Source: Pelagimonas sp. | GTDB lineage: Bacteria; Pseudomonadota; Alphaproteobacteria; Rhodobacterales; Rhodobacteraceae | Assembly (NCBI GenBank): GCA_025210265.1 | Contig: JAOASD010000031.1 | Location: 62,001-126,000, forward strand | Length of the DNA: 64,000 nt | Reading direction: 5' to 3' | Part shown: piece by piece, positions 1 to 64,000 of the stretch | How positions within the stretch are numbered: the first letter of the stretch is position 1 | Layout of the letters: every line of letters begins with the position of its first letter | The notes under the pieces: generated by a model | The model's input: only the letters and a program-made list of their open reading frames with translations | Databases searched by the model: none | Told to the model about the DNA's origin: nothing | Position numbers and translations under genes: made by a program

Positions 1-1155
1 GTGCACGGCGGTGACGGTGGGGTGGGCAAAGGCGCCGGGGGCCTTGCCCGGTTTGACCTCGGCATCAATCCAGCCCTTGGTAAAGAAGGGTTCGGCGATG
101 TCGCCCATGCGCGGGTCAAAGGCGGTATAGGCGTCCATCACGGTGCTGCGCGCCTCGGCCCAGTCGACGATGCGGTCGCTTTCCATGGGCAGGGGGGCGT
201 TGCGATCCCAGACCTGCATTACGTCCAGACCCAGCCATTTGCGTTTCAGTTCGTAATAACGGTGGCTGAGGCGGGGATAGGCGGCGACCACGGCGTCGCG
301 CAGAGCCTCGACCACCTCGGGTTCCACATCGTTGGACAGGTGCCGCCCGGCCTGCGCCGAGGGCATCCCGCGCCAGCGGTCCAGAATTTCCTTTTCCTTG
401 GCCTGGGTGTTGTGCACGCGGGCAAAGGTTTTGATGTTGTCGGCAAAAACCCGCGCCAGTTCGCGTGAGGCCGCTTCGCGTTTGCTGCGATCCTGTTCGG
501 TCAGATGGTTCAGGGTTGCTTCGATATTCAGCTCTTCGCCGTCGATCTCAAAGGTCAGCCCGGCGATGGTTTCATCGAACAGGCGTTCCCAGGCATCGCC
601 CACAACCCCCAGATCATGCAGGAATTTTTCCAGCTCATCGGACAGCTGATAGGGTTTCATCGCGCGGATGCGGCGGATTGCCGGCTGGTAGCGGGCCAGA
701 TCGGCACTGGCGGCAAAACGGCTGTCGAACCAGTCATCGGACAGGCGGTTCAGCTCTAGCGTGAAGAACACCAGAGGCGTGGTGAAGATGGTGATCTTTT
801 CCTGCGCGTCAGACATGAATTTTGCGCGCTCGGCATCGACGGTCAGCTGGTAGTAACGCAGCCCGGCAAAAGACATGATGCGCCCGGCGAGGCCTTCGAT
901 CACTTCGTGGCGCTGAATGGCGGTCAGGAAACCGGCGGCGTCCAGATCCTCCAGCTTGCCCTCGTAATCGGCGGCAAAGCTGGCGCAGTTTTCTTCCAGC
1001 GCCTGCATGTCGGCGGCCAGTTCGGGGCTGTCTTCGCCGGGATAAAGGTCGCTTAGATCCCATTCGGGCAGATCGCCCAGCTCGCCCGCGCCAGAACTGG
1101 CATTGGCGTCGAAATTGCGGGTGGTCCGGGGCAGGGAGAAAGGCAGTTTGCGCAT
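1..1155 (-). CDS. pepF: M3 family oligoendopeptidase (PepF-type), C-terminus outside window
   Basis: The open frame starts with ATG at 1155 and runs off the left edge, so 385 N-terminal residues are visible. The protein resembles the oligoendopeptidase F / M3 clan of cytosolic zinc metallopeptidases that cut short peptides: an all-helical N-terminal half with segments such as NIEATLNHL and LSHRYYELKRKWLGLD. The zinc-binding HEXXH helix lies beyond the window, so catalysis cannot be verified here. The gene stands alone, transcribed away from the lysophospholipase upstream. Family assignment is fairly secure; the exact peptide specificity is not. Confidence 0.85.
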   Translation of the reverse strand, partial: MRKLPFSLPRTTRNFDANASSGAGELGDLPEWDLSDLYPGEDSPELAADMQALEENCASFAADYEGKLEDLDAAGFLTAIQRHEVIEGLAGRIMSFAGLRYYQLTVDAERAKFMSDAQEKITIFTTPLVFFTLELNRLSDDWFDSRFAASADLARYQPAIRRIRAMKPYQLSDELEKFLHDLGVVGDAWERLFDETIAGLTFEIDGEELNIEATLNHLTEQDRSKREAASRELARVFADNIKTFARVHNTQAKEKEILDRWRGMPSAQAGRHLSNDVEPEVVEALRDAVVAAYPRLSHRYYELKRKWLGLDVMQVWDRNAPLPMESDRIVDWAEARSTVMDAYTAFDPRMGDIAEPFFTKGWIDAEVKPGKAPGAFAHPTVTAVH

Positions 1156-1330
1156 GGGATCCTCTTGGTCACTCCCCAACACATAGGAGCGCCACGGGGC
1201 CGATGGCAAGGGGCACAGGCGGGAAAGCCGGGCAGGATTGGGGGCGCGTCTTGTGTTTTTCTGCTATGGGCAGAACCGGATCCCGCTTGGCTGTGCGGAA
1301 TGGGGGCAACTGCAAAGGATTTGCGTCGCC

Positions 1331-1357
1331 AAAAGTTCATGTATTGGGTGAACTTTT
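1331..1357 (-). terminator. AT-rich terminator-like hairpin after the lysophospholipase gene
   Basis: A 9-bp inverted repeat, AAAAGTTCA / TGAACTTTT with a 9-base loop, lies 19 bases past the stop of the minus-strand lysophospholipase gene. Its T-rich arm could serve as the U-tract. It is weak by G+C content. Confidence 0.45.
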
Positions 1358-1375
1358 TCTTTTAGTGCTTTGAAG

Positions 1376-2350
1376 TTAAGCGGATAATGCTGAAATCTGA
1401 GATTGCGTATCGAAGAAATCAATCATCTGTGTGATGACCTTTTCGCGCAGGACCGGGCGCTCCATCATCACTTCGTGTTCGCCACGATCCAGCATCTCTA
1501 GCCGGCCACCGGGCCAGCGCGCCATCCGGTCCTTGATGCGGGGGATGTCCACGATTCGCTCATGCGTGCCGGTGAAGGTCAGGCAGGGCAGATTGGGCGA
1601 CGGGCGGCGCAGCAGGGTGCGCGTTTCGCTCAGGGCTTCGTGCAGCCAGTTCAGGGAGGGGCCGCCCAGCTGCAGTTCGGGGCGGGCCAAGACCTGACGC
1701 CGCATGTAGTCCCATTGATCGGGGTCGGTGGTCAGCAGGTTGTCCTCGAACGGGGCAGAGGCGACATAGCTGTCGGCCACAGTGCCCGGCGCAAGGTGAT
1801 GGGACAGGCCCACATGTTTGCTGCCCCAGCTCAGCGCCCAGGCGGCAGGGCGCAGGGATTCCGCCATGCGGATGCCCCACATCGGCCCGGAAAACACGCA
1901 GGAGGCTACATCCAGACCATCCATCACCGCGCGCAGGCCGATACAGCCGCCCATGGAATGCGCGACCAGATGGAATGGCTTGGGCAGGTTCAATTCGGCC
2001 GCAGCCTGCATCATGGCAGCCACGTCCATCTGGTAATCTTCGAACACGGTGACATGGCCGGTGCGCGGTTCGTCCAGCATTCGGCCCGCCAATCCCTGAC
2101 CGCGCCAGTCAATCACCAGCGTATCATAGCCCGCCATGGCCAGATCATCGGCCACACGACCGTATTTTTCCACATATTCCGTGCGACCGGGGAACAGCAG
2201 AACCGTTCCCCGCCCGCTTTCCGTCACCGCCTCATAGGCCGGGAAATGGGCGATGCGCAGGCGCAGCCCATCCGCCGCATCCATCCAGAATGCCCGCGCC
2301 TTTGCCGGGCCTTCTGCAAGATCAGTATGAAACGGAGCCGGAGTCAGCAT
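1376..2350 (-). CDS. pldB: alpha/beta hydrolase, lysophospholipase / monoacylglycerol lipase type
   Basis: This 324-residue protein is an alpha/beta-hydrolase of the PldB/monoglyceride lipase group. The nucleophile elbow is VAHSMGG around residue 129-135, giving Ser132 as probable nucleophile. A strand ending in LVIDWRGQG near residue 80 is typical of the family oxyanion region, and the conserved late segments DRGEHEVMME and FTGTHERIVD supply likely His and Asp of the triad. No signal peptide is seen, so it is probably cytosolic. The start is two bases past the stop of the SCP2-domain gene, so the two are co-transcribed, which fits a lipid-related role for both. The substrate is inferred only from family. 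Confidence 0.85.
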   Translation of the reverse strand: MLTPAPFHTDLAEGPAKARAFWMDAADGLRLRIAHFPAYEAVTESGRGTVLLFPGRTEYVEKYGRVADDLAMAGYDTLVIDWRGQGLAGRMLDEPRTGHVTVFEDYQMDVAAMMQAAAELNLPKPFHLVAHSMGGCIGLRAVMDGLDVASCVFSGPMWGIRMAESLRPAAWALSWGSKHVGLSHHLAPGTVADSYVASAPFEDNLLTTDPDQWDYMRRQVLARPELQLGGPSLNWLHEALSETRTLLRRPSPNLPCLTFTGTHERIVDIPRIKDRMARWPGGRLEMLDRGEHEVMMERPVLREKVITQMIDFFDTQSQISALSA

Positions 2351-2352
2351 GG

Positions 2353-2643
2353 TCAGCCCAACAGGTTGGCCAGGCGCATCGCTGCGCCCATATCGCCATC
2401 AATGGTCAGCTTGCCGGACATGAAGGCGGCGGTCGGGTTCAGCTCGCCTTCGAAAATTTGTTGAAAAACGTCGACATCGGCGGTCAGTGTGACATCCGCG
2501 TCATCGTCGCCCGCCCGCACGCCAGAGGCGTCAATGATCAGGCTGCCTTCGTCCCCAAGGACAAATTTTGCAGTCGCATCAAACCCTTCGCCCGAAATCT
2601 TGTCATTCAGGGCGGAGACCGCCGCGTTCAGAGTGTCGCTCAT
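2353..2643 (-). CDS. SCP2 sterol-binding domain protein
   Basis: A 96-residue protein consisting of one SCP2 (sterol carrier protein 2) domain. The features used are the TAKFVLGDEGSLIIDASG strand pair, the acidic DDDADVTLTAD segment, FQQIFEGELNPTAAFMSGKL and the terminal GDMGAAMRLANLL helix, all typical of the small bacterial SCP2-like proteins that bind lipids in a hydrophobic tunnel. The ATG at 2643 is preferred over longer in-frame starts because the domain begins right there and AGGAAGA lies upstream. It is the first gene of a two-gene unit with the lysophospholipase. Confidence 0.85.
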   Translation of the reverse strand: MSDTLNAAVSALNDKISGEGFDATAKFVLGDEGSLIIDASGVRAGDDDADVTLTADVDVFQQIFEGELNPTAAFMSGKLTIDGDMGAAMRLANLLG

Positions 2644-2707
2644 ATTTCTTCCTCTCAGTTTCGTGCGCTGGCATTTCAGCCCACGGGCGCTACACTGATT
2701 ACACACT

Positions 2708-3274
2708 ATGAGCGCGGGTCTTATGGAACTCAAACCTATCCTTGCGGCAGGCGCCGCCCTAGTCATGATTTCCCTACCTTTGGCTGTTTGGGCCGAAGAT
2801 CGCGCAACCGCGCTGTTGGAGGAATTGCAAAATGCCGACAGCGCCCAGCAGGCCGCGCGGCTGGAACGCGAGCTGCTGACCCAGTGGGAGCAGTCGGGAT
2901 CAGCGACCATGAACCTGCTGCTTAAACGCGGGCGCGACTCGCTTGAGGTGGCAGATTACCGCGCTGCGGCGGATCATTTCGGGGCGCTGACCGATCATGC
3001 GCCGAATTTCGCCGATGGCTGGCATGGGCTGGCGCTGGCCTATTTTAACCTGGATCTGATGGGCCCGGCACTGGATGCGCTTGAGCGCGGGCTGGCGTTG
3101 AACCCGCATCATTTTCCCAGCCTGCGCGGCGTTGGGGCGATTCACGAACAGCTGGGCAACCCGGTGCTTGCCTATCGGGCCTATCAAAAGGTACTGGACA
3201 TTCGGCCCCATGACGCAGATGTCGAGGAGGCCGTCAAACGGCTGGAAACTCTGGTTCAGGGCAGCGCGCTTTGA
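2708..3274 (+). CDS. exported TPR-repeat protein
   Basis: This 188-residue protein has an N-terminal signal sequence (hydrophobic stretch AAGAALVMISLPLAVWA ending about residue 29) followed by at least two to three tetratricopeptide repeats: ADYRAAADHFGALTDHAPNF, the WHGLALAYFNLDLMGPALDA helix pair, and YRAYQKVLDIRPHDADV. TPR proteins act as protein-binding scaffolds; in this case probably in the periplasm. A second ATG five codons downstream is an alternative start. It is divergent from the SCP2 gene and followed 42 bases later by the helicase gene. The partner protein is unknown. Confidence 0.8.
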   Translation: MSAGLMELKPILAAGAALVMISLPLAVWAEDRATALLEELQNADSAQQAARLERELLTQWEQSGSATMNLLLKRGRDSLEVADYRAAADHFGALTDHAPNFADGWHGLALAYFNLDLMGPALDALERGLALNPHHFPSLRGVGAIHEQLGNPVLAYRAYQKVLDIRPHDADVEEAVKRLETLVQGSAL

Positions 3275-3316
3275 TCTGAGGCTTTCAGGATCGGTCAGTC
3301 AGGGAAGGGCCCGCGC

Positions 3317-6190
3317 ATGGCCATGCAAGCACGGATCGCGGCCGTTCTCGGCCCGACCAACACAGGCAAGACCCATTACGCCATCGACAGGATGCTGGGC
3401 TATCGGTCTGGTGTGATCGGACTGCCGCTGCGCCTGCTGGCGCGCGAGGTTTATGACAAGCTGGTGGATCTGCGCGGCCCCTCGGTTGTGGCGCTGGTCA
3501 CAGGTGAAGAACGCATCGTGCCGCCGCGCGCTCAATATTGGGTCTGTACTGTCGAGGCGATGCCCGAAGGAATGGGCGCCGATTTTGTCGCCATCGACGA
3601 GATCCAGCTTTGTGCCGATCCCGAGCGTGGGCATGTGTTTACCGACCGTCTGCTGCGGATGCGGGGGACGCATGAAACCCTGTTCCTGGGCTCTGATACC
3701 ATGCGCAGCGCCATTGCTGCGCTGGTGCCGGGCTGCGAATTTATCCGCCGCGAACGGATGAGCCAGCTGGCCTATGCAGGTTCGAAAAAGATAAGCAAAG
3801 TCCAGCCGCGCAGCGCAATTGTCGGGTTTTCGGTTGATAATCTATATGCCATCGCCGAATTGCTGAAACGCCAGAGGGGTGGCGCGGCGGTGGTGATGGG
3901 GGCGCTCTCGCCGCGTACGCGCAATGCGCAGGTCGCCATGTATCAAGAGGGCGAGGTCGATTTTCTGGTCGCCACCGATGCGATCGGCATGGGGCTTAAT
4001 CTGGATATTGATCACGTCGCGTTCAGCGCGCTGACCAAGTTTGACGGGCGGCGGATGCGCTCCCTTATGCCCAACGAATTAGCGCAGATCGCGGGCCGCG
4101 CCGGGCGGGGGATGCGCGACGGCACCTTTGGTGTCACGGGCGAGGCCGGACCGATGCAGGACGAGGTCGCCGAGGCGATCTGCAGCCACCGCTTTACCCC
4201 GCTGAAGCGGCTGAACTGGCGCAATGCCAACCTGTCATTTGGCTCGATCACCGCGCTGGAACGCAGCCTGGAACAGGCCCCCGACCACGAGATCCTGATG
4301 AAAGCGCGCGAGGCTGATGACCTGCGCGCCCTGCGCAGCCTGTCGGGCGAGGCCGAAGTGGTGGCGCGGGCCTCGGATGCAGCCTCGGTCAAACTGCTGT
4401 GGGATGTCTGCCGGATCCCGGATTTCCGCGGCATTTCCCCGGCCGAACATGCGGGGCTTTTGCAGGTCATATTCGGACACCTGCATCAAAAGGGCCACGT
4501 CCCGGATGATTTCCTGGCGCGACAAATCAAACGCATTGACCGGACCGATGGCGACATTGACACATTGTCGAAACGTCTGGCCTTTATCCGCACATGGACC
4601 TATGTCGCGCAAAGGCGCGGCTGGGTGAATGACGAAAGCCATTGGCGCGACGCCACGCGCGCTGTAGAAGACAGCCTGTCAGATGCGCTTCATGCGAAAC
4701 TGACGCAGAGATTTGTAGACCGGCGGACCAGTGTTCTGCTTCGCCGGTTGAAACAGAAGGAGGCCCTTTTGGCCGAAGTGAACGATCAGGGTGAAGTCAC
4801 CGTCGAAGGGCAATTCGTCGGGCGTTTGGAAGGGTTCCGGTTCCGTCAGGATCAGGGCGCAACAGGGCAGGAGGCCAAGACGCTGCGTCAGGCGGCATCG
4901 CAGGCGCTGACGCCGCATTTCCATCTGCGCGCCGACCGGTTCTATAACGCGCCGGATACTGAGATCGACTTTACCGAGCAGGGCGGCCTCATGTGGGGCG
5001 AACAGGCGGTTGGCAAATTGCTGGCTGGCGACGACCCGCTGAAACCGCGTGTACAGGCTTTTGTCGATGACGAGGCCGGTGCGGATGTGGCGCAGAAGGT
5101 GGAACGCCGCCTGCAGCATTTCATCGATCGCAAGCTGGCCGCGCAGTTCGAACCGCTGCTGAAAATGCGCGATGACGAGGCGCTGACCGGTCTGGCCCGT
5201 GGCTTTGCCTTCCGCATGGTCGAGGCGATGGGCGTGCTGCCCCGCGCCGAGGTGGCCGATGATGTCAAAGCGTTGGATCAGGACACGCGCGGTGTGCTGC
5301 GCAAGCACGGCATCCGCTTTGGTCAGTACACGATCTTCATGCCGCTGATGCTGAAGCCCGCCCCGACGCGCCTGCGTCTGGTGCTGTGGAGCCTGGCCAA
5401 CGGTCTGGATGAATTTCCCGAAGCGCCGCCTCCGGGTCTGGTGACTGTGCCCAATCTGGATGCGGTTCCGGCGCAGCATTACACGCTGGCGGGCTATCGC
5501 AAGGCGGGCGCGCGGGCGATTCGCATCGACATGCTGGAGCGTCTGGCGGATATGATCCGGGGCGAAGACAGCCGTGGTGGCTTTGAGGCCAAGGCGGATA
5601 TGCTGTCGATCACCGGCATGACGCTGGAACAGTTTGCCGATCTGATGCAGGGGCTGGGCTACAAGGCCGAGCGTGGCGAGCGTGAAAAGCAGCGTGTCGT
5701 TGTGGCTGAGGCAGCGGCTGAGACATCTACCGAGACTCCGGCAGATGCGCAGGCCGATGCGGCGGAAACTTTGGTTGAGGCAGAGGCACCCGCAGTGGCA
5801 GAGCCCGCTGCTGAACCGTCCGTCGATACGGTGGTTGCTGAGGCACCCGCAGAAACACCGGCCGAGGCCGAAGCCCCCGAACAGGAAGTGTTCTACAGCT
5901 TCACCTGGGGCGGCAATCGTGGCGGTCAGCGTCGCGGTGGCGGCAACAACCGTGGTCCGCGCCGGGATGCGCAGGGCCAGGGTCAGGGGCAGGGCGGCAA
6001 TCGCGGTCGTGACAATGACCGTGGCGGCAAGCCGCGCGGCAAAGGTGGCCCCAAGGGCAAAGGCAAGGGCGCGCCCAACAAGGGCGATCGCGGTGCCAAG
6101 ACCTATCAGTCCCGCCCGGAAAAGAAGGACCGGATTGACCCGGACAACCCCTTCGCCGCGGCTCTGATGGGGCTGAAGGACAAGGGGTGA
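3317..6190 (+). CDS. SUV3-like superfamily 2 RNA helicase with low-complexity RG-rich tail
   Basis: The 957-residue protein opens directly with a P-loop, GPTNTGKTHYAI (about residues 12-23), followed by a DEIQ-type motif II (AIDEIQLCADPERGHVF), a motif near GSDTM, and the motif VI region IAGRAGRG. This matches the mitochondrial SUV3 helicase group common in alphaproteobacteria, which unwinds RNA in degradation complexes. After the helicase and helical domains comes an Ala/Glu/Pro-rich linker (about residues 795-860) and then a Gly/Arg/Lys-rich tail with RGGG, NNRGPRR and GKGGPKGKGKG. Tail composition suggests non-specific RNA binding. The S4 gene starts 7 bases downstream, so both are probably in one RNA-related operon. 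Confidence 0.88.
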   Translation: MAMQARIAAVLGPTNTGKTHYAIDRMLGYRSGVIGLPLRLLAREVYDKLVDLRGPSVVALVTGEERIVPPRAQYWVCTVEAMPEGMGADFVAIDEIQLCADPERGHVFTDRLLRMRGTHETLFLGSDTMRSAIAALVPGCEFIRRERMSQLAYAGSKKISKVQPRSAIVGFSVDNLYAIAELLKRQRGGAAVVMGALSPRTRNAQVAMYQEGEVDFLVATDAIGMGLNLDIDHVAFSALTKFDGRRMRSLMPNELAQIAGRAGRGMRDGTFGVTGEAGPMQDEVAEAICSHRFTPLKRLNWRNANLSFGSITALERSLEQAPDHEILMKAREADDLRALRSLSGEAEVVARASDAASVKLLWDVCRIPDFRGISPAEHAGLLQVIFGHLHQKGHVPDDFLARQIKRIDRTDGDIDTLSKRLAFIRTWTYVAQRRGWVNDESHWRDATRAVEDSLSDALHAKLTQRFVDRRTSVLLRRLKQKEALLAEVNDQGEVTVEGQFVGRLEGFRFRQDQGATGQEAKTLRQAASQALTPHFHLRADRFYNAPDTEIDFTEQGGLMWGEQAVGKLLAGDDPLKPRVQAFVDDEAGADVAQKVERRLQHFIDRKLAAQFEPLLKMRDDEALTGLARGFAFRMVEAMGVLPRAEVADDVKALDQDTRGVLRKHGIRFGQYTIFMPLMLKPAPTRLRLVLWSLANGLDEFPEAPPPGLVTVPNLDAVPAQHYTLAGYRKAGARAIRIDMLERLADMIRGEDSRGGFEAKADMLSITGMTLEQFADLMQGLGYKAERGEREKQRVVVAEAAAETSTETPADAQADAAETLVEAEAPAVAEPAAEPSVDTVVAEAPAETPAEAEAPEQEVFYSFTWGGNRGGQRRGGGNNRGPRRDAQGQGQGQGGNRGRDNDRGGKPRGKGGPKGKGKGAPNKGDRGAKTYQSRPEKKDRIDPDNPFAAALMGLKDKG

Positions 6191-6196
6191 TCCCGC

Positions 6197-6595
6197 TTGT
6201 CTGACACCTCGTCCGACAGCCCGGCCAAGCTGCGCCTGGACAAATGGCTATGGTATGCGCGTTTTTTCAAGACGCGCAGCCTGTCTGCCAAAACCGTGTC
6301 CGGGGGCGGCTGTCGGGTCAACTCCCTGCCTGTGGCCAAGCCATCATATGCGGTGGCCCCAGGCGATGTGATTACCTTCCCGCAGGCGCGGGATGTGCGG
6401 GTGATAAAGATCCTTTCCTTAGGAAATCGTCGTGGCCCGGCCCCCGAAGCGCAGGCGCTCTACGAAGATTTGTCTCCGCCTGCGCCCAAGGCCGAAACAG
6501 ACGTTCCGCCGGTGCGGCGAATGGAGGGCAATGCGCGTCCGACCAAACGGGACCGCAGGAAACTCGATCTTGATCGCGCCCGTACTCTTGAATGA
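6197..6595 (+). CDS. S4 RNA-binding domain protein (HslR / Hsp15-like)
   Basis: This 132-residue protein starts with TTG, 7 bases after the helicase stop. Residues about 12-75 form an S4 domain (LRLDKWLWYARFFKTRSLSA, then GGGCRVNSLPV and PGDVITF). The HslR/Hsp15 family binds stalled 50S subunits carrying nascent chains, or other structured RNA. The C-terminal third is basic and proline-rich (RPTKRDRRKLDLDRAR), as in many family members. Position next to a helicase supports an RNA role. Precise target is inferred. Confidence 0.87.
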   Translation: MSDTSSDSPAKLRLDKWLWYARFFKTRSLSAKTVSGGGCRVNSLPVAKPSYAVAPGDVITFPQARDVRVIKILSLGNRRGPAPEAQALYEDLSPPAPKAETDVPPVRRMEGNARPTKRDRRKLDLDRARTLE

Positions 6596-6653
6596 TTCCA
6601 AATGCTGGATTAGCTAGACCTTCGAACGCGCCCAATGATGGATAGTACCCGCA

Positions 6654-6992
6654 ATGACCTATGTCGTGACCGACAATTGCATCGCCTGCAAATATACCGA
6701 CTGTGTCGAGGTCTGCCCCGTGGATTGTTTCTACGAGGGTGAGAACACTCTGGTGATCCATCCCGATGAATGCATTGACTGCGGCGTCTGTGAACCGGAA
6801 TGCCCGGCGGATGCGATCCGCCCGGATACCGAACCGGACATGGATAAATGGGTGGAATTTAACCGGAAATATTCCGAAATGTGGCCGGTCATCATTTCCA
6901 AGAAAGACCCGATGCCTGGCTACGAAGAGCGCGATGGTGAATCCGGTAAGCTGGAGAAATATTTCAGCGAAGCACCGGGCGAGGGCGGCTGA
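6654..6992 (+). CDS. fdxA: seven-iron ferredoxin FdxA
   Basis: The 112-residue protein has two ferredoxin half-repeats. Cys9, Cys17 and Cys50 would ligate a [3Fe-4S] cluster; Cys21, Cys40, Cys43 and Cys46 a [4Fe-4S] cluster. The first motif is the Azotobacter-type [14 protein letters not shown]. An extended C-terminal tail ([15 protein letters not shown]) is typical of FdxA. It is a soluble low-potential electron carrier. No strong Shine-Dalgarno sequence is visible ahead of the ATG. It is followed by a clear intrinsic terminator. Confidence 0.95.
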
Positions 6993-7013
6993 GCCCCTCT
7001 GTCATCTGATTCG

Positions 7014-7050
7014 CGGCGCCCGCCATCCGGTTGGGCGCCGTTTGTGTTTT
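7014..7050 (+). terminator. intrinsic terminator after fdxA
   Basis: CGGCGCCC and GGGCGCCG form an 8-bp G+C-rich stem with an 11-base loop, followed by a T-rich run (TTTGTGTTTT). Confidence 0.8.
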
Positions 7051-7314
7051 ATTAGGTAAGATTTTGATAAGACATAAGAAACCAGTCTGATAGGCGCGCC
7101 CTACCGCCGGGACGGTTTCTGTGTTATGATCCTGTCATATAAGGAACCGCAGATCATCAGGTTCGGGCCGCTTTTTTTGTGGCTATGCTGGAAATCGTGA
7201 CGTGGAGGTGAACGGGAACAGAATGTCCCGCTCGCCTTTTTTGTCGCCAGGCATAGGCCCAGCACCCCGATCCTGAAAACAGACTGTCAGGCCAGCTGCA
7301 AGGAAGCGTCTTAC
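7051..7314 (+). other. carD upstream region with two stem-plus-T-run elements
   Basis: The 264 bases between the fdxA terminator and carD hold two places where a short inverted repeat is followed by a run of Ts: GAACC/GGTTC then GGGCCGCTTTTTTT (7145-7178), and CGGGA/TCCCG then CGCCTTTTTT (7212-7241). TATGAT near 7124 could be a -10 element, but no convincing -35 is seen. This could be a long carD leader with attenuation or could encode a short RNA; neither is shown. Confidence 0.3.
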
Positions 7315-7824
7315 ATGAGTAAAGCCAAGAAACTCGATTTCCGGCCCAATGAATATGTTGTGTATCCGGCCCATGGGGTGGGTCAGATCGTGTCGATCGA
7401 GGAACAGGAAATTGCCGGGATCGAGCTGGAGCTGTTTGTCATCTCCTTTGAAAAGGACAAAATGACCCTGCGTGTGCCGACCCATAAGGCGACCGAGGTC
7501 GGGATGCGCTCGCTCAGCTCGCCGGATGTTGTGGATCAGGCGATGAAAACCCTGCGCGGCAAGGCCCGCGTGAAACGCGCCATGTGGTCGCGCCGGGCGC
7601 AGGAGTATGAACAGAAAATCAACTCGGGCGATCTGATCGCCATTGCCGAGGTCGTGCGCGACCTGCACCGCGCCGATGATCAGCGCGAGCAGAGCTATTC
7701 TGAGCGTCAGCTGTACGAGGCCGCGCTGGAACGTATGACCCGCGAAGTCGCCGCCGTGGCCGGTGGGGATGAGGTCGCAGCCGCCCGTCAGGTCGGTGAG
7801 GTTCTGGACCAGCGCGCCGCTTAA
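7315..7824 (+). CDS. carD: CarD family transcriptional regulator
   Basis: A 169-residue CarD/CdnL protein. The N-terminal Tudor-like RNA-polymerase interaction domain begins at once (DFRPNEYVVYPAHGVGQI, residues 7-24) and is followed by the KMTLRVPTHKATEVGMR segment. The all-helical C-terminal part contains RAKVKRA-like basic helices (RVKRAMWSRRAQEYEQKI) that contact upstream promoter DNA. In alphaproteobacteria CarD stabilises open complexes, notably at rRNA promoters with suboptimal -10 elements. It is monocistronic, ending in a strong terminator. Confidence 0.95.
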   Translation: MSKAKKLDFRPNEYVVYPAHGVGQIVSIEEQEIAGIELELFVISFEKDKMTLRVPTHKATEVGMRSLSSPDVVDQAMKTLRGKARVKRAMWSRRAQEYEQKINSGDLIAIAEVVRDLHRADDQREQSYSERQLYEAALERMTREVAAVAGGDEVAAARQVGEVLDQRAA

Positions 7825-7850
7825 GGCGCACGCCAAAAAAATGCATTTCA

Positions 7851-7888
7851 GACGCCGCGCGGGATGCCCTGCGCGGCGTCATTTTTTT
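7851..7888 (+). terminator. intrinsic terminator after carD
   Basis: GACGCCGCGC / GCGCGGCGTC, a perfect 10-bp stem with a 10-base loop, followed by ATTTTTTT. It also lies downstream of the convergent antiporter gene, 36 bases past its stop. Confidence 0.9.
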
Positions 7889-7923
7889 GGGGCGGATCGC
7901 CAGCACCGGTTGGTGTGGGTCTC

Positions 7924-9801
7924 TCAGCCCGCGTCCTTGCTGTCTTTGTCCCGCGTTTCCAGGCTTTCATACAATTTGCGCTCCAGCTCTCTTTCCAGTT
8001 CCTGCGCGCGGGCCAGGTAATCGGCGTTTTGGGCTGTGGGCACTTCGGGATCCCAAAGCGAGGCCAGTTCGCGAATATTGGTCCGGTCCTGATGAAAAAA
8101 GGTCTGTTCGGCAATCGCTGCCTCGTATTCGGACATGCCGATATTTTCCAGCGCGTAACGCCCGGCGCGCAGGGCGCTGTCGAACACTTCGCGCACGATG
8201 TCATCTGCTCCGGCCTGATACAGCTGATAGACATGGGTGCGTTCTTTGGCGCGGGCGATGATATGCAGGTCCGGGCGCATTCTGCGGGCATAGGCGACCA
8301 GCCGGTTCACCGCTTTGGGATCATCCAGCGCGACGACCAGAACCTGCGCGTTGTCCAGCCCGGCGGCGTGCAGCAATTCGGGGCGCGTCGGATCGCCGAA
8401 AAAGCCCTTATAGCCCATGCGCCGCATCAGGTTGATGGTTTCCATGTCGCGGTCAATCACCACGGCTTTGTAGCCGGTGGATTGCAGCAGGCGATAGACC
8501 AGCTGTCCAAAGCGGCCAATGCCGGCAATGATCACCGGGCCCTGCATGTCGATTTCATCGTCGGCCAGCTCTTCGCCCTCTTCATGCAGGCGAGACTCGA
8601 CCCAGTGGAACAGCATGAACAGCAGCGGGGTGATCAGCATGGACAGCGCAACCACCAGCAGCATCCGGTCGCCCTGGCCGCCCGTCAGCACATGTTGCTG
8701 CGTGGCAAAGGAAATCAGCACAAAGCCAAATTCCCCGGCCTGCGCCAGCCCCAGGGTGAACAGCCAGCGCCCACGCCCCTTCAGGCCAAAGATCCGGGCC
8801 AGGACATACAGAACAGCCCCTTTCAGCGCGATGATCCCCAGCGCCAGCCCAAGGATGCTGACAGGTTCCTGCGCCAGCAGCTCAACATCAATGCCGGCGC
8901 CGACAGTGATGAAAAACAACCCCAACAGCAGGCCTTTGAACGGGGCGATGTCGCTTTCCAATTCGTGCCGAAATTCCGAGTTCGCCAGGACCACACCGGC
9001 AAGAAATGTCCCCAAAGCGGGTGACAACCCGACCAGCATCATCAAAAAGCCGATGCCGATCACAATCAGCAGCGCGATGGCAGTGAACATTTCCGGCAGC
9101 CTTGCGGAGTGGATATAGCGGAACAGCGGGCGCGCGCCGTAGATGCCGCCCAGAATGATCGCGGCAATCACGCCCAGCGTCACCAGGGCCACGCCCCAGC
9201 CGGGCAACCCTTCTACCAGCGACAGGCTGTGATGCGCGTCTTCGACCGCGTGGCGCTGGATGGATCCGTCCGGGCTCAGCACCACGCTGGGCACGGTACC
9301 CAGCAGCGGCAGGATCACCAGCATCGGGATCACCGCGATGTCCTGTGTCAGCAGCACCGAAAACGTCGCCCGCCCGCCGGAGGTCTGGATCAGCCCTTTT
9401 TCCGACAGGGTCTGCAGCACAATCGCGGTCGAGCTCAGCGCCAGGATCATCCCGATGGCCAGCGCGACCTGCCAGTTGAACCCAAGGGCCATGGCCGCAC
9501 CCATGGCCAGCCCGCCGGTCAGCAGGATCTGCGACCCGCCCAGCCCCACCAGCCTGTGCCGCATCGCCCAAAGCGCCCTTGGCTCCAGCTCAAGCCCGAT
9601 GAGAAATAGCATCATCACCACGCCAAATTCTGCGTAATGGCGCAGATCTTCGGTATCCACCACCAGCCCCAGACCAGGGCCGATGGCCAGCCCTGCCAGC
9701 AGATAGCCCAGCACGGATCCCAGCCCCAGCCGCGCCGCGATGGGGACGGCGATCACTGTGGCTGCCAGAAAAACCGAGGCCTGCAGGAGGAAAGAGTCCA
9801 T
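7924..9801 (-). CDS. monovalent cation:proton antiporter, CPA2 family (KefB/KefC type)
   Basis: The 625-residue inner-membrane protein has about 11-13 hydrophobic helices in residues 1-385 (Na+/H+ exchanger fold), then an RCK/TrkA-N domain beginning near residue 420 with the nucleotide motif GIGRFGQLVYRLL and the acidic DRDMETINL strand end. The tail after about residue 560 is charged. KefB/C systems exchange K+ for H+ and are gated by NAD(H) and glutathione adducts. No ancillary KefF/G gene is adjacent. Which cation it moves cannot be told from sequence alone. Confidence 0.88.
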   Translation of the reverse strand: MDSFLLQASVFLAATVIAVPIAARLGLGSVLGYLLAGLAIGPGLGLVVDTEDLRHYAEFGVVMMLFLIGLELEPRALWAMRHRLVGLGGSQILLTGGLAMGAAMALGFNWQVALAIGMILALSSTAIVLQTLSEKGLIQTSGGRATFSVLLTQDIAVIPMLVILPLLGTVPSVVLSPDGSIQRHAVEDAHHSLSLVEGLPGWGVALVTLGVIAAIILGGIYGARPLFRYIHSARLPEMFTAIALLIVIGIGFLMMLVGLSPALGTFLAGVVLANSEFRHELESDIAPFKGLLLGLFFITVGAGIDVELLAQEPVSILGLALGIIALKGAVLYVLARIFGLKGRGRWLFTLGLAQAGEFGFVLISFATQQHVLTGGQGDRMLLVVALSMLITPLLFMLFHWVESRLHEEGEELADDEIDMQGPVIIAGIGRFGQLVYRLLQSTGYKAVVIDRDMETINLMRRMGYKGFFGDPTRPELLHAAGLDNAQVLVVALDDPKAVNRLVAYARRMRPDLHIIARAKERTHVYQLYQAGADDIVREVFDSALRAGRYALENIGMSEYEAAIAEQTFFHQDRTNIRELASLWDPEVPTAQNADYLARAQELERELERKLYESLETRDKDSKDAG

Positions 9802-9914
9802 ATGTGTGTGCCTTTATCTGCTCGCGTTCCCCATGATGCGCCGCCACGCGGAGGGAGGCAACCGGACAATCCGAGGTTGCAGTGTGGCAGGAAGGTTCTA
9901 AAGGCCGGGTTACG

Positions 9915-10883
9915 TTACGCTGCGCCTTGGTGCCACCGGTGCGGTGTGGCCTGGGCCGGGCGCGGCGCACGCGGCATCAGGCGGGACCAGCGCGCTGCGG
10001 TCTGATTGGGCAGGATGTGACGCAGGGTCTGGTACTCCAACGCACCGCTGAGAAAGGCGCGGTACAGTGGAAAGACACCGGGGCGCAGATAGGGGGACCA
10101 GTGACAGATCCGGCGCGTGGCCGCGGCAATGGGAAACCCCGCCTTGCGCAGCGCGGCCAGTGCAGCGGGGTCATCCAGCTGCAGCGTTGCCATGCGCGAC
10201 AGATCCTGGGTTGTGTCCCCATGCCCTAGACCGTGCCCCAGAACTCGCGCACCGGGCTGGGGCGGGGGGATCATGCGCTCTAGCAGAAAGTCGAACAGGT
10301 CGTTTTCGCGGCTGGTGACATTCAAAACTTGCGGCAGATCGGCGGGATCTGTGCCCTGTCTGCTGAGGGCCTGCTGCGCGGTGGGAATAAACTCCGCCCC
10401 GGCCAGCAGGATCATGCGCGCCACCGTGCCGGGGGCGCTTTGTGCCACCGCGCGCAGGGCCACCCGCGCGCCCAGAGAATGCGCAATCAGATGCACCGGA
10501 CGCGTCGGTGCCAGCCGCTGCAGCTGCGCCAGCAGCGCGGCCAGTTGATCGCCTGCCCAGGCGGCGCGTTCAAAGGCCTGCCAGATCGAGCCACGGGCGG
10601 GCCAGCCAAAGGACAGGCCCAGACCGGCGCCGGGCTGGCCGCGCAACCCCAGATGTCGGGGCCAGCTGAGCACACGTGCCCCGGTGATCCGGGGGCGGGT
10701 TGCAAAGATGCTGTCATGCGGGCAGTGGCGCGGATCGCCGGGGCTGTATTTGAACCCGTGGATCATCACGGTCACTGGCCCCGGATCGCAGGCCAGCGCG
10801 CGGCGCAGGCTGGGCAATAGCGGGCTGGACGCGCCATGCAGACGTGTCCCGTCCAGATCGGCAGTGATGCGTAGCAGGGGCAT
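9915..10883 (-). CDS. alpha/beta hydrolase of unknown substrate
   Basis: A 322-residue protein with a HSLGARV nucleophile elbow (IAHSLGARVALRAV), preceded by a PVTVMIHGFKYSPGD strand-loop that is typical of alpha/beta-hydrolases with an oxyanion HGF motif. A late conserved histidine probably lies in LGHGLGHGDTT. No clear signal peptide or membrane segment is seen. It is monocistronic, divergent from metZ, and probably an esterase or lipase. No specific family name is recognised. Confidence 0.75.
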   Translation of the reverse strand: MPLLRITADLDGTRLHGASSPLLPSLRRALACDPGPVTVMIHGFKYSPGDPRHCPHDSIFATRPRITGARVLSWPRHLGLRGQPGAGLGLSFGWPARGSIWQAFERAAWAGDQLAALLAQLQRLAPTRPVHLIAHSLGARVALRAVAQSAPGTVARMILLAGAEFIPTAQQALSRQGTDPADLPQVLNVTSRENDLFDFLLERMIPPPQPGARVLGHGLGHGDTTQDLSRMATLQLDDPAALAALRKAGFPIAAATRRICHWSPYLRPGVFPLYRAFLSGALEYQTLRHILPNQTAARWSRLMPRAPRPAQATPHRWHQGAA

Positions 10884-11094
10884 CCTGTGCTCCAGAATGG
10901 CATTTGGTTCGCTTTCAGCAAGACGGCTGATGGTTTGCTGTTAGCAGTCAGGCTGCGACGGGAAGGTGAAGCATTGGTTACAGCTCCGTGACGCTCTTGA
11001 TTTTGCGGCGCAACAGGCGTATTGCGCGGCTGTGGCGATTTGTTCACCGGATTGCGGGCCACTCGGTTCAGAGCCAATAGGGAACGGTTTCCCA

Positions 11095-11131
11095 CGGCGC
11101 TGATCGGAAAACATGCCGCTAAAGAGGTCAG
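11095..11131 (+). promoter_or_regulatory. candidate SAM-responsive pseudoknot riboswitch (SAM-II-like) in metZ leader
   Basis: CGGC (11095-11098) pairs with GCCG (11115-11118); the loop base run CTGATC (11100-11105) pairs with GGTCAG (11126-11131), giving an H-type pseudoknot. The join contains GCTAAAGAGG, very close to the GCUAAAAAGG core of SAM-II riboswitches, with a TGAT element upstream as in that class. Gene context (homocysteine synthesis) fits. SAM-II is common ahead of met genes in alphaproteobacteria. P1 is short compared with the textbook SAM-II form, so a SAM-V-like or variant class is possible. Confidence 0.6.
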
Positions 11132-11171
11132 GGAAAGGCTCCTTTCGCTTGACTGCGGTGGGGGCTTTTTT
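11127..11171 (+). terminator. leader terminator overlapping an alternative antiterminator hairpin
   Basis: AAAGGCTCC (11134-11142) can pair with GGGGCTTTT (11161-11169), forming a terminator ending in a run of six Ts. An exclusive alternative hairpin uses GTCA/TGAC (11127-11130, 11150-11153) and GAAAGG/CCTTTC (11133-11138, 11141-11146). The GTCA arm of the alternative is part of the pseudoknot strand, suggesting ligand-controlled attenuation. This is inferred from base pairing only. Confidence 0.6.
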
Positions 11172-11189
11172 GTTTGGAGACAGGGTAGC

Positions 11190-12368
11190 ATGACCCAACG
11201 TGGAAAACGCACCAATCTGGTGCATGGCGGCACGCGCCGCAGCCAGTGGAACGAAGTGTCAGAGGCGATCTTTCTGACCCAGGGCTTTGTCTATGACACC
11301 GCCGAACAGGCCGAGGCCCGGTTTCTGAAAACCGGCCCGGATGAATTTATTTATGCGCGCTATGGCAACCCGACCGTGGCCATGTTCGAAGAGCGCATGG
11401 CCCTGCTTGAGGGGGCCGAGGACGGGTTCGCCTGTGCCTCTGGCATGGCGGCGGTGAATGGCGCGCTGTGTTCCATGCTGAAGGCGGGTGACCACGTTGT
11501 TGCTGCCCGCGCGCTGTTTGGCTCCTGCCTGTATATCCTCGAAGACATCCTGACCCGCTATGGGGTCGAGGTCACCTTTGTTGACGGCACCGATCTGGAG
11601 CAGTGGCAAGCGGCGCTGCGCCCGGATACCAAGGTTGCCTTCTTCGAGTCGATGGCGAACCCCACGCTGGAACTGGTTGATATTGAAGGCGTTTCCCGTC
11701 TTGCCCATGCGGTTGGCGCGCTGGTTGTGGTGGATAATGTGTTTTCCACCCCGGTTTACTCAAAGGCCATCTCGCAAGGCGCTGATATTGTTGTTTATTC
11801 CACGACCAAACATGTGGATGGGCAGGGCCGTTGCCTGGGCGGCGTGATCCTGGGCCGCACAGAGCATATTCGCGGTGTGGTCGAACCCTATATGAAACAT
11901 ACCGGTGGTTCCATGAGCCCGTTCAACGCCTGGGTGATGCTGAAGGGGCTGGAAACCATCGAGCTGCGTGTGCGCGCCCAGTCCGAGGGCGCATTGGCCA
12001 TTGCCAACGCCACCGAGGGCCATGCCAAGCTGACCCGCATGATCTACCCCGGCGTTGAAAGCCACGCGCAATATGATCTGGCGCAACGCCAGCTGGGCAA
12101 TGGCGGCACCATGCTGGCGCTTGAGCTGAAGGGCGGCAAAGAGGCGGCGTTTCGCTTTTTGAATGCCCTTGAAATCATCGTGATTTCCAACAATCTGGGG
12201 GATGCGAAATCTATCGCCACCCATCCGGCCACCACCACCCATCAGCGGCTGAGTGACGAACAGCGCGCCGGGCTGGGGATCAGCGACGGTTTGGTGCGTC
12301 TTTCGGTCGGTATTGAAGACCCGGCCGATCTGGTGGCGGATATTATGTCCGCGTTGGACGTCGCCTGA
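11190..12368 (+). CDS. metZ: O-succinylhomoserine sulfhydrylase
   Basis: A 392-residue Cys/Met-metabolism PLP enzyme (fold type I). Features: YARYGNPTVAMFEERMALLEG substrate-binding region (cut here to its family pattern ARYGNPT), FACASGMAAVNGAL, VDNVFSTPV, and the PLP lysine in YSTTKHVDGQG at about Lys207. It makes homocysteine from O-succinylhomoserine and sulfide in the cytosol. The ATG at 11190 is chosen because GGAGA lies 9 bases upstream and the upstream in-frame extension is the structured leader. The leader carries a candidate SAM switch, consistent with methionine-pathway control. Confidence 0.93.
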   Translation: MTQRGKRTNLVHGGTRRSQWNEVSEAIFLTQGFVYDTAEQAEARFLKTGPDEFIYARYGNPTVAMFEERMALLEGAEDGFACASGMAAVNGALCSMLKAGDHVVAARALFGSCLYILEDILTRYGVEVTFVDGTDLEQWQAALRPDTKVAFFESMANPTLELVDIEGVSRLAHAVGALVVVDNVFSTPVYSKAISQGADIVVYSTTKHVDGQGRCLGGVILGRTEHIRGVVEPYMKHTGGSMSPFNAWVMLKGLETIELRVRAQSEGALAIANATEGHAKLTRMIYPGVESHAQYDLAQRQLGNGGTMLALELKGGKEAAFRFLNALEIIVISNNLGDAKSIATHPATTTHQRLSDEQRAGLGISDGLVRLSVGIEDPADLVADIMSALDVA

Positions 12369-12407
12369 CAGGTAAGGGGCAGCGGGAAAGGCCCGGAGGA
12401 ACGGATC

Positions 12408-12430
12408 GCAAAAATTGATCCAATTTTTGC
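12408..12430. repeat. AT-rich intergenic palindrome (copy 1)
   Basis: GCAAAAATTG and CAATTTTTGC form a perfect 10-bp inverted repeat around ATC, 40 bases after metZ. It belongs to a dispersed family of CAAA...TTTG palindromes and may act as a terminator of metZ. Confidence 0.7.
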
Positions 12431-12515
12431 CGGGCCGCGTATCTTTTCTGTTAAATGGATTTCCTGACAGGAAAATCCGCGATAGGGTTACGCGAACGGG
12501 CAGGGGGACCCCCCA

Positions 12516-13586
12516 ATGAATATGCACATGACCGATATGGACAAATCGCCAAGCCGCGAAGAGGCAGAGCAAGCACTGGACGTGCTGCGCCGTTGGGCGG
12601 CGCGCGCTGATGATCAGACCCGTGCCGATCTGGATCCGGCGCTGGCGCGCCCGGAATTGTCGCGGGACTATCCCAGCGATTTTGAATCCGATCAGGCGTA
12701 TCGCGCCACGCTGCCGGATCTGCAGAACGGTCCGTCTTCGTTGATCCGGGGGGCCAAGCGCAGCATTCAGCATGTGGGGATTTCCAATTTCCGCCTGCCG
12801 GTGCGCTATCATTCCCGCGATGCGTCCGACCTGTCGCTGGAAACATCGGTCACTGGGACGGTCAGCCTGGAGGCGGATAAAAAGGGCATCAACATGTCCC
12901 GCATCATGCGCAGTTTCTACGTACATGCGGACAAGACCTTTAGCTTTGAGGTCATCGAGGGCGCGCTGGACGATTACAAAACCGATCTGCAAAGTCTGGA
13001 TGCCCGCATCAACATGGCGCTGCGCTTTCCGATGCAGGTCAAAAGCCTGCGGTCTGGGCTGGTGGGGTATCAGTATTACGATCTGGCGCTGGAGATGGTC
13101 GAACGTGGCGGGCTGCGCCGCAAGATCCTGCATCTGGACTATGTTTATTCCTCGACCTGCCCTTGCTCGCTGGAGCTGAGCGAACATGCGCGCAGCGCCC
13201 GCGGTCAGCTGGCCACGCCGCATTCGCAACGCTCGGTCGCGCGGATTTCCGTCGAGGTGCTGCCCGGTGAATGCCTGTGGTTCGAAGACCTGATCGAAAT
13301 CTGCCGCACCGCCGTGCCGACCGAAACGCAGGTCATGGTGAAGCGCGAGGATGAACAGGCCTTTGCCGAACTGAACGCCGCCAACCCGATCTTTGTCGAG
13401 GATGCCGCGCGCCTGTTTGCCGAGGGCTGTCAGAAAGATCCGCGCATCGGGGATTTCCGCGTTGTGGCGTCGCATCAGGAAAGCCTGCATTCGCATGATG
13501 CGGTGTCGGTGCTGACGGGCGGGGCGCTCTTTGCGTCAGAAAGCCTGGACCCCAAGATGTTCGCCACGCTGCATCATCCGGGCTGA
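12516..13586 (+). CDS. folE2: GTP cyclohydrolase I FolE2 (type IB)
   Basis: The 356-residue protein is a FolE2: it converts GTP to 7,8-dihydroneopterin triphosphate at the start of folate synthesis. The signature VYSSTCPCSLELSEHAR holds Cys215 and Cys217; one is the family's catalytic metal ligand. Other conserved blocks are VGISNFRLPV, VSLEADKKGINMSR and RISVEVLPGECLWFEDLI. FolE2 uses several divalent metals and often replaces zinc-dependent FolE in zinc limitation. No convincing Zur operator is seen upstream. An ATG two codons later is also possible. Confidence 0.93.
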   Translation: MNMHMTDMDKSPSREEAEQALDVLRRWAARADDQTRADLDPALARPELSRDYPSDFESDQAYRATLPDLQNGPSSLIRGAKRSIQHVGISNFRLPVRYHSRDASDLSLETSVTGTVSLEADKKGINMSRIMRSFYVHADKTFSFEVIEGALDDYKTDLQSLDARINMALRFPMQVKSLRSGLVGYQYYDLALEMVERGGLRRKILHLDYVYSSTCPCSLELSEHARSARGQLATPHSQRSVARISVEVLPGECLWFEDLIEICRTAVPTETQVMVKREDEQAFAELNAANPIFVEDAARLFAEGCQKDPRIGDFRVVASHQESLHSHDAVSVLTGGALFASESLDPKMFATLHHPG

Positions 13587-13623
13587 TCTGTCCCACCGAA
13601 CCGGTTTGCAAATCGCCAAGACC

Positions 13624-13655
13624 CGCCGCGCTCGTTCTGAGTGCGGCGTTTTTTT
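13624..13655 (+). terminator. intrinsic terminator after folE2
   Basis: CGCCGCgCTC and GAGtGCGGCG form a G+C-rich stem followed by seven Ts. Confidence 0.88.
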
Positions 13656-13662
13656 GTGCATG

Positions 13663-13674
13663 TCACAGATGTGA
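13663..13674. promoter_or_regulatory. TCACA-N2-TGTGA palindrome
   Basis: A perfect 5-2-5 palindrome just after the folE2 terminator and about 100 bases ahead of the small DUF1127-like gene. Its position would suit an operator, but the spacing does not match the usual CRP/FNR N4-6 site, so the binding protein is unknown. Confidence 0.25.
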
Positions 13675-13738
13675 TCCCCACCGCGCGCTGGTTTTACAGA
13701 TTCCTCATACTCTGCATGTCACCCTAAGCGCGATGGGA

Positions 13739-13767
13739 GGAAACCGTGTTCCTGACAGGAGGTTTCC
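13739..13767 (+). promoter_or_regulatory. hairpin enclosing the ribosome binding site of the DUF1127-like gene
   Basis: GGAAACC (13739-13745) pairs with GGTTTCC (13761-13767); inside, TCCTG and CAGGA form a nested stem. The Shine-Dalgarno AGGAGG (13757-13762) is thus fully buried in stems just ahead of the ATG at 13771. It could act as a translational switch or thermometer. Confidence 0.45.
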
Positions 13768-13770
13768 AAA

Positions 13771-13998
13771 ATGCCGAGAGAGAATATTCAAATCGGGATG
13801 GGGCACACATCCCTTGGCGGCAAAATAGATCAGTATTTTGTGGCAATCGGATTGGGGTTTAATCCCGGCCGACTGCGCCGCGCGCGTCTGCGCAAGATCA
13901 TTGAGCTGGAGGCGGCGAGTGATGCGCAGCTGGCGGCCATGGGGTTAGAGCGTGACGACATCCTGCCCCATGTGTTCCGTGATATTCTGAGCGTCTGA
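13771..13998 (+). CDS. small DUF1127-like protein
   Basis: A 75-residue basic protein. Its second half (LRRARLRKIIELEAASDAQLAAMGLERDDILPHVFRDIL, given here as the LEAASDAQLAAMGLERDDI motif) resembles the DUF1127 pattern 'L..LSD.QL.DIGL.R.DI'. DUF1127 proteins are small Arg-rich proteins; characterised ones in Rhodobacter and Agrobacterium affect RNA turnover and phosphate/carbon physiology. A strong RBS is present but lies in a hairpin. This is the second DUF1127-type gene in the window and is not followed by the sRNA hairpins. Confidence 0.65.
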   Translation: MPRENIQIGMGHTSLGGKIDQYFVAIGLGFNPGRLRRARLRKIIELEAASDAQLAAMGLERDDILPHVFRDILSV

Positions 13999-14071
13999 TC
14001 CAGCGCCACGCGGGAAATGCGTCTTTGCCCGACGCAGAAACCCCGCGTCGCGCGCGGGGCACCGGTGGTTT

Positions 14072-14100
14072 GGGGTATTTGCAAAAGCAGAGAAGCAGAG
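14072..14100 (+). repeat. partial intergenic repeat (tail of the GGGGGC family)
   Basis: TTTGGGGTATTTGCAAAAGC resembles the GGAGGTATTT-plus-AAGAAG tail of the larger repeat family; the GC-rich head is absent. Confidence 0.4.
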
Positions 14101-14155
14101 GCACCGCGCGCCCTATGCGCTTGACACCGGGCGGTGGCGGGGCCAACCCTGCGCC

Positions 14156-15607
14156 ATGTTCGATATTCGCCCCGTTGCCTATGTGATCGGTCTGCTGGTG
14201 GCCTGTCTGGGCGTCACCATGTTGTTGCCGATGCTTGTGGACATCGCCGAGGGGCGGGGTCACTGGCAGGTCTTTTTTGAAAGCGCAATGATCACATCGT
14301 TGACCGGTGTGATGATGGCCCTGGCCAGCGGCAATGCGCGGCGCGAGGGGCTGAGCATCCAGCAGACCTTTTTGCTGACCACTGGCGTCTGGGCGGCACT
14401 GCCGGTTTTTGGCGCGTTGCCCTTTATGCTGGGGGCCACGCAGGCCAGTTTTGTCGATGCGTATTTCGAGGCCATGTCCGGGCTGACGACCACCGGGTCG
14501 ACGGTGCTGTCGGGGTTGGAGGATCTGCCCAAGGGGCTTTTGCTGTGGCGGGGGTTGCTGCAATGGCTGGGCGGCATCGGGATCATTGTTGTGGCCATGG
14601 TGTTTCTGCCTGAACTGCGGGTTGGGGGGATGCAGATCTTTCGCTCGGAAGGGTTTGACACGATGGGTAAGATCCTGCCCCGTGCGACGCAGATCTCTTC
14701 TTCGATTTCAACGATTTATGTGACTTTGACTTTGACCTGTGCCGGGTCTTATGTGGTGGCGGGCATGGGGCCGTTTGATGCCACGGTTCATGCTTTTACC
14801 ACCGTCGCGACCGGGGGCTTTGCCAATTATGATGCGTCCTTTGGCGGGTTTGGGGCGCGGGCTGAATGGGTGGCCTGTGTGTTTATGATGCTGGCGGCGC
14901 TGCCATTTGTGCGGTTTGTGCAGATCAGCACGGGGCGCAGCCTGCGCCCTTTGTGGCAGGACAGCCAGATCCGCATGTTTTTGTTGACGGCGCTGGTTTT
15001 GGTTGCGGTGATGGTGCTGTGGCGTGTGGGCAGCGGCGATGCCAGCGGAGAGGTTGCCTATCGCAAGGCGGCGTTTAACACGATTTCGATCCTCACCGGC
15101 ACCGGTTATGCCAGCCAGGATTACGGGCTGTGGGGCGGTTTTGCCGTGCTGTTCTTTTTCTTCATCGGGCTGATTGGCGGTTGTGCGGGGTCTACCGCCT
15201 GTTCGGTCAAGATCTTTCGCTATCAGTTGCTGTTTGCCTCGATCCGCACTCAGTTAAGGCGCATTCGTTCGCCCAATGGCGTGTTTGTGCCGCGCTATGA
15301 GGGGCGCAAGGTCAGCGATGATGTCCTTAGCTCGGTCATGAGCTTTTTCGTGTTTTTTGTTGTGTCGTTGGGCGTGTTGTCCGTGGCGCTGGCGATGACC
15401 GGTTTGGATTTTATCACCTCCGTGTCTGGCGCGGCCACGGCGCTGGCCAATGTTGGGCCGGGGCTGGGCGATGAAATTGGCCCGGCGGGCAATTTCGCCG
15501 GTCTGAATGATACGGCCAAATGGTTGCTGAGTTTCGCCATGCTGGCCGGGCGGCTGGAGCTGCTGGCCGTGTTTGCCCTGTTCACCCTGCGATTTTGGAG
15601 AGCCTGA
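14156..15607 (+). CDS. trkH: TrkH-type potassium uptake protein
   Basis: The 483-residue inner-membrane protein has the four-repeat M1-P-M2 architecture of TrkH/KtrB. Selectivity-filter-like loops are visible as GLTTTGSTVL, TVATGGFANYD, LTGTGYASQD and LANVGPGLGD, each with the central glycine of the family. It imports K+ with a TrkA partner that binds nucleotides; no trkA is in this window. It overlaps the next gene by one base (TGATG), so they are probably co-transcribed. Confidence 0.92.
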   Translation: MFDIRPVAYVIGLLVACLGVTMLLPMLVDIAEGRGHWQVFFESAMITSLTGVMMALASGNARREGLSIQQTFLLTTGVWAALPVFGALPFMLGATQASFVDAYFEAMSGLTTTGSTVLSGLEDLPKGLLLWRGLLQWLGGIGIIVVAMVFLPELRVGGMQIFRSEGFDTMGKILPRATQISSSISTIYVTLTLTCAGSYVVAGMGPFDATVHAFTTVATGGFANYDASFGGFGARAEWVACVFMMLAALPFVRFVQISTGRSLRPLWQDSQIRMFLLTALVLVAVMVLWRVGSGDASGEVAYRKAAFNTISILTGTGYASQDYGLWGGFAVLFFFFIGLIGGCAGSTACSVKIFRYQLLFASIRTQLRRIRSPNGVFVPRYEGRKVSDDVLSSVMSFFVFFVVSLGVLSVALAMTGLDFITSVSGAATALANVGPGLGDEIGPAGNFAGLNDTAKWLLSFAMLAGRLELLAVFALFTLRFWRA

Positions 15608-17193
15608 TGCAAAAACCTCTTGGGGCCCAGATTTCCCACATGTTGGCCGCGCGCGGCGTCGATGTGATCTTTGGCATTCCCGGCGTGCATAATGTCGAGA
15701 TGTATCGCGGTATTGAAGAGGCCGGGATCACCCATGTTCTGGCGCGCCACGAACAGGGGGCCGGGTTTATGGCCGATGGCTATAGCCGGGCGTCGGGCAA
15801 GCCTGGGGTGTGCTATCTGATCACCGGTCCGGGTCTGTGCAACGCGCTGACCCCGCTGGGGCAGGCCTATAGCGACAGCGTGTCGGTGCTGGCGGTGACC
15901 TCTTGTCTGGATGACGTGACGGGGCGGCGCGGGCAATTACACCAGATGCTGGATCAGCGCGCGGCGGCGGGCACGGTCTGCGCCTGGTCCGAAGAGGCGC
16001 GCGACCCGGACACGGCCTATGCGTTGGTCGATCGCGCGCTATCGGGCTTTGCCAGCGCGCGCAAACGATCGGTCCATATGCAGGTGCCGATCAAGGCGCT
16101 GGGGTGCATGGCCGATGCAGCGGCTGCTCCCGCTCCGGTTGCAGAGTTGCCGCGCGCCTCGGATGCACAGACCCGCGCGGTGATCGACGCGGTTCTGGCG
16201 GCTGAAAAGCCTGTGTTTATCTTTGGCGGTGGCGCGGTAGGAGGCGCCGAGGCGATCCCGGATGTGTTGCGGCAAACCGGCGCTGCCAGCTTTGTCACCT
16301 ATGCCGGGCGCGGCCTTGTGCCCGCCGATCAGCCGCTGTTCTTTGGCAGCTATCTGGGCCGCCCCGACAGTGTCGCGATCTTGCAAGAGGCCGACCTGCT
16401 GGTGGTCATGGGCTCGGAACTGGCCGAAGTCGATCTGTGGCGCGAAAATCTGGGCCATGACTGTCCGATGATTCGCGTGGATATCGACCCGGATATGCTA
16501 GCGCAGTGCAAGGCTGGCGATATGCCGGTGCTTGGGGATGCGGCGGCGGTACTGCGCGCCATGAGCATCGCCATCCCCGCCCGTGTCGAGGACCGCGCGC
16601 CCTGCTGGGAGTCGGGCAAGGTCGCCGCAACCAAAGCCCGCTGGAAAGCCGAAGTCGCAGCCGAGCGTCCCGGCATTGTCGAGATCGCGGATGCGCTGCG
16701 CGCGGTGATGCCACCGGACGCTATGATCTATTCCGACATGACCCAATTCGCCTATGCCGCGAAAGAGGTCTGGGACATGCCGCGCCCCGGCCATTGGCAC
16801 CACCCGACGGGATTTGGCACGTTGGGATACGCGCTGCCTGCCGCCATTGGCGGGGCGATGGCACGGCCTGGTCTGCCGACCCTCGCCATCGCTGGGGATT
16901 ATGGATTCCAGTATACGATTCAAGAGCTTGGCACAGCTGTGGAGCTGGGCCTGCCGTTGCCGATCCTGATCTGGGACAATGGCGCGCTGGCAGAAATCCG
17001 CGACAGCATGGTCGCCAGCCAAATCGCCCCCAATGCCGTGGTGGCGCAAAACCCTGACTTCCTTGCCTTGGGTCGGGCCTATGGTGCCGAAGCCTGTGAG
17101 CCGGACAGTTTGGAGGCGCTGCAGGACGCGCTTTTGCAGGCATTCAAGGCCCCGGTGCCCACTTTGATCCGCATGACGCCCGCCTTGCTGTAA
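15607..17193 (+). CDS. ThDP-dependent decarboxylase, acetolactate-synthase-like (5-guanidino-2-oxopentanoate decarboxylase type)
   Basis: The 528-residue protein has the three-domain layout of ThDP enzymes. The cofactor-activating glutamate is in ARHEQGAGFMADGY (Glu49). The ThDP/Mg2+ motif starts at GDYGFQYTIQELGTA (near residue 428) and ends at ILIWDNG. Sequence style resembles the enzymes annotated in Rhodobacterales as 5-guanidino-2-oxopentanoate decarboxylase, used in arginine or agmatine catabolism through 2-ketoarginine. It lacks an adjacent small regulatory subunit, arguing against a biosynthetic acetolactate synthase. Family is firm; substrate is tentative. Confidence 0.78.
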   Translation: MQKPLGAQISHMLAARGVDVIFGIPGVHNVEMYRGIEEAGITHVLARHEQGAGFMADGYSRASGKPGVCYLITGPGLCNALTPLGQAYSDSVSVLAVTSCLDDVTGRRGQLHQMLDQRAAAGTVCAWSEEARDPDTAYALVDRALSGFASARKRSVHMQVPIKALGCMADAAAAPAPVAELPRASDAQTRAVIDAVLAAEKPVFIFGGGAVGGAEAIPDVLRQTGAASFVTYAGRGLVPADQPLFFGSYLGRPDSVAILQEADLLVVMGSELAEVDLWRENLGHDCPMIRVDIDPDMLAQCKAGDMPVLGDAAAVLRAMSIAIPARVEDRAPCWESGKVAATKARWKAEVAAERPGIVEIADALRAVMPPDAMIYSDMTQFAYAAKEVWDMPRPGHWHHPTGFGTLGYALPAAIGGAMARPGLPTLAIAGDYGFQYTIQELGTAVELGLPLPILIWDNGALAEIRDSMVASQIAPNAVVAQNPDFLALGRAYGAEACEPDSLEALQDALLQAFKAPVPTLIRMTPALL

Positions 17194-17203
17194 ACCGGGG
17201 TAA

Positions 17204-17263
17204 GGGGGCGCTGCCCCCTCGGCCTGCGGCCTCACCCCCGGAGGTATTTTGACCAAGAAGAAA
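17204..17263 (+). repeat. GGGGGC...GGAGGTATTT intergenic repeat (copy A)
   Basis: GGGGGC/GCCCCC stem, an inner CTGCGG segment, CCCCCGGAGGTATTTT and a CCAAGAAGAAAC tail, starting 11 bases after the decarboxylase stop. Confidence 0.75.
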
Positions 17264-17370
17264 CAGGGGCGCGGCGCTTTGTGTTCCTCTTTGGGTTAAA
17301 TACTCAAATCGGCGCGCGGGTGAGGTAGGTGCGCGGGACCTGTGTTTCTCTGCTTTTATAAATACCCAAA

Positions 17371-17409
17371 GAAAAACCCCGGACCCAAGCGCGGGATCCG
17401 GGGTTTTTC
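17371..17409. terminator. bidirectional intrinsic terminator between decarboxylase and valS
   Basis: GAAAAACCCCGGA and TCCGGGGTTTTTC form a perfect 13-bp stem with A/T runs on both sides, so it can serve the plus-strand decarboxylase and the minus-strand valS. Confidence 0.92.
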
Positions 17410-17430
17410 CTGTGCGTGTGCTGCAGGCGC

Positions 17431-20400
17431 TTAGCCGATTTCGGCCAGGCGGGCGAGGGCGTCTTTCAGCTTGGCCTCGTCCTCTTCGCGCGCGGCGAGG
17501 TTGGCTTTGGCTTCGGCGACGACTTCGTCCGGGGCGGATTCAGCGAATTTGGGGTTGTTCAGGCGGCCGCGCAGCCCGCCCAGCTCTTTGGCCAGCTTGC
17601 CCAGAGATTTTTCCAGACGGGCCTTTTCCTTGTCCACATCAATGATGTCGGCCAGCGGCAGGCCGTAAGACGCATCGCCCAGTGGGATGGTGATGCAGCC
17701 CTTGGGGAAGGCGTCGACCATGTCCAGGCTTTCGATCCGGGCCATGCGTTTGATCAGCGTCTGGTTGCGTTCCCACGCGCCTTTGGCCTTGTCCCCCATG
17801 CCAAGTGCCAGCATCGGCACATAGGCACCTGCGGGCACGTTCATCTGGGCGCGGGCAGAGCGCACGCCTTCGATCAGACCAATCACCCAGGTCATTTCGG
17901 CTTCGGCCTCGGCATAGACCAACTCGTCGCCATAGGCGGGCCAATCGCCATGGACCAGCATCCCGTCGCGCTTGGCCGTGGCCTCCCACAGCTCTTCGGT
18001 GATGAAGGGCATGATCGGGTGCAGCATCAGCAGGGATTGATCAATCACCCAGGCCATGGTGTCGCGGGTTTCCTGCGCCACATCGGCGTCGTCCGATGCA
18101 AACAGCGGCTTGGAAAACTCCACATACCAGTCGCAGAGCTTGCCCCAGACAAAGGCATAAAGCGCGTTGGCGGCGTCGTTAAAGCGGTATTCGGTCAGGG
18201 CCTTGTCCACGACCATGCGGACCTTTGCAGTTTCGCCCAAGATCCATTTGTTCAGCGTGGCATTGGGGCTGGGCATGGCGCGCGGGGCCATATCCGCGCC
18301 CACCGCGCCGTTCATTTCGGCAAAGCGGGTGGCGTTCCACAGCTTGGTGGTAAAGTTGCGATAGCCGGTGATGCGGTCCTTGGACAGTTTCAGCACGCCG
18401 CCGATCGAGGCCATGGCCGCATTGGTAAAGCGCAGCGCATCGGCGCCGAACTCATCGACGATTTCCAGCGGGTCGATCACGTTGCCCGTGGTTTTGGACA
18501 TCTTCTTGCCCTTCTCGTCGCGGACGAGCTGGTGCAGGTAGACGGTGTGGAACGGGATCTTTTCGTTTACGGCGGTGGACATCATGATCATCCGGGCAAC
18601 CCAGAAGAACAGAATGTCAAAGCCGGTGATCAGCACGTCGCCGGGATAGTATTTGGCCAGCTCATCGGTGTCCTGCGGCCAGCCCAGCGTGCCAAAGGGC
18701 CAGAGCCCGGAAGAGAACCAGGTGTCGAGCACGTCGGGGTCGCGACGAAGTGGAATAGTGATCGTGCCGTCCTGAAGAACTTCTTCCCCCCACATGCCGG
18801 CTTCGAGGGAAGATGTCGCTAAGGTGCCAGCGAAGGGTGCGCTGGACGCAGTATCCAGACCCTGTATCTCGGTAGCTTCAAAGACCTTGAACTTCACGTC
18901 CGGTTCAAGCGCCTGTCTGTCTTTCAAGACACGGCTCGCAACTTCATTGAAGTTAGCACCGCAATAGGAGTTACCCTTCATGTCGTACCACACCGGGATC
19001 TGGTGACCCCACCACAGCTGGCGCGAGATGCACCAGGGTTCGATGTTTTCCAACCAGTGGTAATAGGTCTTTTCGCCGGATTCCGGCATGATTTTGATGT
19101 CGCCACCGCGCACAGCATCCAGCGCCGGGCCGACGACTTTTTCCGCGTCAACAAACCACTGGTCCGTCAGCATCGGTTCGATCACAACCTTGGAGCGGTC
19201 GCCAAAGGGCTGCATGATCGGCTTGGCCTCGACCAGCGCGACTTCGACCACGGGGGGCTCTTCCTCGCCCTTTTTCAGCTTTTTCTTCGGCCCAAGGCGC
19301 GGGTCGTCCGACAGAGTCATGACGGCCAGACCCTCTTCGGTGATTTCGCGCACCACGGCCTCGCGCGCCTCAAAACGGTCCAGACCACGCAGGTGATCGG
19401 GGACCAGGTTGATCGCGTCGGTTTCCGCCTCGGACAGGCTGCGCGCGCCCTGAGCGACCTCCATGGCGATGGCGGCGGCCTCGGCATAGGGGGCACCATC
19501 GGCCCGCATCGCGCCGCGCGTGTCCATCAGGCGATACATCGGGATGCCGCCGCGCTTGGCGACCTGATAGTCGTTGAAATCATGCGCGCCGGTGATCTTG
19601 ACCGCGCCCGAGCCAAAGTCGGGATCGGGATATTCATCGGTGATGATCGGGATCAGGCGGCGATGTTCCTTGGGGCCAACCGGGATCTCGACCAGCTTGC
19701 CGACAATCGAGGCATAGCGCTCGTCTGAGGGATGCACCGCCACAGCGCCATCGCCCAGCATGGTTTCGGGGCGGGTCGTGGCGATCGAGATATAATCGCG
19801 GGTCTCGCGCAGGGTGACGTTGCCGTCCTCGTCCTTTTCCACATATTCGTAGGTCGCCCCACCGGCCAGCGGGTATTTGAAGTGCCACATATGGCCGGCG
19901 ACCTCGATATTCTCGACCTCAAGATCGGAAATCGCGGTTTCGAAATGCGGATCCCAGTTGGTCAGGCGCTTGCCGCGATAGATCAGGCCCTTGTTGTACA
20001 TATCCACAAAAACCTTGATCACGGCATCGTGGAAATTGGGGCTGTTCTCGTGGCCGGTGCGGGGATCCCCCGGCGCGCCCGCCATGGTAAAGGCGTTGCG
20101 GTCCCAGTCGCAGGAGCAGCCAAGGCGTTTCAGCTGTTCGACAATGGTGCCGCCATACTGGCCTTTCCATTCCCAGACCTTGTCCAGAAATGCCTCGCGG
20201 CCCAGATCACGGCGACCGGGCTGACCGGTCGCGGCCAGCATCTTTTCCACCTGCAGCTGGGTGGCGATGCCCGCATGGTCCTGACCGGGCTGCCACAGCG
20301 TGTCAAAGCCCCGCATCCGGTGCCAGCGCACCAGGATGTCCTGCAGCGTGTTGTTAAACGCATGGCCCACATGCAGCGCGCCCGTCACGTTGGGCGGCGG

Positions 20401-20526
20401 GATCATCACACAGAACGTGTCGTCGCGGCTTTTGTTGGCCCCGGCTTTGAATGCGCCGCTCTCTTGCCACTTGGCCGAGATGCGCGGTTCCGCGGTTTGT
20501 GCGTCAAAGCTTTTTTCCATCGCCAT
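17431..20526 (-). CDS. valS: valyl-tRNA synthetase
   Basis: A 1031-residue class I aminoacyl-tRNA synthetase. The HIGH motif is [12 protein letters not shown] near residue 50, and the KMSKS motif is the variant KMSKTTG near residue 675. The CP1 editing domain lies between, an anticodon-binding helical domain follows ([15 protein letters not shown]), and a C-terminal coiled coil ([18 protein letters not shown]) closes the protein. Start ATG 20526 precedes MEKSFDAQ; longer in-frame starts extend into non-conserved sequence. Odd: a stretch at about residues 518-590 (18750-18985) is longer than in typical ValRS and is visibly poorer in G+C than its surroundings. Confidence 0.95.
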
Positions 20527-20681
20527 AGGTCGAAATCCCGTCTGCTGCCTTGGCATTGGCAGATAGCGGGAAGGGGCCGGGATTGGAAGGGGGCGCGCGT
20601 GTTTGGCACAGCAGAAAGCGCCGTTCCGGGGGGGAGGCACTGCGCTTCGCCGTTCATTCATGAATGTCAGGGGGCGGCCAA

Positions 20682-20762
20682 TAAAAAACGGCGGTGCTCA
20701 GGGAGGAGGAGAGAGCACCGCCGTTCATGTACGGGCACCCCAGGGAGGAGGAGAGGGGCCCC
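20682..20762 (-). ncRNA. CcsR-like unit 5 (hairpins 9 and 10), terminal unit with intrinsic terminator
   Basis: Hairpin 9 (20733-20762) has GGGG/CCCC next to the loop plus GGG/CCC after a two-base bulge. Hairpin 10 (20687-20725) has a perfect 13-bp stem, AACGGCGGTGCTC with GAGCACCGCCGTT, followed on the minus strand by TTTTATT. The last sRNA hairpin therefore also terminates the operon. Confidence 0.85.
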
Positions 20763-20776
20763 GATCCGAATTTTGA

Positions 20777-20845
20777 GCGGCGACGCCAGGGAGGAGGAGA
20801 GGCGCCGCCGCTATATGAGGGTCTCAGGGAGGAGGAGAGAGACCC
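20777..20845 (-). ncRNA. CcsR-like unit 4 (hairpins 7 and 8)
   Basis: Hairpin 7 (20819-20845) has the perfect 7-bp stem GGGTCTC/GAGACCC. Hairpin 8 (20777-20811) pairs GCGGCGACGCC with GGCGCCGCCGC with one A/C mismatch. Both loops are the invariant CU-rich 13-mer. Confidence 0.85.
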
Positions 20846-20855
20846 GCATCTGGCT

Positions 20856-20870
20856 GGGGCATCAGGCCCC
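20856..20870 (-). other. spacer mini-hairpin between units 3 and 4
   Basis: GGGGC-ATCAG-GCCCC. The same GGGGC-N5-GCCCC form recurs between other units, so it may be a processing or insulating element. Confidence 0.6.
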
Positions 20871-20881
20871 GAAATTTGGGT

Positions 20882-20957
20882 GGCGGCAGATCCAGGGAGG
20901 AGGAGAGGATCTGCCGCCGGTCATGTTGGGTCCAGGGAGGAGGAGAGGACCCGACAT
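20882..20957 (-). ncRNA. CcsR-like unit 3 (hairpins 5 and 6)
   Basis: Hairpin 5 (20923-20957) has an 11-bp stem, ATGTTGGGTCC with GGACCCGACAT, including one G-U pair. Hairpin 6 (20882-20918) has the perfect 12-bp stem GGCGGCAGATCC/GGATCTGCCGCC. Loops are invariant. Confidence 0.87.
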
Positions 20958-20963
20958 TTCGCT

Positions 20964-20978
20964 GGGGCATATGGCCCC
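20964..20978 (-). other. spacer mini-hairpin between units 2 and 3
   Basis: GGGGC-ATATG-GCCCC, matching the spacer hairpin between units 3 and 4 in stem but not in loop. Confidence 0.6.
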
Positions 20979-20989
20979 TGATTTCGGTC

Positions 20990-21070
20990 GACGGCGGCAC
21001 CCGAGGGAGGAGGAGAGGATGCCGCCGTCTGAGCATGTCCGGCCCTAGGGAGGAGGAGTGGGCCGGTCAT
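20990..21070 (-). ncRNA. CcsR-like unit 2 (hairpins 3 and 4)
   Basis: Hairpin 3 (21035-21070) pairs ATGTCCGGCCC with GGGCCGGTCAT with one T/T mismatch; its loop is the only one ending in T. Hairpin 4 (20990-21029) pairs GACGGCGGCACCC with GGATGCCGCCGTC with one C/A mismatch and an extra unpaired G by the loop. Confidence 0.85.
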
Positions 21071-21075
21071 TTTCT

Positions 21076-21089
21076 GGGCTGTTTGGCCC
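21076..21089 (-). other. spacer mini-hairpin between units 1 and 2
   Basis: GGGC-TGTTTG-GCCC, the third and shortest of the spacer hairpins. Confidence 0.5.
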
Positions 21090-21097
21090 GTATTCCT

Positions 21098-21166
21098 GCG
21101 GCGATGCCAGGGAGGAGGAGAGGCATCGCCGCTGCACCACCGGATCAGGGAGGAGGAGAGACCCGG
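21098..21166 (-). ncRNA. CcsR-like unit 1 (hairpins 1 and 2)
   Basis: Hairpin 1 (21140-21166) pairs CCGGATC with GACCCGG with one A/C mismatch and lies 13 bases past the DUF1127 stop. Hairpin 2 (21098-21132) has the perfect 11-bp stem GCGGCGATGCC/GGCATCGCCGC. Loops are invariant. Confidence 0.85.
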
Positions 21167-21178
21167 CGGAATTCTGTC

Positions 21179-21397
21179 TTAGCCTTCGTAGGCCGCCTGC
21201 CACGCGATCCGGCGGATCACGCTGCGGTTCAGTCCCAGATCCGACAATTCGCGATCGCTCAGCGAGGTCAGCTCGGACAGGGTGTTGCGATAGACGCGGC
21301 GGCGCGCGATGCGGGCGCGCAGCTCTGCGACCAGGGTGGTGAAGAACGCGCTCGGACCGGTTTGGGAGCGGCTGTTCAGATCAGATGCGAGTGCCAT
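21179..21397 (-). CDS. DUF1127 protein, CcaF1-like, heading the sRNA array
   Basis: A 72-residue basic protein. The C-terminal DUF1127 domain is evident in [19 protein letters not shown] and [20 protein letters not shown]. In R. sphaeroides the DUF1127 protein CcaF1 (RSP_6037) is co-transcribed with ccsR1-4, binds RNA and influences maturation of those sRNAs by RNase E. Here the same order is seen: promoter, DUF1127 gene, CU-loop hairpins. AAGAGG is the RBS. Orthology to CcaF1 is inferred from domain plus synteny. Confidence 0.88.
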
Positions 21398-21462
21398 TTC
21401 AGTGTGCCTCTTGGCGAAGATATTCGTATGCGGCCAGCACCGTTGCTGCCGATGACCTGAAG

Positions 21463-21488
21463 ATGGGGTATATGCTGCGCCTGCACAA
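21463..21488 (-). promoter_or_regulatory. RpoH (heat-shock sigma) type promoter of the DUF1127-sRNA operon
   Basis: Read on the minus strand: -35 TTGTGC (21488-21483), a 14-base spacer, and -10 CCCCAT followed by CT (21468-21461). CCCCATNT with 13-15 spacing is the sigma-32 form. A start near 21455 would leave a leader of about 58 bases. In R. sphaeroides the homologous locus is RpoHI/RpoHII dependent. Confidence 0.65.
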
Positions 21489-21603
21489 TGGAAGGTTAAA
21501 CAATGCTGCTATGCAGCAATTGCATGGGAAACCCGTCGCTAAGGTTACGGAATGCAAAGAAAATGTGCATTTATACGGTTTTGGTTGCATTGCCGCTCCG
21601 TCA

Positions 21604-21622
21604 TTGCCACCTCTTGTGGCAA
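21604..21622 (+). promoter_or_regulatory. inverted repeat just ahead of mrp
   Basis: TTGCCAC and GTGGCAA flank a 5-base loop, 17 bases before the mrp start. It may be an operator or a small 5' hairpin; function unknown. Confidence 0.3.
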
Positions 21623-21639
21623 CTGACCGGAGATTAACC

Positions 21640-22704
21640 ATGGATAAAATGAAAAGCGCCGTTGAGGGCGCGCTGGCTCGGATCGGGCTTCCCACCGGCG
21701 GAAACCTGATTTCCAAAGATATGATTCGTGCGCTGACCATTCAGGACGGGGTTGTGCGCTTTGTCATCGAGGCTCCGAATCCCGATATTGCCCGCAAGAT
21801 GGAACCCATTCGCCAGACCGCCGAGGCCGCCGTGGCGGCGCTGCCCGGTGTGTCCGTCGTTCATGCGGCGCTGACCGCACACGCGGCACAGCCAAAGGCC
21901 CCGTCGCTGAAAGTCGGCGGTCATGCCAAGCCGCAGGACGGGGTGATGAAACCTGCCGGCGTAAAAACTGTGATTGCCATCGGATCTGGCAAAGGCGGTG
22001 TTGGTAAATCCACTGTGTCTTCGAATCTGGCGGTGGCGCTGGCGCGGGCGGGCAAATCCGTGGGTCTGCTGGATGGGGATATTCATGGCCCCTCGCAGCC
22101 ACGCATGTTTGGCCTGACCCGGCGGGCTTCGGCCCCGGATGGCAAAACGATCGAGCCGCTGCACGCCCATGGGGTGACATTGATGTCCATCGGGTCGATG
22201 CTGGCCGAGGACAAAGCCGTGGTCTGGCGCGGGCCGATGTTGATGGGCGCGCTGCAGCAGATGATCATGCAGGTCAATTGGGGGGAGCTGGACGTGCTGC
22301 TGGTGGATCTGCCGCCCGGTACGGGGGATGTGCAGCTGTCGCTGTGTCAGAAATCCGAGGTCGCCGGGGCCATCGTGGTCAGCACACCGCAGGATGTGGC
22401 CCTGCTGGATGCGCGCAAGGCGCTGGATGCTTTTGCTGCGCTAAAGACCCCGGTGCTGGGGCTGGTCGAGAATATGGCGGTGTTTACCTGCCCGCATTGC
22501 GGCACTGACAGCCATATCTTTGGTCATGGTGGTGTGGCTCAGGAAGCCGAGAAGCTGGGAATCCCGCTGCTGGCGCAATTGCCGATTGATCTGGACACAC
22601 GTCTGGGCGGCGATGGCGGTACGCCGATTGCGTTGGGGGAGGGGCCGATGGCCCAGGCCTATGCGCAGTTGGCGGCGCGTCTGATCGAGGGTGGCGTTGT
22701 GTGA
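21640..22704 (+). CDS. apbC: Mrp/ApbC family iron-sulfur cluster carrier ATPase
   Basis: A 354-residue protein: an N-terminal DUF59/MIP18-like domain (about residues 5-80), a linker, then a P-loop NTPase domain with the deviant Walker A motif [21 protein letters not shown] and [13 protein letters not shown]. The CxxC pair in [14 protein letters not shown] binds a transferable [4Fe-4S] cluster. It delivers clusters to apo-enzymes in the cytosol. ATG 21640 is chosen because the DUF59 domain starts there and GGAG lies upstream. Confidence 0.92.
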
Positions 22705-22713
22705 CAGCGGGCT

Positions 22714-22769
22714 GGGGGCTCTGCCCCCGTCCTGCGGACTCCCCCGGAGGTATTTTCGCCAAGAAGAAG
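22714..22769 (+). repeat. GGGGGC...GGAGGTATTT intergenic repeat (copy B)
   Basis: Begins 9 bases after the apbC stop; contains GGGGGC/GCCCCC, CCTGCGGACTCCCCC and GGAGGTATTT with an AAGAAGAAG tail. Confidence 0.75.
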
Positions 22770-22787
22770 CGCAGGCGTGGGGCTTTA

Positions 22788-23909
22788 TCAGTCGCCATGC
22801 GCCAGTTGCAGTACCAGATCCGTGACCAGCGCGGCGGGGTCGACATTGACCGCGCGGGCATGGCGGGCGCGATCGCCAGCTTTTTGTGCGCGGGCGGCCC
22901 AGCTGCGCGCGGCGCGGGCGTCTGGGGCGAGGCGGGACAGGATCTCGGCCTCGTTCGGGGCGGCTTGCGCGGCGGGGGGCTGCCCCAGTGCGCCGGTGCG
23001 GGCGATGCGCGCCGCCAGCAGGTCGGCCAAGGTCAGCACCATGTCCAGGCGTTCTTCGTTGGTTTTGCCCGCACAGCTGTCCGAAAGCGACAAAAGGCGC
23101 GGGCGGTCCAGTCGGGGCAGGCTGCCCATCAGGCTCAGCAGGTCGTTATATAGCCCCAGCCCATCCAGGGACAGCATCCGCGCCGCTGCACCGACCGAGC
23201 CGCCAGACAGGGCTGTCAGCGCGCTGGCCTGATCTGCGGGCATGTCGATCCCGGCTTGGGTCAGGGCCTGCATCATGTCCTGATCGCCCAGCGGGGCCAG
23301 CCGCAATTCGCGGCAGCGCGACCGGATGGTGGGCAAGAGCCGCGCGGGCTGGTGCGAAATCAGCAGCAGGGTTGTGCGGGCCGGGGGTTCTTCCAGCATC
23401 TTCAGAATGGCGTTTGCCGCCTGGATGTTCAGTTCGTCCGCGGCATCGACAATCACAACCCGGCGTCCGCCATCCGCGGCAGAGAGGCCAAAGAAACCGG
23501 CCAGTTTACGCACCTCTTGCACACGAATATCCGCAGCGAGCTTATCGCCTTTTTCATTCGGGCCCCGGCGCAGCAGGAACAAGCCCGGATCGGACAGGGC
23601 CAGGACACGACGCGCAACAGGGTGCTCTGGATCGATATGCAGGGTTTCGGGGGGCGTGGGGGCGCCAAACAGCCCGTCATCCTCTTGTGGTGGTGTGGCC
23701 AGCAGGAACCGCGCAATCGCCCAGGCAAGGGTGGCTTTGCCGGTGCCGCGCGGGCCGGTCAGCAGCCAGCCGTGATGCAGGCGGCCCGTGTTGAAAGCCG
23801 TCAGAAAGTCGGCCTGCGCCTTGTTCTGTCCGAACAGCTGCTGCGTTTCGCGCGGATGCGGTGCGCCGGGGCTGCGATCTGGTTCGGGAAGCGTGTCATC
23901 TGCGCTCAT
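22788..23909 (-). CDS. holB: DNA polymerase III subunit delta-prime
   Basis: A 373-residue AAA+ clamp-loader subunit. Walker A-like GPRGTGKATLAWA near residue 52, a VVIVDAADELNIQAANA block (Walker B/delta-prime box), and a sensor-like EPPARTTLLLISHQPARLLPTIRSRC region are seen, the last matching the conserved SRC motif. It loads the beta clamp during replication. The start overlaps the tmk stop by 4 bases, so it lies in a tmk-holB operon. Confidence 0.92.
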   Translation of the reverse strand: MSADDTLPEPDRSPGAPHPRETQQLFGQNKAQADFLTAFNTGRLHHGWLLTGPRGTGKATLAWAIARFLLATPPQEDDGLFGAPTPPETLHIDPEHPVARRVLALSDPGLFLLRRGPNEKGDKLAADIRVQEVRKLAGFFGLSAADGGRRVVIVDAADELNIQAANAILKMLEEPPARTTLLLISHQPARLLPTIRSRCRELRLAPLGDQDMMQALTQAGIDMPADQASALTALSGGSVGAAARMLSLDGLGLYNDLLSLMGSLPRLDRPRLLSLSDSCAGKTNEERLDMVLTLADLLAARIARTGALGQPPAAQAAPNEAEILSRLAPDARAARSWAARAQKAGDRARHARAVNVDPAALVTDLVLQLAHGD

Positions 23910-24550
23910 GAGGCGCTGGCCTCAAGATGTTCGAGGACAGTTTGGGAAATATCCAAAGCGACCTTTTCTATACTCTGATTGCCCTGAATAACGGAAAATC
24001 GTGCACTAAATTCCCTTGATAGTGCAAGAAAATCCTCGCGCATCTGGCACTGCAGCGGCAGGCCAAAATCCTCAAAACGCTCTTCTTCGGTGGCGCGGGC
24101 CTTGGCGCGGGACAGGCTTGCCTCGGGGTCCATGTCGACCAAAAGGGTCAGGTCTGGCTCCATCCCGATCATCAGATCGTGCAGCGCATCGACCCGGCTG
24201 CGCAGCCCGGTGCGGCCCTGATACATGCGGGTGCTGTCGGCAAAGCGGTCGCAGATCACGATCTGACCGGCGGCCAGCGCAGGCCAGATCACACGTTCCA
24301 GATGGTCGCGGCGCGCGGCGGTGAACAGCAGCAATTCGGTTTCCGCTGACCAGCGATCGGGGTCGCCCTGCAGCACCAGCGTGCGGATTTCCTCGGCACC
24401 GGGGCTGCCGCCGGGTTCGCGGGTCAGGATAACCGTATGGCCCTGCGCGCGCAGCGTGTCTGCCAGCAGGCGCGCCTGGGTGGATTTGCCTGATCCGTCA
24501 ATGCCTTCAAAGGTGATGAACAGGCCGGGATGGGGGCGTGGCGCGCTCAA
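23906..24550 (-). CDS. tmk: thymidylate kinase
   Basis: A 214-residue dTMP kinase. P-loop FEGIDGSGKSTQA near residues 14-26, LTREPGGSPGAEEIR for substrate binding, and the DR motif in CDRFADSTRMYQG. It makes dTDP in the cytosol. Translation probably starts with TTG at 24550, overlapping the dac stop by 4 bases (TTGA), which indicates translational coupling in the dac-tmk-holB unit. Confidence 0.95.
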   Translation of the reverse strand: MSAPRPHPGLFITFEGIDGSGKSTQARLLADTLRAQGHTVILTREPGGSPGAEEIRTLVLQGDPDRWSAETELLLFTAARRDHLERVIWPALAAGQIVICDRFADSTRMYQGRTGLRSRVDALHDLMIGMEPDLTLLVDMDPEASLSRAKARATEEERFEDFGLPLQCQMREDFLALSREFSARFSVIQGNQSIEKVALDISQTVLEHLEASAS

Positions 24551-25719
24551 CTGTCATCCGCCGCGTTGCGGTCCTGCAGCCGTTCCAGCAGCACTTTGGA
24601 CACTGTGACCATGCGATCCATGAAGCCCCCGGCCAGCACGTCTTTTTCCGCCACCAGCGGCACACGGGTTTCGGGCAGACCGGCGGGCGAAATGATCAAC
24701 TCGGCCAGCTGCTGGCCCTGCTTGATTGGGGCTTCGATCGGGCCATTATAGACCACTTCGGCCTGCAAGCCACCGGGCACTGCGACCGGCAAAAGCAGAG
24801 TGATGTCCTTTTCTGAGACCAGCCCGACGCTGTCCTCGGCCCCCAGAAAAATCTCTGCCTGAGCAATGGATTTTCCTTGGGTGACAACCGTTTGCTCGGC
24901 GAATTGACGGAAAGCCCAGTTCACGATGCTTTCCGATTCCTCGGCTCGGGCCTTGGCGGATCCCAGGCCGGTGATTGCAAAAATCACCCGACGATCCCCC
25001 TGTTTGGCGGACCCGACCAGACCATAGCCCGCCTCCTGCGTGTGACCGGTTTTCAGACCATCCGCGCCGATACCAAGCCCCAGCAGCGGGTTGCGATTAT
25101 AGCGGTTCTGGCTTTCCTTTTCATCAAATAGAAACTCTTTTTGTGCGAAAAGGGGATAGAATTCGGGGAAATCCTCGATCAGGTGGCGCGCCAGCAGCAC
25201 AAGGTCGCGCATGGACATCACATGCCCTGGTGAGGGCCAGCCATTGGAGTTTTGAAAGGTCGACCCGGTCATGCCCAGCTGTTGTGCGCGCTGGGTCATC
25301 ATACGTGCGAAACCGGCCTCTGTCCCATCGGGGGACAGGGTTTCGGCGATCACAGCACAGGCATCATTGCCGGACAGGACAATAATACCACGCAGCAGGT
25401 CTTCGACGCGGACGCGTTCGCCAGCCTTCAGGAACAGGGTCGAACCGCCGTAATTCATGGCGTGCTGCGACACGCGCAGCTCTTCGTTCATGGACAGACG
25501 CCCGTCGCGGATTGCCTCGAACGCAATATAGAGCGTCATCAGTTTGGACATGGAGGCAGGGGGCAGGGACAGGTCTGCTTCTTTCGCCAGCAACACCGTG
25601 CCCGTGGTCTGATCCAGCACAAAGGCCGCGCGGGCGCGGGTGTCAAAGGCCAGGGCCTGGCTGGCCATCAGGGCCAGTGCACAGGCCGTGCCCAAAAGGC
25701 GGCGGGGGAAGGCTGTCAT
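24547..25719 (-). CDS. dacC: D-alanyl-D-alanine carboxypeptidase (PBP5/DacF family)
   Basis: The 390-residue exported protein has a signal peptide (LLGTACALALMASQALA). Catalytic motifs are SMSK in PPASMSKLMTLY (S-x-x-K, about residue 58), SGN in VLSGNDACAV, and KTG in GLKTGHTQEAGYG. It trims the terminal D-Ala from peptidoglycan pentapeptides in the periplasm. A C-terminal beta-rich domain and a final helix are typical of PBP5-like membrane association. First gene of the dac-tmk-holB unit. Confidence 0.92.
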   Translation of the reverse strand: MTAFPRRLLGTACALALMASQALAFDTRARAAFVLDQTTGTVLLAKEADLSLPPASMSKLMTLYIAFEAIRDGRLSMNEELRVSQHAMNYGGSTLFLKAGERVRVEDLLRGIIVLSGNDACAVIAETLSPDGTEAGFARMMTQRAQQLGMTGSTFQNSNGWPSPGHVMSMRDLVLLARHLIEDFPEFYPLFAQKEFLFDEKESQNRYNRNPLLGLGIGADGLKTGHTQEAGYGLVGSAKQGDRRVIFAITGLGSAKARAEESESIVNWAFRQFAEQTVVTQGKSIAQAEIFLGAEDSVGLVSEKDITLLLPVAVPGGLQAEVVYNGPIEAPIKQGQQLAELIISPAGLPETRVPLVAEKDVLAGGFMDRMVTVSKVLLERLQDRNAADDS

Positions 25720-25862
25720 TGGGCTGCTCCTTCGTCTTGTCGCGAGTCTCTATTCTTATCGCCCATTGTGCTGGGGCTGTCACCCGGAAGGGCGCGGGAT
25801 ATGGCGGGGTTTTGCCGCTGTTTTCGGCCAGATCCGTCCTGTGACCGGGCGCCGGGCAAAAG

Positions 25863-25892
25863 AAAACCCCGAGCCGCGCGGCATCGGGGTTT
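25863..25892 (-). terminator. intrinsic terminator after the SPOR lipoprotein gene
   Basis: AAACCCCGA and TCGGGGTTT form a 9-bp stem; on the minus strand it is followed by a T-rich run (TCTTTTG). Confidence 0.8.
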
Positions 25893-25915
25893 CCAAAGCA
25901 TTGATTTGGGCCGGT

Positions 25916-26830
25916 TCAGTGCGTCACAGCGTAGGCGTCGGTAAACCCGCTGCCTTTGATCTTTTTGATCAGTGCGCTCAGCTCGCTTTTGTCCTGTGCA
26001 GGGCCGACAATCACGCGCCAGAAGGTTTTCCCGCGCGAATTTTGCTTTTTCACTGTCGGGACCATGCCGGCCTGACGCATGGCTGCGGCGGTGTTTTTGG
26101 CATTTTGTTCGACGCTGAAAATCCCAATTTGAACAAAGGGTTTTTGCAGTTTGGAGGCGGGTTTGGACGGTGCAGCCTGTGCGACGGCGGGTTTTGCATC
26201 GCTGGTGACGGCCGGTGTGCTGGGCGTCAATGCAGCGGTTTCAATGGCAGCTGCCGCGCCGGAAACAACCGGATCCAGCGGGGCCGCGGCGACCTCGGGG
26301 GCGGCGGGTATGGCACCGCTGTCATTCAGGGCATCGGGTTGCGGATCCAGCGACACCTCTTCGCGTTTCAGGGCGATCACATCCAGGTTGCCCGGCTGTC
26401 CCGCCAGCAGCCCCAGCGCCTCTGCCGCGTCCGAAGATACCTGCAGGCGCGGTCCCGGCGATTGACGTTCGCGGCGGAACAATGCGCCAATCACAAAATT
26501 GCCATTGATCTCGTTGCGGATGATCACGCGGCCCGGTTCCTTGACCTCGGGATGGGCGACCCAGACACCGCCGAGCGAGGGGCGGCCGTCCCACAGGCCG
26601 GCTTCGGTGGCCTGGAAAATTTCGGGCGCTTCGATGTCGCGCTCTTCGGTGCGGCCAGGTTTGAACCCACCGGCATCAGCGCGCGCGACGACCTCGTCTC
26701 CGGCTGGGGCTTTGGCCTGCAAAAAGCCGGGCATCTGCCCATCGGCACAGGCCGCAAGGGTAAAGAACCCCAAAATCAGGATGGAGTTGCGCAGTTTCCT
26801 GCTGCGAAATGCCGATTGCCACATGCTCAT
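25916..26830 (-). CDS. SPOR-domain lipoprotein
   Basis: A 304-residue protein with a lipoprotein signal ending in the lipobox LAAC (FFTLAACADG). The middle is an Ala/Pro/Val-rich low-complexity linker. The last 80 residues form a SPOR domain (KPFVQIGIFSVEQNAKNTAAA and WRVIVGPAQDKSELSALIKK), which binds denuded glycan strands at the septum. ATG 26830 is preferred to 26842 because GAGG sits 6 bases ahead. Position upstream of a PBP5-type carboxypeptidase suits a role in cell-wall remodelling at division. Confidence 0.87.
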   Translation of the reverse strand: MSMWQSAFRSRKLRNSILILGFFTLAACADGQMPGFLQAKAPAGDEVVARADAGGFKPGRTEERDIEAPEIFQATEAGLWDGRPSLGGVWVAHPEVKEPGRVIIRNEINGNFVIGALFRRERQSPGPRLQVSSDAAEALGLLAGQPGNLDVIALKREEVSLDPQPDALNDSGAIPAAPEVAAAPLDPVVSGAAAAIETAALTPSTPAVTSDAKPAVAQAAPSKPASKLQKPFVQIGIFSVEQNAKNTAAAMRQAGMVPTVKKQNSRGKTFWRVIVGPAQDKSELSALIKKIKGSGFTDAYAVTH

Positions 26831-27110
26831 GTCTCGCCTCATGCCTGCTCTGACGCGGGTGTGCCGCGCGGTTTTGGGGTCGGTGGGGGCCTCTGCGGGC
26901 CGGTTCCTGCGATCCCAATGTGAAACTGCCTCGTTCGGGCACTTTTGTGCCCTTTTATTGGCATATTATCTGGTTTGTGCCGGTATGGAAAGCCTTGCGA
27001 TTCGGCCTGCGCGGATTTCTGTGGCGCGCTTGCAATGGCTGCTGCGTCTGGGGCTTTTAGAATCGCTGCGCCCGCATTAAGGCTGAACGACACGCAGGAC
27101 CGCGCGGTTA
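26831..27110. other. intergenic region before tRNA-Ser
   Basis: About 280 bases between the SPOR gene and tRNA-Ser. I found no supported coding region or RNA; open frames here have no recognisable features. Confidence 0.4.
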
Positions 27111-27198
27111 GGAAGAGTGGCAGAGTGGTCGAATGCACCGGTCTTGAAAACCGGCGAGGTGCAAGCCTCCGTGGGTTCGAATCCCACCTCTTCCGCCA
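27111..27198 (+). tRNA. tRNA-Ser(UGA)
   Basis: The acceptor stem pairs GGAAGAG with CTCTTCC; the anticodon loop CTTGAAA gives anticodon TGA (27145-27147). A long variable arm (GAGGTGCAAGCCTC), class II, is followed by a T-arm with GGTTCGAATCC, and CCA is encoded (27196-27198). Confidence 0.97.
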
Positions 27199-27396
27199 TG
27201 CGCCATATCTGATCCTGCTTCCAGACGGTTACATGCGAATCTTTGGTTGTGCCCTGCGTGGGTGCAGATCGGTGCCGGGCTGGATAGTGTCAAGCGCGGC
27301 AAATGCCCCTGCGCCGCTTGCATCCCGCTGCGCCCGCACATAGGTTCCGCCCAAATTCGCGCGGGGGAGGCCCCGACCACCAAAAAGGAGCACCCC

Positions 27397-27684
27397 ATGG
27401 AAGGCAACGCGATTGCGCAATTCGCCCCCCTCATTCTGATCTTTGCGATCATGTATTTCCTGCTGATCCGTCCGCAGCAGAAAAAGATGAAAGAGCATCA
27501 GAACATGGTGTCGGCGCTGCGCCGGGGCGATCAGGTTGTCACCCAGGGTGGCATCATCGGCAAGGTGGCCAAGGTCAAGGATGATAACGAGCTGGAGATC
27601 GAGATCGCCGAGGGCGTCAAGATCCGCGTCGTGCGCTCCACCGTGGCGCAGGTTCTGTCGAAAACCGAGCCTGCTGAGGGCTGA
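27397..27684 (+). CDS. yajC: preprotein translocase subunit YajC
   Basis: A 95-residue protein with one N-terminal membrane helix (FAPLILIFAIMYFLLI) followed by the conserved RPQQKKMKEHQNMVSAL and GDQVVTQGGIIGKV segments of YajC. It associates with SecDF-YidC at the Sec translocon. The AAGGAG RBS supports ATG 27397. It is followed 6 bases later by secD. Confidence 0.95.
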   Translation: MEGNAIAQFAPLILIFAIMYFLLIRPQQKKMKEHQNMVSALRRGDQVVTQGGIIGKVAKVKDDNELEIEIAEGVKIRVVRSTVAQVLSKTEPAEG

Positions 27685-27690
27685 TAAACC

Positions 27691-29352
27691 ATGCTGCAGA
27701 TCGACCTCTGGAAGCGGCTGCTGATCTGGACGACGCTGGCCGTCGGTCTGCTGCTGGCCATGCCCAATGCCTTTTACACCCGTGTAGAAGGCCATAACGA
27801 CGCTGTTGCCGCCATAGACCTTGGCGCCAACACCCCCGAAAATCAGGAAGCTGCGGGCGCTTGGCCTGGCTTCCTGCCTTCCAGCCTTGTTAATCTGGGT
27901 CTGGACCTGCGCGGCGGCGCGCATCTGCTGGCCGAGGTCCGTGTGCAGGATGTGTACACCGCCCGGATGGAGGCGCTCTGGCCGGATGTGCGCGATCTTC
28001 TGCGCGACGAACGCGCCGTGGTTGGCGGTATCCGCCAGCAGGACGGTGCGCCGGGCGAGCTGCGCGTGCGAATTTCCAAACCCGAGGGCATGTCGCGTGC
28101 ATTGGAATTGGTGCGCGGTCTGGCCCGTCCGGTTGTCTCGCTGACCGGGGCAGGGGCCACGGATCTGCAGGTTGCTGCGGATGGCAGCGACATCGTTGTC
28201 ACCCTGTCAGAGGCCGAACAGCAGGCCACTGACGAACGCACCATGCAGCAAAGCCTTGAAATCATTCGCCGTCGTATCGACGAGGTCGGCACCCGCGAAC
28301 CAACGATCCAGCGTCAGGGCAGCGACCGGATCCTGATCCAGGTGCCGGGCATCGGGTCAGCGCAGGAACTCAAAGAGATCATCGGCACCACCGCTCAGCT
28401 GACGTTCCAACCGGTTGTTGGCCGCTCTGGCGATGCCGGGGCCAATCCGGGCAGCGGCAACGAAATCCTGCCTTCGATCGACGAAGAGGGCGTGTATTAC
28501 ATCCTCGAAAAGAACCCGGTCGTGACTGGCGAGGAGTTGGTCGATGCCCAGCCCAGCTTTGACCAGAATGGCCGCCCGGCGGTGAATTTCCGGTTCAACC
28601 CCGCCGGTGCGCGTAAATTTGGCGACTACACCGCCGAAAATATCGGCAGCCCCTTTGCCATCGTGCTGGACGAAGAGGTGATTTCCGCCCCGGTGATCCA
28701 AAGCCATATTCCCGGCGGATCGGGCATCATCACCGGGCGTTTCTCGGTCGAGGAAAGCACCAATCTGGCGGTTCTGCTGCGCGCGGGCGCTCTGCCTGCC
28801 GGGCTGGATTTCCTAGAAGAGCGCACCATCGGCCCGGAACTGGGGCAGGACAGCATCGACGCAGGCAAGGTCGCCACGGCCGTGGCTTTTGTCGCCGTGC
28901 TGGTGTTTATGTTCCTCAGCTATGGGCTGTTCGGGGTCTTTGCCAATGTGGCGCTGATCATGAACATCGCGCTGATTTTTGGCCTGCTGTCCCTGATCGG
29001 GGCGACGCTGACCTTGCCGGGCATTGCGGGCATCGTGCTGACCGTCGGCATGGCGGTGGATGCCAATGTGCTGGTGTTTGAACGCATCCGCGAAGAGCTG
29101 AAGACCGCCAAGGGCCCGGCCCGCGCGATTGAGCTGGGCTATGAAAAGGCCCTGTCGGCCATCGTGGACGCCAATATCACCACATTCATCACGGCTGTGA
29201 TCCTTTATGTCATGGGCTCGGGTCCGGTGCGTGGCTTTGCCATCACCCTTGGCCTTGGCATCCTGACCTCGGTTTTCACCGCCATTTTCGTCACAAGGCT
29301 TCTGATCGTGATCTGGTTCGAACGCCGCCGTCCCAAAAAGATCGAGGTGTAA
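27691..29352 (+). CDS. secD: protein translocase subunit SecD
   Basis: A 553-residue membrane protein: one N-terminal helix, a large periplasmic P1 domain with the LGLDLRGGAHLL motif near residue 70, then five helices in the C-terminal RND-type portion (AVAFVAVLVFMFLSYGLFGVF onward; VGMAVDANVLVFERIREE is the conserved GMAVDANVLIFERIREE-like block). With SecF it uses the proton gradient to complete protein export. Confidence 0.96.
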   Translation: MLQIDLWKRLLIWTTLAVGLLLAMPNAFYTRVEGHNDAVAAIDLGANTPENQEAAGAWPGFLPSSLVNLGLDLRGGAHLLAEVRVQDVYTARMEALWPDVRDLLRDERAVVGGIRQQDGAPGELRVRISKPEGMSRALELVRGLARPVVSLTGAGATDLQVAADGSDIVVTLSEAEQQATDERTMQQSLEIIRRRIDEVGTREPTIQRQGSDRILIQVPGIGSAQELKEIIGTTAQLTFQPVVGRSGDAGANPGSGNEILPSIDEEGVYYILEKNPVVTGEELVDAQPSFDQNGRPAVNFRFNPAGARKFGDYTAENIGSPFAIVLDEEVISAPVIQSHIPGGSGIITGRFSVEESTNLAVLLRAGALPAGLDFLEERTIGPELGQDSIDAGKVATAVAFVAVLVFMFLSYGLFGVFANVALIMNIALIFGLLSLIGATLTLPGIAGIVLTVGMAVDANVLVFERIREELKTAKGPARAIELGYEKALSAIVDANITTFITAVILYVMGSGPVRGFAITLGLGILTSVFTAIFVTRLLIVIWFERRRPKKIEV

Positions 29353-29353
29353 G

Positions 29354-30322
29354 ATGCGACTGAAGCTCGTCCCCGCCCAGACCAATTGGGATTTCTTTTC
29401 GCGCTCTCGCCTGTGGCTGGGTATCTCCGCACTGCTGATGGTTGTGGCCTTTGCCAGCTTTATGATCCAGGGCCTGAATTACGGCATTGATTTCCGCGGT
29501 GGCACCACGATCCGCACGGAAAGCGCGCAGCCAGTGGATGTGGCCGGGTACCGCGACGCTTTGGCGGCGCTGGATCTGGGCGATACCACGATTTCCGAAG
29601 TGTTCGACCCGACCTTCCGCGACGATCAGAATGTGGCGATGATCCGCATTCAAGCGCAGGACGGTCAGGAATCGGTGACATCGGACGTGCTGGAGGCCGC
29701 GCAGGGCGCGCTGAAAACCGTCGCCCCGGACATCAAATTCGTGTCGGTTGAATCCGTTGGCCCCAAAGTGTCGGGTGAATTGGTGAAAACCGCTGCGATT
29801 GCCGTGGCCTTGGCCATTGGCGCGGTGCTGTTCTACATCTGGCTGCGTTTTGAATGGCAATTCGCGCTGGGGGCCGTGGCGGCGCTGGTGCATGACGTGG
29901 TGCTGACCATCGGCGTGTTTTCCGAACTGCAGATCAAGTTCGATCTGGCCATCATCGCGGCGCTTCTGACCATCGTGGGCTATTCGCTGAACGACACGGT
30001 GGTTGTGTTTGACCGAGTGCGAGAAAACCTGATCCGCTACAAATCCAAGGATCTCAAAGAGGTGCTGAACCTCTCGATCAACGAGACCCTGAGCCGGACT
30101 TTCATGACCTCGGCCACCACGCTGCTGGCGCTGATCGCGCTGTTCGTGCTGGGGGGTGATGTGATCCGGGGCTTTGTCTTTGCGATGATCTGGGGTGTGA
30201 TCGTGGGGACATATTCCTCGATCTTCGTGGCTTCGGCCATGCTGCTGCGCCTTGGGGTGAAACGCGACTGGTCCAAGCCCACGGACACCACGGGCAATCA
30301 GTTCGGCAATATCGATGCCTGA
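29354..30322 (+). CDS. secF: protein translocase subunit SecF
   Basis: A 322-residue partner of SecD with six predicted membrane helices. Signatures: LNYGIDFRGGTTI in the first periplasmic loop and YSLNDTVVVFDRVRENL near residue 215. The gene begins one base after the secD stop and overlaps the next gene by 8 bases. Confidence 0.96.
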   Translation: MRLKLVPAQTNWDFFSRSRLWLGISALLMVVAFASFMIQGLNYGIDFRGGTTIRTESAQPVDVAGYRDALAALDLGDTTISEVFDPTFRDDQNVAMIRIQAQDGQESVTSDVLEAAQGALKTVAPDIKFVSVESVGPKVSGELVKTAAIAVALAIGAVLFYIWLRFEWQFALGAVAALVHDVVLTIGVFSELQIKFDLAIIAALLTIVGYSLNDTVVVFDRVRENLIRYKSKDLKEVLNLSINETLSRTFMTSATTLLALIALFVLGGDVIRGFVFAMIWGVIVGTYSSIFVASAMLLRLGVKRDWSKPTDTTGNQFGNIDA

Positions 30323-31076
30323 GATCTGGTCCGGCCTGACCGCGCTGCCGGCGCAGGTTGGGCTGGGCTGGATTGTTCTTGCCGCCTTTCTGGGCGGCAT
30401 GGTGCGCGGGTTCACTGGTTTTGGGACCGCTCTGGTCTATCTGCCGGTGGCCGCGCAATTTCTTGACCCCTTCATCGCGATCATCACCCTGACCATCATG
30501 GATGTGGTTGGCCCGGTGCCTTTGGTGCCGCGTGCCTGGCGCGAGGCGGCGCGGCGCGATCTGGTCCGCCTGTGTCTGGCCATGGCGCTGAGCCTGCCAC
30601 TGGGCCTGTGGGTGCTGAGCCTCGTTGCGCCGGAGCTGTTCCGTTATACGGTCAGCTTTCTTGCGCTGGGGATGCTGGTGGTGCTGGCCAGCGGGCTGCG
30701 CTGGAAAGGCGCGGTGCGCGGGCGCATGGTCGCCGCGATTGGTGCAGTGTCGGGTTTCCTTGGTGGGATTGCCGGGCTGCCCGGCCCGCCGGTGATCCTG
30801 TTCTACATGGCGCGGCCTTTGCCGGTGCAGGTGATACGGGCCACGATCCTGTTGTTTCTGCTGATCTTTGATCTGGTGCTGCTGGGCTATCTGGGCCTGT
30901 GGGGGCGGCTGGATCTGTTTGCGGTGGGGCTGGGCCTGGCGCTGATTGTGCCCAACATGGCGGGGGGCCTTTTGGGCGGGCGGCTGTTTGATCCTGCGCG
31001 AGAGTGGCTCTATCGCGGGGCGGCCTATATTATCATCGCAGTATCGGGCCTGTCGGGCCTGCCATTCTTTGGATAG
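30315..31076 (+). CDS. TauE/SafE family sulfite exporter-like permease
   Basis: A 253-residue protein of seven to eight hydrophobic helices. Two repeats carry the family pattern GGMVRGFTGFGTAL (N-terminal) and GFLGGIAGLPGPPVILFYM (central). TauE/SafE proteins are proposed to export sulfite, sulfoacetate or related organosulfur anions. It overlaps secF by 8 bases, but a link to Sec is not implied. The transported substrate is unknown. Confidence 0.85.
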   Translation: MPEIWSGLTALPAQVGLGWIVLAAFLGGMVRGFTGFGTALVYLPVAAQFLDPFIAIITLTIMDVVGPVPLVPRAWREAARRDLVRLCLAMALSLPLGLWVLSLVAPELFRYTVSFLALGMLVVLASGLRWKGAVRGRMVAAIGAVSGFLGGIAGLPGPPVILFYMARPLPVQVIRATILLFLLIFDLVLLGYLGLWGRLDLFAVGLGLALIVPNMAGGLLGGRLFDPAREWLYRGAAYIIIAVSGLSGLPFFG

Positions 31077-31085
31077 GGGGCTGTC

Positions 31086-31439
31086 ATGCAGCTGAGTGAA
31101 ACCAGTTTCGGAGAGGCCGTGCCCGTGGATGGCTATGGCGACGGGTTCTTTCGCGTCGGCGGTAAGGTCTGCATGGGCCCGCTGTTGATGGCAGGGGCGG
31201 GGCCTTTGGTTTGGAAAGGTTTGGACGATTCCGCGCCGCTGCTGGCCTTGGCTGGCGAGGTCGATGTGCTGTTTTTCGGCATGGGGGCTGAGATCGCGTT
31301 TTTGCCCGCGCCGTTGCGCATGGCGCTGGAAGAGGCCGGAATCGGGGTTGAGCTGATGGCGTCGCCCTCGGCCTGTCGCACCTATAACGTGCTCTTGAGC
31401 GAGGGGCGCCGTGTGGCTTTGGCGGCTCTTCCCGTCTGA
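31086..31439 (+). CDS. Mth938-like (DUF498) domain protein
   Basis: A 117-residue single-domain protein of the Mth938/NDUFAF3 family: VDGYGDGFFRVGGKV, the LLALAGEVDVLFFGMGAE strand-turn and the SPSACRTYNVLLSEGRRVA ending, typical of the group. Eukaryotic homologues help assemble respiratory complex I; bacterial function is not established. It often lies beside secDF in alphaproteobacteria and is here 9 bases after the permease gene. Confidence 0.85.
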   Translation: MQLSETSFGEAVPVDGYGDGFFRVGGKVCMGPLLMAGAGPLVWKGLDDSAPLLALAGEVDVLFFGMGAEIAFLPAPLRMALEEAGIGVELMASPSACRTYNVLLSEGRRVALAALPV

Positions 31440-31447
31440 GCGCGGGT

Positions 31448-31471
31448 CAAGATTTTCTGGGGAAAATCTTG
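31448..31471. repeat. AT-rich intergenic palindrome (copy 2)
   Basis: CAAGATTTTC and GAAAATCTTG, a perfect 10-bp inverted repeat with a 4-base loop, 8 bases after the Mth938-like stop and directly followed by a GGGGGC-family repeat. Confidence 0.75.
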
Positions 31472-31474
31472 TTT

Positions 31475-31534
31475 GGGGGCGCAGCCCCCGCCGCCTGCGG
31501 CGTCTCCCCCGGAGTATTTTGACCAAGAAGAAGC
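31475..31534 (+). repeat. GGGGGC...GGAGTATTT intergenic repeat (copy C)
   Basis: GGGGGC/GCCCCC, GCCTGCGGCGTCTCCCCC and GGAGTATTTT with ACCAAGAAGAAG. It ends about 60 bases before ccmA. Confidence 0.75.
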
Positions 31535-31595
31535 CAGGGGGCTTGCGGCGGATTGGCGGGTTTCGTCAGTTGCTTGGCTGGGGTAGGCACTGTTT

Positions 31596-32210
31596 ATGGA
31601 ATTGAGTGTCAAAGATCTGGCAGTGGCGCGCGGCGGTGTGCCCGTGCTTGAGGGGGTCAGTTTTGTGCTGACCTCTGGGCGGGCGCTGGTGCTGCGCGGG
31701 CCCAATGGCTGTGGCAAGACCACGTTGTTGCGCACGGTGGCCGGGTTGCAGCCTGCGCTGGAGGGGGAGATTTCCGGCGCTGAGGATCAGGTTGCTTATG
31801 CCGGTCACAGCGACGGGTTAAAGGCGATGTTGAGCGTGGGGGAAAACCTGCGGTTCTGGGCGTCTGTCTTTGGTCAGAGTGACATCAGCGCGGCGCTTGA
31901 GGGGTTCGATCTGGTGGATCTGGAGGACCGCCCGGCGGGGGCTTTGTCTGCGGGGCAGAAGAGACGGCTGGGTTTGGCGCGGTTGATGGTCACGGGGCGT
32001 CCGATCTGGATCTTGGATGAGCCAACCGTGTCATTGGATGCTGCGTCCGTTGCGTTGTTTGCGCAGGCGGTGCGGGGGCATCTGGCGCAGGGCGGGGCGG
32101 CATTGATGGCGACCCATATTGATCTGGGCATCTCGGAGGCCGAGATTTTGGATGTGGCCCCTTACAAGGCTCGGATCCGCGTTGCCGCGCAAGACGAGGC
32201 CTTTCTATGA
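31596..32210 (+). CDS. ccmA: cytochrome c biogenesis heme exporter ATP-binding protein CcmA
   Basis: A 204-residue ABC ATPase: Walker [14 protein letters not shown] (about residue 35), signature [14 protein letters not shown], and Walker [14 protein letters not shown]. Small size and partnership with ccmB identify CcmA. It powers release of holo-CcmE from CcmCD in System I cytochrome c maturation. Its stop overlaps the ccmB start by 4 bases (ATGA). Confidence 0.93.
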
Positions 32211-32863
32211 TTGCTTTGCTGATGCGCGATCTGCGGCTGGCGGTGCGCGCTGGCGGGGGCTTTGGCCTGGGGCTGGCGTTTTTCCTGATTGTCACGGTGC
32301 TGGTGCCCTTTGGGGTGGGGCCGGAAACCGGGTTGTTGTCCAAGATCGCGCCTGGGGTGTTGTGGATCGGCGCGCTGCTGGCCTGCCTTTTGTCGCTGGA
32401 CCGGGTGCTGGCGCTGGATTGGGAGGACGGGTCGCTGGATCTGCTGGCCACTGCGCCCTTGCCGATGGAAGGCATCGTCACGATCAAGGCGCTGGCCCAT
32501 TGGATCACCACGGGCCTGCCGCTGGTGATTGCAGCGCCTGTGTTGGGCGTGTTGTTGAACCTGCCGGAAACGGCGTTCCTGTGGGTGTTTATCTCGCTGT
32601 TGCTGGGCACGCCAGCACTGTCGGTGATTGGCACCTTTGGTGCGGCGCTGACCGTGGGGCTGAAGCGCGGCGGGTTGTTGTTGTCGCTGCTGGTGCTGCC
32701 GCTTTACGTTCCGACGCTGATCTTTGGTGCCGAGGTGGCGCGGCGCGGGGCCGAGGGGCTGGCCGTGCAGACGCCGCTTTTGATGCTGGCGGGGATCAGC
32801 GCGGGGGCGCTGGCGCTGATGCCCTTTGCTTCGGCGGCGGTGCTGCGGATCAATCTTCGGTGA
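32207..32863 (+). CDS. ccmB: heme exporter protein CcmB
   Basis: A 218-residue inner-membrane protein with six hydrophobic helices; characteristic segments are [20 protein letters not shown] and [21 protein letters not shown]. It is the membrane partner of CcmA. The gene is coupled to ccmA and followed by an 84-base gap before ccmC. Confidence 0.93.
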
Positions 32864-32947
32864 GGGTCATCAAACCGCTCTGCGCCATATTGCGCATTGT
32901 GCATATTTGACGTGTAAACAGGGCGCAGCTGCGCTAGAGGAAAGCCC

Positions 32948-33676
32948 ATGTCTATCTGGGAATACGCAAATCCGGTCAAGTTCATCCGGACCACGGACCG
33001 CCTGATGCCATGGCTTGCCTCGGGCGCGCTGATCTGCCTGAGTGCCGGGCTGATCTGGGGATTTTTCTTTACGCCGGATGATTTCCGGCAGGGCAGCACG
33101 GTCAAGATCATCTACCTGCATGTGCCAAGCGCCCTGATGGCGATCAACGCCTGGATGATGATGTTGGTTGCTTCGCTGATCTGGATCATCCGCCGCCATC
33201 ATGTCAGTGCGCTGGCCGCCCGCGCTGCCGCGCCTGTTGGGGCAGTTATGACGCTGATTGCACTGGCGACCGGGGCGATCTGGGGCCAGCCCATGTGGGG
33301 CACCTGGTGGGAATGGGATCCGCGGCTGACCTCGTTCCTGATCCTGTTCCTGTTCTACCTTGGTTACATGGCGCTGTGGGCGGCGATCGAAAATGACGAC
33401 ACGGCTGCGGATCTGACCTCGATCCTGTGTCTTGTCGGGTCGGTCTTTGCCTTGCTGAGCCGCTATGCGGTGAATTTCTGGAACCAGGGCCTGCATCAGG
33501 GCGCTTCGCTGTCGCTGGACAAGGAAGAGAACGTGGCCGACGTGTTCTATTTCCCGCTGCTGGTCTGTATCGCGGGGTTTGTGCTGCTGTTCATCGCGCT
33601 TGTTTTCCTGCGCACACAGACGGAAATCCGGGCGCGTCGCGCGCGGGCGCTTTTGGCACGGGAGGGGCAGCGATGA
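32948..33676 (+). CDS. ccmC: heme transporter CcmC (heme lyase for CcmE)
   Basis: A 242-residue membrane protein with six helices and the tryptophan-rich WWD heme-handling motif in GQPMWGTWWEWDPRLTS. Conserved periplasmic histidines lie in YLHVPSA and GLHQGAS. It loads heme onto CcmE. The stop overlaps the ccmD start. Confidence 0.95.
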   Translation: MSIWEYANPVKFIRTTDRLMPWLASGALICLSAGLIWGFFFTPDDFRQGSTVKIIYLHVPSALMAINAWMMMLVASLIWIIRRHHVSALAARAAAPVGAVMTLIALATGAIWGQPMWGTWWEWDPRLTSFLILFLFYLGYMALWAAIENDDTAADLTSILCLVGSVFALLSRYAVNFWNQGLHQGASLSLDKEENVADVFYFPLLVCIAGFVLLFIALVFLRTQTEIRARRARALLAREGQR

Positions 33677-33828
33677 TGCCCGATCTGGGGAAATATGCCA
33701 GCGAAGTGCTGGGGGCCTATGCGGTCTCGCTGGTGCTGATCTTTGCGCTGGTCTGGCTTAGCATCGCGCGCGCGCGCAAAATCCGCGCCGCACTGGACAA
33801 GATCGAGGAAAGGCAGAAACGTGGCTGA
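33673..33828 (+). CDS. ccmD: heme exporter protein CcmD
   Basis: A 51-residue protein with one membrane helix (VLGAYAVSLVLIFALVWLSI) and a basic cytoplasmic tail (ARARKIRAALDKIEERQKR). It begins at ATG 33673, overlapping the ccmC stop, and ends overlapping the ccmG start. Size, topology and position match CcmD, which stabilises CcmABC-CcmE. Confidence 0.9.
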   Translation: MMPDLGKYASEVLGAYAVSLVLIFALVWLSIARARKIRAALDKIEERQKRG

Positions 33829-34381
33829 TACGCCTGAGAAAAAGCCGGGTCTCTCGCCCCTGATGATCCTGCCGCCGCTGATCTTTGCGGCGCTGGGGGC
33901 GCTGTTCTTTTTCGGTCTGGGGCGCGAGGGTGCCAATGATCTGGAAAGCAAATTCACCGGCAAACCGGCCCCTGCCATGACCGAGGTCGCCCTGGCAGGC
34001 TATCCCGCTGTCACGCCCGAGGTTCTGGCCTCTGGCGAGGTGACCATCGTCAATTTCTGGGCCAGCTGGTGCCCGCCCTGCCGCGCCGAACACCCAGTTC
34101 TGTTGCAGATGCAGGCGGATGGGCTGCGCTTGGTTGGTATCAACTTCAAGGATACCGAGGCGCAGGCGCGCAAATATCTGGAAGAAGACGGCAATCCGTT
34201 TCTGGCCGTGGCCTATGACCCGGCTGGGCGCAGCGCGATTGACTGGGGTGTAACCGGCCCGCCGGAAACCTTCATTCTGGATGGCGACGGGGTTGTGCTG
34301 TTCAAATTTGTCGGCCCGCTGGTGGGATCGGATTACGAAAACCGTTTTCTACCTGCGCTGAACAAGGCGCTGGGGCGCTAA
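33821..34381 (+). CDS. ccmG: thiol:disulfide interchange protein CcmG/DsbE
   Basis: A 186-residue periplasmic thioredoxin-like protein anchored by an N-terminal helix (LMILPPLIFAALGALFFFGL). The active site is CPPC in NFWASWCPPCRAEHP, and GVTGPPETFILD supplies the cis-Pro region. It reduces the apocytochrome CxxCH cysteines. The GTG start at 33821 overlaps ccmD by 8 bases. ccmE, ccmF and ccmH are not in the cluster. Confidence 0.93.
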   Translation: MADTPEKKPGLSPLMILPPLIFAALGALFFFGLGREGANDLESKFTGKPAPAMTEVALAGYPAVTPEVLASGEVTIVNFWASWCPPCRAEHPVLLQMQADGLRLVGINFKDTEAQARKYLEEDGNPFLAVAYDPAGRSAIDWGVTGPPETFILDGDGVVLFKFVGPLVGSDYENRFLPALNKALGR

Positions 34382-34390
34382 GCCCCGGAT

Positions 34391-34445
34391 GGTGGGTTAT
34401 AAACCCACCTTACCCAATGGCCGTAGGGTGGGTTTGTAACCCACC
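34391..34445. repeat. GGTGGGTT palindromic pair (copy 1)
   Basis: GGTGGGTTATAAACCCACC and GGTGGGTTTGTAACCCACC lie as two near-identical palindromes about 17 bases apart, with TTAC/GTAGG bordering them. A similar pair lies downstream of clpX. Confidence 0.7.
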
Positions 34446-34451
34446 GCGCGC

Positions 34452-34574
34452 TTATTCTGTGCAGCTCAGCGACAGGGCGATGTCACATCCGCGCGCTTCT
34501 TCGGCATTGGCATAGGCCCCAAACACGGCAAGGCCCAGCAGGGCGGCCCCCTGGATCAAGGTCACAAATTTCAT
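34452..34574 (-). CDS. small secreted peptide
   Basis: A 40-residue product, MKFVTLIQGAALLGLAVFGA followed by a short mature part with two cysteines (RGCDIALSLSCTE). The first 23 residues look like a signal peptide. A purine-rich AGGCAGACC stretch precedes the ATG. No family is recognised. It might be a lipoprotein-like entericidin analogue or a spurious small frame; confidence is moderate because signal and RBS are good but conservation is unknown. Confidence 0.5.
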   Translation of the reverse strand: MKFVTLIQGAALLGLAVFGAYANAEEARGCDIALSLSCTE

Positions 34575-34909
34575 GGTCTGCCTCTTGTCTTTGCTTTTCA
34601 CACAGATGGGGCATCTGGGCGGAAATGCCAGCGGGGAAGTTTTGCGCCTTTGGCGCATTCTGCGGCGCTGGTGCAAGTTTGGGCGATAATTCGCGCGCGG
34701 GCTGGTTTGTTACGCAGATCTGTGCCGATGGTTTCTGGCACGACCCGGTTTTGACCAGGCTGGGCAGGCATCGGGCATCTGACAATTTGGTATGGATTTG
34801 GTGGGGGATTGATGGTCGCTCGCGGGCTCTCGCAAAACCTTGATTGGCGTTTCAGACCCTGACCCGCTAGATCATGTGAACACGCCCTTTCCGCCATCCG
34901 CAAGAGACC
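34575..34909. other. intergenic region with no supported gene
   Basis: 335 bases between the divergent small peptide gene and the DUF1223 gene. Frames here are short and have no recognisable features. Nothing beyond presumed promoters is seen. Confidence 0.4.
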
Positions 34910-35611
34910 ATGATGCGCCTATTGATTGCTCTGGCCCTGAGCCTGCCCTTCCTGAGTTCCGCCGCCCTGCCGGCGCGCGCCGATTCCCCTGTGGTGGTTG
35001 AATTGTTCACCTCGCAGGGCTGTTCGTCCTGTCCGCCTGCGGATGCGCTGCTGGCCGAAATGGCAGGGCGTGAGGATGTGATCCCGCTGGCACTGCATGT
35101 GGATTACTGGGATTACATCGGCTGGAAAGACCGGTTCGCCAGCCCTGCCTATACCAAACGCCAGCGTGGCTATGCCCATGCGGGCGGGTGGCGGCAAATC
35201 TATACGCCTCAGATGGTGATGAACGGGATGGACCATGTGGTCGGGTCGCGCCCGATGAAGGTGATGGATCTGATCCGCAAGGAAAGCAAACGCGCGCCCA
35301 AGGCCGATCTGCAGATCACGCGTCAGGGCAACCAGCTGCAGATCACGGCGAGCGCCAAATCCGGCATGACCGCTGCTGAAATCCATGTGATTCGTTATAC
35401 TCCTGAAGAAACAGTCAAAATCGCACGTGGCGAAAATGCGGGCCGCAGCATCACCTATAGCCATATCGTAAAGGACTGGGATGTGGTCGGGCGCTGGGAT
35501 GGGCGCAAGGATCTGCGCAAGACTGTTGCGATTTCCGGGAAATCACCGGTTGTCGTGCTGCTGCAGACGCCGGGTCACGGGCCCATTTTGGCCGCCGCGC
35601 GTTTGCGCTGA
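34910..35611 (+). CDS. DUF1223 thioredoxin-fold secreted protein
   Basis: A 233-residue exported protein: signal peptide to about residue 24 (SLPFLSSAALPARA), then the DUF1223 core VVELFTSQGCSSCPPADALLAE, whose CSSC motif has thioredoxin spacing, and HVDYWDYIGWKDRFASPAYT. The family is predicted to be periplasmic; redox function is inferred from the CxxC. The 3' end overlaps the convergent acyltransferase gene by 37 bases. Confidence 0.88.
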   Translation: MMRLLIALALSLPFLSSAALPARADSPVVVELFTSQGCSSCPPADALLAEMAGREDVIPLALHVDYWDYIGWKDRFASPAYTKRQRGYAHAGGWRQIYTPQMVMNGMDHVVGSRPMKVMDLIRKESKRAPKADLQITRQGNQLQITASAKSGMTAAEIHVIRYTPEETVKIARGENAGRSITYSHIVKDWDVVGRWDGRKDLRKTVAISGKSPVVVLLQTPGHGPILAAARLR

Positions 35612-36537
35612 AGCCGCGCCTGGCGCTTGGGTTTCCAGCGCCGGTGCACCCACATCCATTGACCGGGATCCTCGGCAATCCGGGCCTCAAGGCGGCGGGT
35701 TGCTTCCTCCATCATCTGCGTAGGATCCCCGTGTTGAATGGGGGTTTCCAGCACATTGGTCATGGTGATGCCATCGCTGTGACGGATGCCAAAAAACGGC
35801 ACCATCAGCGCATTCGACCGCAAAGCAATGTCGGCAGCTGAGGTCAGAGTGGGCGCAGGCTGGCCCAGAAAAGGGATCGGAACGCCCGCACTGTCATAGA
35901 CATCAAATAGCAGCACGGCCATGCCGCCGCCGCGCATATGTTTCAGCAGGCCCAGCGTGCCGCGTCGCCCCTGTTCAAAGACATCACCGCTGACCGCGTG
36001 AAAATTCTCTTTGTAATGGGCGTTGAAATAGGGATTCGCCATGGGGCGATAGAGGCCACCGACGCTCCAGCCGCGCATCTGCATGGCGGCACGGGCGGCT
36101 TCGGGATTGCCGTAATGACCCGTGACAAAGAGCACTGGACGGCCCTCGGCACGGGCCTGTTCCACCGCGTCCAGACCAGGGCCGGTGAGCGGGCAAGCGG
36201 CGCCGCGCCGATGCAGGGCAGGCACGTCGTAATTTTCGATAAACACGCGGGCAAGGTTGTCCAGGCTGGCGTCGATCAGCGCAGTGCGTTCAGAGGGCGG
36301 CATGTCAGGGCGGACATAGTCCAGATTGGCCTCAATCCGGGCGGGCCAGCGCAGGGCAGGGGCCAGCACCCGGCGCACAATAAACGACACCAGCGCCAGA
36401 CGCTGTTTCAGCGGCAGCCGCCCGGCCAACCAAAGCAAGGCGCGCAATCCCAGATCCGACATCCGGTCCTGCCAACCGCCATGCGGGGGCGGTGTCTTGC
36501 GGGGTTTCTTTGCGCCCTGTGCGCGGGGATGGGTCAC
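35575..36537 (-). CDS. lpxL: LpxL/HtrB family lysophospholipid or lipid A acyltransferase
   Basis: A 320-residue membrane-associated acyltransferase. The H-x4-D/E active-site motif is GHYGNPEAARAA around residue 142, and later conserved blocks are GGLYRPMANPYFN and LLFDVYDSAGVPIPF. Such enzymes add secondary acyl chains to lipid A on the inner-membrane cytosolic face. The GTG at 36537 gives the longest form; ATG at 36462 (MSDLGLRALLWL) is a good alternative. The donor acyl chain is unknown. Confidence 0.82.
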   Translation of the reverse strand: MTHPRAQGAKKPRKTPPPHGGWQDRMSDLGLRALLWLAGRLPLKQRLALVSFIVRRVLAPALRWPARIEANLDYVRPDMPPSERTALIDASLDNLARVFIENYDVPALHRRGAACPLTGPGLDAVEQARAEGRPVLFVTGHYGNPEAARAAMQMRGWSVGGLYRPMANPYFNAHYKENFHAVSGDVFEQGRRGTLGLLKHMRGGGMAVLLFDVYDSAGVPIPFLGQPAPTLTSAADIALRSNALMVPFFGIRHSDGITMTNVLETPIQHGDPTQMMEEATRRLEARIAEDPGQWMWVHRRWKPKRQARLQRKRAAAKMGP

Positions 36538-36957
36538 ATGCGATCCCTGTCTTGCCAGATCTTCGTTTTATGCGCAGCCGAAGGGCGCGGCAATGGGCGA
36601 GGGGGCGAGAGCGGGAAAATCGCCGGATCTGTTATGTGTGAAGACCAGCGAGACCCGCCGATTTGTGCGCCTGCGATGAGGACGGCCAAAAACCGCAGGC
36701 GGTTTTTGCGGTCACGCCTGTGTCCCAGGCGCGTGCATATTCTTATGATGCGCCTTGAGCCTGAGGGATGCCCCCCGATGCCCCAGTTTCCGTTTGGCAG
36801 GCTTGCGACCGGGCAGTGTATGCGCCTGCTGGAAATGGGGTGCTCATTTCAAGCCTGTGCCACCCAGTGTAAGGGGTGACATCCTGTTTGGGGTTTTGGC
36901 CCATGGTGCGTTGCGGAGCTTCTGGCAGGGTGGGCCGCTCGACGGTGGTATCTGAGA
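36538..36957. other. 420-base region without a supported gene
   Basis: Between the acyltransferase start and the fliG stop. It holds one AT-rich palindrome (36687-36708) and several short frames with no recognisable domain or good RBS. It probably contains the acyltransferase promoter and the fliG 3' region. Confidence 0.45.
36687..36708. repeat. AT-rich intergenic palindrome (copy 3)
   Basis: CAAAAACCGC and GCGGTTTTTG, a perfect 10-bp inverted repeat around AG. Confidence 0.7.
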
Positions 36958-38013
36958 CTAGTCTTCTTCGTCAGGGTTGATGAGTTCGATTTCACCGATC
37001 CCAACCAAGTCGCGGATCGCGGCGACCACGGCGCCCATCGCCTCTTCGCCCAGCTTGGTTTTGACCGTCCCTTTGGCGTCGGCTTCTTCGCGGATGTTTT
37101 CGGCCATGCGTTTGGACATATTCGCCAGCAGGAAATCCACGGCGCGCTTGTCATCCTCGCCTTCTGCGGCGGCGACGGCGGTGGCCAGAATATCAGGATC
37201 CACATCGCGGGTGATTTTGGGCACGTCGATGTCGCGCAGACGATCGGGGATATTGGCAAAGGTAAAGATCGCCTTGCGCACCGCTTCGGCGAAATTGGCG
37301 TCATCCTCTTCGAGATTGGTCAGCAACGTGTCCCGTGTTGCGGCGTTGGAATAGTTCAAAATCGCGCCCAGCCGTTCATTTGGTTTGGCAGCAAAGGCCT
37401 TGGGCGGTTCGGCATCCATTTGCGCGGCCAGCGACAGGCCAATCCTATCCACCGCATCGGGCGTGACACCGGATGTCATTGAAACCGCATAGGAAATGCG
37501 TCGCGCCTTGTCCCCTGGCAGACGGGCCAGCACCAGCGCGGCCTTGTTCACGTCAATCTTGGACATCATCACAGCCGCGATTTCGGTGCTTTCCCCCAGC
37601 ACCATATCCTCCAGGCGTTCAGGGCTCAGCTTGTTGATGCGGTCCCAGGGGTCGCCAATCTGGCGCACACCGGCCTCTTTGCGCAGCCGCTGGGCGGTGC
37701 GGGCGGAAATTTTGCCATCCAGAGCAGTCAGCGCACCCGCCATATCACCGGGAAAGGACAGGCCGACGCGCTCCAGCTCGTCCGAAAATTCCAGCACGAC
37801 GGAATTTAGCGTGTCCCGGTCCACATAGCGCATATTGCCCAGCAAAAGGGTCAGTTCTGCCTGCTGGTCCTCTGGCAAAGACGAAAGCGGCACATCCGCG
37901 CCCTCGTTCAGCAGGAACTGTACGATAATCGCCGCTTTGGTACGACGGGTCAGGGCACCGCGCGGGCGCGGTGTGACGGGCCCCGGCAGGGCCAGGGTTT
38001 GCATCTGGGACAT
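36958..38013 (-). CDS. fliG: FliG family flagellar motor switch protein, divergent
   Basis: A 351-residue protein with FliG layout: N-terminal LTRRTKAAIIVQFLLNEGAD, a middle ARM-like domain (EDMVLGESTEIAAVMMSKID) and a C-terminal domain (IFTFANIPDRLRDID, FLLANMSKRMAENIREE, IRDLVGIGEIELI). The EHPQ motif of the middle domain, which contacts FliM, is replaced by ESTE. In the C-terminal torque helix the DDRSIQ-like charged stretch reads DVPKITR, so one conserved charge is lost. No other flagellar gene is adjacent. Functional status is uncertain. Confidence 0.82.
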   Translation of the reverse strand: MSQMQTLALPGPVTPRPRGALTRRTKAAIIVQFLLNEGADVPLSSLPEDQQAELTLLLGNMRYVDRDTLNSVVLEFSDELERVGLSFPGDMAGALTALDGKISARTAQRLRKEAGVRQIGDPWDRINKLSPERLEDMVLGESTEIAAVMMSKIDVNKAALVLARLPGDKARRISYAVSMTSGVTPDAVDRIGLSLAAQMDAEPPKAFAAKPNERLGAILNYSNAATRDTLLTNLEEDDANFAEAVRKAIFTFANIPDRLRDIDVPKITRDVDPDILATAVAAAEGEDDKRAVDFLLANMSKRMAENIREEADAKGTVKTKLGEEAMGAVVAAIRDLVGIGEIELINPDEED

Positions 38014-38143
38014 TCTGTGCCTCTTGAATGCTGCGGCAGGTCTGGGGCGGTTTCTACCCCGCTTCCTTCTAGGCGTAGCGATTCAAGGTTTCCGGGCGGT
38101 TAAGCCCGTCAGAAATTTTCCCTGTCCCGGCGGCTGCGGGTGA

Positions 38144-38299
38144 TCAGCCTGTTGGCTTTACGCAGCTTGTTGTTTCGTAATCATAAATCAGACCCTCTTC
38201 GCAGCTCATGGCTTGTTTGACATGGGTGGAGCATTGCGCAGCAGCCAGCACCGGGGTCAGTGTCATCACACTGGCAAGCAGAATATGGCGGATCTTCAT
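38144..38299 (-). CDS. small secreted cysteine protein, peritrophin/CBM14-like
   Basis: A 51-residue product, beginning MKIRHILLASVMTLTPVLAA (signal peptide) with a mature part of about 30 residues: QCSTHVKQAMSCEEGLIYD and a third Cys near the end. The C...H...MSC..G..YD..T..C spacing resembles CBM14/peritrophin-A-like mini-domains, as seen in small proteins near purB in Rhodobacteraceae. A GGAG-like sequence (AGGAGACACAGG) precedes ATG 38299. It lies 160 bases downstream of purB on the same strand. Confidence 0.65.
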   Translation of the reverse strand: MKIRHILLASVMTLTPVLAAAQCSTHVKQAMSCEEGLIYDYETTSCVKPTG

Positions 38300-38352
38300 C
38301 CTGTGTCTCCTTCTTCTGGTGAATAAGAAGATAGCACGGTGAGGGATGTGCG

Positions 38353-38373
38353 CAAAATTTTCCTAAAATTTTG
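38353..38373. repeat. AT-rich intergenic palindrome (copy 4)
   Basis: CAAAATTTT and AAAATTTTG flank CCT, between purB and the small secreted protein gene. Confidence 0.75.
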
Positions 38374-38403
38374 ATCGTCACTTTTGCGCGTGGTGGCAGG
38401 CGC

Positions 38404-38436
38404 AAACAAAAAGGCCGGGCGTCTCAACCCGACCTT
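38404..38436 (-). terminator. intrinsic terminator after purB
   Basis: On the minus strand AAGGTCGGG pairs with CCCGGCCTT (one mismatch), followed by TTTG; it lies 23 bases after the purB stop. Confidence 0.75.
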
Positions 38437-38458
38437 CCTCGCATCCAAAACGGTTGTG

Positions 38459-39766
38459 TCAGCTTTCGCCGAACACCCGTTTAAAGATCGTGTCGACATG
38501 TTTGGTGTGATAGCCCATGTCGAATTTTTCGTTGATCGCCTCTTCGCCAAGAGCGGCGACCACATCGGCATCGGCCAGCAGCTGTTCGCGGAAATCAACG
38601 CGCTCTTCCCAGACTTTCAGCGCGTTGCGCTGCACCATGGCATAGCTGTCTTCGCGGCTGACACCGGCCTGAGTCAGTGCCAGCAGAACCCGCTGCGACA
38701 TCACCAGACCGGGGAATTTGTTCATGTTGTCCAGCATGTTCTCGGGGAAGACCAGCATCTTTTCGATCACGCCAGCCAGACGGTGCAGGGCAAAGTCCAG
38801 CGTCACGGTGGCGTCGGGGCCAATGCCGCGTTCCACTGAGGAATGCGAAATGTCACGCTCATGCCAGAGCGCCACGTTTTCCATCGCCGGGATCACGGTC
38901 ATGCGCACCAGACGCGCCAGACCGGTCAGGTTTTCGGTCAGAACCGGGTTCTTCTTATGCGGCATGGCCGAAGAGCCCTTTTGCCCCATGGAGAAGAATT
39001 CCGCGCCTTCCAGCACTTCGGTGCGCTGCATGTGGCGGATCTCGATGGCGACATTCTCGATCGAGGAGGCAATCACCCCCAACACAGCAAAGAACATGGC
39101 GTGGCGGTCGCGCGGGATGACCTGAGTCGAAATCGGTTCGGGGCGCAGGCCCAGCTGTTCGCAGACATGTTCCTCGACCGCCGGGTCGATATTGGCAAAG
39201 GTGCCAACCGCGCCGGAAATCGCGCCGGTGGCGACCTCGTCACGGGCGGCCTGCAGGCGGGCCTTGTTGCGGTCCATTTCGGCGTAGAACCGGGCAAAGG
39301 TCAGGCCCATGGTGGTGGGTTCGGCGTGGATGCCGTGGCTGCGGCCAACGCGCACGGTGTTCTTGTGTTCCATCGCGCGGGTCTTCAGCGCGGCCAGCAG
39401 GCGGTCCAGACCCACCATCAGCAGGTCGGCGGCGCGCACCAGCTGCACGTTCAGGCAGGTGTCCAGCACGTCCGAGCTGGTCATGCCCTGATGCACAAAG
39501 CGCGCTTCTTCGCTGCCCACATGTTCGGCCAGATGGGTCAGGAAGGCGATGACGTCATGTTTGGTGACCGCTTCGATTTCGTCGATCCGGGCCACGTCAA
39601 ATTCGACATCCTTGGCCTTCCACACGGCCTCGGCGTTTTCCTTGGGGATCACTCCCAGCTCGGCCATGGCGTCGCAGGCATGTGCCTCGATTTCGTACCA
39701 GATGCGGAACTTGCTTTCGGGGGACCAGATGGCCACCATGTCGGGGCGGGCATAACGCGGGATCAT
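38459..39766 (-). CDS. purB: adenylosuccinate lyase
   Basis: A 435-residue fumarase/aspartase superfamily enzyme. The flexible signature loop is KGSSAMPHKKNPVLTENLTG around residue 265, with catalytic Ser in GSSAMPHKKNP; the active-site histidine segments are GRSHGIHAEPTT and VHQGMTSSDVLDT. It acts twice in purine synthesis, releasing fumarate from SAICAR and from adenylosuccinate. It stands alone. Confidence 0.96.
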   Translation of the reverse strand: MIPRYARPDMVAIWSPESKFRIWYEIEAHACDAMAELGVIPKENAEAVWKAKDVEFDVARIDEIEAVTKHDVIAFLTHLAEHVGSEEARFVHQGMTSSDVLDTCLNVQLVRAADLLMVGLDRLLAALKTRAMEHKNTVRVGRSHGIHAEPTTMGLTFARFYAEMDRNKARLQAARDEVATGAISGAVGTFANIDPAVEEHVCEQLGLRPEPISTQVIPRDRHAMFFAVLGVIASSIENVAIEIRHMQRTEVLEGAEFFSMGQKGSSAMPHKKNPVLTENLTGLARLVRMTVIPAMENVALWHERDISHSSVERGIGPDATVTLDFALHRLAGVIEKMLVFPENMLDNMNKFPGLVMSQRVLLALTQAGVSREDSYAMVQRNALKVWEERVDFREQLLADADVVAALGEEAINEKFDMGYHTKHVDTIFKRVFGES

Positions 39767-39843
39767 CAGCGAACCTTTTCGTGATTTGAAGGGCGAGCGG
39801 GGGCGTCATAGACCGCAGAGCACAATGTCACAAGAGGAGCGGC

Positions 39844-40173
39844 ATGAGACCGATTGCCCTGATTCTATCTTTCCTGACCCTGCCCATGGCAGCGCAGGCG
39901 GATTTCCAGACCCTGAGCGGGGATCAGATTGCCCGGACCCTGTCCGGCCAAGTAATTTTTTACGAGGATGGCGAACAGGCGTTCAACGCTGACGGGACCA
40001 CGCGTACCAAATATTACGATGGCGGCGCGCAGGGGCGCTGGAGTGTCGAGCAGGGGCAGCTGTGCCAAAAGATGTCGGGCCGGGCCAAGGCCTGTTTCCG
40101 TATCGCGCGCGATGGCGACCGTTTGCGGTTTTATGAGGCCGACGGGCGCTATTTCACGGGCTATCTGGAATGA
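39844..40173 (+). CDS. secreted protein, tandem paralogue 1
   Basis: A 109-residue exported protein: signal peptide to about residue 19 (LSFLTLPMAAQA), then DFQTLSGDQIARTLSGQVIFYE, NADGTTRTKYYDGG, and a C-terminal CFRIARDGDRLRFYEADGRYF. It has two cysteines (QLCQKMSG and KACFRI), likely a disulfide. The same pattern recurs in the next gene, which it overlaps by 4 bases. No named family is recognised. Confidence 0.75.
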   Translation: MRPIALILSFLTLPMAAQADFQTLSGDQIARTLSGQVIFYEDGEQAFNADGTTRTKYYDGGAQGRWSVEQGQLCQKMSGRAKACFRIARDGDRLRFYEADGRYFTGYLE

Positions 40174-40505
40174 GGGCCTGGTTGATGGCGGCCTGTCTGC
40201 TGCTGCCTTGCGGGGCCTGGGCCGAGGATTGGCAGGCCCTGGCGGATGCTGAAATCAGGTCCGCGCTGGCTGACCAGAGGCTGACTTATGGCAGCGCCTG
40301 GCAGGAGTTTTATGCTTCGGGCCGGACGCTTTATAATGCGGAGCAGGACAGCTGGGGGGATTGGGCTGCGCGCGGTGATCAATATTGCAGCCAATGGCCT
40401 CCGGCGGGGGGCTGGGCCTGTTATGATGTGTTGCGTTTGGGGGATCGGATTCGGTTTGTCGGGGACAGCGGTGACGTGACGGACGGTGTTCTGGCGCGCG
40501 AATAG
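40170..40505 (+). CDS. secreted protein, tandem paralogue 2
   Basis: A 111-residue exported protein, signal peptide to about residue 18 (AACLLLPCGAWA). The mature part aligns with its upstream neighbour: EIRSALADQRLTYGSAWQEF, ASGRTLYNAEQDSWGDW, QYCSQWPPAGG, WACYDVLRLGDRIRFVGDSG. It is co-translated (ATGA overlap) with the first paralogue. Both probably arose by tandem duplication and are periplasmic. Confidence 0.75.
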   Translation: MRAWLMAACLLLPCGAWAEDWQALADAEIRSALADQRLTYGSAWQEFYASGRTLYNAEQDSWGDWAARGDQYCSQWPPAGGWACYDVLRLGDRIRFVGDSGDVTDGVLARE

Positions 40506-40562
40506 GGGGCTTTGCCCCCGCCCTTGCGGGCTCCCCCAGGGGTATTTTTGAAGCAAAGAAGC
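40505..40562 (+). repeat. GGGGGC...GGTATTT intergenic repeat (copy D)
   Basis: A more diverged copy: GGGGGC/GCCCCC, CCTTGCGGGCTCCCCC, GGGGTATTTTTG and AAGCAAAGAAGCC. It starts at the stop codon of the paralogue gene. Confidence 0.7.
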
Positions 40563-40737
40563 CAGGGCCGCGTGGCCTGTTATTGCTTTGGGTGACCTTG
40601 GGGAAGGGCTTAGCCTCTGAAAAGACAGGGGAAATGAATGCGGTGGGTATTGTATACCGTTGCACCCTGTAACGCATTGAAACCATTGTTTTTTCGCTTT
40701 CTTCCTGTGGGGTGTGCGGCTAGGTTGTGGCCAGATT

Positions 40738-42060
40738 ATGCCGTCACAGGACGCCCCAGATATGCCCCCGATTCAGGATCACCCGCTGCGCTACAAACTG
40801 GCGAATGAGCTGCACGCGCGCCCTTTTCCATCGCTTGCGGTGCCTTGCCGTGCCATCTATCTGGCGGTGAAACAGCCCGTGGCCGCCGCGGCGCGCGACC
40901 GGGATCTGGACCGCGCGCATCTGATTGATCTGCTGGATCGCTACGGCACGCCGCATCCGCAGCCTGGTGCCACGCATTTTTCCGGCCAGATTGGTCAGCA
41001 TATGCTGAAATGGGAAAGCCACACGGAATTTGTGACCTACACGGTGTTCCTACAGGGGCAGGGCGAGCGGCCCTTTGATCCGGCGGATTTTGAAGTGTTC
41101 CCTGAGGACTGGCTGGCCAGCGCTCCGGGGCTGCGGATCACCTCGGCCATGATCCGGGTCACGCCGCGCCCTGCCGAGGATCAGATGTCGCAATTGCTGG
41201 ATGACTGGATGGTGCCCGAAAGTATCGCAGTGGCCCGTGTTCTGGATGACGAGGCCGTTCTGGCGGGGGATTTCCGCATTGATCCTGCGGGGCATCAGCG
41301 GTTTGCGGTGTTTGCCCGCGACGGGATCGGTGAACGCCGGGTTGGGCGCATCGTCCAGCGACTTTGCGAGATCGAGACCTATAAATCCATGTCCATGCTG
41401 GGCTTTACCCGTGTGCGTTCGATCGGTGGGCGCATGGGGGAAATCGACGACGAGCTGTCCGGCCTGATGGATCAGATGACGCGCTCGGACGCTGCGCAGG
41501 AGGACACGCTGAACCGGCTTTTGACCGTGTCGGCTGAACTTGAGGCGCTGTCGGCGCAGAATTCCTTTCGCTTTGGCGCGACCGGGGCCTATGAGGCGCT
41601 GGTCAATCAGCGCATCGAAGTGCTGCGCGAAGAGCGGTTTCAGGGCCGCCAGACCTTTGCCGAGTTCATGGCACGGCGCTATGACCCTGCCATGCGCACG
41701 GTGAAATCCGGCCAGGCCCAGCTGGGCGCTATGGCGGATCGGGCGATGCGGGCGGGCGATCTGCTGCGCACACGGGTGGAGGTCGAACGCTCGGCCCAGA
41801 ACCAGCAGCTGCTGGAAAGCATGAACAGACGGGCCGAAACCCAGCTGCATCTGCAAAAGACGGTCGAAGGCCTGTCGGTGGTGGCGATCAGCTATTACGC
41901 CGTGTCGCTGGTCAGCTATCTGCTGTATCCCATGGCCGCGCCGCTGGGGCTGAGCAAGGGGATGCTGACTGCGCTTGCGGTGCTGCCGGTTGTGCTGCTG
42001 GTCTGGCTGATGATTCGTCGGATCCGTCACGCGGTCGAAGATCACGGGCCGGATCTGTAA
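40738..42060 (+). CDS. DUF3422 family membrane protein
   Basis: A 440-residue protein from ATG 40738 (a GTG eight codons upstream is possible). The DUF3422 signature LRYKLANELHARPFPSL opens the domain. The C-terminal half is helical, and two membrane segments end it: VVAISYYAVSLVSYLLYPMA (about residues 379-398) and MLTALAVLPVVLLVWLMI. The family is widespread in proteobacteria, function unknown; domain order suggests a cytosolic coiled-coil portion anchored by the C-terminal hairpin. Confidence 0.87.
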   Translation: MPSQDAPDMPPIQDHPLRYKLANELHARPFPSLAVPCRAIYLAVKQPVAAAARDRDLDRAHLIDLLDRYGTPHPQPGATHFSGQIGQHMLKWESHTEFVTYTVFLQGQGERPFDPADFEVFPEDWLASAPGLRITSAMIRVTPRPAEDQMSQLLDDWMVPESIAVARVLDDEAVLAGDFRIDPAGHQRFAVFARDGIGERRVGRIVQRLCEIETYKSMSMLGFTRVRSIGGRMGEIDDELSGLMDQMTRSDAAQEDTLNRLLTVSAELEALSAQNSFRFGATGAYEALVNQRIEVLREERFQGRQTFAEFMARRYDPAMRTVKSGQAQLGAMADRAMRAGDLLRTRVEVERSAQNQQLLESMNRRAETQLHLQKTVEGLSVVAISYYAVSLVSYLLYPMAAPLGLSKGMLTALAVLPVVLLVWLMIRRIRHAVEDHGPDL

Positions 42061-42118
42061 TGCAACAGCGCGCCGCAGATCTCTGGCGGCGCGCTGTGCG
42101 ATGTTATGCTGTGTTTGC

Positions 42119-43183
42119 TTATTCTGCGGGGCTGAGGGCCGCGCGGCTGCTGGCACCTTTCAGGGCGGTGTTCATGCCAAGCGCGCCCAGGGTGATCGCG
42201 CCCAGCACGATCAGGGCTGGCAGGGACAGGGCGGGGATGCCCGCCAGACCGGCCCCCACAGTGCAGCCACCGGCCAGCACCGCGCCCACGCCCATCAGGC
42301 CTGCGCCGGTCAGGTAGCGGCCGGTTTCACGCGGCGAGGTAAAGCTCTGCCAGGCAAAGCGGCGCGACAGCAGGGCGCTGATCAGGCTGCCCAGCAACAC
42401 GCCTCCGATCAGGCCAACGCCGAACCCTGCCGGGATCGAGGTCGAGGCCACGGTCCAGAACAGCGTGTCGGCCCAGGGCGCGGTGAAAGACAGGCTTTGC
42501 AGCACCACCGGGTCAAAATCGTCATACAGGACAAAGCCCGTGCCAACCCAGCCTGCAGGGACCAGCAGGCCCAGCAGCGCCGCCAGCACCAGCCGCGACA
42601 CCGGGTTGCCTGAACGCAAGGCGATTGCCAGCGCGGCCACCAGCAGCGCCCCAGCCCAAAGCAGCGCGCCACCGGGCAGGCTGGCCAGCGCGGCCAGATC
42701 GCCCACAGGCAGGGTGATCGCCGCCGCTTGGGTTGCCAGCGGGGCCAGGACGCCTTTCAATGTGGCATGGGCGATGATGGCGAACACAGCCAGCACCGTC
42801 AGCGCCCGCAAATTCCCCGAGGCGCTCAGCACCGTCAGACGGGACACGCAGCCCCGTGTCAGCACCATGCCCGCGCCAAACATCAGCCCGCCCAGGATCA
42901 GCCCGACAATCGGCAGGTCTTCGGCGAAAAAGCGGTGGCCGCTAAAATCCACCAGCTCAAGCGCGATGGCGGCCTGTGTGCCCACAATCGCACTGGCCAG
43001 CGCCATCATCCAGACCCCCAGCGCGGCGCGGCGATCATCGCCGACCAGACCGCGGCGAAAACAGAATTTGGTCTGTTCGGCCAGGGCCCCGAACAGCAGG
43101 CCAATGGCCAGCGCCAGATAGACAGACGCCTGCGGCGCGGTCAGATTTTCAAAGAACGGGTGTTCTTGCAGAACTTCGTACAT
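42119..43183 (-). CDS. YeeE/YedE family transporter (TsuA-like)
   Basis: A 354-residue inner-membrane protein with about nine to ten helices. Cysteine motifs match the TsuA thiosulfate transporters: EQTKFCFRRG near residue 40, VLTRGCVSRLTVLSASGN near residue 95 and VLAGGCTVGAGLAGIPALS near the C-terminus, the last being the YeeE signature. It probably transports thiosulfate or a related sulfur species. The ATG at 43183 is preferred because the membrane domain begins there. No rhodanese or TusA gene is adjacent. Confidence 0.87.
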   Translation of the reverse strand: MYEVLQEHPFFENLTAPQASVYLALAIGLLFGALAEQTKFCFRRGLVGDDRRAALGVWMMALASAIVGTQAAIALELVDFSGHRFFAEDLPIVGLILGGLMFGAGMVLTRGCVSRLTVLSASGNLRALTVLAVFAIIAHATLKGVLAPLATQAAAITLPVGDLAALASLPGGALLWAGALLVAALAIALRSGNPVSRLVLAALLGLLVPAGWVGTGFVLYDDFDPVVLQSLSFTAPWADTLFWTVASTSIPAGFGVGLIGGVLLGSLISALLSRRFAWQSFTSPRETGRYLTGAGLMGVGAVLAGGCTVGAGLAGIPALSLPALIVLGAITLGALGMNTALKGASSRAALSPAE

Positions 43184-43305
43184 GGCATCCTCGCCAAAAT
43201 GGGGGAATTTCGGAATTATATTCCAATGAGTGTGTGGTGACCGCTTTGGCAAGCCCCGGTGCGGGTGTGGCGGCGTGGGTGTTTGGGAAACTGTTCCAAT
43301 AAGCA

Positions 43306-43340
43306 ATAAAAAACCGGAGCAGGGTTTCCCGTTGCTCCGG
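43306..43340 (-). terminator. intrinsic terminator ending the dppABC unit
   Basis: On the minus strand CCGGAGCA pairs with TGCTCCGG, an 8-bp stem followed by TTTTTTATT; it lies about 80 bases past the permease stop. Confidence 0.85.
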
Positions 43341-43418
43341 CCTGTGTGTCTCACCGTGCTGTGATCTGGTCAAGCTGGTAAGATTTGTTTTTATTTGCCC
43401 GATGCGGGGCAGGGCGGC

Positions 43419-44396
43419 TTAGCGCCCCCGGATCCGCGGATCCAGCGCATCGCGCAGCCCGTCGCCAAGGAAATTCACCGACAGCACAGTCAGCGAAATC
43501 GCGAGACCGGGCAGCAGCACGCGTTCAGGATATTCCTCCATCCGCACCACCGCATCGGCCAGCATCTTGCCCCAGGTCGGGAAATCCGGCGGGAAACCGA
43601 CCCCAAGAAAGCTGAGCGCGCTTTCGGTGATGATCGCCGTGGCCAGACCCAGCGCCGCCGACACAAGGATCGGAGACAGCACATTGGGCAGGATATGGCG
43701 ATTGATCAACGCGCGCGGTTTGGTCCCGATGGAATGGGCGGCCAGCACAAATTCGCGCTCTTTGATGGCCAGAACATCGCCGCGCACGATCCGCGCGGTG
43801 GGCATCCAGCTGGTGATCGCGGTGATCGTCACGATCAGCAGGAACATCCCGCCCTCTGGCCCAAAGGCTGTCGACAGCGGTTGGCGGAACAGCGTCACGG
43901 CCACCAGCAGCAGCGGTAGGATCGGCAGCGACAGGAACAGGTCGGTCAGGCGCATCAGCGGCCCGTCCAGCCGTTTGTAATAGCCCGCCAGAACCCCAAT
44001 CACCGTGCCGATGACCAGCGTCAGCAACATGGCCGCCCAGCCCACCGCCAGCGAGGTGCGCCCGCCCTGCAGCATCTGCGCAAGGTGATCGCGGCCCAGC
44101 TGGTCCGACCCAAGCGGTTTCAGCCAGCCGGTCTTGGCCTCGCTGTCCCACAGGGCGGTGTAGATCGGGCGAAAGTTCTTGTTACGGATGTCGGTCTTGG
44201 TCGGATCCACATCCCACAGGAGTGGGCCAAACAGCACCGCCAGCGTGATCAGGATCAGGAACCCCAGACCCAGCACCGCGCCTTTGTGCTTTTTGAACTG
44301 ACCCCAGACATCCTTCCACTGGCTGGAAGGCGGGCGCGAGGGCTCTTTGTCCTGCAGGGCTGCGATCGGGGCGATCTGCTCGTTCGGTTCACTCAT
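43419..44396 (-). CDS. dppC: dipeptide/oligopeptide ABC transporter permease, DppC type
   Basis: A 325-residue permease of the DppC/OppC family: an N-terminal helix, an insertion with DPTKTDIRNKNFRP and GSDQLGRDHLAQMLQGGR (the conserved GTDxxGRD region), and the EAA loop in HSIGTKPRALINRHILPN. Five to six helices. ATG 44396 overlaps the dppB stop by 8 bases. It forms the channel with DppB. Confidence 0.92.
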   Translation of the reverse strand: MSEPNEQIAPIAALQDKEPSRPPSSQWKDVWGQFKKHKGAVLGLGFLILITLAVLFGPLLWDVDPTKTDIRNKNFRPIYTALWDSEAKTGWLKPLGSDQLGRDHLAQMLQGGRTSLAVGWAAMLLTLVIGTVIGVLAGYYKRLDGPLMRLTDLFLSLPILPLLLVAVTLFRQPLSTAFGPEGGMFLLIVTITAITSWMPTARIVRGDVLAIKEREFVLAAHSIGTKPRALINRHILPNVLSPILVSAALGLATAIITESALSFLGVGFPPDFPTWGKMLADAVVRMEEYPERVLLPGLAISLTVLSVNFLGDGLRDALDPRIRGR

Positions 44397-45396
44397 AGCG
44401 GATCCTCGGGTCAAGCAGGCCGTACAGCACATCTGCGATCAGGTTAAAGATCACGATCAGCACGGCAAAGATAAAGGTCAGGGTCATCACCATCGGCAGG
44501 TCATTGGCAAACAGCGCCGTGATCAGCAGCTGGCCAATGCCATTCACCTTGAACACGTTCTCGGTGATGATGGCGCCGCCAAAGATCGAAGGCAGCCCCA
44601 GCGCGATCACGGTGACAACCGGGATCATCGAGTTGCGCAGCACATGGCGCAGCACCACGACGCTTTCGCCCAGGCCCTTGGCCCGCGCGGTGCGCACGTA
44701 ATCCTGGTTCAGGTTGTCCAGCATCGAGGCGCGCATATAGCGACTCAGCTGGGCGGTGATCTGCAGCGCCAGCACCATGACCGGCATGATCATCTGCTGC
44801 AGCTGATATTTGAAGCTGTCCCAGTCATTCACCACATGGGTGGTGTCATAGATCGACGGCAACCAGCCCAGCTGCACCGAAAACACCACGATCAGCAGCG
44901 GCCCGGTAAAGAAAGGCGGGATCGAAAAGCCGATCATCGTGACAAAGGTACCGGCCTGATCAAAGGTCGAATACTGGCGATAGGCCGAATAAATCCCCAC
45001 CGGGATCGCGATCAGGATCGCCACGATATACGCCACGCCAACCACCCACAGTGTCTGGGGGATCCGCTGGATGATGATGTCCATCACCGGGCTGCGGGTC
45101 TGCCAGGAGATCACGCGCAGTTTGCCTTCGGAGAAATTGGTGCCGAACATCCAGTCGATCATAACCTGAGGTTCGATCCAGAAGACCTGAACCAGCCATT
45201 TCCAGTATTGGACAAGCGGGGGTTCCCCCACGCCAAGGGCTTCGCGCATCTTCTCTTTCACGTCCGGCGGGACGGTCAGCGGAATCTGCGCCATTGGATC
45301 GCCGGGCGCGAGTTGCAGCAACATGAAGATCACGAAGCTGATGAACAGAAGCGTCGGGATCGATAAGATCAACCGTCGCATGGTATAAGAGAGCAT
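44389..45396 (-). CDS. dppB: dipeptide/oligopeptide ABC transporter permease, DppB type
   Basis: A 335-residue permease with N-terminal MRRLILSIPTLLFISFVIFM, an APGDP segment, and the EAA loop RTARAKGLGESVVVLRHVLRN near residue 235. Six helices. It lies between dppA and dppC and is preceded by two strong hairpins in the dppA-dppB gap. Confidence 0.93.
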   Translation of the reverse strand: MLSYTMRRLILSIPTLLFISFVIFMLLQLAPGDPMAQIPLTVPPDVKEKMREALGVGEPPLVQYWKWLVQVFWIEPQVMIDWMFGTNFSEGKLRVISWQTRSPVMDIIIQRIPQTLWVVGVAYIVAILIAIPVGIYSAYRQYSTFDQAGTFVTMIGFSIPPFFTGPLLIVVFSVQLGWLPSIYDTTHVVNDWDSFKYQLQQMIMPVMVLALQITAQLSRYMRASMLDNLNQDYVRTARAKGLGESVVVLRHVLRNSMIPVVTVIALGLPSIFGGAIITENVFKVNGIGQLLITALFANDLPMVMTLTFIFAVLIVIFNLIADVLYGLLDPRIRYE

Positions 45397-45511
45397 CGGT
45401 GCCTCGGGTCAGATTTTTCCGAACGGAAGAAACAAGGGAAGGGCGGGACGAAGCCCGCCCTGCAGGGCCTGAAGCAGAGGGCGAGGCCGACGCCTCGCCC
45501 TCCACATCAGA
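45397..45511 (-). promoter_or_regulatory. two intercistronic hairpins between dppA and dppB
   Basis: GAGGGCGAGGC/GCCTCGCCCTC (45477-45502), a perfect 11-bp stem with loop CGAC, and AGGGCGGG/CCCGCCCT (45440-45461). No T-run follows. Such elements in transporter operons commonly protect the upstream, binding-protein part of the mRNA from 3' decay. Confidence 0.6.
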
Positions 45512-47209
45512 TCATTTTGCGCGGTGCCAGTCGGCAATGTTCCAGAGTTCCACATCCCAGGAGTTCATCCGGGTGCCCGCAAGGCTGTTGGACTTGGCCG
45601 AAATGTCGCCGCGGTGGGTGAGGGGGATCATCACGCCGGCGGAGATTGCCATGTCGTTCAGCATCTGACCGATGCGCGCGCGCTCAGCAAGATCCGAGGT
45701 CTCGCTCAGCTTCGTCCAAAGGGCGTCGTACTCTTCGCTGCAGAAACGCGAGATGTTTTCACCTTGCCACTGGGATTCGGGGCTTGGGGCCTTGTCGCAG
45801 AGCAGGTTCGCCAGATATGCCTGCGGATCAGTCCCGGCGAAGGTGTTGGTGTACATCTCCACATCCGCATAGAATTTCTGGAAAGTGTCGGGCGAGCCCG
45901 CATCCCCGCCAAAGAACACAGAGGCGTCGAGGTTGCGGAGTTCGACCTCAATACCGATCTCGCCCCACCAATCCTTGATAAGCGCCTGATAATCCTGACG
46001 AATGGCGTTGGTCGAGGTCTGGTAAAGGATGGAGAGCGGCACACCATCTTTCTCGCGAACGCCGTCACCATCAGTGTCTACGACGCCGGCTGCATCCAGC
46101 ATGGCATTGGCGCCAGCGATGTCCTGCACGTCGCAGCTGAAGGTGTCGGAATTGTACTCCAGTGGGGCGGGAATCCAGTTACAGGTTACCTTGCCGCCCG
46201 CGCCATAACCGATCTCGGCCAAGAGAACACGGTCAACTGCCATGGACATGGCCTTGTAGATTGCCTCGTCCTGAAGGAACGGATGCGGCTTGATGACAGC
46301 GCGCTCATCCGGGCCAAGAGCCGGGTCAGGATTGGTCATATTGAGCATGATCCGTTCGACCGAAGGGCCAAAGCTGCTGATGACGGTGCCGTTGCCTGCG
46401 GATTCCATCTTGGCCAGAACCTCCGGTGCAACCTGGGTGTTCCATGCATAGTCAAATTCGCCGGTTTGCAGAACCGCCCGCGCCGCAGAGGCCGCATCAC
46501 CGCCACCTTTGAAGTTTACTTTGGCAAAGGCTGGCTTGTTCGGATCGCGATAGTTCGGGTTGGCCGAGAGGGTAATGACATCGTTGGGACGGAAATCATC
46601 GACCACAAACGGACCTGTTCCAATCGGATAGAAATTCTGTTCGGTACAGGTCGGCGCGGCCGCGCCCATGCAGGCTTCGAACTGGGCTTTCTGGATCACC
46701 GGGCTTTCCCCGCCGCCAAAGGCTGTAAACGGATAGGGGGTCGGTTTTTCGAAAGTGACCACCACGGTTTGCGGATCAGGCGTTTCGACCGAGGAGATCC
46801 CCTCGAACTTGGTCAGCTGTGCGCAACCGCCTTCCGGGTGACTGCAGTAGTCATAGGTGAATTTGACGTCGGCGGAGGTGAAAGCCGTGCCGTCGGACCA
46901 TTTTACACCCTCTTTGAGCTTCCAGGTGACCGAGGTCAGGTCTTCGGAAATGCCGCCATTGGCCACGGTTGGAATCTCTTTCACCAGCCAGGGTACAATT
47001 GCCCCGGTCTCGTCAAAGCGAACAAGCGGTTCAATGACCATGGACGCGGCTTCGCTCTCTTTGTTTCCCCCGGACAGGTAGATGTTCAGGGTGGACGGAG
47101 CCTGCCAGTAGATGATGTTGATCTCGCCATCGCTGCCACGTTCTGCAAAGGCGGCAGGCGCCAGTGCCATGCTGGCCACGGCACCAAGCATAAGAGTCTT
47201 GAGCTTCAT
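45512..47209 (-). CDS. dppA: peptide ABC transporter substrate-binding protein, DppA/OppA type
   Basis: A 565-residue periplasmic SBP family 5 protein: signal peptide to about residue 22 (LMLGAVASMALAPAAFA), then INIIYWQAPSTLNIYL, WKLKEGVKWSDGTAFTSADV (family signature), PIGTGPFVVDDFRPND, and MAISAGVMIPLTHRGDI. Four cysteines occur in two pairs. ATG 47209 is chosen because the signal peptide begins there and GGAG lies upstream. It is divergent from the ATPase gene, sharing a 292-base control region. Confidence 0.92.
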   Translation of the reverse strand: MKLKTLMLGAVASMALAPAAFAERGSDGEINIIYWQAPSTLNIYLSGGNKESEAASMVIEPLVRFDETGAIVPWLVKEIPTVANGGISEDLTSVTWKLKEGVKWSDGTAFTSADVKFTYDYCSHPEGGCAQLTKFEGISSVETPDPQTVVVTFEKPTPYPFTAFGGGESPVIQKAQFEACMGAAAPTCTEQNFYPIGTGPFVVDDFRPNDVITLSANPNYRDPNKPAFAKVNFKGGGDAASAARAVLQTGEFDYAWNTQVAPEVLAKMESAGNGTVISSFGPSVERIMLNMTNPDPALGPDERAVIKPHPFLQDEAIYKAMSMAVDRVLLAEIGYGAGGKVTCNWIPAPLEYNSDTFSCDVQDIAGANAMLDAAGVVDTDGDGVREKDGVPLSILYQTSTNAIRQDYQALIKDWWGEIGIEVELRNLDASVFFGGDAGSPDTFQKFYADVEMYTNTFAGTDPQAYLANLLCDKAPSPESQWQGENISRFCSEEYDALWTKLSETSDLAERARIGQMLNDMAISAGVMIPLTHRGDISAKSNSLAGTRMNSWDVELWNIADWHRAK

Positions 47210-47501
47210 AATCCTCTCCTGTGGATTGAACCGGGTTCTTCCCGGTGCGTTATCATCAGGGTGAGGCGTCCAGTATTTTTTTACCGGTTGCAAGGGGTTG
47301 GCGCTCGAAATTGCAGCGCCGCACACAACCGGAACATCAGGAACACCGCACTCTGCTGCCCATCGAAACAGGATTTCAGCAAAATGCAAGCATTGCCTCT
47401 GCGTTAAGCGCGCCAAGTGAGGCCATGCATTTGACAGCGGCTTTGTCCTGGCTTTACCGTTAACGCAATGACGCGCGTTTGCGCAGACAAAGGACACATT
47501 C
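47210..47501. other. divergent control region of dppABC and dppDF
   Basis: 292 bases between oppositely oriented transporter genes. A GGAG-type RBS serves each side. No convincing operator or sigma promoter pair was identified. Frames here have no recognisable product. Confidence 0.4.
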
Positions 47502-49358
47502 ATGCTGGATCATCCACAGGACGCGCCCCGGACCGGGGCGGGCGCCGGGCCGCTTGCCCGGATTTCTTCGCTGCGAGTCTCGTTTGAAACCAAGGACGGG
47601 CCGGTTCTGGGGGTCGAAGATGTCAGTTTCGACATCAATCCGGGCGAAACTGTCTGTGTGGTGGGCGAATCGGGATCCGGCAAATCGGTGTCCTCGCTGT
47701 CGCTGATGCGGCTGGTGGAATATGGCGGCGGTGAAATCGCGGGCGGCAAGCTGTTGTTTGATCGCCGCGAGGGCGGCGAGGTCGATCTGGCCAAAATGCC
47801 CGCAGGTGAGATGCGCGCGATTCGCGGCAATGAGATCGGGATGATCTTTCAGGAGCCCATGACCGCGCTGAACCCGGTTTTTACCGTGGGCCGCCAGCTG
47901 ACCGAAGGGCTGCGCGTGCATAAGGGCCTGACGCAGGCCCAGGCTGATGCGCGCGCGCTGGAGCTGCTGCGTCAGGTGCGCATCCCCGAACCCGAACGCC
48001 GCCTGAAGCAGTATCCGCACGAACTGTCCGGCGGGATGCGCCAGCGCGTGGTGATCGCCATGGCGCTGGCCTGCGAACCGCGCCTGCTGATCGCCGATGA
48101 ACCGACGACTGCGCTGGATGTAACCATTCAGGCGGAAATTCTGGCCCTGATGGACCGGCTGAAACGCGAAACCGGCACGGCGGTGATGTTCATCACCCAT
48201 GACATGGCTGTGGTGGCGCAGATGGCGGACCGGGTTGTGGTCATGTTCCGCGGCAACAAGGTCGAAGAGGGCACGGTCGAAGAGATCTTCGAAAACCCCC
48301 AGCATCCTTATACAAAGGCGCTGCTGGCCGCGGTGCCCAAGCTGGGCGAGATGACCGGCAAGGATCTGCCCGAACCCATGCGCCTGCTGGGGCGTGAGGA
48401 TCAAAAGATCGAACCGATCACCGGCAGCGACGAGGTGCTGCTGGAGGTCAAGGGGCTGACCACGCGTTTTCCCGTGCGCGGGGGCTTTTTCCGCCGTCAT
48501 ATCAGCAATGTACACGCGGTCGAAGACGTGTCCTTTACCCTGAACAAGGGCCGCACGCTGAGCCTTGTGGGGGAATCGGGGTGTGGGAAATCCTCGGCCG
48601 GGCGCTCGATCCTGCGGCTGGTTGAACCGATGGCGGGCAGCGTGATGATGGACGGGGTGGATATTCTGTCCCTGTCGGAAAGCGCGTTGCGCGAACAGCG
48701 GCGCGAGATGCAGATGATCTTTCAGGATCCCTTTGCCTCGCTGAACCCGCAGATGCAGCTGGCCGATCAGGTGGCCGAACCGATCCGCAATTATGGCACC
48801 GAAAGTGGCGATGCGGTGATGGACCGCGTGGCGGGGCTGTTTGACCGGGTGGAATTGCCGCGCAGTTTCATGCGCCGTTTCCCGCATGAATTGTCCGGCG
48901 GCCAGCGCCAGCGGATCGCCATTGCGCGGGCTCTGGCGCTCAACCCTAAGTTGATCGTTGCGGATGAGGCCGTGTCGGCGTTGGACGTGTCGGTACAGGC
49001 GCAGGTGCTGAACCTGATGATGGAGCTGCAGGCCGAGCTGAACCTGTCCTATCTGTTCATCAGCCATGATATGGCGGTGGTCGAACGGGTTAGTCACGAT
49101 GTGGGCGTGATGTATCTGGGACGGATCGTCGAAAAGGGGCCGCGCCGCGCGGTGTTCGAGAACCCGCAACACCCCTATACGCAGGCCTTGATGAAGGCCG
49201 TGCCCATCGCGGATCCGCGTCGCCGGAAATCCGAGAAGGATCTGAATTTCAAGCCGATTCCGTCGCCGATCCATTCGGTGGACTACAAGGCCGCGCGTTC
49301 GGAATATAACGAAGTGTCACCGGGGCATTTTGTGCTGACAACCGACAGCGGTTACTGA
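47502..49358 (+). CDS. dppDF: fused DppD-DppF peptide ABC transporter ATP-binding protein
   Basis: A 618-residue protein containing two complete ABC ATPase domains. Domain 1: Walker [12 protein letters not shown] (about residue 55), signature [15 protein letters not shown], Walker [14 protein letters not shown]. Domain 2: Walker [13 protein letters not shown] (about residue 360), signature [15 protein letters not shown], Walker [14 protein letters not shown]. In both, HPYTKAL and HPYTQAL mark the DppD/DppF-type C-terminal extension. It energises DppBC; two domains on one chain replace separate DppD and DppF. Confidence 0.93.
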
Positions 49359-49368
49359 GACCGGGGCA

Positions 49369-49427
49369 GGGGGCGCTGCCCCCGTCGCTGCGCGACTCCC
49401 CCGGAGGTATTTGGACCAAGAAGAAAC
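49369..49427 (+). repeat. GGGGGC...GGAGGTATTT intergenic repeat (copy E)
   Basis: GGGGGC/GCCCCC, CGCTGCGCGACTCCCCC, GGAGGTATTTGG and CCAAGAAGAAAC. It ends 14 bases before the start of the argE-like gene. Confidence 0.78.
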
Positions 49428-49440
49428 ACGAAAGAGCGAC

Positions 49441-50613
49441 ATGGTGGAAACACTGGGGGCGAAAACACTGGGGCCGCGGGCCATTCTTGAGCGGCTGGTG
49501 GGCTTTCCCACGGTCAGTGCGGTCAGCAACTTACCGTTGATTGATTGGGTCGAAGTGTACCTGAACAGTCACGGCATCACCTGCCATCGTCATTACAATG
49601 AAGACCGCGAAAAGGCGGCGTTGTTTGCCCATGTTGGTCCTGAGGTTGAGGGCGGTGTTGTGTTGTCCGGTCACACCGATGTTGTGCCGGTGGAGGGCCA
49701 GCCCTGGGGCAGTGATCCGTTTGAGCTGATCGAGCGGGACGGGCGGCTTTATGGCCGTGGATCCACCGATATGAAAGGGTTTGATGCGCTGGCGATTTGG
49801 GCCCTGGTCGAGGCGCAGAAACGCGGTGTATCCCGGCCTGTGCAGATTGCGCTGAGTTATGACGAGGAGGTTGGTTGCACCGGCGCGCCGCCTTTGGTGG
49901 AGGCGATGCGCATCCTGCCCAAGGCGTCTTCGGTCATTGTAGGGGAACCCACGGGCATGAAGGCGGTGCTGGGGCATAAGGGTGGCGTGACCTGGTGGGT
50001 GCGGGTTGAGGGTTATGAGGTGCATAGCTCGATCCTGCACAAAGGGGTCAGCGCGATCATGTGGGGCGCCAAGCTGATCGACTGGGCGAACCAGATCAAT
50101 GATGTTGCTGCGGCGTCCGAGCCAGCGGGGATGGCTGGCCTGTTTGATCCGCCTTACACCAATGCGCATGTGGGCATGATCCATGGCGGCACTGCGCATA
50201 ATATTGCCGCGCGTGACTGTCAGTTTGGCTTTGGCTTTCGTGTGGTGCCGGGCGAGGATCTGCAGCAATGGCGCGATAAGATGTTTGCCAAGGTCGCGGA
50301 TTTGCAGGCCCAGATGCAGGCGATCCGCCCCGAGGCGGCGATCCATCTGGAGGAAAGCTTTGCCCTGCCGCCTTTCGCGCCCAGTCAGAATAACAGCGCA
50401 GAGGCCTTGGTACGGCAGTTGACCGGCGACAATTCCGAAGGCTTTGTCAGTTATGGCACCGAGGCCAGCCATTTTCAGGCGGGCGGCTATGATGTGGTGG
50501 TTTGTGGTCCGGGCGATATTGCCGTGGCGCATCAGCCTGATGAGTTCATCACCGTGGCGCAGTTCGAAGAGGGCCATCGGTTCATGGAGCGTCTGCTGGA
50601 GCATTGTGCGTGA
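49441..50613 (+). CDS. argE: M20 family deacetylase, ArgE type
   Basis: A 390-residue M20A metallohydrolase. Metal-binding His in VLSGHTDVVPVEGQPW, Asp in GRGSTDMKGF, catalytic Glu in YDEEVGCTGA, and a late His in GTEASHFQAGGYDVVVCGPG match acetylornithine deacetylase. The location behind a peptide transporter and ahead of an FAD oxidase suggests it may act on N-acyl amino acids generally rather than only on acetylornithine. ATG 49441 follows the repeat; GAAAGAG is a weak RBS. Confidence 0.85.
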   Translation: MVETLGAKTLGPRAILERLVGFPTVSAVSNLPLIDWVEVYLNSHGITCHRHYNEDREKAALFAHVGPEVEGGVVLSGHTDVVPVEGQPWGSDPFELIERDGRLYGRGSTDMKGFDALAIWALVEAQKRGVSRPVQIALSYDEEVGCTGAPPLVEAMRILPKASSVIVGEPTGMKAVLGHKGGVTWWVRVEGYEVHSSILHKGVSAIMWGAKLIDWANQINDVAAASEPAGMAGLFDPPYTNAHVGMIHGGTAHNIAARDCQFGFGFRVVPGEDLQQWRDKMFAKVADLQAQMQAIRPEAAIHLEESFALPPFAPSQNNSAEALVRQLTGDNSEGFVSYGTEASHFQAGGYDVVVCGPGDIAVAHQPDEFITVAQFEEGHRFMERLLEHCA

Positions 50614-51968
50614 GCTTTCCGTTTCACAGTCTCGGCACGCCAGAGCATCGGGCAGATCTGCCGGGCGAGGTTGATCTGATCGTGATTGGCGGTGGCGTGC
50701 TGGGCATCTGCACTGCGCTTTATGCCAATCGCCGGGGGCTGAAGGTTCTGGTGCTGGAAAAGGGCCGGGTCGCGGGGGAGCAATCCAGCCGCAACTGGGG
50801 CTGGATCCGGGTGCAGGGCCGCGACATGGCGGAGATCCCAATTGCGCTGGAGGCGCAGGAGCTGTGGACCGCGCTGGAGGCTGAGTGCGGCGGGCGGCTG
50901 GGTCTGCGGCAACGCGGAACGGCTTATCTGGCGCGGGATGCGGCGGGGTTGGAGGGTTTTGAGGGCTGGCTGGAGGAGGCGCGCCCTCTGGGTGTGTCCT
51001 CGCGCATGTTAGACCGCGCTGCGACCGAGGATTTGATGGCGGTGCGCAATGGTCCTTGGGCAGGTGCGCTGTACACGCCGACGGATTGTCAGGCAGAGCC
51101 CTGGGTGGCGGTGCCGGAACTGGCCCGGCTTGCGGTGTCTGAGGGGGTGATGATCCGCGAATCCTGTGCGGTGCGCGGGTTGGATATCGCTGCGGGGCAG
51201 GTCGCCGGCGTGCTGAGCGAGGAAGGCGTGGTCAAGGCGGCGCAGGTTCTGGTGGCCGGGGGCGCGTGGTCGTCGCTTTTGCTGCGTCGTCACGGGATAA
51301 ACCTGCCGCAGCTGATGGTGCGCTCGTCGGTCTATGCCAGCGGGGTGGTTGATCCGGGTAAGGGCGTGGGCCTGCCGGATGTCGGGGCTGCGGATGATCG
51401 TCTGGCGCTGCGTCCGCGTCTGGATGGCGGCTATAGCTGTGCGCCCGCGGCCTATAGCGAGCTGTTTGTCGGGCCGGATTCACTGCGCCATCTGAAGTTT
51501 TACCTGCCTCTGCTGAAAGAGGGCAGTTTCGAGGTCAAGCTGCGTCCTGCCGCGCCCAAGGGGTTTCCTGATGGTTGGGGGACGCCGCGGCGCTGGGATC
51601 TGAACGGTGAGAGCCCGTTTGAGCGGATGCGCATTCTGGATCCTGCGCCGCATGTCGGGCGGTTGGGGCGGCTAAAGCGCGATCTGGCAACGCTTTGGCC
51701 GGAGTTTGGTGTGGCAGGGCAAGCCACGCAATGGGCTGGTATGATTGATGTTTTGCCTGATGTGGTGCCGGTGGCGGATCGGGTGTCAGCCCTGCCGGGG
51801 CTGATGGTGGCCACGGGGATGTGTGGTCATGGGTTTGGTATCGGGCCGGGTTTTGGTCGGGTTCTTGCGGATATGGCAGCGGGGGATGCGCCGGGGCATG
51901 ATCTGTCGCGGTTCCGCTTGTCGCGGTTCTCGGACGGGTCGCGTCTGGTGCCTGGGCCCAATATCTGA
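50610..51968 (+). CDS. FAD-dependent amino acid oxidase/dehydrogenase (DadA/glycine-oxidase-like)
   Basis: A 452-residue DAO-family flavoenzyme. FAD motif LIVIGGGVLGICTALYANRR (about residues 24-43), ARG-rich NWGWIRVQGRD, and the C-terminal GLMVATGMCGHGFGIGPGFG typical of the family. GTG 50610 overlaps the argE stop (GTGA), so they are translationally coupled. It would oxidise an amino acid or imino acid produced by the upstream hydrolase. Stereochemistry cannot be deduced. Confidence 0.85.
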   Translation: MSFPFHSLGTPEHRADLPGEVDLIVIGGGVLGICTALYANRRGLKVLVLEKGRVAGEQSSRNWGWIRVQGRDMAEIPIALEAQELWTALEAECGGRLGLRQRGTAYLARDAAGLEGFEGWLEEARPLGVSSRMLDRAATEDLMAVRNGPWAGALYTPTDCQAEPWVAVPELARLAVSEGVMIRESCAVRGLDIAAGQVAGVLSEEGVVKAAQVLVAGGAWSSLLLRRHGINLPQLMVRSSVYASGVVDPGKGVGLPDVGAADDRLALRPRLDGGYSCAPAAYSELFVGPDSLRHLKFYLPLLKEGSFEVKLRPAAPKGFPDGWGTPRRWDLNGESPFERMRILDPAPHVGRLGRLKRDLATLWPEFGVAGQATQWAGMIDVLPDVVPVADRVSALPGLMVATGMCGHGFGIGPGFGRVLADMAAGDAPGHDLSRFRLSRFSDGSRLVPGPNI

Positions 51969-51971
51969 GAC

Positions 51972-51995
51972 CAAATTTTTCCGCAGAAAAATTTG
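51972..51995. repeat. AT-rich intergenic palindrome (copy 5)
   Basis: CAAATTTTTC and GAAAAATTTG, perfect 10-bp stem, 4-base loop, starting just after the stop of the FAD oxidase gene. Confidence 0.75.
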
Positions 51996-52118
51996 CGTCG
52001 CGCCTGTATCGAGGATTGTGGTAGCGGATGACGTCAGGGGATGTTGCCGCGCCCCCTTGCAGCTGGCGCGCCTCAATGGCAGGCTTTGACCGATTTCCAA
52101 ACAGTTGCAGGAGCCCCC

Positions 52119-53282
52119 ATGCCCGTCAAAAACCGCTTTGCCGAAATGCAGGCCGAGATCACCGAATGGCGGCGCGATATTCACGCCCACCCGGAACTGA
52201 TGTTTGACACCCATCGCACCAGTGCGCTGGTGGCGGAAAAGCTGCAGGCATTTGGTTGCGACGAGGTGGTGACAGGCATTGGCCGCACCGGTGTTGTCGG
52301 GGTGATCAAGGGCCGCGCGACCGGGTCGGGCAAGGTGATCGGTCTGCGCGCGGATATGGATGCGCTGCCGATTCACGAGGCGACCGGGGTGGACTATGCT
52401 TCGAAAACCGATGGGGCGATGCATGCCTGCGGCCATGACGGGCACACGGCCATGCTGCTGGGCGCGGCGAAATACCTGTCCGAGACGCGCAATTTTGACG
52501 GCACCGTCGTGGTGATTTTCCAGCCCGCCGAAGAAGGCGGCGGCGGCGGCAAGGAAATGTGCGATGATGGGATGATGGCCCGTTGGGACATTCAGGAGGT
52601 CTATGGGATGCATAACTGGCCCGGCCGCCCCGTGGGCAGTTTTGCCATTCGTGCGGGCGCGTTTTTCGCGGCCACCGACACCTATGACATTCATTTCGAA
52701 GGGCGCGGCGGGCACGCGGCCAAGCCGCAGGAAACCGTGGATACAACCGTGATGGCGGCGCAGGCGGTTACAGCTATGCAAAGCATCGCCAGCCGGAATG
52801 CGGACCCGGTGGATCAGGTTGTTGTGTCGGTCACATCGTTCGAAACCTCTTCGAACGCGTATAATGTGATCCCGCAGAAAGTGCATCTGCGCGGCACTGT
52901 GCGCACCCTGTCAAAGGAGATGCGCGATCTTGCGGAAACCCGGCTCAAAGCCATCTGTGAAGGGATCGCAGCGACCTTTGGCGGCACAGTCGATGTGGAC
53001 TATCATCGCGGCTATCCTGTGATGGTGAACAGCGATGCGCAGACCCAGTTTGCAGCCGATGTGGCGCGATCAGTGTCGGGGGATTGCGAAGAGGCTCCGC
53101 TGGTCATGGGCGGCGAAGATTTCGCTTATATGCTGGAAGAGCGCCCCGGTGCCTATATCCTGGTCGGCAATGGCGACACAGCGGCGGTGCATCACCCGGA
53201 ATATAATTTCGACGACAATGCGATCCCGGCGGGCTGTTCCTGGTGGGCTGAAATTGCCGAGCAGCGGATGCCGCTCAGCTGA
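52119..53282 (+). CDS. M20D amidohydrolase (hippurate / N-acyl-L-amino acid hydrolase type)
   Basis: A 387-residue metalloenzyme: LRADMDALPI, the metal-binding MHACGHDGHTAMLLGAAKYL, the acid EEGGGGGKEM, and the GRGGHAAKP lid segment define the M20D group. It hydrolyses N-acyl amino acids. RBS AGGAG precedes ATG 52119. It is the second amidohydrolase of the transport cluster and lies behind a palindromic repeat, possibly as a separate transcription unit. Confidence 0.88.
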   Translation: MPVKNRFAEMQAEITEWRRDIHAHPELMFDTHRTSALVAEKLQAFGCDEVVTGIGRTGVVGVIKGRATGSGKVIGLRADMDALPIHEATGVDYASKTDGAMHACGHDGHTAMLLGAAKYLSETRNFDGTVVVIFQPAEEGGGGGKEMCDDGMMARWDIQEVYGMHNWPGRPVGSFAIRAGAFFAATDTYDIHFEGRGGHAAKPQETVDTTVMAAQAVTAMQSIASRNADPVDQVVVSVTSFETSSNAYNVIPQKVHLRGTVRTLSKEMRDLAETRLKAICEGIAATFGGTVDVDYHRGYPVMVNSDAQTQFAADVARSVSGDCEEAPLVMGGEDFAYMLEERPGAYILVGNGDTAAVHHPEYNFDDNAIPAGCSWWAEIAEQRMPLS

Positions 53283-53658
53283 GGGATGTCGCCGCCCTCT
53301 CGGGCGTCGATCTGCGGGGGGCTGCGCCTCCCGCCCCCCCCGCTTTTGTGGCCTTGTGACCCTAAAAATCACCGACCCGCCATGTGCGACTAGGCTGGGC
53401 GTCCCCTCTTATTCCCCATCATGGACTGTGGGGGTACGAGGATGGGGCTTCTTCTCTTTAAAAATACCTCCGTGGGAGGCGACGCAGGCGACGGGGGCAG
53501 AGCCCCCATTTCTGCATGGGCCCGGTTCGCGATATGCGGGAAGTCCCGGTTTCGCACACAAGTGAGGGTCATGCCCTTGCAGCCCCCGTATGGCGATACT
53601 AAGACTCTCTTTATACCTAGGCGTTAGGCAGGACACAGAGAAAGCAGGCGGGATTGCG
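53283..53658. other. region between the amidohydrolase and clpP
   Basis: 376 bases with no supported gene. It holds a reversed GGGGGC-family repeat (53448-53507), a second GC-rich head-like segment near 53313-53342, and presumably the clpP promoter, which I could not place. Confidence 0.5.
53448..53507 (-). repeat. GGGGGC...GGAGGTATTT intergenic repeat (copy F, reversed)
   Basis: Read on the minus strand: GGGGGCTCTGCCCCC, CGCCTGCGTCGCCTCCCACGG (cut to its pattern CGCCTGCGTCGCCTCCC), AGGTATTTTTA and AAGAGAAGAAG. The only complete copy in this orientation. Confidence 0.72.
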
Positions 53659-54291
53659 ATGAAAGATCCGATGGACGTATATATGAACACGCTCGTGCCG
53701 ATGGTGGTCGAACAGACCAGCCGCGGCGAACGGGCTTATGACATTTTTTCGCGCCTCCTGAAGGAGCGGATCATCTTTATCAACGGCCCGATCCATGACG
53801 GCATGTCGAGCCTGGTGGTTGCGCAGCTGCTGCATCTTGAGGCCGAGAACCCCTCGAAAGAGATCTCGATTTATATCAACAGCCCCGGCGGTGTCGTGAC
53901 CTCGGGCCTGTCGATCTATGACACGATGCAATATATCCGCCCCAAGGTCAGCACGCTGGTCATTGGCCAGGCGGCGTCCATGGGGTCGCTGCTGGCCTGT
54001 GGTGGTGAGGCGGGGATGCGCTTTGCACTGCCCAATAGCCGCATCATGGTGCACCAGCCGTCGGGCGGGTATCAGGGTCAGGCGACGGATATCATGATCC
54101 ACGCGCAGGAAACCCAGAAAATCAAGGACCGGCTGATCGACATCTATGTCAAACATACCGGGCTGGACCGCGAAAAAGTGCGCGAAGATCTGGAGCGCGA
54201 TAACTTTATGTCGCCAGAAGAGGCCAAGGAATGGGGCCATCTGGACGAAATCGTGACCGCCCGTGCAAAGGTCGACGGCGAAGATAGCTAA
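53659..54291 (+). CDS. clpP: ATP-dependent Clp protease proteolytic subunit
   Basis: A 210-residue serine peptidase. Catalytic Ser107 is in [10 protein letters not shown] and His132 in [11 protein letters not shown]; Asp lies near [19 protein letters not shown] is the conserved substrate-binding strand. It forms the tetradecameric chamber used by ClpX and ClpA. ATG 53659 is chosen over an upstream frame start because [19 protein letters not shown] is the normal N-terminus in related species. Confidence 0.96.
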
Positions 54292-54297
54292 CCCATT

Positions 54298-54336
54298 GCC
54301 CCCGGCTGGGATGTCCGGCCGGGGGCGTGGCTTTTC
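54298..54336 (+). terminator. GC-rich hairpin after clpP
   Basis: GCCCCCGGC with GGCCGGGGGC, followed by GTGGCTTTTC. The T-run is weak, so read-through into clpX is plausible. Confidence 0.5.
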
Positions 54337-54483
54337 TGCCCGAATAGGGCGTATTTGAATGACCCGTGCGGGGCATTTTCGCATTGCCCGCCCCGGAACC
54401 CTGTCCTAAGCTGACAGGAACGTGGCGGCCAAAGGCAAGCGACGCGACCGGAGAAACCGGGAATTAGGGTTTTGGGGCGTATC

Positions 54484-54567
54484 ATGACGCTTTGGGATCA
54501 TTCCGCAGGTGAATTGGTCAAAGCGCGACAAAACAGGCAAGCCCGCAAGGCCCGGAAAGGTGAATGA
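54484..54567 (+). CDS. possible 27-residue leader peptide overlapping clpX
   Basis: ATG 54484 opens a frame whose product begins [20 protein letters not shown]; the tail is Arg/Lys-rich. Its TGA overlaps the first base pairs of the clpX start (ATGATGG). The RBS is poor. It may couple translation to clpX or be chance. Conservation is unknown. Confidence 0.3.
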
Positions 54568-55829
54568 TGGCGACGAATTCAGGCGGTGACAGCAAGAACA
54601 CCCTTTACTGCAGCTTCTGCGGCAAAAGCCAACACGAGGTGCGCAAGCTGATCGCCGGGCCGACCGTGTTTATTTGCGACGAATGTGTCGAACTGTGCAT
54701 GGACATCATCCGCGAAGAGACAAAGGGCGCTGGCCTCAAATCCTCCGATGGTGTGCCGACCCCGCGCGAAATCTGCGAAGTGCTGGATGATTACGTGATC
54801 GGTCAGGCCAAGGCCAAGCGCGTGCTTTCGGTCGCGGTGCACAACCATTACAAGCGTCTGAACCACGCGCAGAAAAGCTCGGATATCGAGCTAGCGAAAT
54901 CCAACATCATGCTGATCGGCCCGACCGGCTGCGGCAAGACGCTGCTGGCGCAGACGCTGGCGCGGATTCTGGATGTGCCCTTTACCATGGCCGATGCCAC
55001 CACGCTGACCGAGGCCGGGTATGTGGGCGAGGATGTGGAAAACATCATCCTCAAGCTGCTGCAGGCCAGCGAATATAATGTAGAGCGCGCGCAGCGCGGC
55101 ATCGTCTATATCGACGAGGTCGATAAAATTACGCGTAAATCTGAAAACCCCTCGATCACCCGCGACGTGTCGGGTGAGGGTGTGCAGCAGGCGCTGCTGA
55201 AACTGATGGAAGGCACCGTGGCATCGGTTCCGCCGCAGGGCGGGCGCAAACATCCGCAGCAGGAATTCCTGCAGGTGGACACCACGAATATCCTGTTCAT
55301 CTGCGGCGGCGCGTTTGCCGGTCTGGACCGCATCATTGCGCAGCGCGGCAAGGGCAGCGCCATGGGCTTTGGTGCCGATGTGCGCGACAATGATGATCGC
55401 GGCGTGGGCGAAATTTTCCAGGATCTCGAACCGGAGGATCTGCTGAAATTCGGTCTGATCCCGGAATTTGTCGGCCGTCTGCCGGTGGTCGCTACGCTCG
55501 AGGACCTGGACGAGGACGCGCTGGTCATCATCCTGACCCAGCCGAAAAACGCCCTGGTCAAGCAGTATCAGCGCCTGTTCGAAATGGAAGAGACCCAGCT
55601 GACCTTCACCGATGATGCACTGAGCGCGATCGCGAAGAAGGCGATCGAACGCAAGACCGGCGCGCGCGGCCTGCGCTCCATCCTCGAAGGGATCCTGCTC
55701 GACACCATGTTCGAACTGCCGGGCATGGAGGACGTGGCCGAAGTGGTGGTGAACGAGGAATCGGTCAATGCCGATACCAAACCGCTGATGGTCCATGCGG
55801 ATCAAAAACAGGAAGAAGCCAGCGCCTGA
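54564..55829 (+). CDS. clpX: ATP-dependent Clp protease ATP-binding subunit
   Basis: A 421-residue AAA+ unfoldase. Zinc-binding domain with [11 protein letters not shown] and [10 protein letters not shown] in the first 50 residues; Walker [12 protein letters not shown] near residue 120, pore-1 [10 protein letters not shown], Walker [10 protein letters not shown], and [10 protein letters not shown] in the C-terminal subdomain. It unfolds substrates for ClpP. Two ATG codons in tandem are possible starts. It ends in a strong terminator. Confidence 0.97.
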
Positions 55830-55853
55830 TCGTCTGGCAAACTCCGAAAAACG

Positions 55854-55886
55854 AAACCGCGCAGCCCAAGGGTCGCGCGGTTTTTT
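55854..55886 (+). terminator. intrinsic terminator after clpX
   Basis: AAACCGCGC pairs with GCGCGGTTT, followed by further Ts. It also lies in the region downstream of the convergent rsgA. Confidence 0.9.
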
Positions 55887-55908
55887 CGTTTTAAGACGGT
55901 GATTGGAC

Positions 55909-55988
55909 GGTGGGTTGAAAACCCACCTTACGGTGTTTGTCGCGCGCCGCGCTGTTACGGCTGGGGTAGGGTGGGTTTGTAACCCACC
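55909..55988. repeat. GGTGGGTT palindromic pair (copy 2)
   Basis: GGTGGGTTGAAAACCCACC (55909-55927) and GGTGGGTTTGTAACCCACC (55970-55988) are separated by about 42 bases. The second palindrome is identical to one near 34.4 kb and both copies border TTAC and GTAGG. Confidence 0.75.
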
Positions 55989-55995
55989 GATCCTT

Positions 55996-57027
55996 TTACC
56001 GTCCGCCGCGCCGCCCGGCCTTGGCCTTTTTCGCGCCTTTCACCATCTTCCCGAAGGCCTTGTTCCGCGCCCGTTGCCGCGCAATGGATTCGGAATTGCG
56101 GGCATCTTCGGCCTCAAGCTTGCGCCAGCGTTCCAGCCGGGCCGGATCCAGTGCCCCGTCCTCAATCGCGGCGCGTACGGCACAGCCGGGCTCAGCTTCG
56201 TGGCCACAATTGCGGAACTTGCATTGGTTGGCGAGGGCGACCAGATCGTCAAAGACCTCTTCGATCCCCTCCTGCATATCCGCAAGCTGCAGCTCGCGCA
56301 TACCCGGCGTGTCGATCAGCCAACCGCCCAGCCCCGTGCGCACAAGGCTGCGATGGGTGGTGGTGTGCCGCCCCTTCGCATCGTCTTCGCGAATGTCCTG
56401 GGTTGCCGCGCGCTCCCCGGTCAGGGCGTTGCGCAGGGTGGTTTTGCCCACCCCGGAGGATCCGAGCAGGGCAATGGTCTGACCAGCGCCGCACCAGGGA
56501 TGCAGGGCCGCCACGCTGTCTGGGTCTTTGCTGTTGACCAGCCGGGCCTGCACATCCGGCGCGATCTCAGCCGCCTGGCGCAGAAAATCCTCGGCCTCCA
56601 CAACAAGATCGGGCTTGGTCAGGATGATCAGCGGTGTGCACCCTGCGGCGGCGGCCAGTGTCAGATAGCGTTCGATCCTGGCGGCGTTGAAATCCGCATT
56701 GCAGCTGGTCACGATGCCCAGCGTATCCACATTCGCGGCGATGCGCTGGGTATAGGACACATGGCCCGCCGCCTTGCGGGTCAGCAGGCCGGTTGGCTCC
56801 AGCCGGCGCAGCGCGTGGGTGCCGTCGCTGAGGACCCAGTCGCCCACCGCATAGCTGCCCGCATGTTCACTCGGGATCAACAGGTGCAGACCGGTGTCCG
56901 ACATGGCGCGCAGCCTGTCGCGTTGGACTTCGGTCACGCGGGCGGGCTGCAGCAGGGCTTCGCCCGGATCGAGCTGGTCAGAGAAATGATCGCCCCAGCC
57001 AATATCGGCCAGAGTCAGATCGGTCAT
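55996..57027 (-). CDS. rsgA: ribosome small subunit-dependent GTPase A
   Basis: A 343-residue circularly permuted GTPase. OB-fold N-terminus, G4 motif LTKPD before the P-loop (G1) LLGSSGVGKTTLRNAL, G3 DTPGMREL, and the C-terminal zinc finger CKFRNCGHEAEPGC, which is the RsgA signature. A basic tail (KKAKAGRRGGR) follows. It aids late maturation of the 30S subunit. The ATG at 57027 is used as the OB-fold begins shortly after. Confidence 0.94.
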   Translation of the reverse strand: MTDLTLADIGWGDHFSDQLDPGEALLQPARVTEVQRDRLRAMSDTGLHLLIPSEHAGSYAVGDWVLSDGTHALRRLEPTGLLTRKAAGHVSYTQRIAANVDTLGIVTSCNADFNAARIERYLTLAAAAGCTPLIILTKPDLVVEAEDFLRQAAEIAPDVQARLVNSKDPDSVAALHPWCGAGQTIALLGSSGVGKTTLRNALTGERAATQDIREDDAKGRHTTTHRSLVRTGLGGWLIDTPGMRELQLADMQEGIEEVFDDLVALANQCKFRNCGHEAEPGCAVRAAIEDGALDPARLERWRKLEAEDARNSESIARQRARNKAFGKMVKGAKKAKAGRRGGR

Positions 57028-57322
57028 GGTCGTCTGGGTCAATGGTCTTGTCCTTGATCGACTGAAGTGTGGGGCATCTGTGCCGCAACACGCAGAGTCG
57101 TTTTCAAAACGCACAAAGCCCGCGCGCTGGAAAAGCGCCGGGGTTGGGGTCGTCCGAGCCTCATGCGCCTAAAGCGCGGCCGGAAGGGGGGGTACAAGCG
57201 CCATCAAACCTCCTGTCGCTGGCTCTCAGGATAGGGGGGCGGGCGCGGGCGCTCAAGGGGCGCTGGTCAAAGCGCGGCGGGATTGCTAAGGCTGCGCGGT
57301 GATTGTGACCAAGGAGCCTCAC

Positions 57323-58120
57323 ATGAAACCCGTCAATATCATGTGCATCAAATGGGGCACGCTGTTTGGGCCGGAATATGTGAACCGGCTGTATTCGGGC
57401 GTGCGGCGCAACATGACACGGCCCGTGCGGTTCATGGTGATGACGGAACATGCCGAGGGGCTGCACCCGGATATCGAGGTGCTGGATCTGCCGGTCGAGC
57501 CGTTTCTTGAGCCGATGAATGCGGCGCTGGCGGTGGCGAACCGGCAGGGGGCGATGCGCAAGGTGTCGCTGTTCCGCCCCGGTCTGGTGCCGGATCTGGA
57601 GGGGCCGGTTCTGGGCTTTGATCTGGATGTGGTGATCACCGGGTCGCTGGACGAGATCCACGATCTGGAGCCGGGCACAATTGCCATGCGCCATGACTGG
57701 ACCGAGGCCCGCAAGGGGCGGCCCACGGGTCATGGGTCGGTGTTTCGCTTTGATCCTGCGCAGCACGGGTTTCTGTATAACGATCTGGCGGCAAACCCTT
57801 ATGAAGAGGTGGAAAAAGCGCGCGGCAGCGAGCAGCGGTACACCTCACATAAGGCGATGGACAATGATTGCTTCACCTATATTCCGGGCGAGTGGGTGGT
57901 GTCTTTCAAATATGACTGCAACCCGTTTCCCGGCAATTACCTGCGCGGGCCGCGGCTGCCTGCGGATGCACGGGTTGTGTGTTTCCATGGACGACCCAAG
58001 ATGCCCGAAGCGGTGGAGGGCTATTCCGGGTCGGTGATCCGCCGGTCTCGTGCCTGCGGGTGGTTGAAGGATCACTGGATTGATCGCGCACGGGCGGATC
58101 TTGGGTCTGATTGGGCCTGA
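57323..58120 (+). CDS. glycosyltransferase-like protein (GT-A fold, family unclear)
   Basis: A 265-residue protein with an N-terminal Rossmann-like start (KPVNIMCIKWGTLFGPEYVN) and a DxD-type metal site in GFDLDVVITGSLDE. Later segments such as NDCFTYIPGEWVVSFKYDC and VVCFHGRPKM resemble proteobacterial proteins loosely related to glycosyltransferases. No membrane segments are seen. AAGGAG precedes ATG 57323. The acceptor is unknown and no sugar genes lie nearby. Confidence 0.6.
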   Translation: MKPVNIMCIKWGTLFGPEYVNRLYSGVRRNMTRPVRFMVMTEHAEGLHPDIEVLDLPVEPFLEPMNAALAVANRQGAMRKVSLFRPGLVPDLEGPVLGFDLDVVITGSLDEIHDLEPGTIAMRHDWTEARKGRPTGHGSVFRFDPAQHGFLYNDLAANPYEEVEKARGSEQRYTSHKAMDNDCFTYIPGEWVVSFKYDCNPFPGNYLRGPRLPADARVVCFHGRPKMPEAVEGYSGSVIRRSRACGWLKDHWIDRARADLGSDWA

Positions 58121-58168
58121 GGGGCTGGCCTTGAGGGTGATGTTGCGCGTGACAGATCGGACAGGTGG

Positions 58169-58191
58169 CAAAAATCTTTGAAAGATTTTTG
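58169..58191. repeat. AT-rich intergenic palindrome (copy 6)
   Basis: CAAAAATCTTT and AAAGATTTTTG around a single G, flanked by GG/GGCC. Confidence 0.75.
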
Positions 58192-58250
58192 GCCCTGTTG
58201 AGAGCGGCGCGGGTCATTGGATGGCCTGCGCGCGTTGCGTCTGTTGTCTT

Positions 58251-58273
58251 TGAGTATTTGGACCAAGAAGAAA
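58251..58273 (+). repeat. partial intergenic repeat (tail of GGGGGC family, copy G)
   Basis: TGAGTATTTGGACCAAGAAG followed by AAAC; the GC-rich head is missing. Confidence 0.6.
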
Positions 58274-58416
58274 CCCCGGTGTGGAATTTCGGGCCAAACT
58301 GACTGTTTTCGTCGGTGAAACCTTGCCTTTGGGCGGCTTTGCGCCCGGCTGCTCTTGCTCATGACCGGGCTGGCGGGGTAAGAGCGGGCAAGAGCTACTT
58401 GAGGAAGGGCAGAGCC

Positions 58417-59679
58417 ATGGCACGTCGTGTTGTCGTTACAGGTTTGGGATTGGTGACTCCGCTGGCGGATGGGGTCGAAAACACCTGGACCCGTCTGCTG
58501 GCCGGGGAGTCCGGCGCAGGCACGATTTCGAAATTCGATGCCAGCCATCTGGCCACGACCTATGCCTGCGAAGTGCCCTATGGCGATGGCAGCGAAGGCA
58601 CCTTCAACCCCGAAGCCTATATGGACAAGAAAGAGCGTCGCAAGGTCGACGAATTCATCCTGTTCGGCATGGCGGCGGCGATGCAGGCGGTTGAGGATTC
58701 CGGCTGGACGCCCGAAAGCGAAGAAGACCGTCTGCGCACCGGTGTGATGATTGGCTCCGGCATTGGCGGGCTGAACGCGATTGCGGAAACTGCGATCCTG
58801 ATCAAAGAAAAGGGCCCGCGCCGCGTGTCGCCTTTCTTTATTCCCGGCGCGCTGATCAACCTGATTTCGGGCAATGTGTCGATCAAGTTCGGCTTTAAGG
58901 GCCCGAACCACGCGGTTGTGACGGCCTGTTCTACCGGCGCTCATGCGATTGGCGATGCGGCCCGTCTGATCAAATATGGCGATGCGGATGTCATGGTCGC
59001 CGGCGGTGCCGAGGCGGCGATTTCCGAGATCGGGATTGCCGGGTTCAACGCCTGTAAAGCCCTGTCCACCAAGCGTGGCGATGATCCCAAATCGGCCAGC
59101 CGCCCCTATGATGCGGACCGCGACGGGTTTGTTATGGGTGAGGGTGCAGGTGTGGTGATCCTTGAGGAATATGAACACGCCAAGGCGCGCGGCGCCAAGA
59201 TCTATGCCGAGGTTTGCGGCTATGGTCTGTCGGGCGACGCCTATCACATCACCGCCCCGTCCGAGGATGGTGAGGGCGGCGAACGCTCCATGCGCGCGGC
59301 GCTGAAGGATGCCGGTCTTGAGGCGTCGGCGATTGACTACATCAATGCCCATGGTACCTCGACCATGGCCGACACGATCGAACTGGGCGCGGTGGAACGT
59401 CTGCTGGGCGATGCGGCCAGCAAGGCCACCATGTCCTCGACCAAATCCGCCACGGGTCACCTGCTGGGCGCCGCTGGCGCGATTGAGGCAATCTTTGCCA
59501 TCCTGTCGATCCGCGATCAGGTTGTGCCGCCGACCATCAACCTGGACAACCCGGCGGTTGAGCCCAAGCTGGACCTGGCCCCCAATGCCAAGCGCGAGCG
59601 CGCGGTAAATTACGCGCTGTCCAACAGCTTTGGCTTTGGCGGGACCAATGCCAGCGTGATTTTCGGTAAGGTGGAGTAA
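58417..59679 (+). CDS. fabF: 3-oxoacyl-[acyl-carrier-protein] synthase II
   Basis: A 420-residue KAS II. Catalytic Cys171 in VVTACSTGAHAIG, histidines in INAHGTSTMADTIE and SATGHLLGAAGAIEA, and the C-terminal SNSFGFGGTNASVIF. It elongates fatty acids by condensing malonyl-ACP with acyl-ACP. ATG 58417 follows a GAGGAAGG RBS. mltG starts 6 bases after the stop, so the two are one unit. Confidence 0.96.
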   Translation: MARRVVVTGLGLVTPLADGVENTWTRLLAGESGAGTISKFDASHLATTYACEVPYGDGSEGTFNPEAYMDKKERRKVDEFILFGMAAAMQAVEDSGWTPESEEDRLRTGVMIGSGIGGLNAIAETAILIKEKGPRRVSPFFIPGALINLISGNVSIKFGFKGPNHAVVTACSTGAHAIGDAARLIKYGDADVMVAGGAEAAISEIGIAGFNACKALSTKRGDDPKSASRPYDADRDGFVMGEGAGVVILEEYEHAKARGAKIYAEVCGYGLSGDAYHITAPSEDGEGGERSMRAALKDAGLEASAIDYINAHGTSTMADTIELGAVERLLGDAASKATMSSTKSATGHLLGAAGAIEAIFAILSIRDQVVPPTINLDNPAVEPKLDLAPNAKRERAVNYALSNSFGFGGTNASVIFGKVE

Positions 59680-59685
59680 CCGCAT

Positions 59686-60840
59686 ATGTGGCGCAGCATC
59701 GCGTCGAATGCGCTGACCTTTCTGGTTGTGGCGCTGTTTCTGGCTGGCGGCGTGCTGATCTGGGCGCAGAGCCAATATAACACGCGCGGCCCCCTGACGC
59801 AGGCGATCTGTGTCGAGGTGCCGCGCGGGTCCAATATGCGGCGTGTGTCCGAGGATCTGGGCGGGCAGGGGGCGATCTCCAGCCCGATCATGTTTCGTCT
59901 GGGCGCGGATTACACCGATAAAACTCAGCGCCTGAAAGCGGGCAGCTATCTGGTGCAACCCGGTGCGTCCATGGCCGAGATCGTCGACACCGTGACCAAG
60001 GGCGGCGCCAGCACCTGCGGCACCGAGGTCGTGTATCGGATTGGTGTGACCCGCGCGCAGGTGCAGGTGCGCGAAATCAATCCAGCCACCGGGCGCTATG
60101 AAGAACGCGCGAGCTTTAACCCCGCAACCGAAGACGCACCGGAGGTCTATACCAATGTGCGCGCCAAATCCGACACGCGGTTTCGCATCGCGCTGGCCGA
60201 AGGTGTGACCAGCTGGCAGGTTGTGCAGGGGCTGAATGGGATCGACGCGCTGGAGGGTGCGGTCGATGTGCCGGCCGAGGGCAGCCTGGCCCCGGATAGT
60301 TACGAAATCACGCCGGGCGACAGCCGGGCCGAAGTGCTGACCCGCATGGCCGTCGCGCAGGAACTGATCCTGGCGCAAGCCTGGGAAAATCGCGCCGAAG
60401 GTCTGCCGCTGAAATCGCCCGAAGAGGCGCTGATCCTTGCCTCTATCATCGAAAAGGAAACCGGCGGCGCGGATGAGCGGTATGATGTGGCTTCGGTCTT
60501 TGTGAACCGTCTGAACCAAGGGATGCGCCTACAAACGGACCCGACGGTGATTTATGGCATCACCAAGGGCGAAGGAGTGCTGGGCCGCGGTCTGCGTCAG
60601 TCTGAACTGCGTCGCGCCACGGCTTACAACACCTATGTCATCCCCGCGCTGCCGCCGACTCCGATTGCCAATCCGGGCCGCGCCAGCATTCAGGCGGCGC
60701 TGAACCCAGCGCAGACCGAGTATATTTTCTTTGTCGCCAAGACATTGGACCCCTCGGACGGGCATAATTTTGCGGCGACTCTGGCGGAACATAACCGCAA
60801 TGTGGCCGCGTATCGTGCTTTGGAACGGGCGAACCAGTAG
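59686..60840 (+). CDS. mltG: endolytic transglycosylase MltG
   Basis: A 384-residue membrane-anchored YceG/MltG protein. The N-terminal helix is ALTFLVVALFLAGGVLIWA (about residues 9-27). The LysM-like subdomain covers about residues 40-90. The catalytic domain carries LASIIEKETGGADERYDVAS, whose Glu is the presumed catalytic residue, then LQTDPTVIYGI and the terminal NPGRASIQAALNP. It cuts nascent glycan in the periplasm to limit strand length. Confidence 0.94.
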   Translation: MWRSIASNALTFLVVALFLAGGVLIWAQSQYNTRGPLTQAICVEVPRGSNMRRVSEDLGGQGAISSPIMFRLGADYTDKTQRLKAGSYLVQPGASMAEIVDTVTKGGASTCGTEVVYRIGVTRAQVQVREINPATGRYEERASFNPATEDAPEVYTNVRAKSDTRFRIALAEGVTSWQVVQGLNGIDALEGAVDVPAEGSLAPDSYEITPGDSRAEVLTRMAVAQELILAQAWENRAEGLPLKSPEEALILASIIEKETGGADERYDVASVFVNRLNQGMRLQTDPTVIYGITKGEGVLGRGLRQSELRRATAYNTYVIPALPPTPIANPGRASIQAALNPAQTEYIFFVAKTLDPSDGHNFAATLAEHNRNVAAYRALERANQ

Positions 60841-60844
60841 ATCC

Positions 60845-60869
60845 GCAAATTCCTGAGTCAGGAATTTGC
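60845..60869. repeat. AT-rich intergenic palindrome (copy 7)
   Basis: GCAAATTCCTGA and TCAGGAATTTGC form a perfect 12-bp inverted repeat around G, 5 bases after the mltG stop. Confidence 0.8.
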
Positions 60870-60900
60870 CTGTTGCGCCTGAACAGATCGGTTGTTTTGA

Positions 60901-60933
60901 AACACAGCGTCCCGTGTGGGCGCTGTGTTTTTT
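60901..60933 (+). terminator. intrinsic terminator after mltG
   Basis: AACACAGCG pairs with CGCTGTGTT, followed by TTTT. It follows closely on the palindromic repeat. Confidence 0.9.
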
Positions 60934-61048
60934 ATGGGCTGTGGTTTTAGGTGCAGGGGTTTGATTTTCTTGAAAAGAATGTCTTTGATCTCATGTGTGC
61001 TTGAGGTCTTAGGCTGACATCCATGGATTCCAACACAGGAGAGCCCGG

Positions 61049-61429
61049 ATGTCTGTAAAACTGGAACATGCCAATATCACGGTACCCCATGCCAAGCGCA
61101 CGGCTGAGCTTTTGATCGCCCTGTTTGACTGGAAGATCCGCTGGGAGGGGGCGTCACTTGAGGGCGGCTACACTGTGCATGTGGGCGGAAAAGACAGTTA
61201 TCTCGCGCTGTATAGTCCGAAAGAGGCCCCGGCTCAGCAGGCGCTGCGCTATCATGCGGTTGGTGCGCTCAACCATATCGGGTTTGTGGTCGATGATCTG
61301 GACGCGATGGAACAACGTGTCATCGCCATGGGGTATCGGCCCCACATGCACGCGGATTACGAACCGGGGCGGCGGTTCTATTTTTACGGCCCTGACGGTG
61401 TTGAATACGAACTTGTCAGCTATGCCTGA
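61049..61429 (+). CDS. VOC family protein (glyoxalase/bleomycin resistance fold)
   Basis: A 126-residue protein with two beta-alpha-beta-beta-beta modules: KLEHANITVPHAKRTAELLI, and NHIGFVVDDLDAMEQRVIAMG. Candidate metal ligands are His8 and His80, with a Glu in the last strand (VEYELVSY). VOC proteins include glyoxalase, dioxygenases and isomerases; the reaction cannot be assigned. RBS AGGAGAG precedes the ATG. Confidence 0.85.
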   Translation: MSVKLEHANITVPHAKRTAELLIALFDWKIRWEGASLEGGYTVHVGGKDSYLALYSPKEAPAQQALRYHAVGALNHIGFVVDDLDAMEQRVIAMGYRPHMHADYEPGRRFYFYGPDGVEYELVSYA

Positions 61430-61464
61430 GCTGCGCCGTGGCCTGCTATTTGGCCGCAGCGCGG

Positions 61465-61734
61465 TCAGTGATAGTGAAATTCGCCCACCATGTGTCGCCA
61501 TTCGCCCGATGACAGCATCTTGCGATGGGTGAACCGCACGGAATGCAGCGGGCCTTCGATTTCGGCCTGCCAAAATTCGATGAATTTGAACAGGCGCGGA
61601 TGGTCCGGTGCCAGATCATACTCCTGCCAGATGAAACTGTTCAGCACGTGTACATAATCGGGCATGTGGTAGTAAAATTCCGCTGTGGTCAGCCCGTACC
61701 CCTTCAGCATCAGTTCGGTTTCGCGCGCCTCCAT
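61465..61734 (-). CDS. usg: Usg family protein
   Basis: An 89-residue protein: EARETELMLKGYGLTTAEFY, YVHVLNSFIWQEYDLAPD and KFIEFWQAEIEGPLHSVR match the alphaproteobacterial Usg family, first noted near tryptophan biosynthesis genes and of unknown function. ATG 61734 is preferred because GAGGAG lies 9 bases ahead; an ATG three codons upstream directly abuts that RBS. It is divergent from gyrA across about 200 bases. Confidence 0.85.
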   Translation of the reverse strand: MEARETELMLKGYGLTTAEFYYHMPDYVHVLNSFIWQEYDLAPDHPRLFKFIEFWQAEIEGPLHSVRFTHRKMLSSGEWRHMVGEFHYH

Positions 61735-61932
61735 GGTCTGCATCTCCTCAATCACATCTGTGGGGGAGGCAGTCTGCGGGGCTAATCCTTGATTTTCAAT
61801 GAATTTCGCGGAATTTTGGCCTTTTTCGGCCCGCAGGTCAGGGTCAAGGGCAGCATTGCGTTGCGCCCTATACCTTGGCTCTGATATACAGGGGGCAACA
61901 AGATATAGAACAGAACCGGACAGGTCCCAGAC

Positions 61933-64000
61933 GTGAGCGACACGCCAGAAACCCCTGAAAAAGAAGACGAAAACCGCCCCGTCCATGACGGGCCGCAGAT
62001 CTCGATCGAAAACGAGATGAAGTCGAGCTATCTCGACTATGCGATGAGCGTGATCGTTTCCCGTGCGATTCCCGATCTGCGCGATGGTCTGAAGCCGGTG
62101 CATCGCCGGATTTTGTACACGCTGTATGAAAACGGTCAGACCCGCGCCAAGCCCTACCGGAAATGCGCCACCGCCGTGGGCGACGTGATGGGCCGCTATC
62201 ACCCGCATGGGGACAGCGCCATCTATGACGCTCTGGTGCGTATGGCGCAGGATTTCTCCATGTCGGTGCCGCTGATCGACGGTCAGGGCAACTTTGGTTC
62301 TATGGATGGCGATCCGCCCGCCGCATATCGTTACACCGAGGCGCGCCTGCAAAAGGTGGCCGAGGCGCTGCTGGAAGATATCGACAAGGAAACTGTCGAT
62401 TTTGTCCCCAACTACGCCAATGAACGCACCGAACCCACGGTTCTGCCCGCGCGCTACCCCAATGTTCTGGTCAACGGGGCCGAGGGCATCGCGGTGGGCA
62501 TGGCGACCCGCATCCCGCCCCACAATCTGGGCGAAGTGATCGACGCCACGCTGGCCCTGATCGAAAACCCGGACCTGTCCAGCGAACAGCTGATCGACTA
62601 TATCCCGGCGCCCGATTTCCCCACCGGCGGCATCATTCTGGGCCGTTCTGGCGCGCGCAAAGCCTATCTGGAAGGGCGCGGCAGCGTCATCATCCGCGCC
62701 AAGACCAAGGTCGAGGAAATCCGCAAGGATCGCTATGCCATCATCGTCGACGAGATCCCCTATCAGGTGAACAAGGCCACGATGATCGAGCGCATCGCCG
62801 AGGCCGCGCGCGACAAAAAGATCGAAGGCATCGCCCATGTTCAGGACGAATCCGACCGCGATGGCGTGCGGGTTGTTGTCGAACTGAAACGCGACGCCAC
62901 CGCCGAGGTCGTGCTGAACCAGCTGTTCCGCTTTACGCCGATGCAGACCAGCTTTGCCTGCAACATGCTGGCGCTGAATGGCGGGCGGCCCGAAACGCTG
63001 ACATTGCGTGGTTTCCTGACTGCCTTCCTCGATTTCCGCGAGGATGTGGTGGCACGGCGCACCGCCTATCTGCTGCGCAAGGCGCGCGAACGCAGCCATA
63101 TCTTGTGCGGTCTGGCCGTGGCTGTCAGCAATGTGGACGAGGTCGTCGCCACGATCCGCGCGTCGCAGGATGCGGCCGAGGCCCGCGCCAAGCTGATGGA
63201 ACGCCGCTGGCCTGCCCATGAAATCCTGCCCTATATCGCGCTGATCGACGATCCGACCCATAAGGCCAACGAGGACGGCACCTATAACCTGTCCGAAACC
63301 CAGGCCCGCGCCATTCTGGAACTGCGCCTGCAGCGCCTGACCCAGCTGGGTGTCAAAGAGGTCACGGACGAGCTGGAAGAGCTGGCGAAAAAGATCAAGG
63401 ATTACCTGGACATCCTTGGCTCGCGCGAACGGATCATGGCGATCATCAGCAACGAGCTGTCCAGCATCCGCGCCGAATTTGCCGTGGACCGCCGCACCGA
63501 GATCGTCGACTGGGCCGGCGATATGGATGACGAAGACCTGATCGAACGCGAAGACATGGTCGTCACCGTCACCCAGTCTGGCTACATCAAGCGCACCGCG
63601 CTGGCCGAGTTCCGCTCGCAGAAACGCGGCGGCAAGGGCCTCTCTGGCGGCGCGATGAAGGATGATGACGTGGTGACCTCGCTCTTTGTGGCGAACACCC
63701 ACACGCAGCTGTTGTTCTTCACCACCGATGGTATGGCCTATAAGCTCAAGACATGGCGCCTGCCGCAGGGCTCGCGCATTTCCAAGGGCAAGGCGATTGT
63801 GAACATCCTGCCGATCCCGCAGGGCGTGTCGATTGCCGCGATCATGCCGGTGGATGTGCCCGAGGATGACTGGGATGATCTGCAGATCGTCTTTGCCACC
63901 TCCAAGGGCTCGGTCCGGCGTAACCGCCTGTCGGATTTCACAAATGTGAAGTCGAACGGCAAGATCGCCATGAAGTTCGAGGGCGAGGACGAAGACACCC
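61933..64000 (+). CDS. gyrA: DNA gyrase subunit A, C-terminus outside window
   Basis: The gene starts with GTG at 61933 and runs off the right edge; 689 residues are visible. The quinolone-resistance region includes [18 protein letters not shown], with the catalytic Tyr in [10 protein letters not shown]. Ser in GDSAIYD is the sensitive form at that position. The breakage-reunion domain is followed by a coiled coil and the first beta-pinwheel blade ([19 protein letters not shown]). It has an acidic N-terminal extension ([13 protein letters not shown]). Confidence 0.96.

Follow-up and report, generated by a model that had tools for sequence, protein, structure and literature searches.

A DUF1127 gene, a tandem array of ten cuckoo/CcsR-type hairpins and a candidate LysR-type control site in one apparent transcription unit of Pelagimonas

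The window analyzed here, a stretch of 64,000 nucleotides from Pelagimonas sp. (contig JAOASD010000031.1), contains on its minus strand, at 20686-21169, ten hairpins with UCUCCUCCUCCCU loops located directly behind a gene for a DUF1127 protein that is encoded upstream of them on the same strand. A gene for an Mrp/NUBPL-type ATPase is divergent from the array and valS lies downstream; within the flank length fetched for 99 relatives, Mrp accompanies the array in 76 and valS in 5. The longest Mrp open reading frame of the plus strand begins at 21385, within the DUF1127 gene and promoter, and the true Mrp start is likely to be the ATG at 21640. As shown by computation, the locus consists of the DUF1127 gene, five two-hairpin units and three linker hairpins, to which the following candidate promoter elements can be added:

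21501..21515, minus strand: conserved promoter box TGCATAGCAGCATTG, candidate site of an LsrB/VtlR-type LysR regulator, core present in 88/100 arrays
21483..21488, minus strand: candidate -35 box, TTGTGC, at a fixed distance from the box in relatives
21472..21485, minus strand: TGCAGGCGCAGCAT, a TGCA-N6-GCAT arrangement over the -35 box and spacer, possibly a second regulator site
21460..21465, minus strand: candidate -10 box, CATCTT, 17 nt after the -35 box, read from the sequence
21179..21397, minus strand: DUF1127 gene, 72 aa, CcaF1-like (Pfam PF06568, 43.1 bits, cut-off 23.3)
21137..21169, minus strand: hairpin 1 (unit 1 A), 10 bp, from the hairpin fold
21098..21132, minus strand: hairpin 2 (unit 1 B), 11 bp, from the hairpin fold
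21076..21089, minus strand: linker hairpin GGGC-N6-GCCC, no CU loop
21039..21066, minus strand: hairpin 3 (unit 2 A), 7 bp, 14-nt loop with loop base 1 altered
20990..21029, minus strand: hairpin 4 (unit 2 B), 13 bp, 14-nt loop
20964..20978, minus strand: linker hairpin GGGGC-N5-GCCCC, no CU loop
20928..20952, minus strand: hairpin 5 (unit 3 A), 6 bp
20882..20918, minus strand: hairpin 6 (unit 3 B), 12 bp
20856..20870, minus strand: linker hairpin GGGGC-N5-GCCCC, no CU loop
20819..20845, minus strand: hairpin 7 (unit 4 A), 7 bp
20776..20812, minus strand: hairpin 8 (unit 4 B), 12 bp
20737..20759, minus strand: hairpin 9 (unit 5 A), 5 contiguous bp
20686..20726, minus strand: hairpin 10 (unit 5 B), 14 bp, with a U run behind it (candidate terminator)

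The initial annotation described ten stem-loops with a shared CU loop on the minus strand, and all ten loops indeed sit in hairpins, each containing CCUCCUCCC. Some of its details have to be adjusted: the extent of 20682-21166 is approximate as the hairpins span 20686-21169, and the uniform 13-base loop holds for eight hairpins, whereas the loops of hairpins 3 and 4 are of 14 nt. The motif AGGGAGGAGGAGA is present at 20700-21159 in nine exact copies and one copy with a single mismatch, and when up to two mismatches are allowed, 10 matches are detected in the window compared to 1.07 expected from shuffles. The stems total 97 bp, as opposed to a mean of 32.7 bp and a maximum of 49 bp among 2000 shuffles with the loops fixed and the rest permuted, and the fold of the minus strand of the array yields z = -11.2. 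In a further control, all arms were kept and the 3' arms were exchanged between hairpins; the native arrangement has 9.7 bp per hairpin vs 4.6 bp after swapping, and none of the 5000 swaps was as good, which indicates that the stems differ in sequence yet retain pairing. This part of the original description thus stands, but the range given for the stems (7-13 bp) does not, given that the contiguous stems vary from 5 to 14 bp, with 5 contiguous bp only in hairpin 9.

The distances between the loops alternate between 38-43 nt and 46-70 nt, which bears out the previously suggested grouping of the hairpins into five pairs, each consisting of a shorter hairpin A and a longer hairpin B. Two CCUCCUCCC hairpins per unit is an organization that we take to be shared with the CcsR units of Rhodobacter sphaeroides. 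Hairpin 10 leads into TTTTTT and resembles an intrinsic terminator; a one-mismatch match located beyond this terminator was not counted as an eleventh hairpin. A coding origin of the repeat was rejected because of the complementary stems and because only one of the nine spacings is a multiple of three. In the entire genome, the ten array loops all map to one locus, 11 further occurrences of CCTCCTCCC are isolated, and no second array was found when the genome was searched for loops.

Small hairpins without the CU loop are present in three of the four linkers of the window. The linkers of relatives fold likewise, with a mean of -10.5 kcal/mol for 105 long linkers from the window and relatives vs -6.3 kcal/mol for shuffled sequences, and the sequences of the small stems differ from genome to genome. 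The A/U-rich stretches beside the linker hairpin could be candidate RNase E sites. Neither the linker hairpin nor the control site conserved upstream of the gene was part of the initial annotation.

The array is a member of the known cuckoo/CcsR/ar14 family of alphaproteobacterial small RNAs related to stress. The Rfam covariance model of ar14 matches the window with 64.9 bits (cut-off 58.8), and of four matches in the whole genome, two exceed the cut-off and two fall short of it. Matches to ar14 were detected in 233 of 245 genomes sampled from the order, every one of them listed under the same family, and in none of the 14 controls, and the paired-loop pattern was found in 217 of 296 family genomes. 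The earlier assignment to CcsR-like (cuckoo) RNAs behind a DUF1127 gene is accordingly supported by Rfam ar14, by Pfam DUF1127 and by the recurrence of this layout, loops included, in about 100 relatives. A search with the single DUF1127 protein yielded 5 related loci. Pairing of the stems and conservation of the loop were also checked in relatives and both were found, with no arm swap equalling the native pairing in 59 of 60 relatives.

Among 96 fetched arrays, a sample that is biased towards high ar14 scores, the number of hairpins varies from 2 to 26, with a median of 8; ten or more hairpins are present in 22 of these arrays and more than ten in 14. By the pair pattern, the window has a score of 6, which is exceeded in about 27 of the 296 family genomes. 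Ten hairpins is an upper-middle number for this bacterial family and not exceptional, so that the array can be called expanded, as originally proposed, only in comparison with the four units of R. sphaeroides; a record size was rejected because 14 of the 96 sampled arrays are larger. In the 26-hairpin array of another genome (L133:1-4001, that is, G164:C1:333400-337400), the spacing repeats as triplets (42, 47 and 51 nt) and near-identical stretches recur, the mark of a three-hairpin unit that was recently amplified in tandem. The natural series of 2 to 26 near-identical loops complementary to Shine-Dalgarno sequences, with free stems, is suited to questions on copy number in riboregulation.

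The regions upstream of the arrays share a common pattern that consists of a TATGCAWTTGCTGCATRGCAGCATTG-like stretch, 12-13 nt, TTGTGC, about 16-17 nt and YATnT, the box TGCATRGCAGCATTG being located 12-13 nt before the TTGTGC -35 box. The 15-nt core, with at most two mismatches, occurs at 88 of the 100 arrays, in none of the shuffled upstream regions and in two regions downstream of arrays. In 82 of these 88 arrays, the distance from the box to TTGTGC is exactly 12 or 13 nt, with YATnT 14-18 nt after TTGTGC in 59 of the 82, and TTGTGC-N3..5-GCAGCA is present in 76 of the 88 boxed arrays. The putative promoter of the array is most likely of the RpoH type. When whole genomes were searched without reference to the arrays, the exact core TGCATRGCRGCATTG was detected in 34 of 61 and the reversed control in none. 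Among the 30 genome-wide box sites examined, 23 precede a DUF1127 open reading frame. Two more sites (L201 and L217, from G040 and G048) precede two or three copies of CCTCCTCC, and no DUF1127 open reading frame was found there within 700 nt of the box, suggesting that the box may be combined with the loops even in the absence of the protein gene. The genome of the window has a single exact copy of the box, at the array promoter. A copy with one mismatch was dropped, its position, C19:332831, being within an open frame of 427 aa. In the open-licence literature, we found no description of a box upstream of such arrays for this bacterial group. With the shared box, the activator of these RNAs across a large bacterial family could be tested in a simple way.

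Comparison with characterized sites points to a redox-sensing regulator of the LsrB/VtlR type. The core agrees with the reverse complement of the reported VtlR box of Brucella, CAATGCAGCCATGCA (PMC12595884), in 11-14 of 15 bases across the arrays and in 13 of 15 in the window, where the short form of the VtlR box, GCAT-N3-TG-N3-T (PMC7486931), has AG in place of TG. In Sinorhizobium meliloti, LsrB activates NfeR1, an ar14 RNA, through TGCA-N6-GCAT (PMC10746234). The genome of the window encodes a LysR protein (C37:94822-95724; L165:1495-2400, G000) whose best solved relative, with 253 bits against 118 for the next, is 9HH1, the LsrB of Agrobacterium (PMC11975290). The two proteins are 42% identical overall and identical in 50 of 65 positions (77%) of the DNA-binding region. 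Of the 80 family genomes searched, 77 have an LsrB-like regulator, and so do all 73 good ones, an observation that bears on the statement, derived from a small tree, that LsrB is unique to Rhizobiales (PMC11975290).

The box might nevertheless be recognized by a regulator other than the LsrB/VtlR-like protein, with the rest of the model unchanged, and to this alternative we assign rather less than an even chance. LysR-type genes number 24 in this genome, the match to the VtlR box is incomplete in the window, and none of the open reading frames listed beside trxB, the position of lsrB in Rhizobiales (PMC11975290), is of the LysR type. Conversely, within the genome the next-best LysR protein reaches only 136 bits in the LsrB comparison vs 249 bits for the best one, which, along with the identity of 50 of 65 positions in the DNA-binding region and the activation of an ar14 RNA by LsrB in S. 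meliloti, argues for the LsrB-like protein. Furthermore, arrays defined by the pair pattern are present in one of 15 genomes with a low-scoring homologue vs 52 of 61, a difference that is uncontrolled for kinship. Taken on these sequence comparisons, an LsrB-like protein is the probable regulator at the family-wide promoter box. We lean, by a narrow preference, towards the stronger proposal that Rhodobacteraceae hold a true LsrB/VtlR orthologue, the main and nearly dedicated target of which would be the DUF1127-cuckoo operon. Among open-licence papers, we found none that links CcaF1 or CcsR to LsrB or VtlR.

We consider it likely that an RpoH-type promoter activated by the LsrB/VtlR-like protein gives rise to one transcript, from which the DUF1127 protein and, after cleavage, small RNAs blocking ribosome-binding sites are produced. 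Under this model, the CcaF1-like DUF1127 gene and the five-unit cuckoo/CcsR array would be transcribed leftward as one RNA that starts at the RpoH-type promoter, with the LysR regulator of this genome bound to the upstream box, and ends at hairpin 10. RNase E, with participation of the DUF1127 protein, would then cut the single-stranded linkers, as reported for R. sphaeroides, and release two-hairpin RNAs. Speaking against the model, YjiS of Salmonella, another DUF1127 protein, reportedly displayed no RNA binding (PMC12501420). The CCUCCUCCC loops, with their anti-Shine-Dalgarno sequence, are predicted to pair with purine-rich ribosome-binding sites and so lower translation, as shown for NfeR1, and the multiple copies might provide both dose and redundancy, again as in this relative. 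The loops of NfeR1 block the ntrB start region and act redundantly (PMC10746234), and given the same anatomy, the present array most likely acts by blocking ribosome-binding sites. Exact complements of the loop, GGGAGGAGG, occur at 11 sites elsewhere in the genome, only one of which resembles a ribosome-binding site, so any wider set of targets must use shorter pairing. This site precedes a ParD-like antitoxin gene: in a ParDE toxin-antitoxin pair on a contig of the same genome (L192:381-900, C27), AAGGGAGGAGG is located before the antitoxin start. The ParDE antitoxin, with the sole exact loop complement at an apparent ribosome-binding site, is a candidate target.

An alternative role for the array would be that of a sponge, mainly sequestering an RNA-binding protein (the DUF1127 protein or Hfq) or other RNAs instead of acting on single mRNAs. 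Many equal loops within one transcript would suit such a role, as would the near identity of the loops combined with free stem sequences, with up to 26 copies in one relative, and both CcaF1 and Hfq are reported to bind the CcsR RNAs of R. sphaeroides (PMC10253847, PMC8307010). However, the same loop directly blocks a ribosome-binding site in NfeR1 (PMC10746234) and the CcsR RNAs are reported to target flhR (PMC8307010), so we regard this role as unlikely. That the hairpins merely stabilize the 3' end of the DUF1127 mRNA and the released RNAs are non-regulatory would be compatible with the strong stems, the terminal hairpin and the position of the array directly behind the gene, but is highly improbable considering that the loop is fixed while the stems vary, which points to the loop, that L201 and L217 combine the box with clustered loops and no DUF1127 frame in between, and that regulation is reported for relatives.

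If the proposal of a true LsrB/VtlR orthologue in Rhodobacteraceae holds, the regulator, the DUF1127 protein and the anti-Shine-Dalgarno small RNAs would constitute one stress-response module of Rhizobiales and Rhodobacteraceae, the parts of which are joined here in a single transcript. The closest known system is that of CcsR1-4 and ccaF1 of R. sphaeroides (cuckoo family, CIN1 locus; PMC10253847, PMC8307010), in which a DUF1127 gene is likewise followed by tandem small RNAs, with a terminal hairpin and an RpoH-type promoter (putative in our case), the difference being four small RNAs there as against five units here. These CcsR RNAs are reported to arise by RNase E cleavage of the ccaF1 transcript, with a role of CcaF1 in their maturation, to be under RpoHI/RpoHII, and to target flhR (PMC10253847, PMC8307010, PMC8625941). 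The ar14/NfeR1 RNA of S. meliloti (Rfam RF02344; PMC10746234, PMC7143759) has the same CCUCCUCCC-loop hairpins with variable stems and is activated by the LysR regulator LsrB, a mode of control for which the present array is a candidate; in contrast to the ten hairpins behind a DUF1127 gene described here, NfeR1 is one three-hairpin RNA with its own sigma-70 promoter. The SmelA075/SmelA099 family (PMC3927594) also combines three or four hairpins and anti-Shine-Dalgarno loops with several copies per genome and a link to stress, but its copies are spread over replicons, whereas here all are in one array. Finally, Brucella and Agrobacterium possess a VtlR/LsrB circuit (PMC12595884, PMC7486931) in which a similar box allows a LysR regulator to activate small RNAs as well as genes of the DUF1127 type; the protein and RNA genes are separate in that circuit, whereas in Pelagimonas they form one apparent transcription unit that is probably under the equivalent control.
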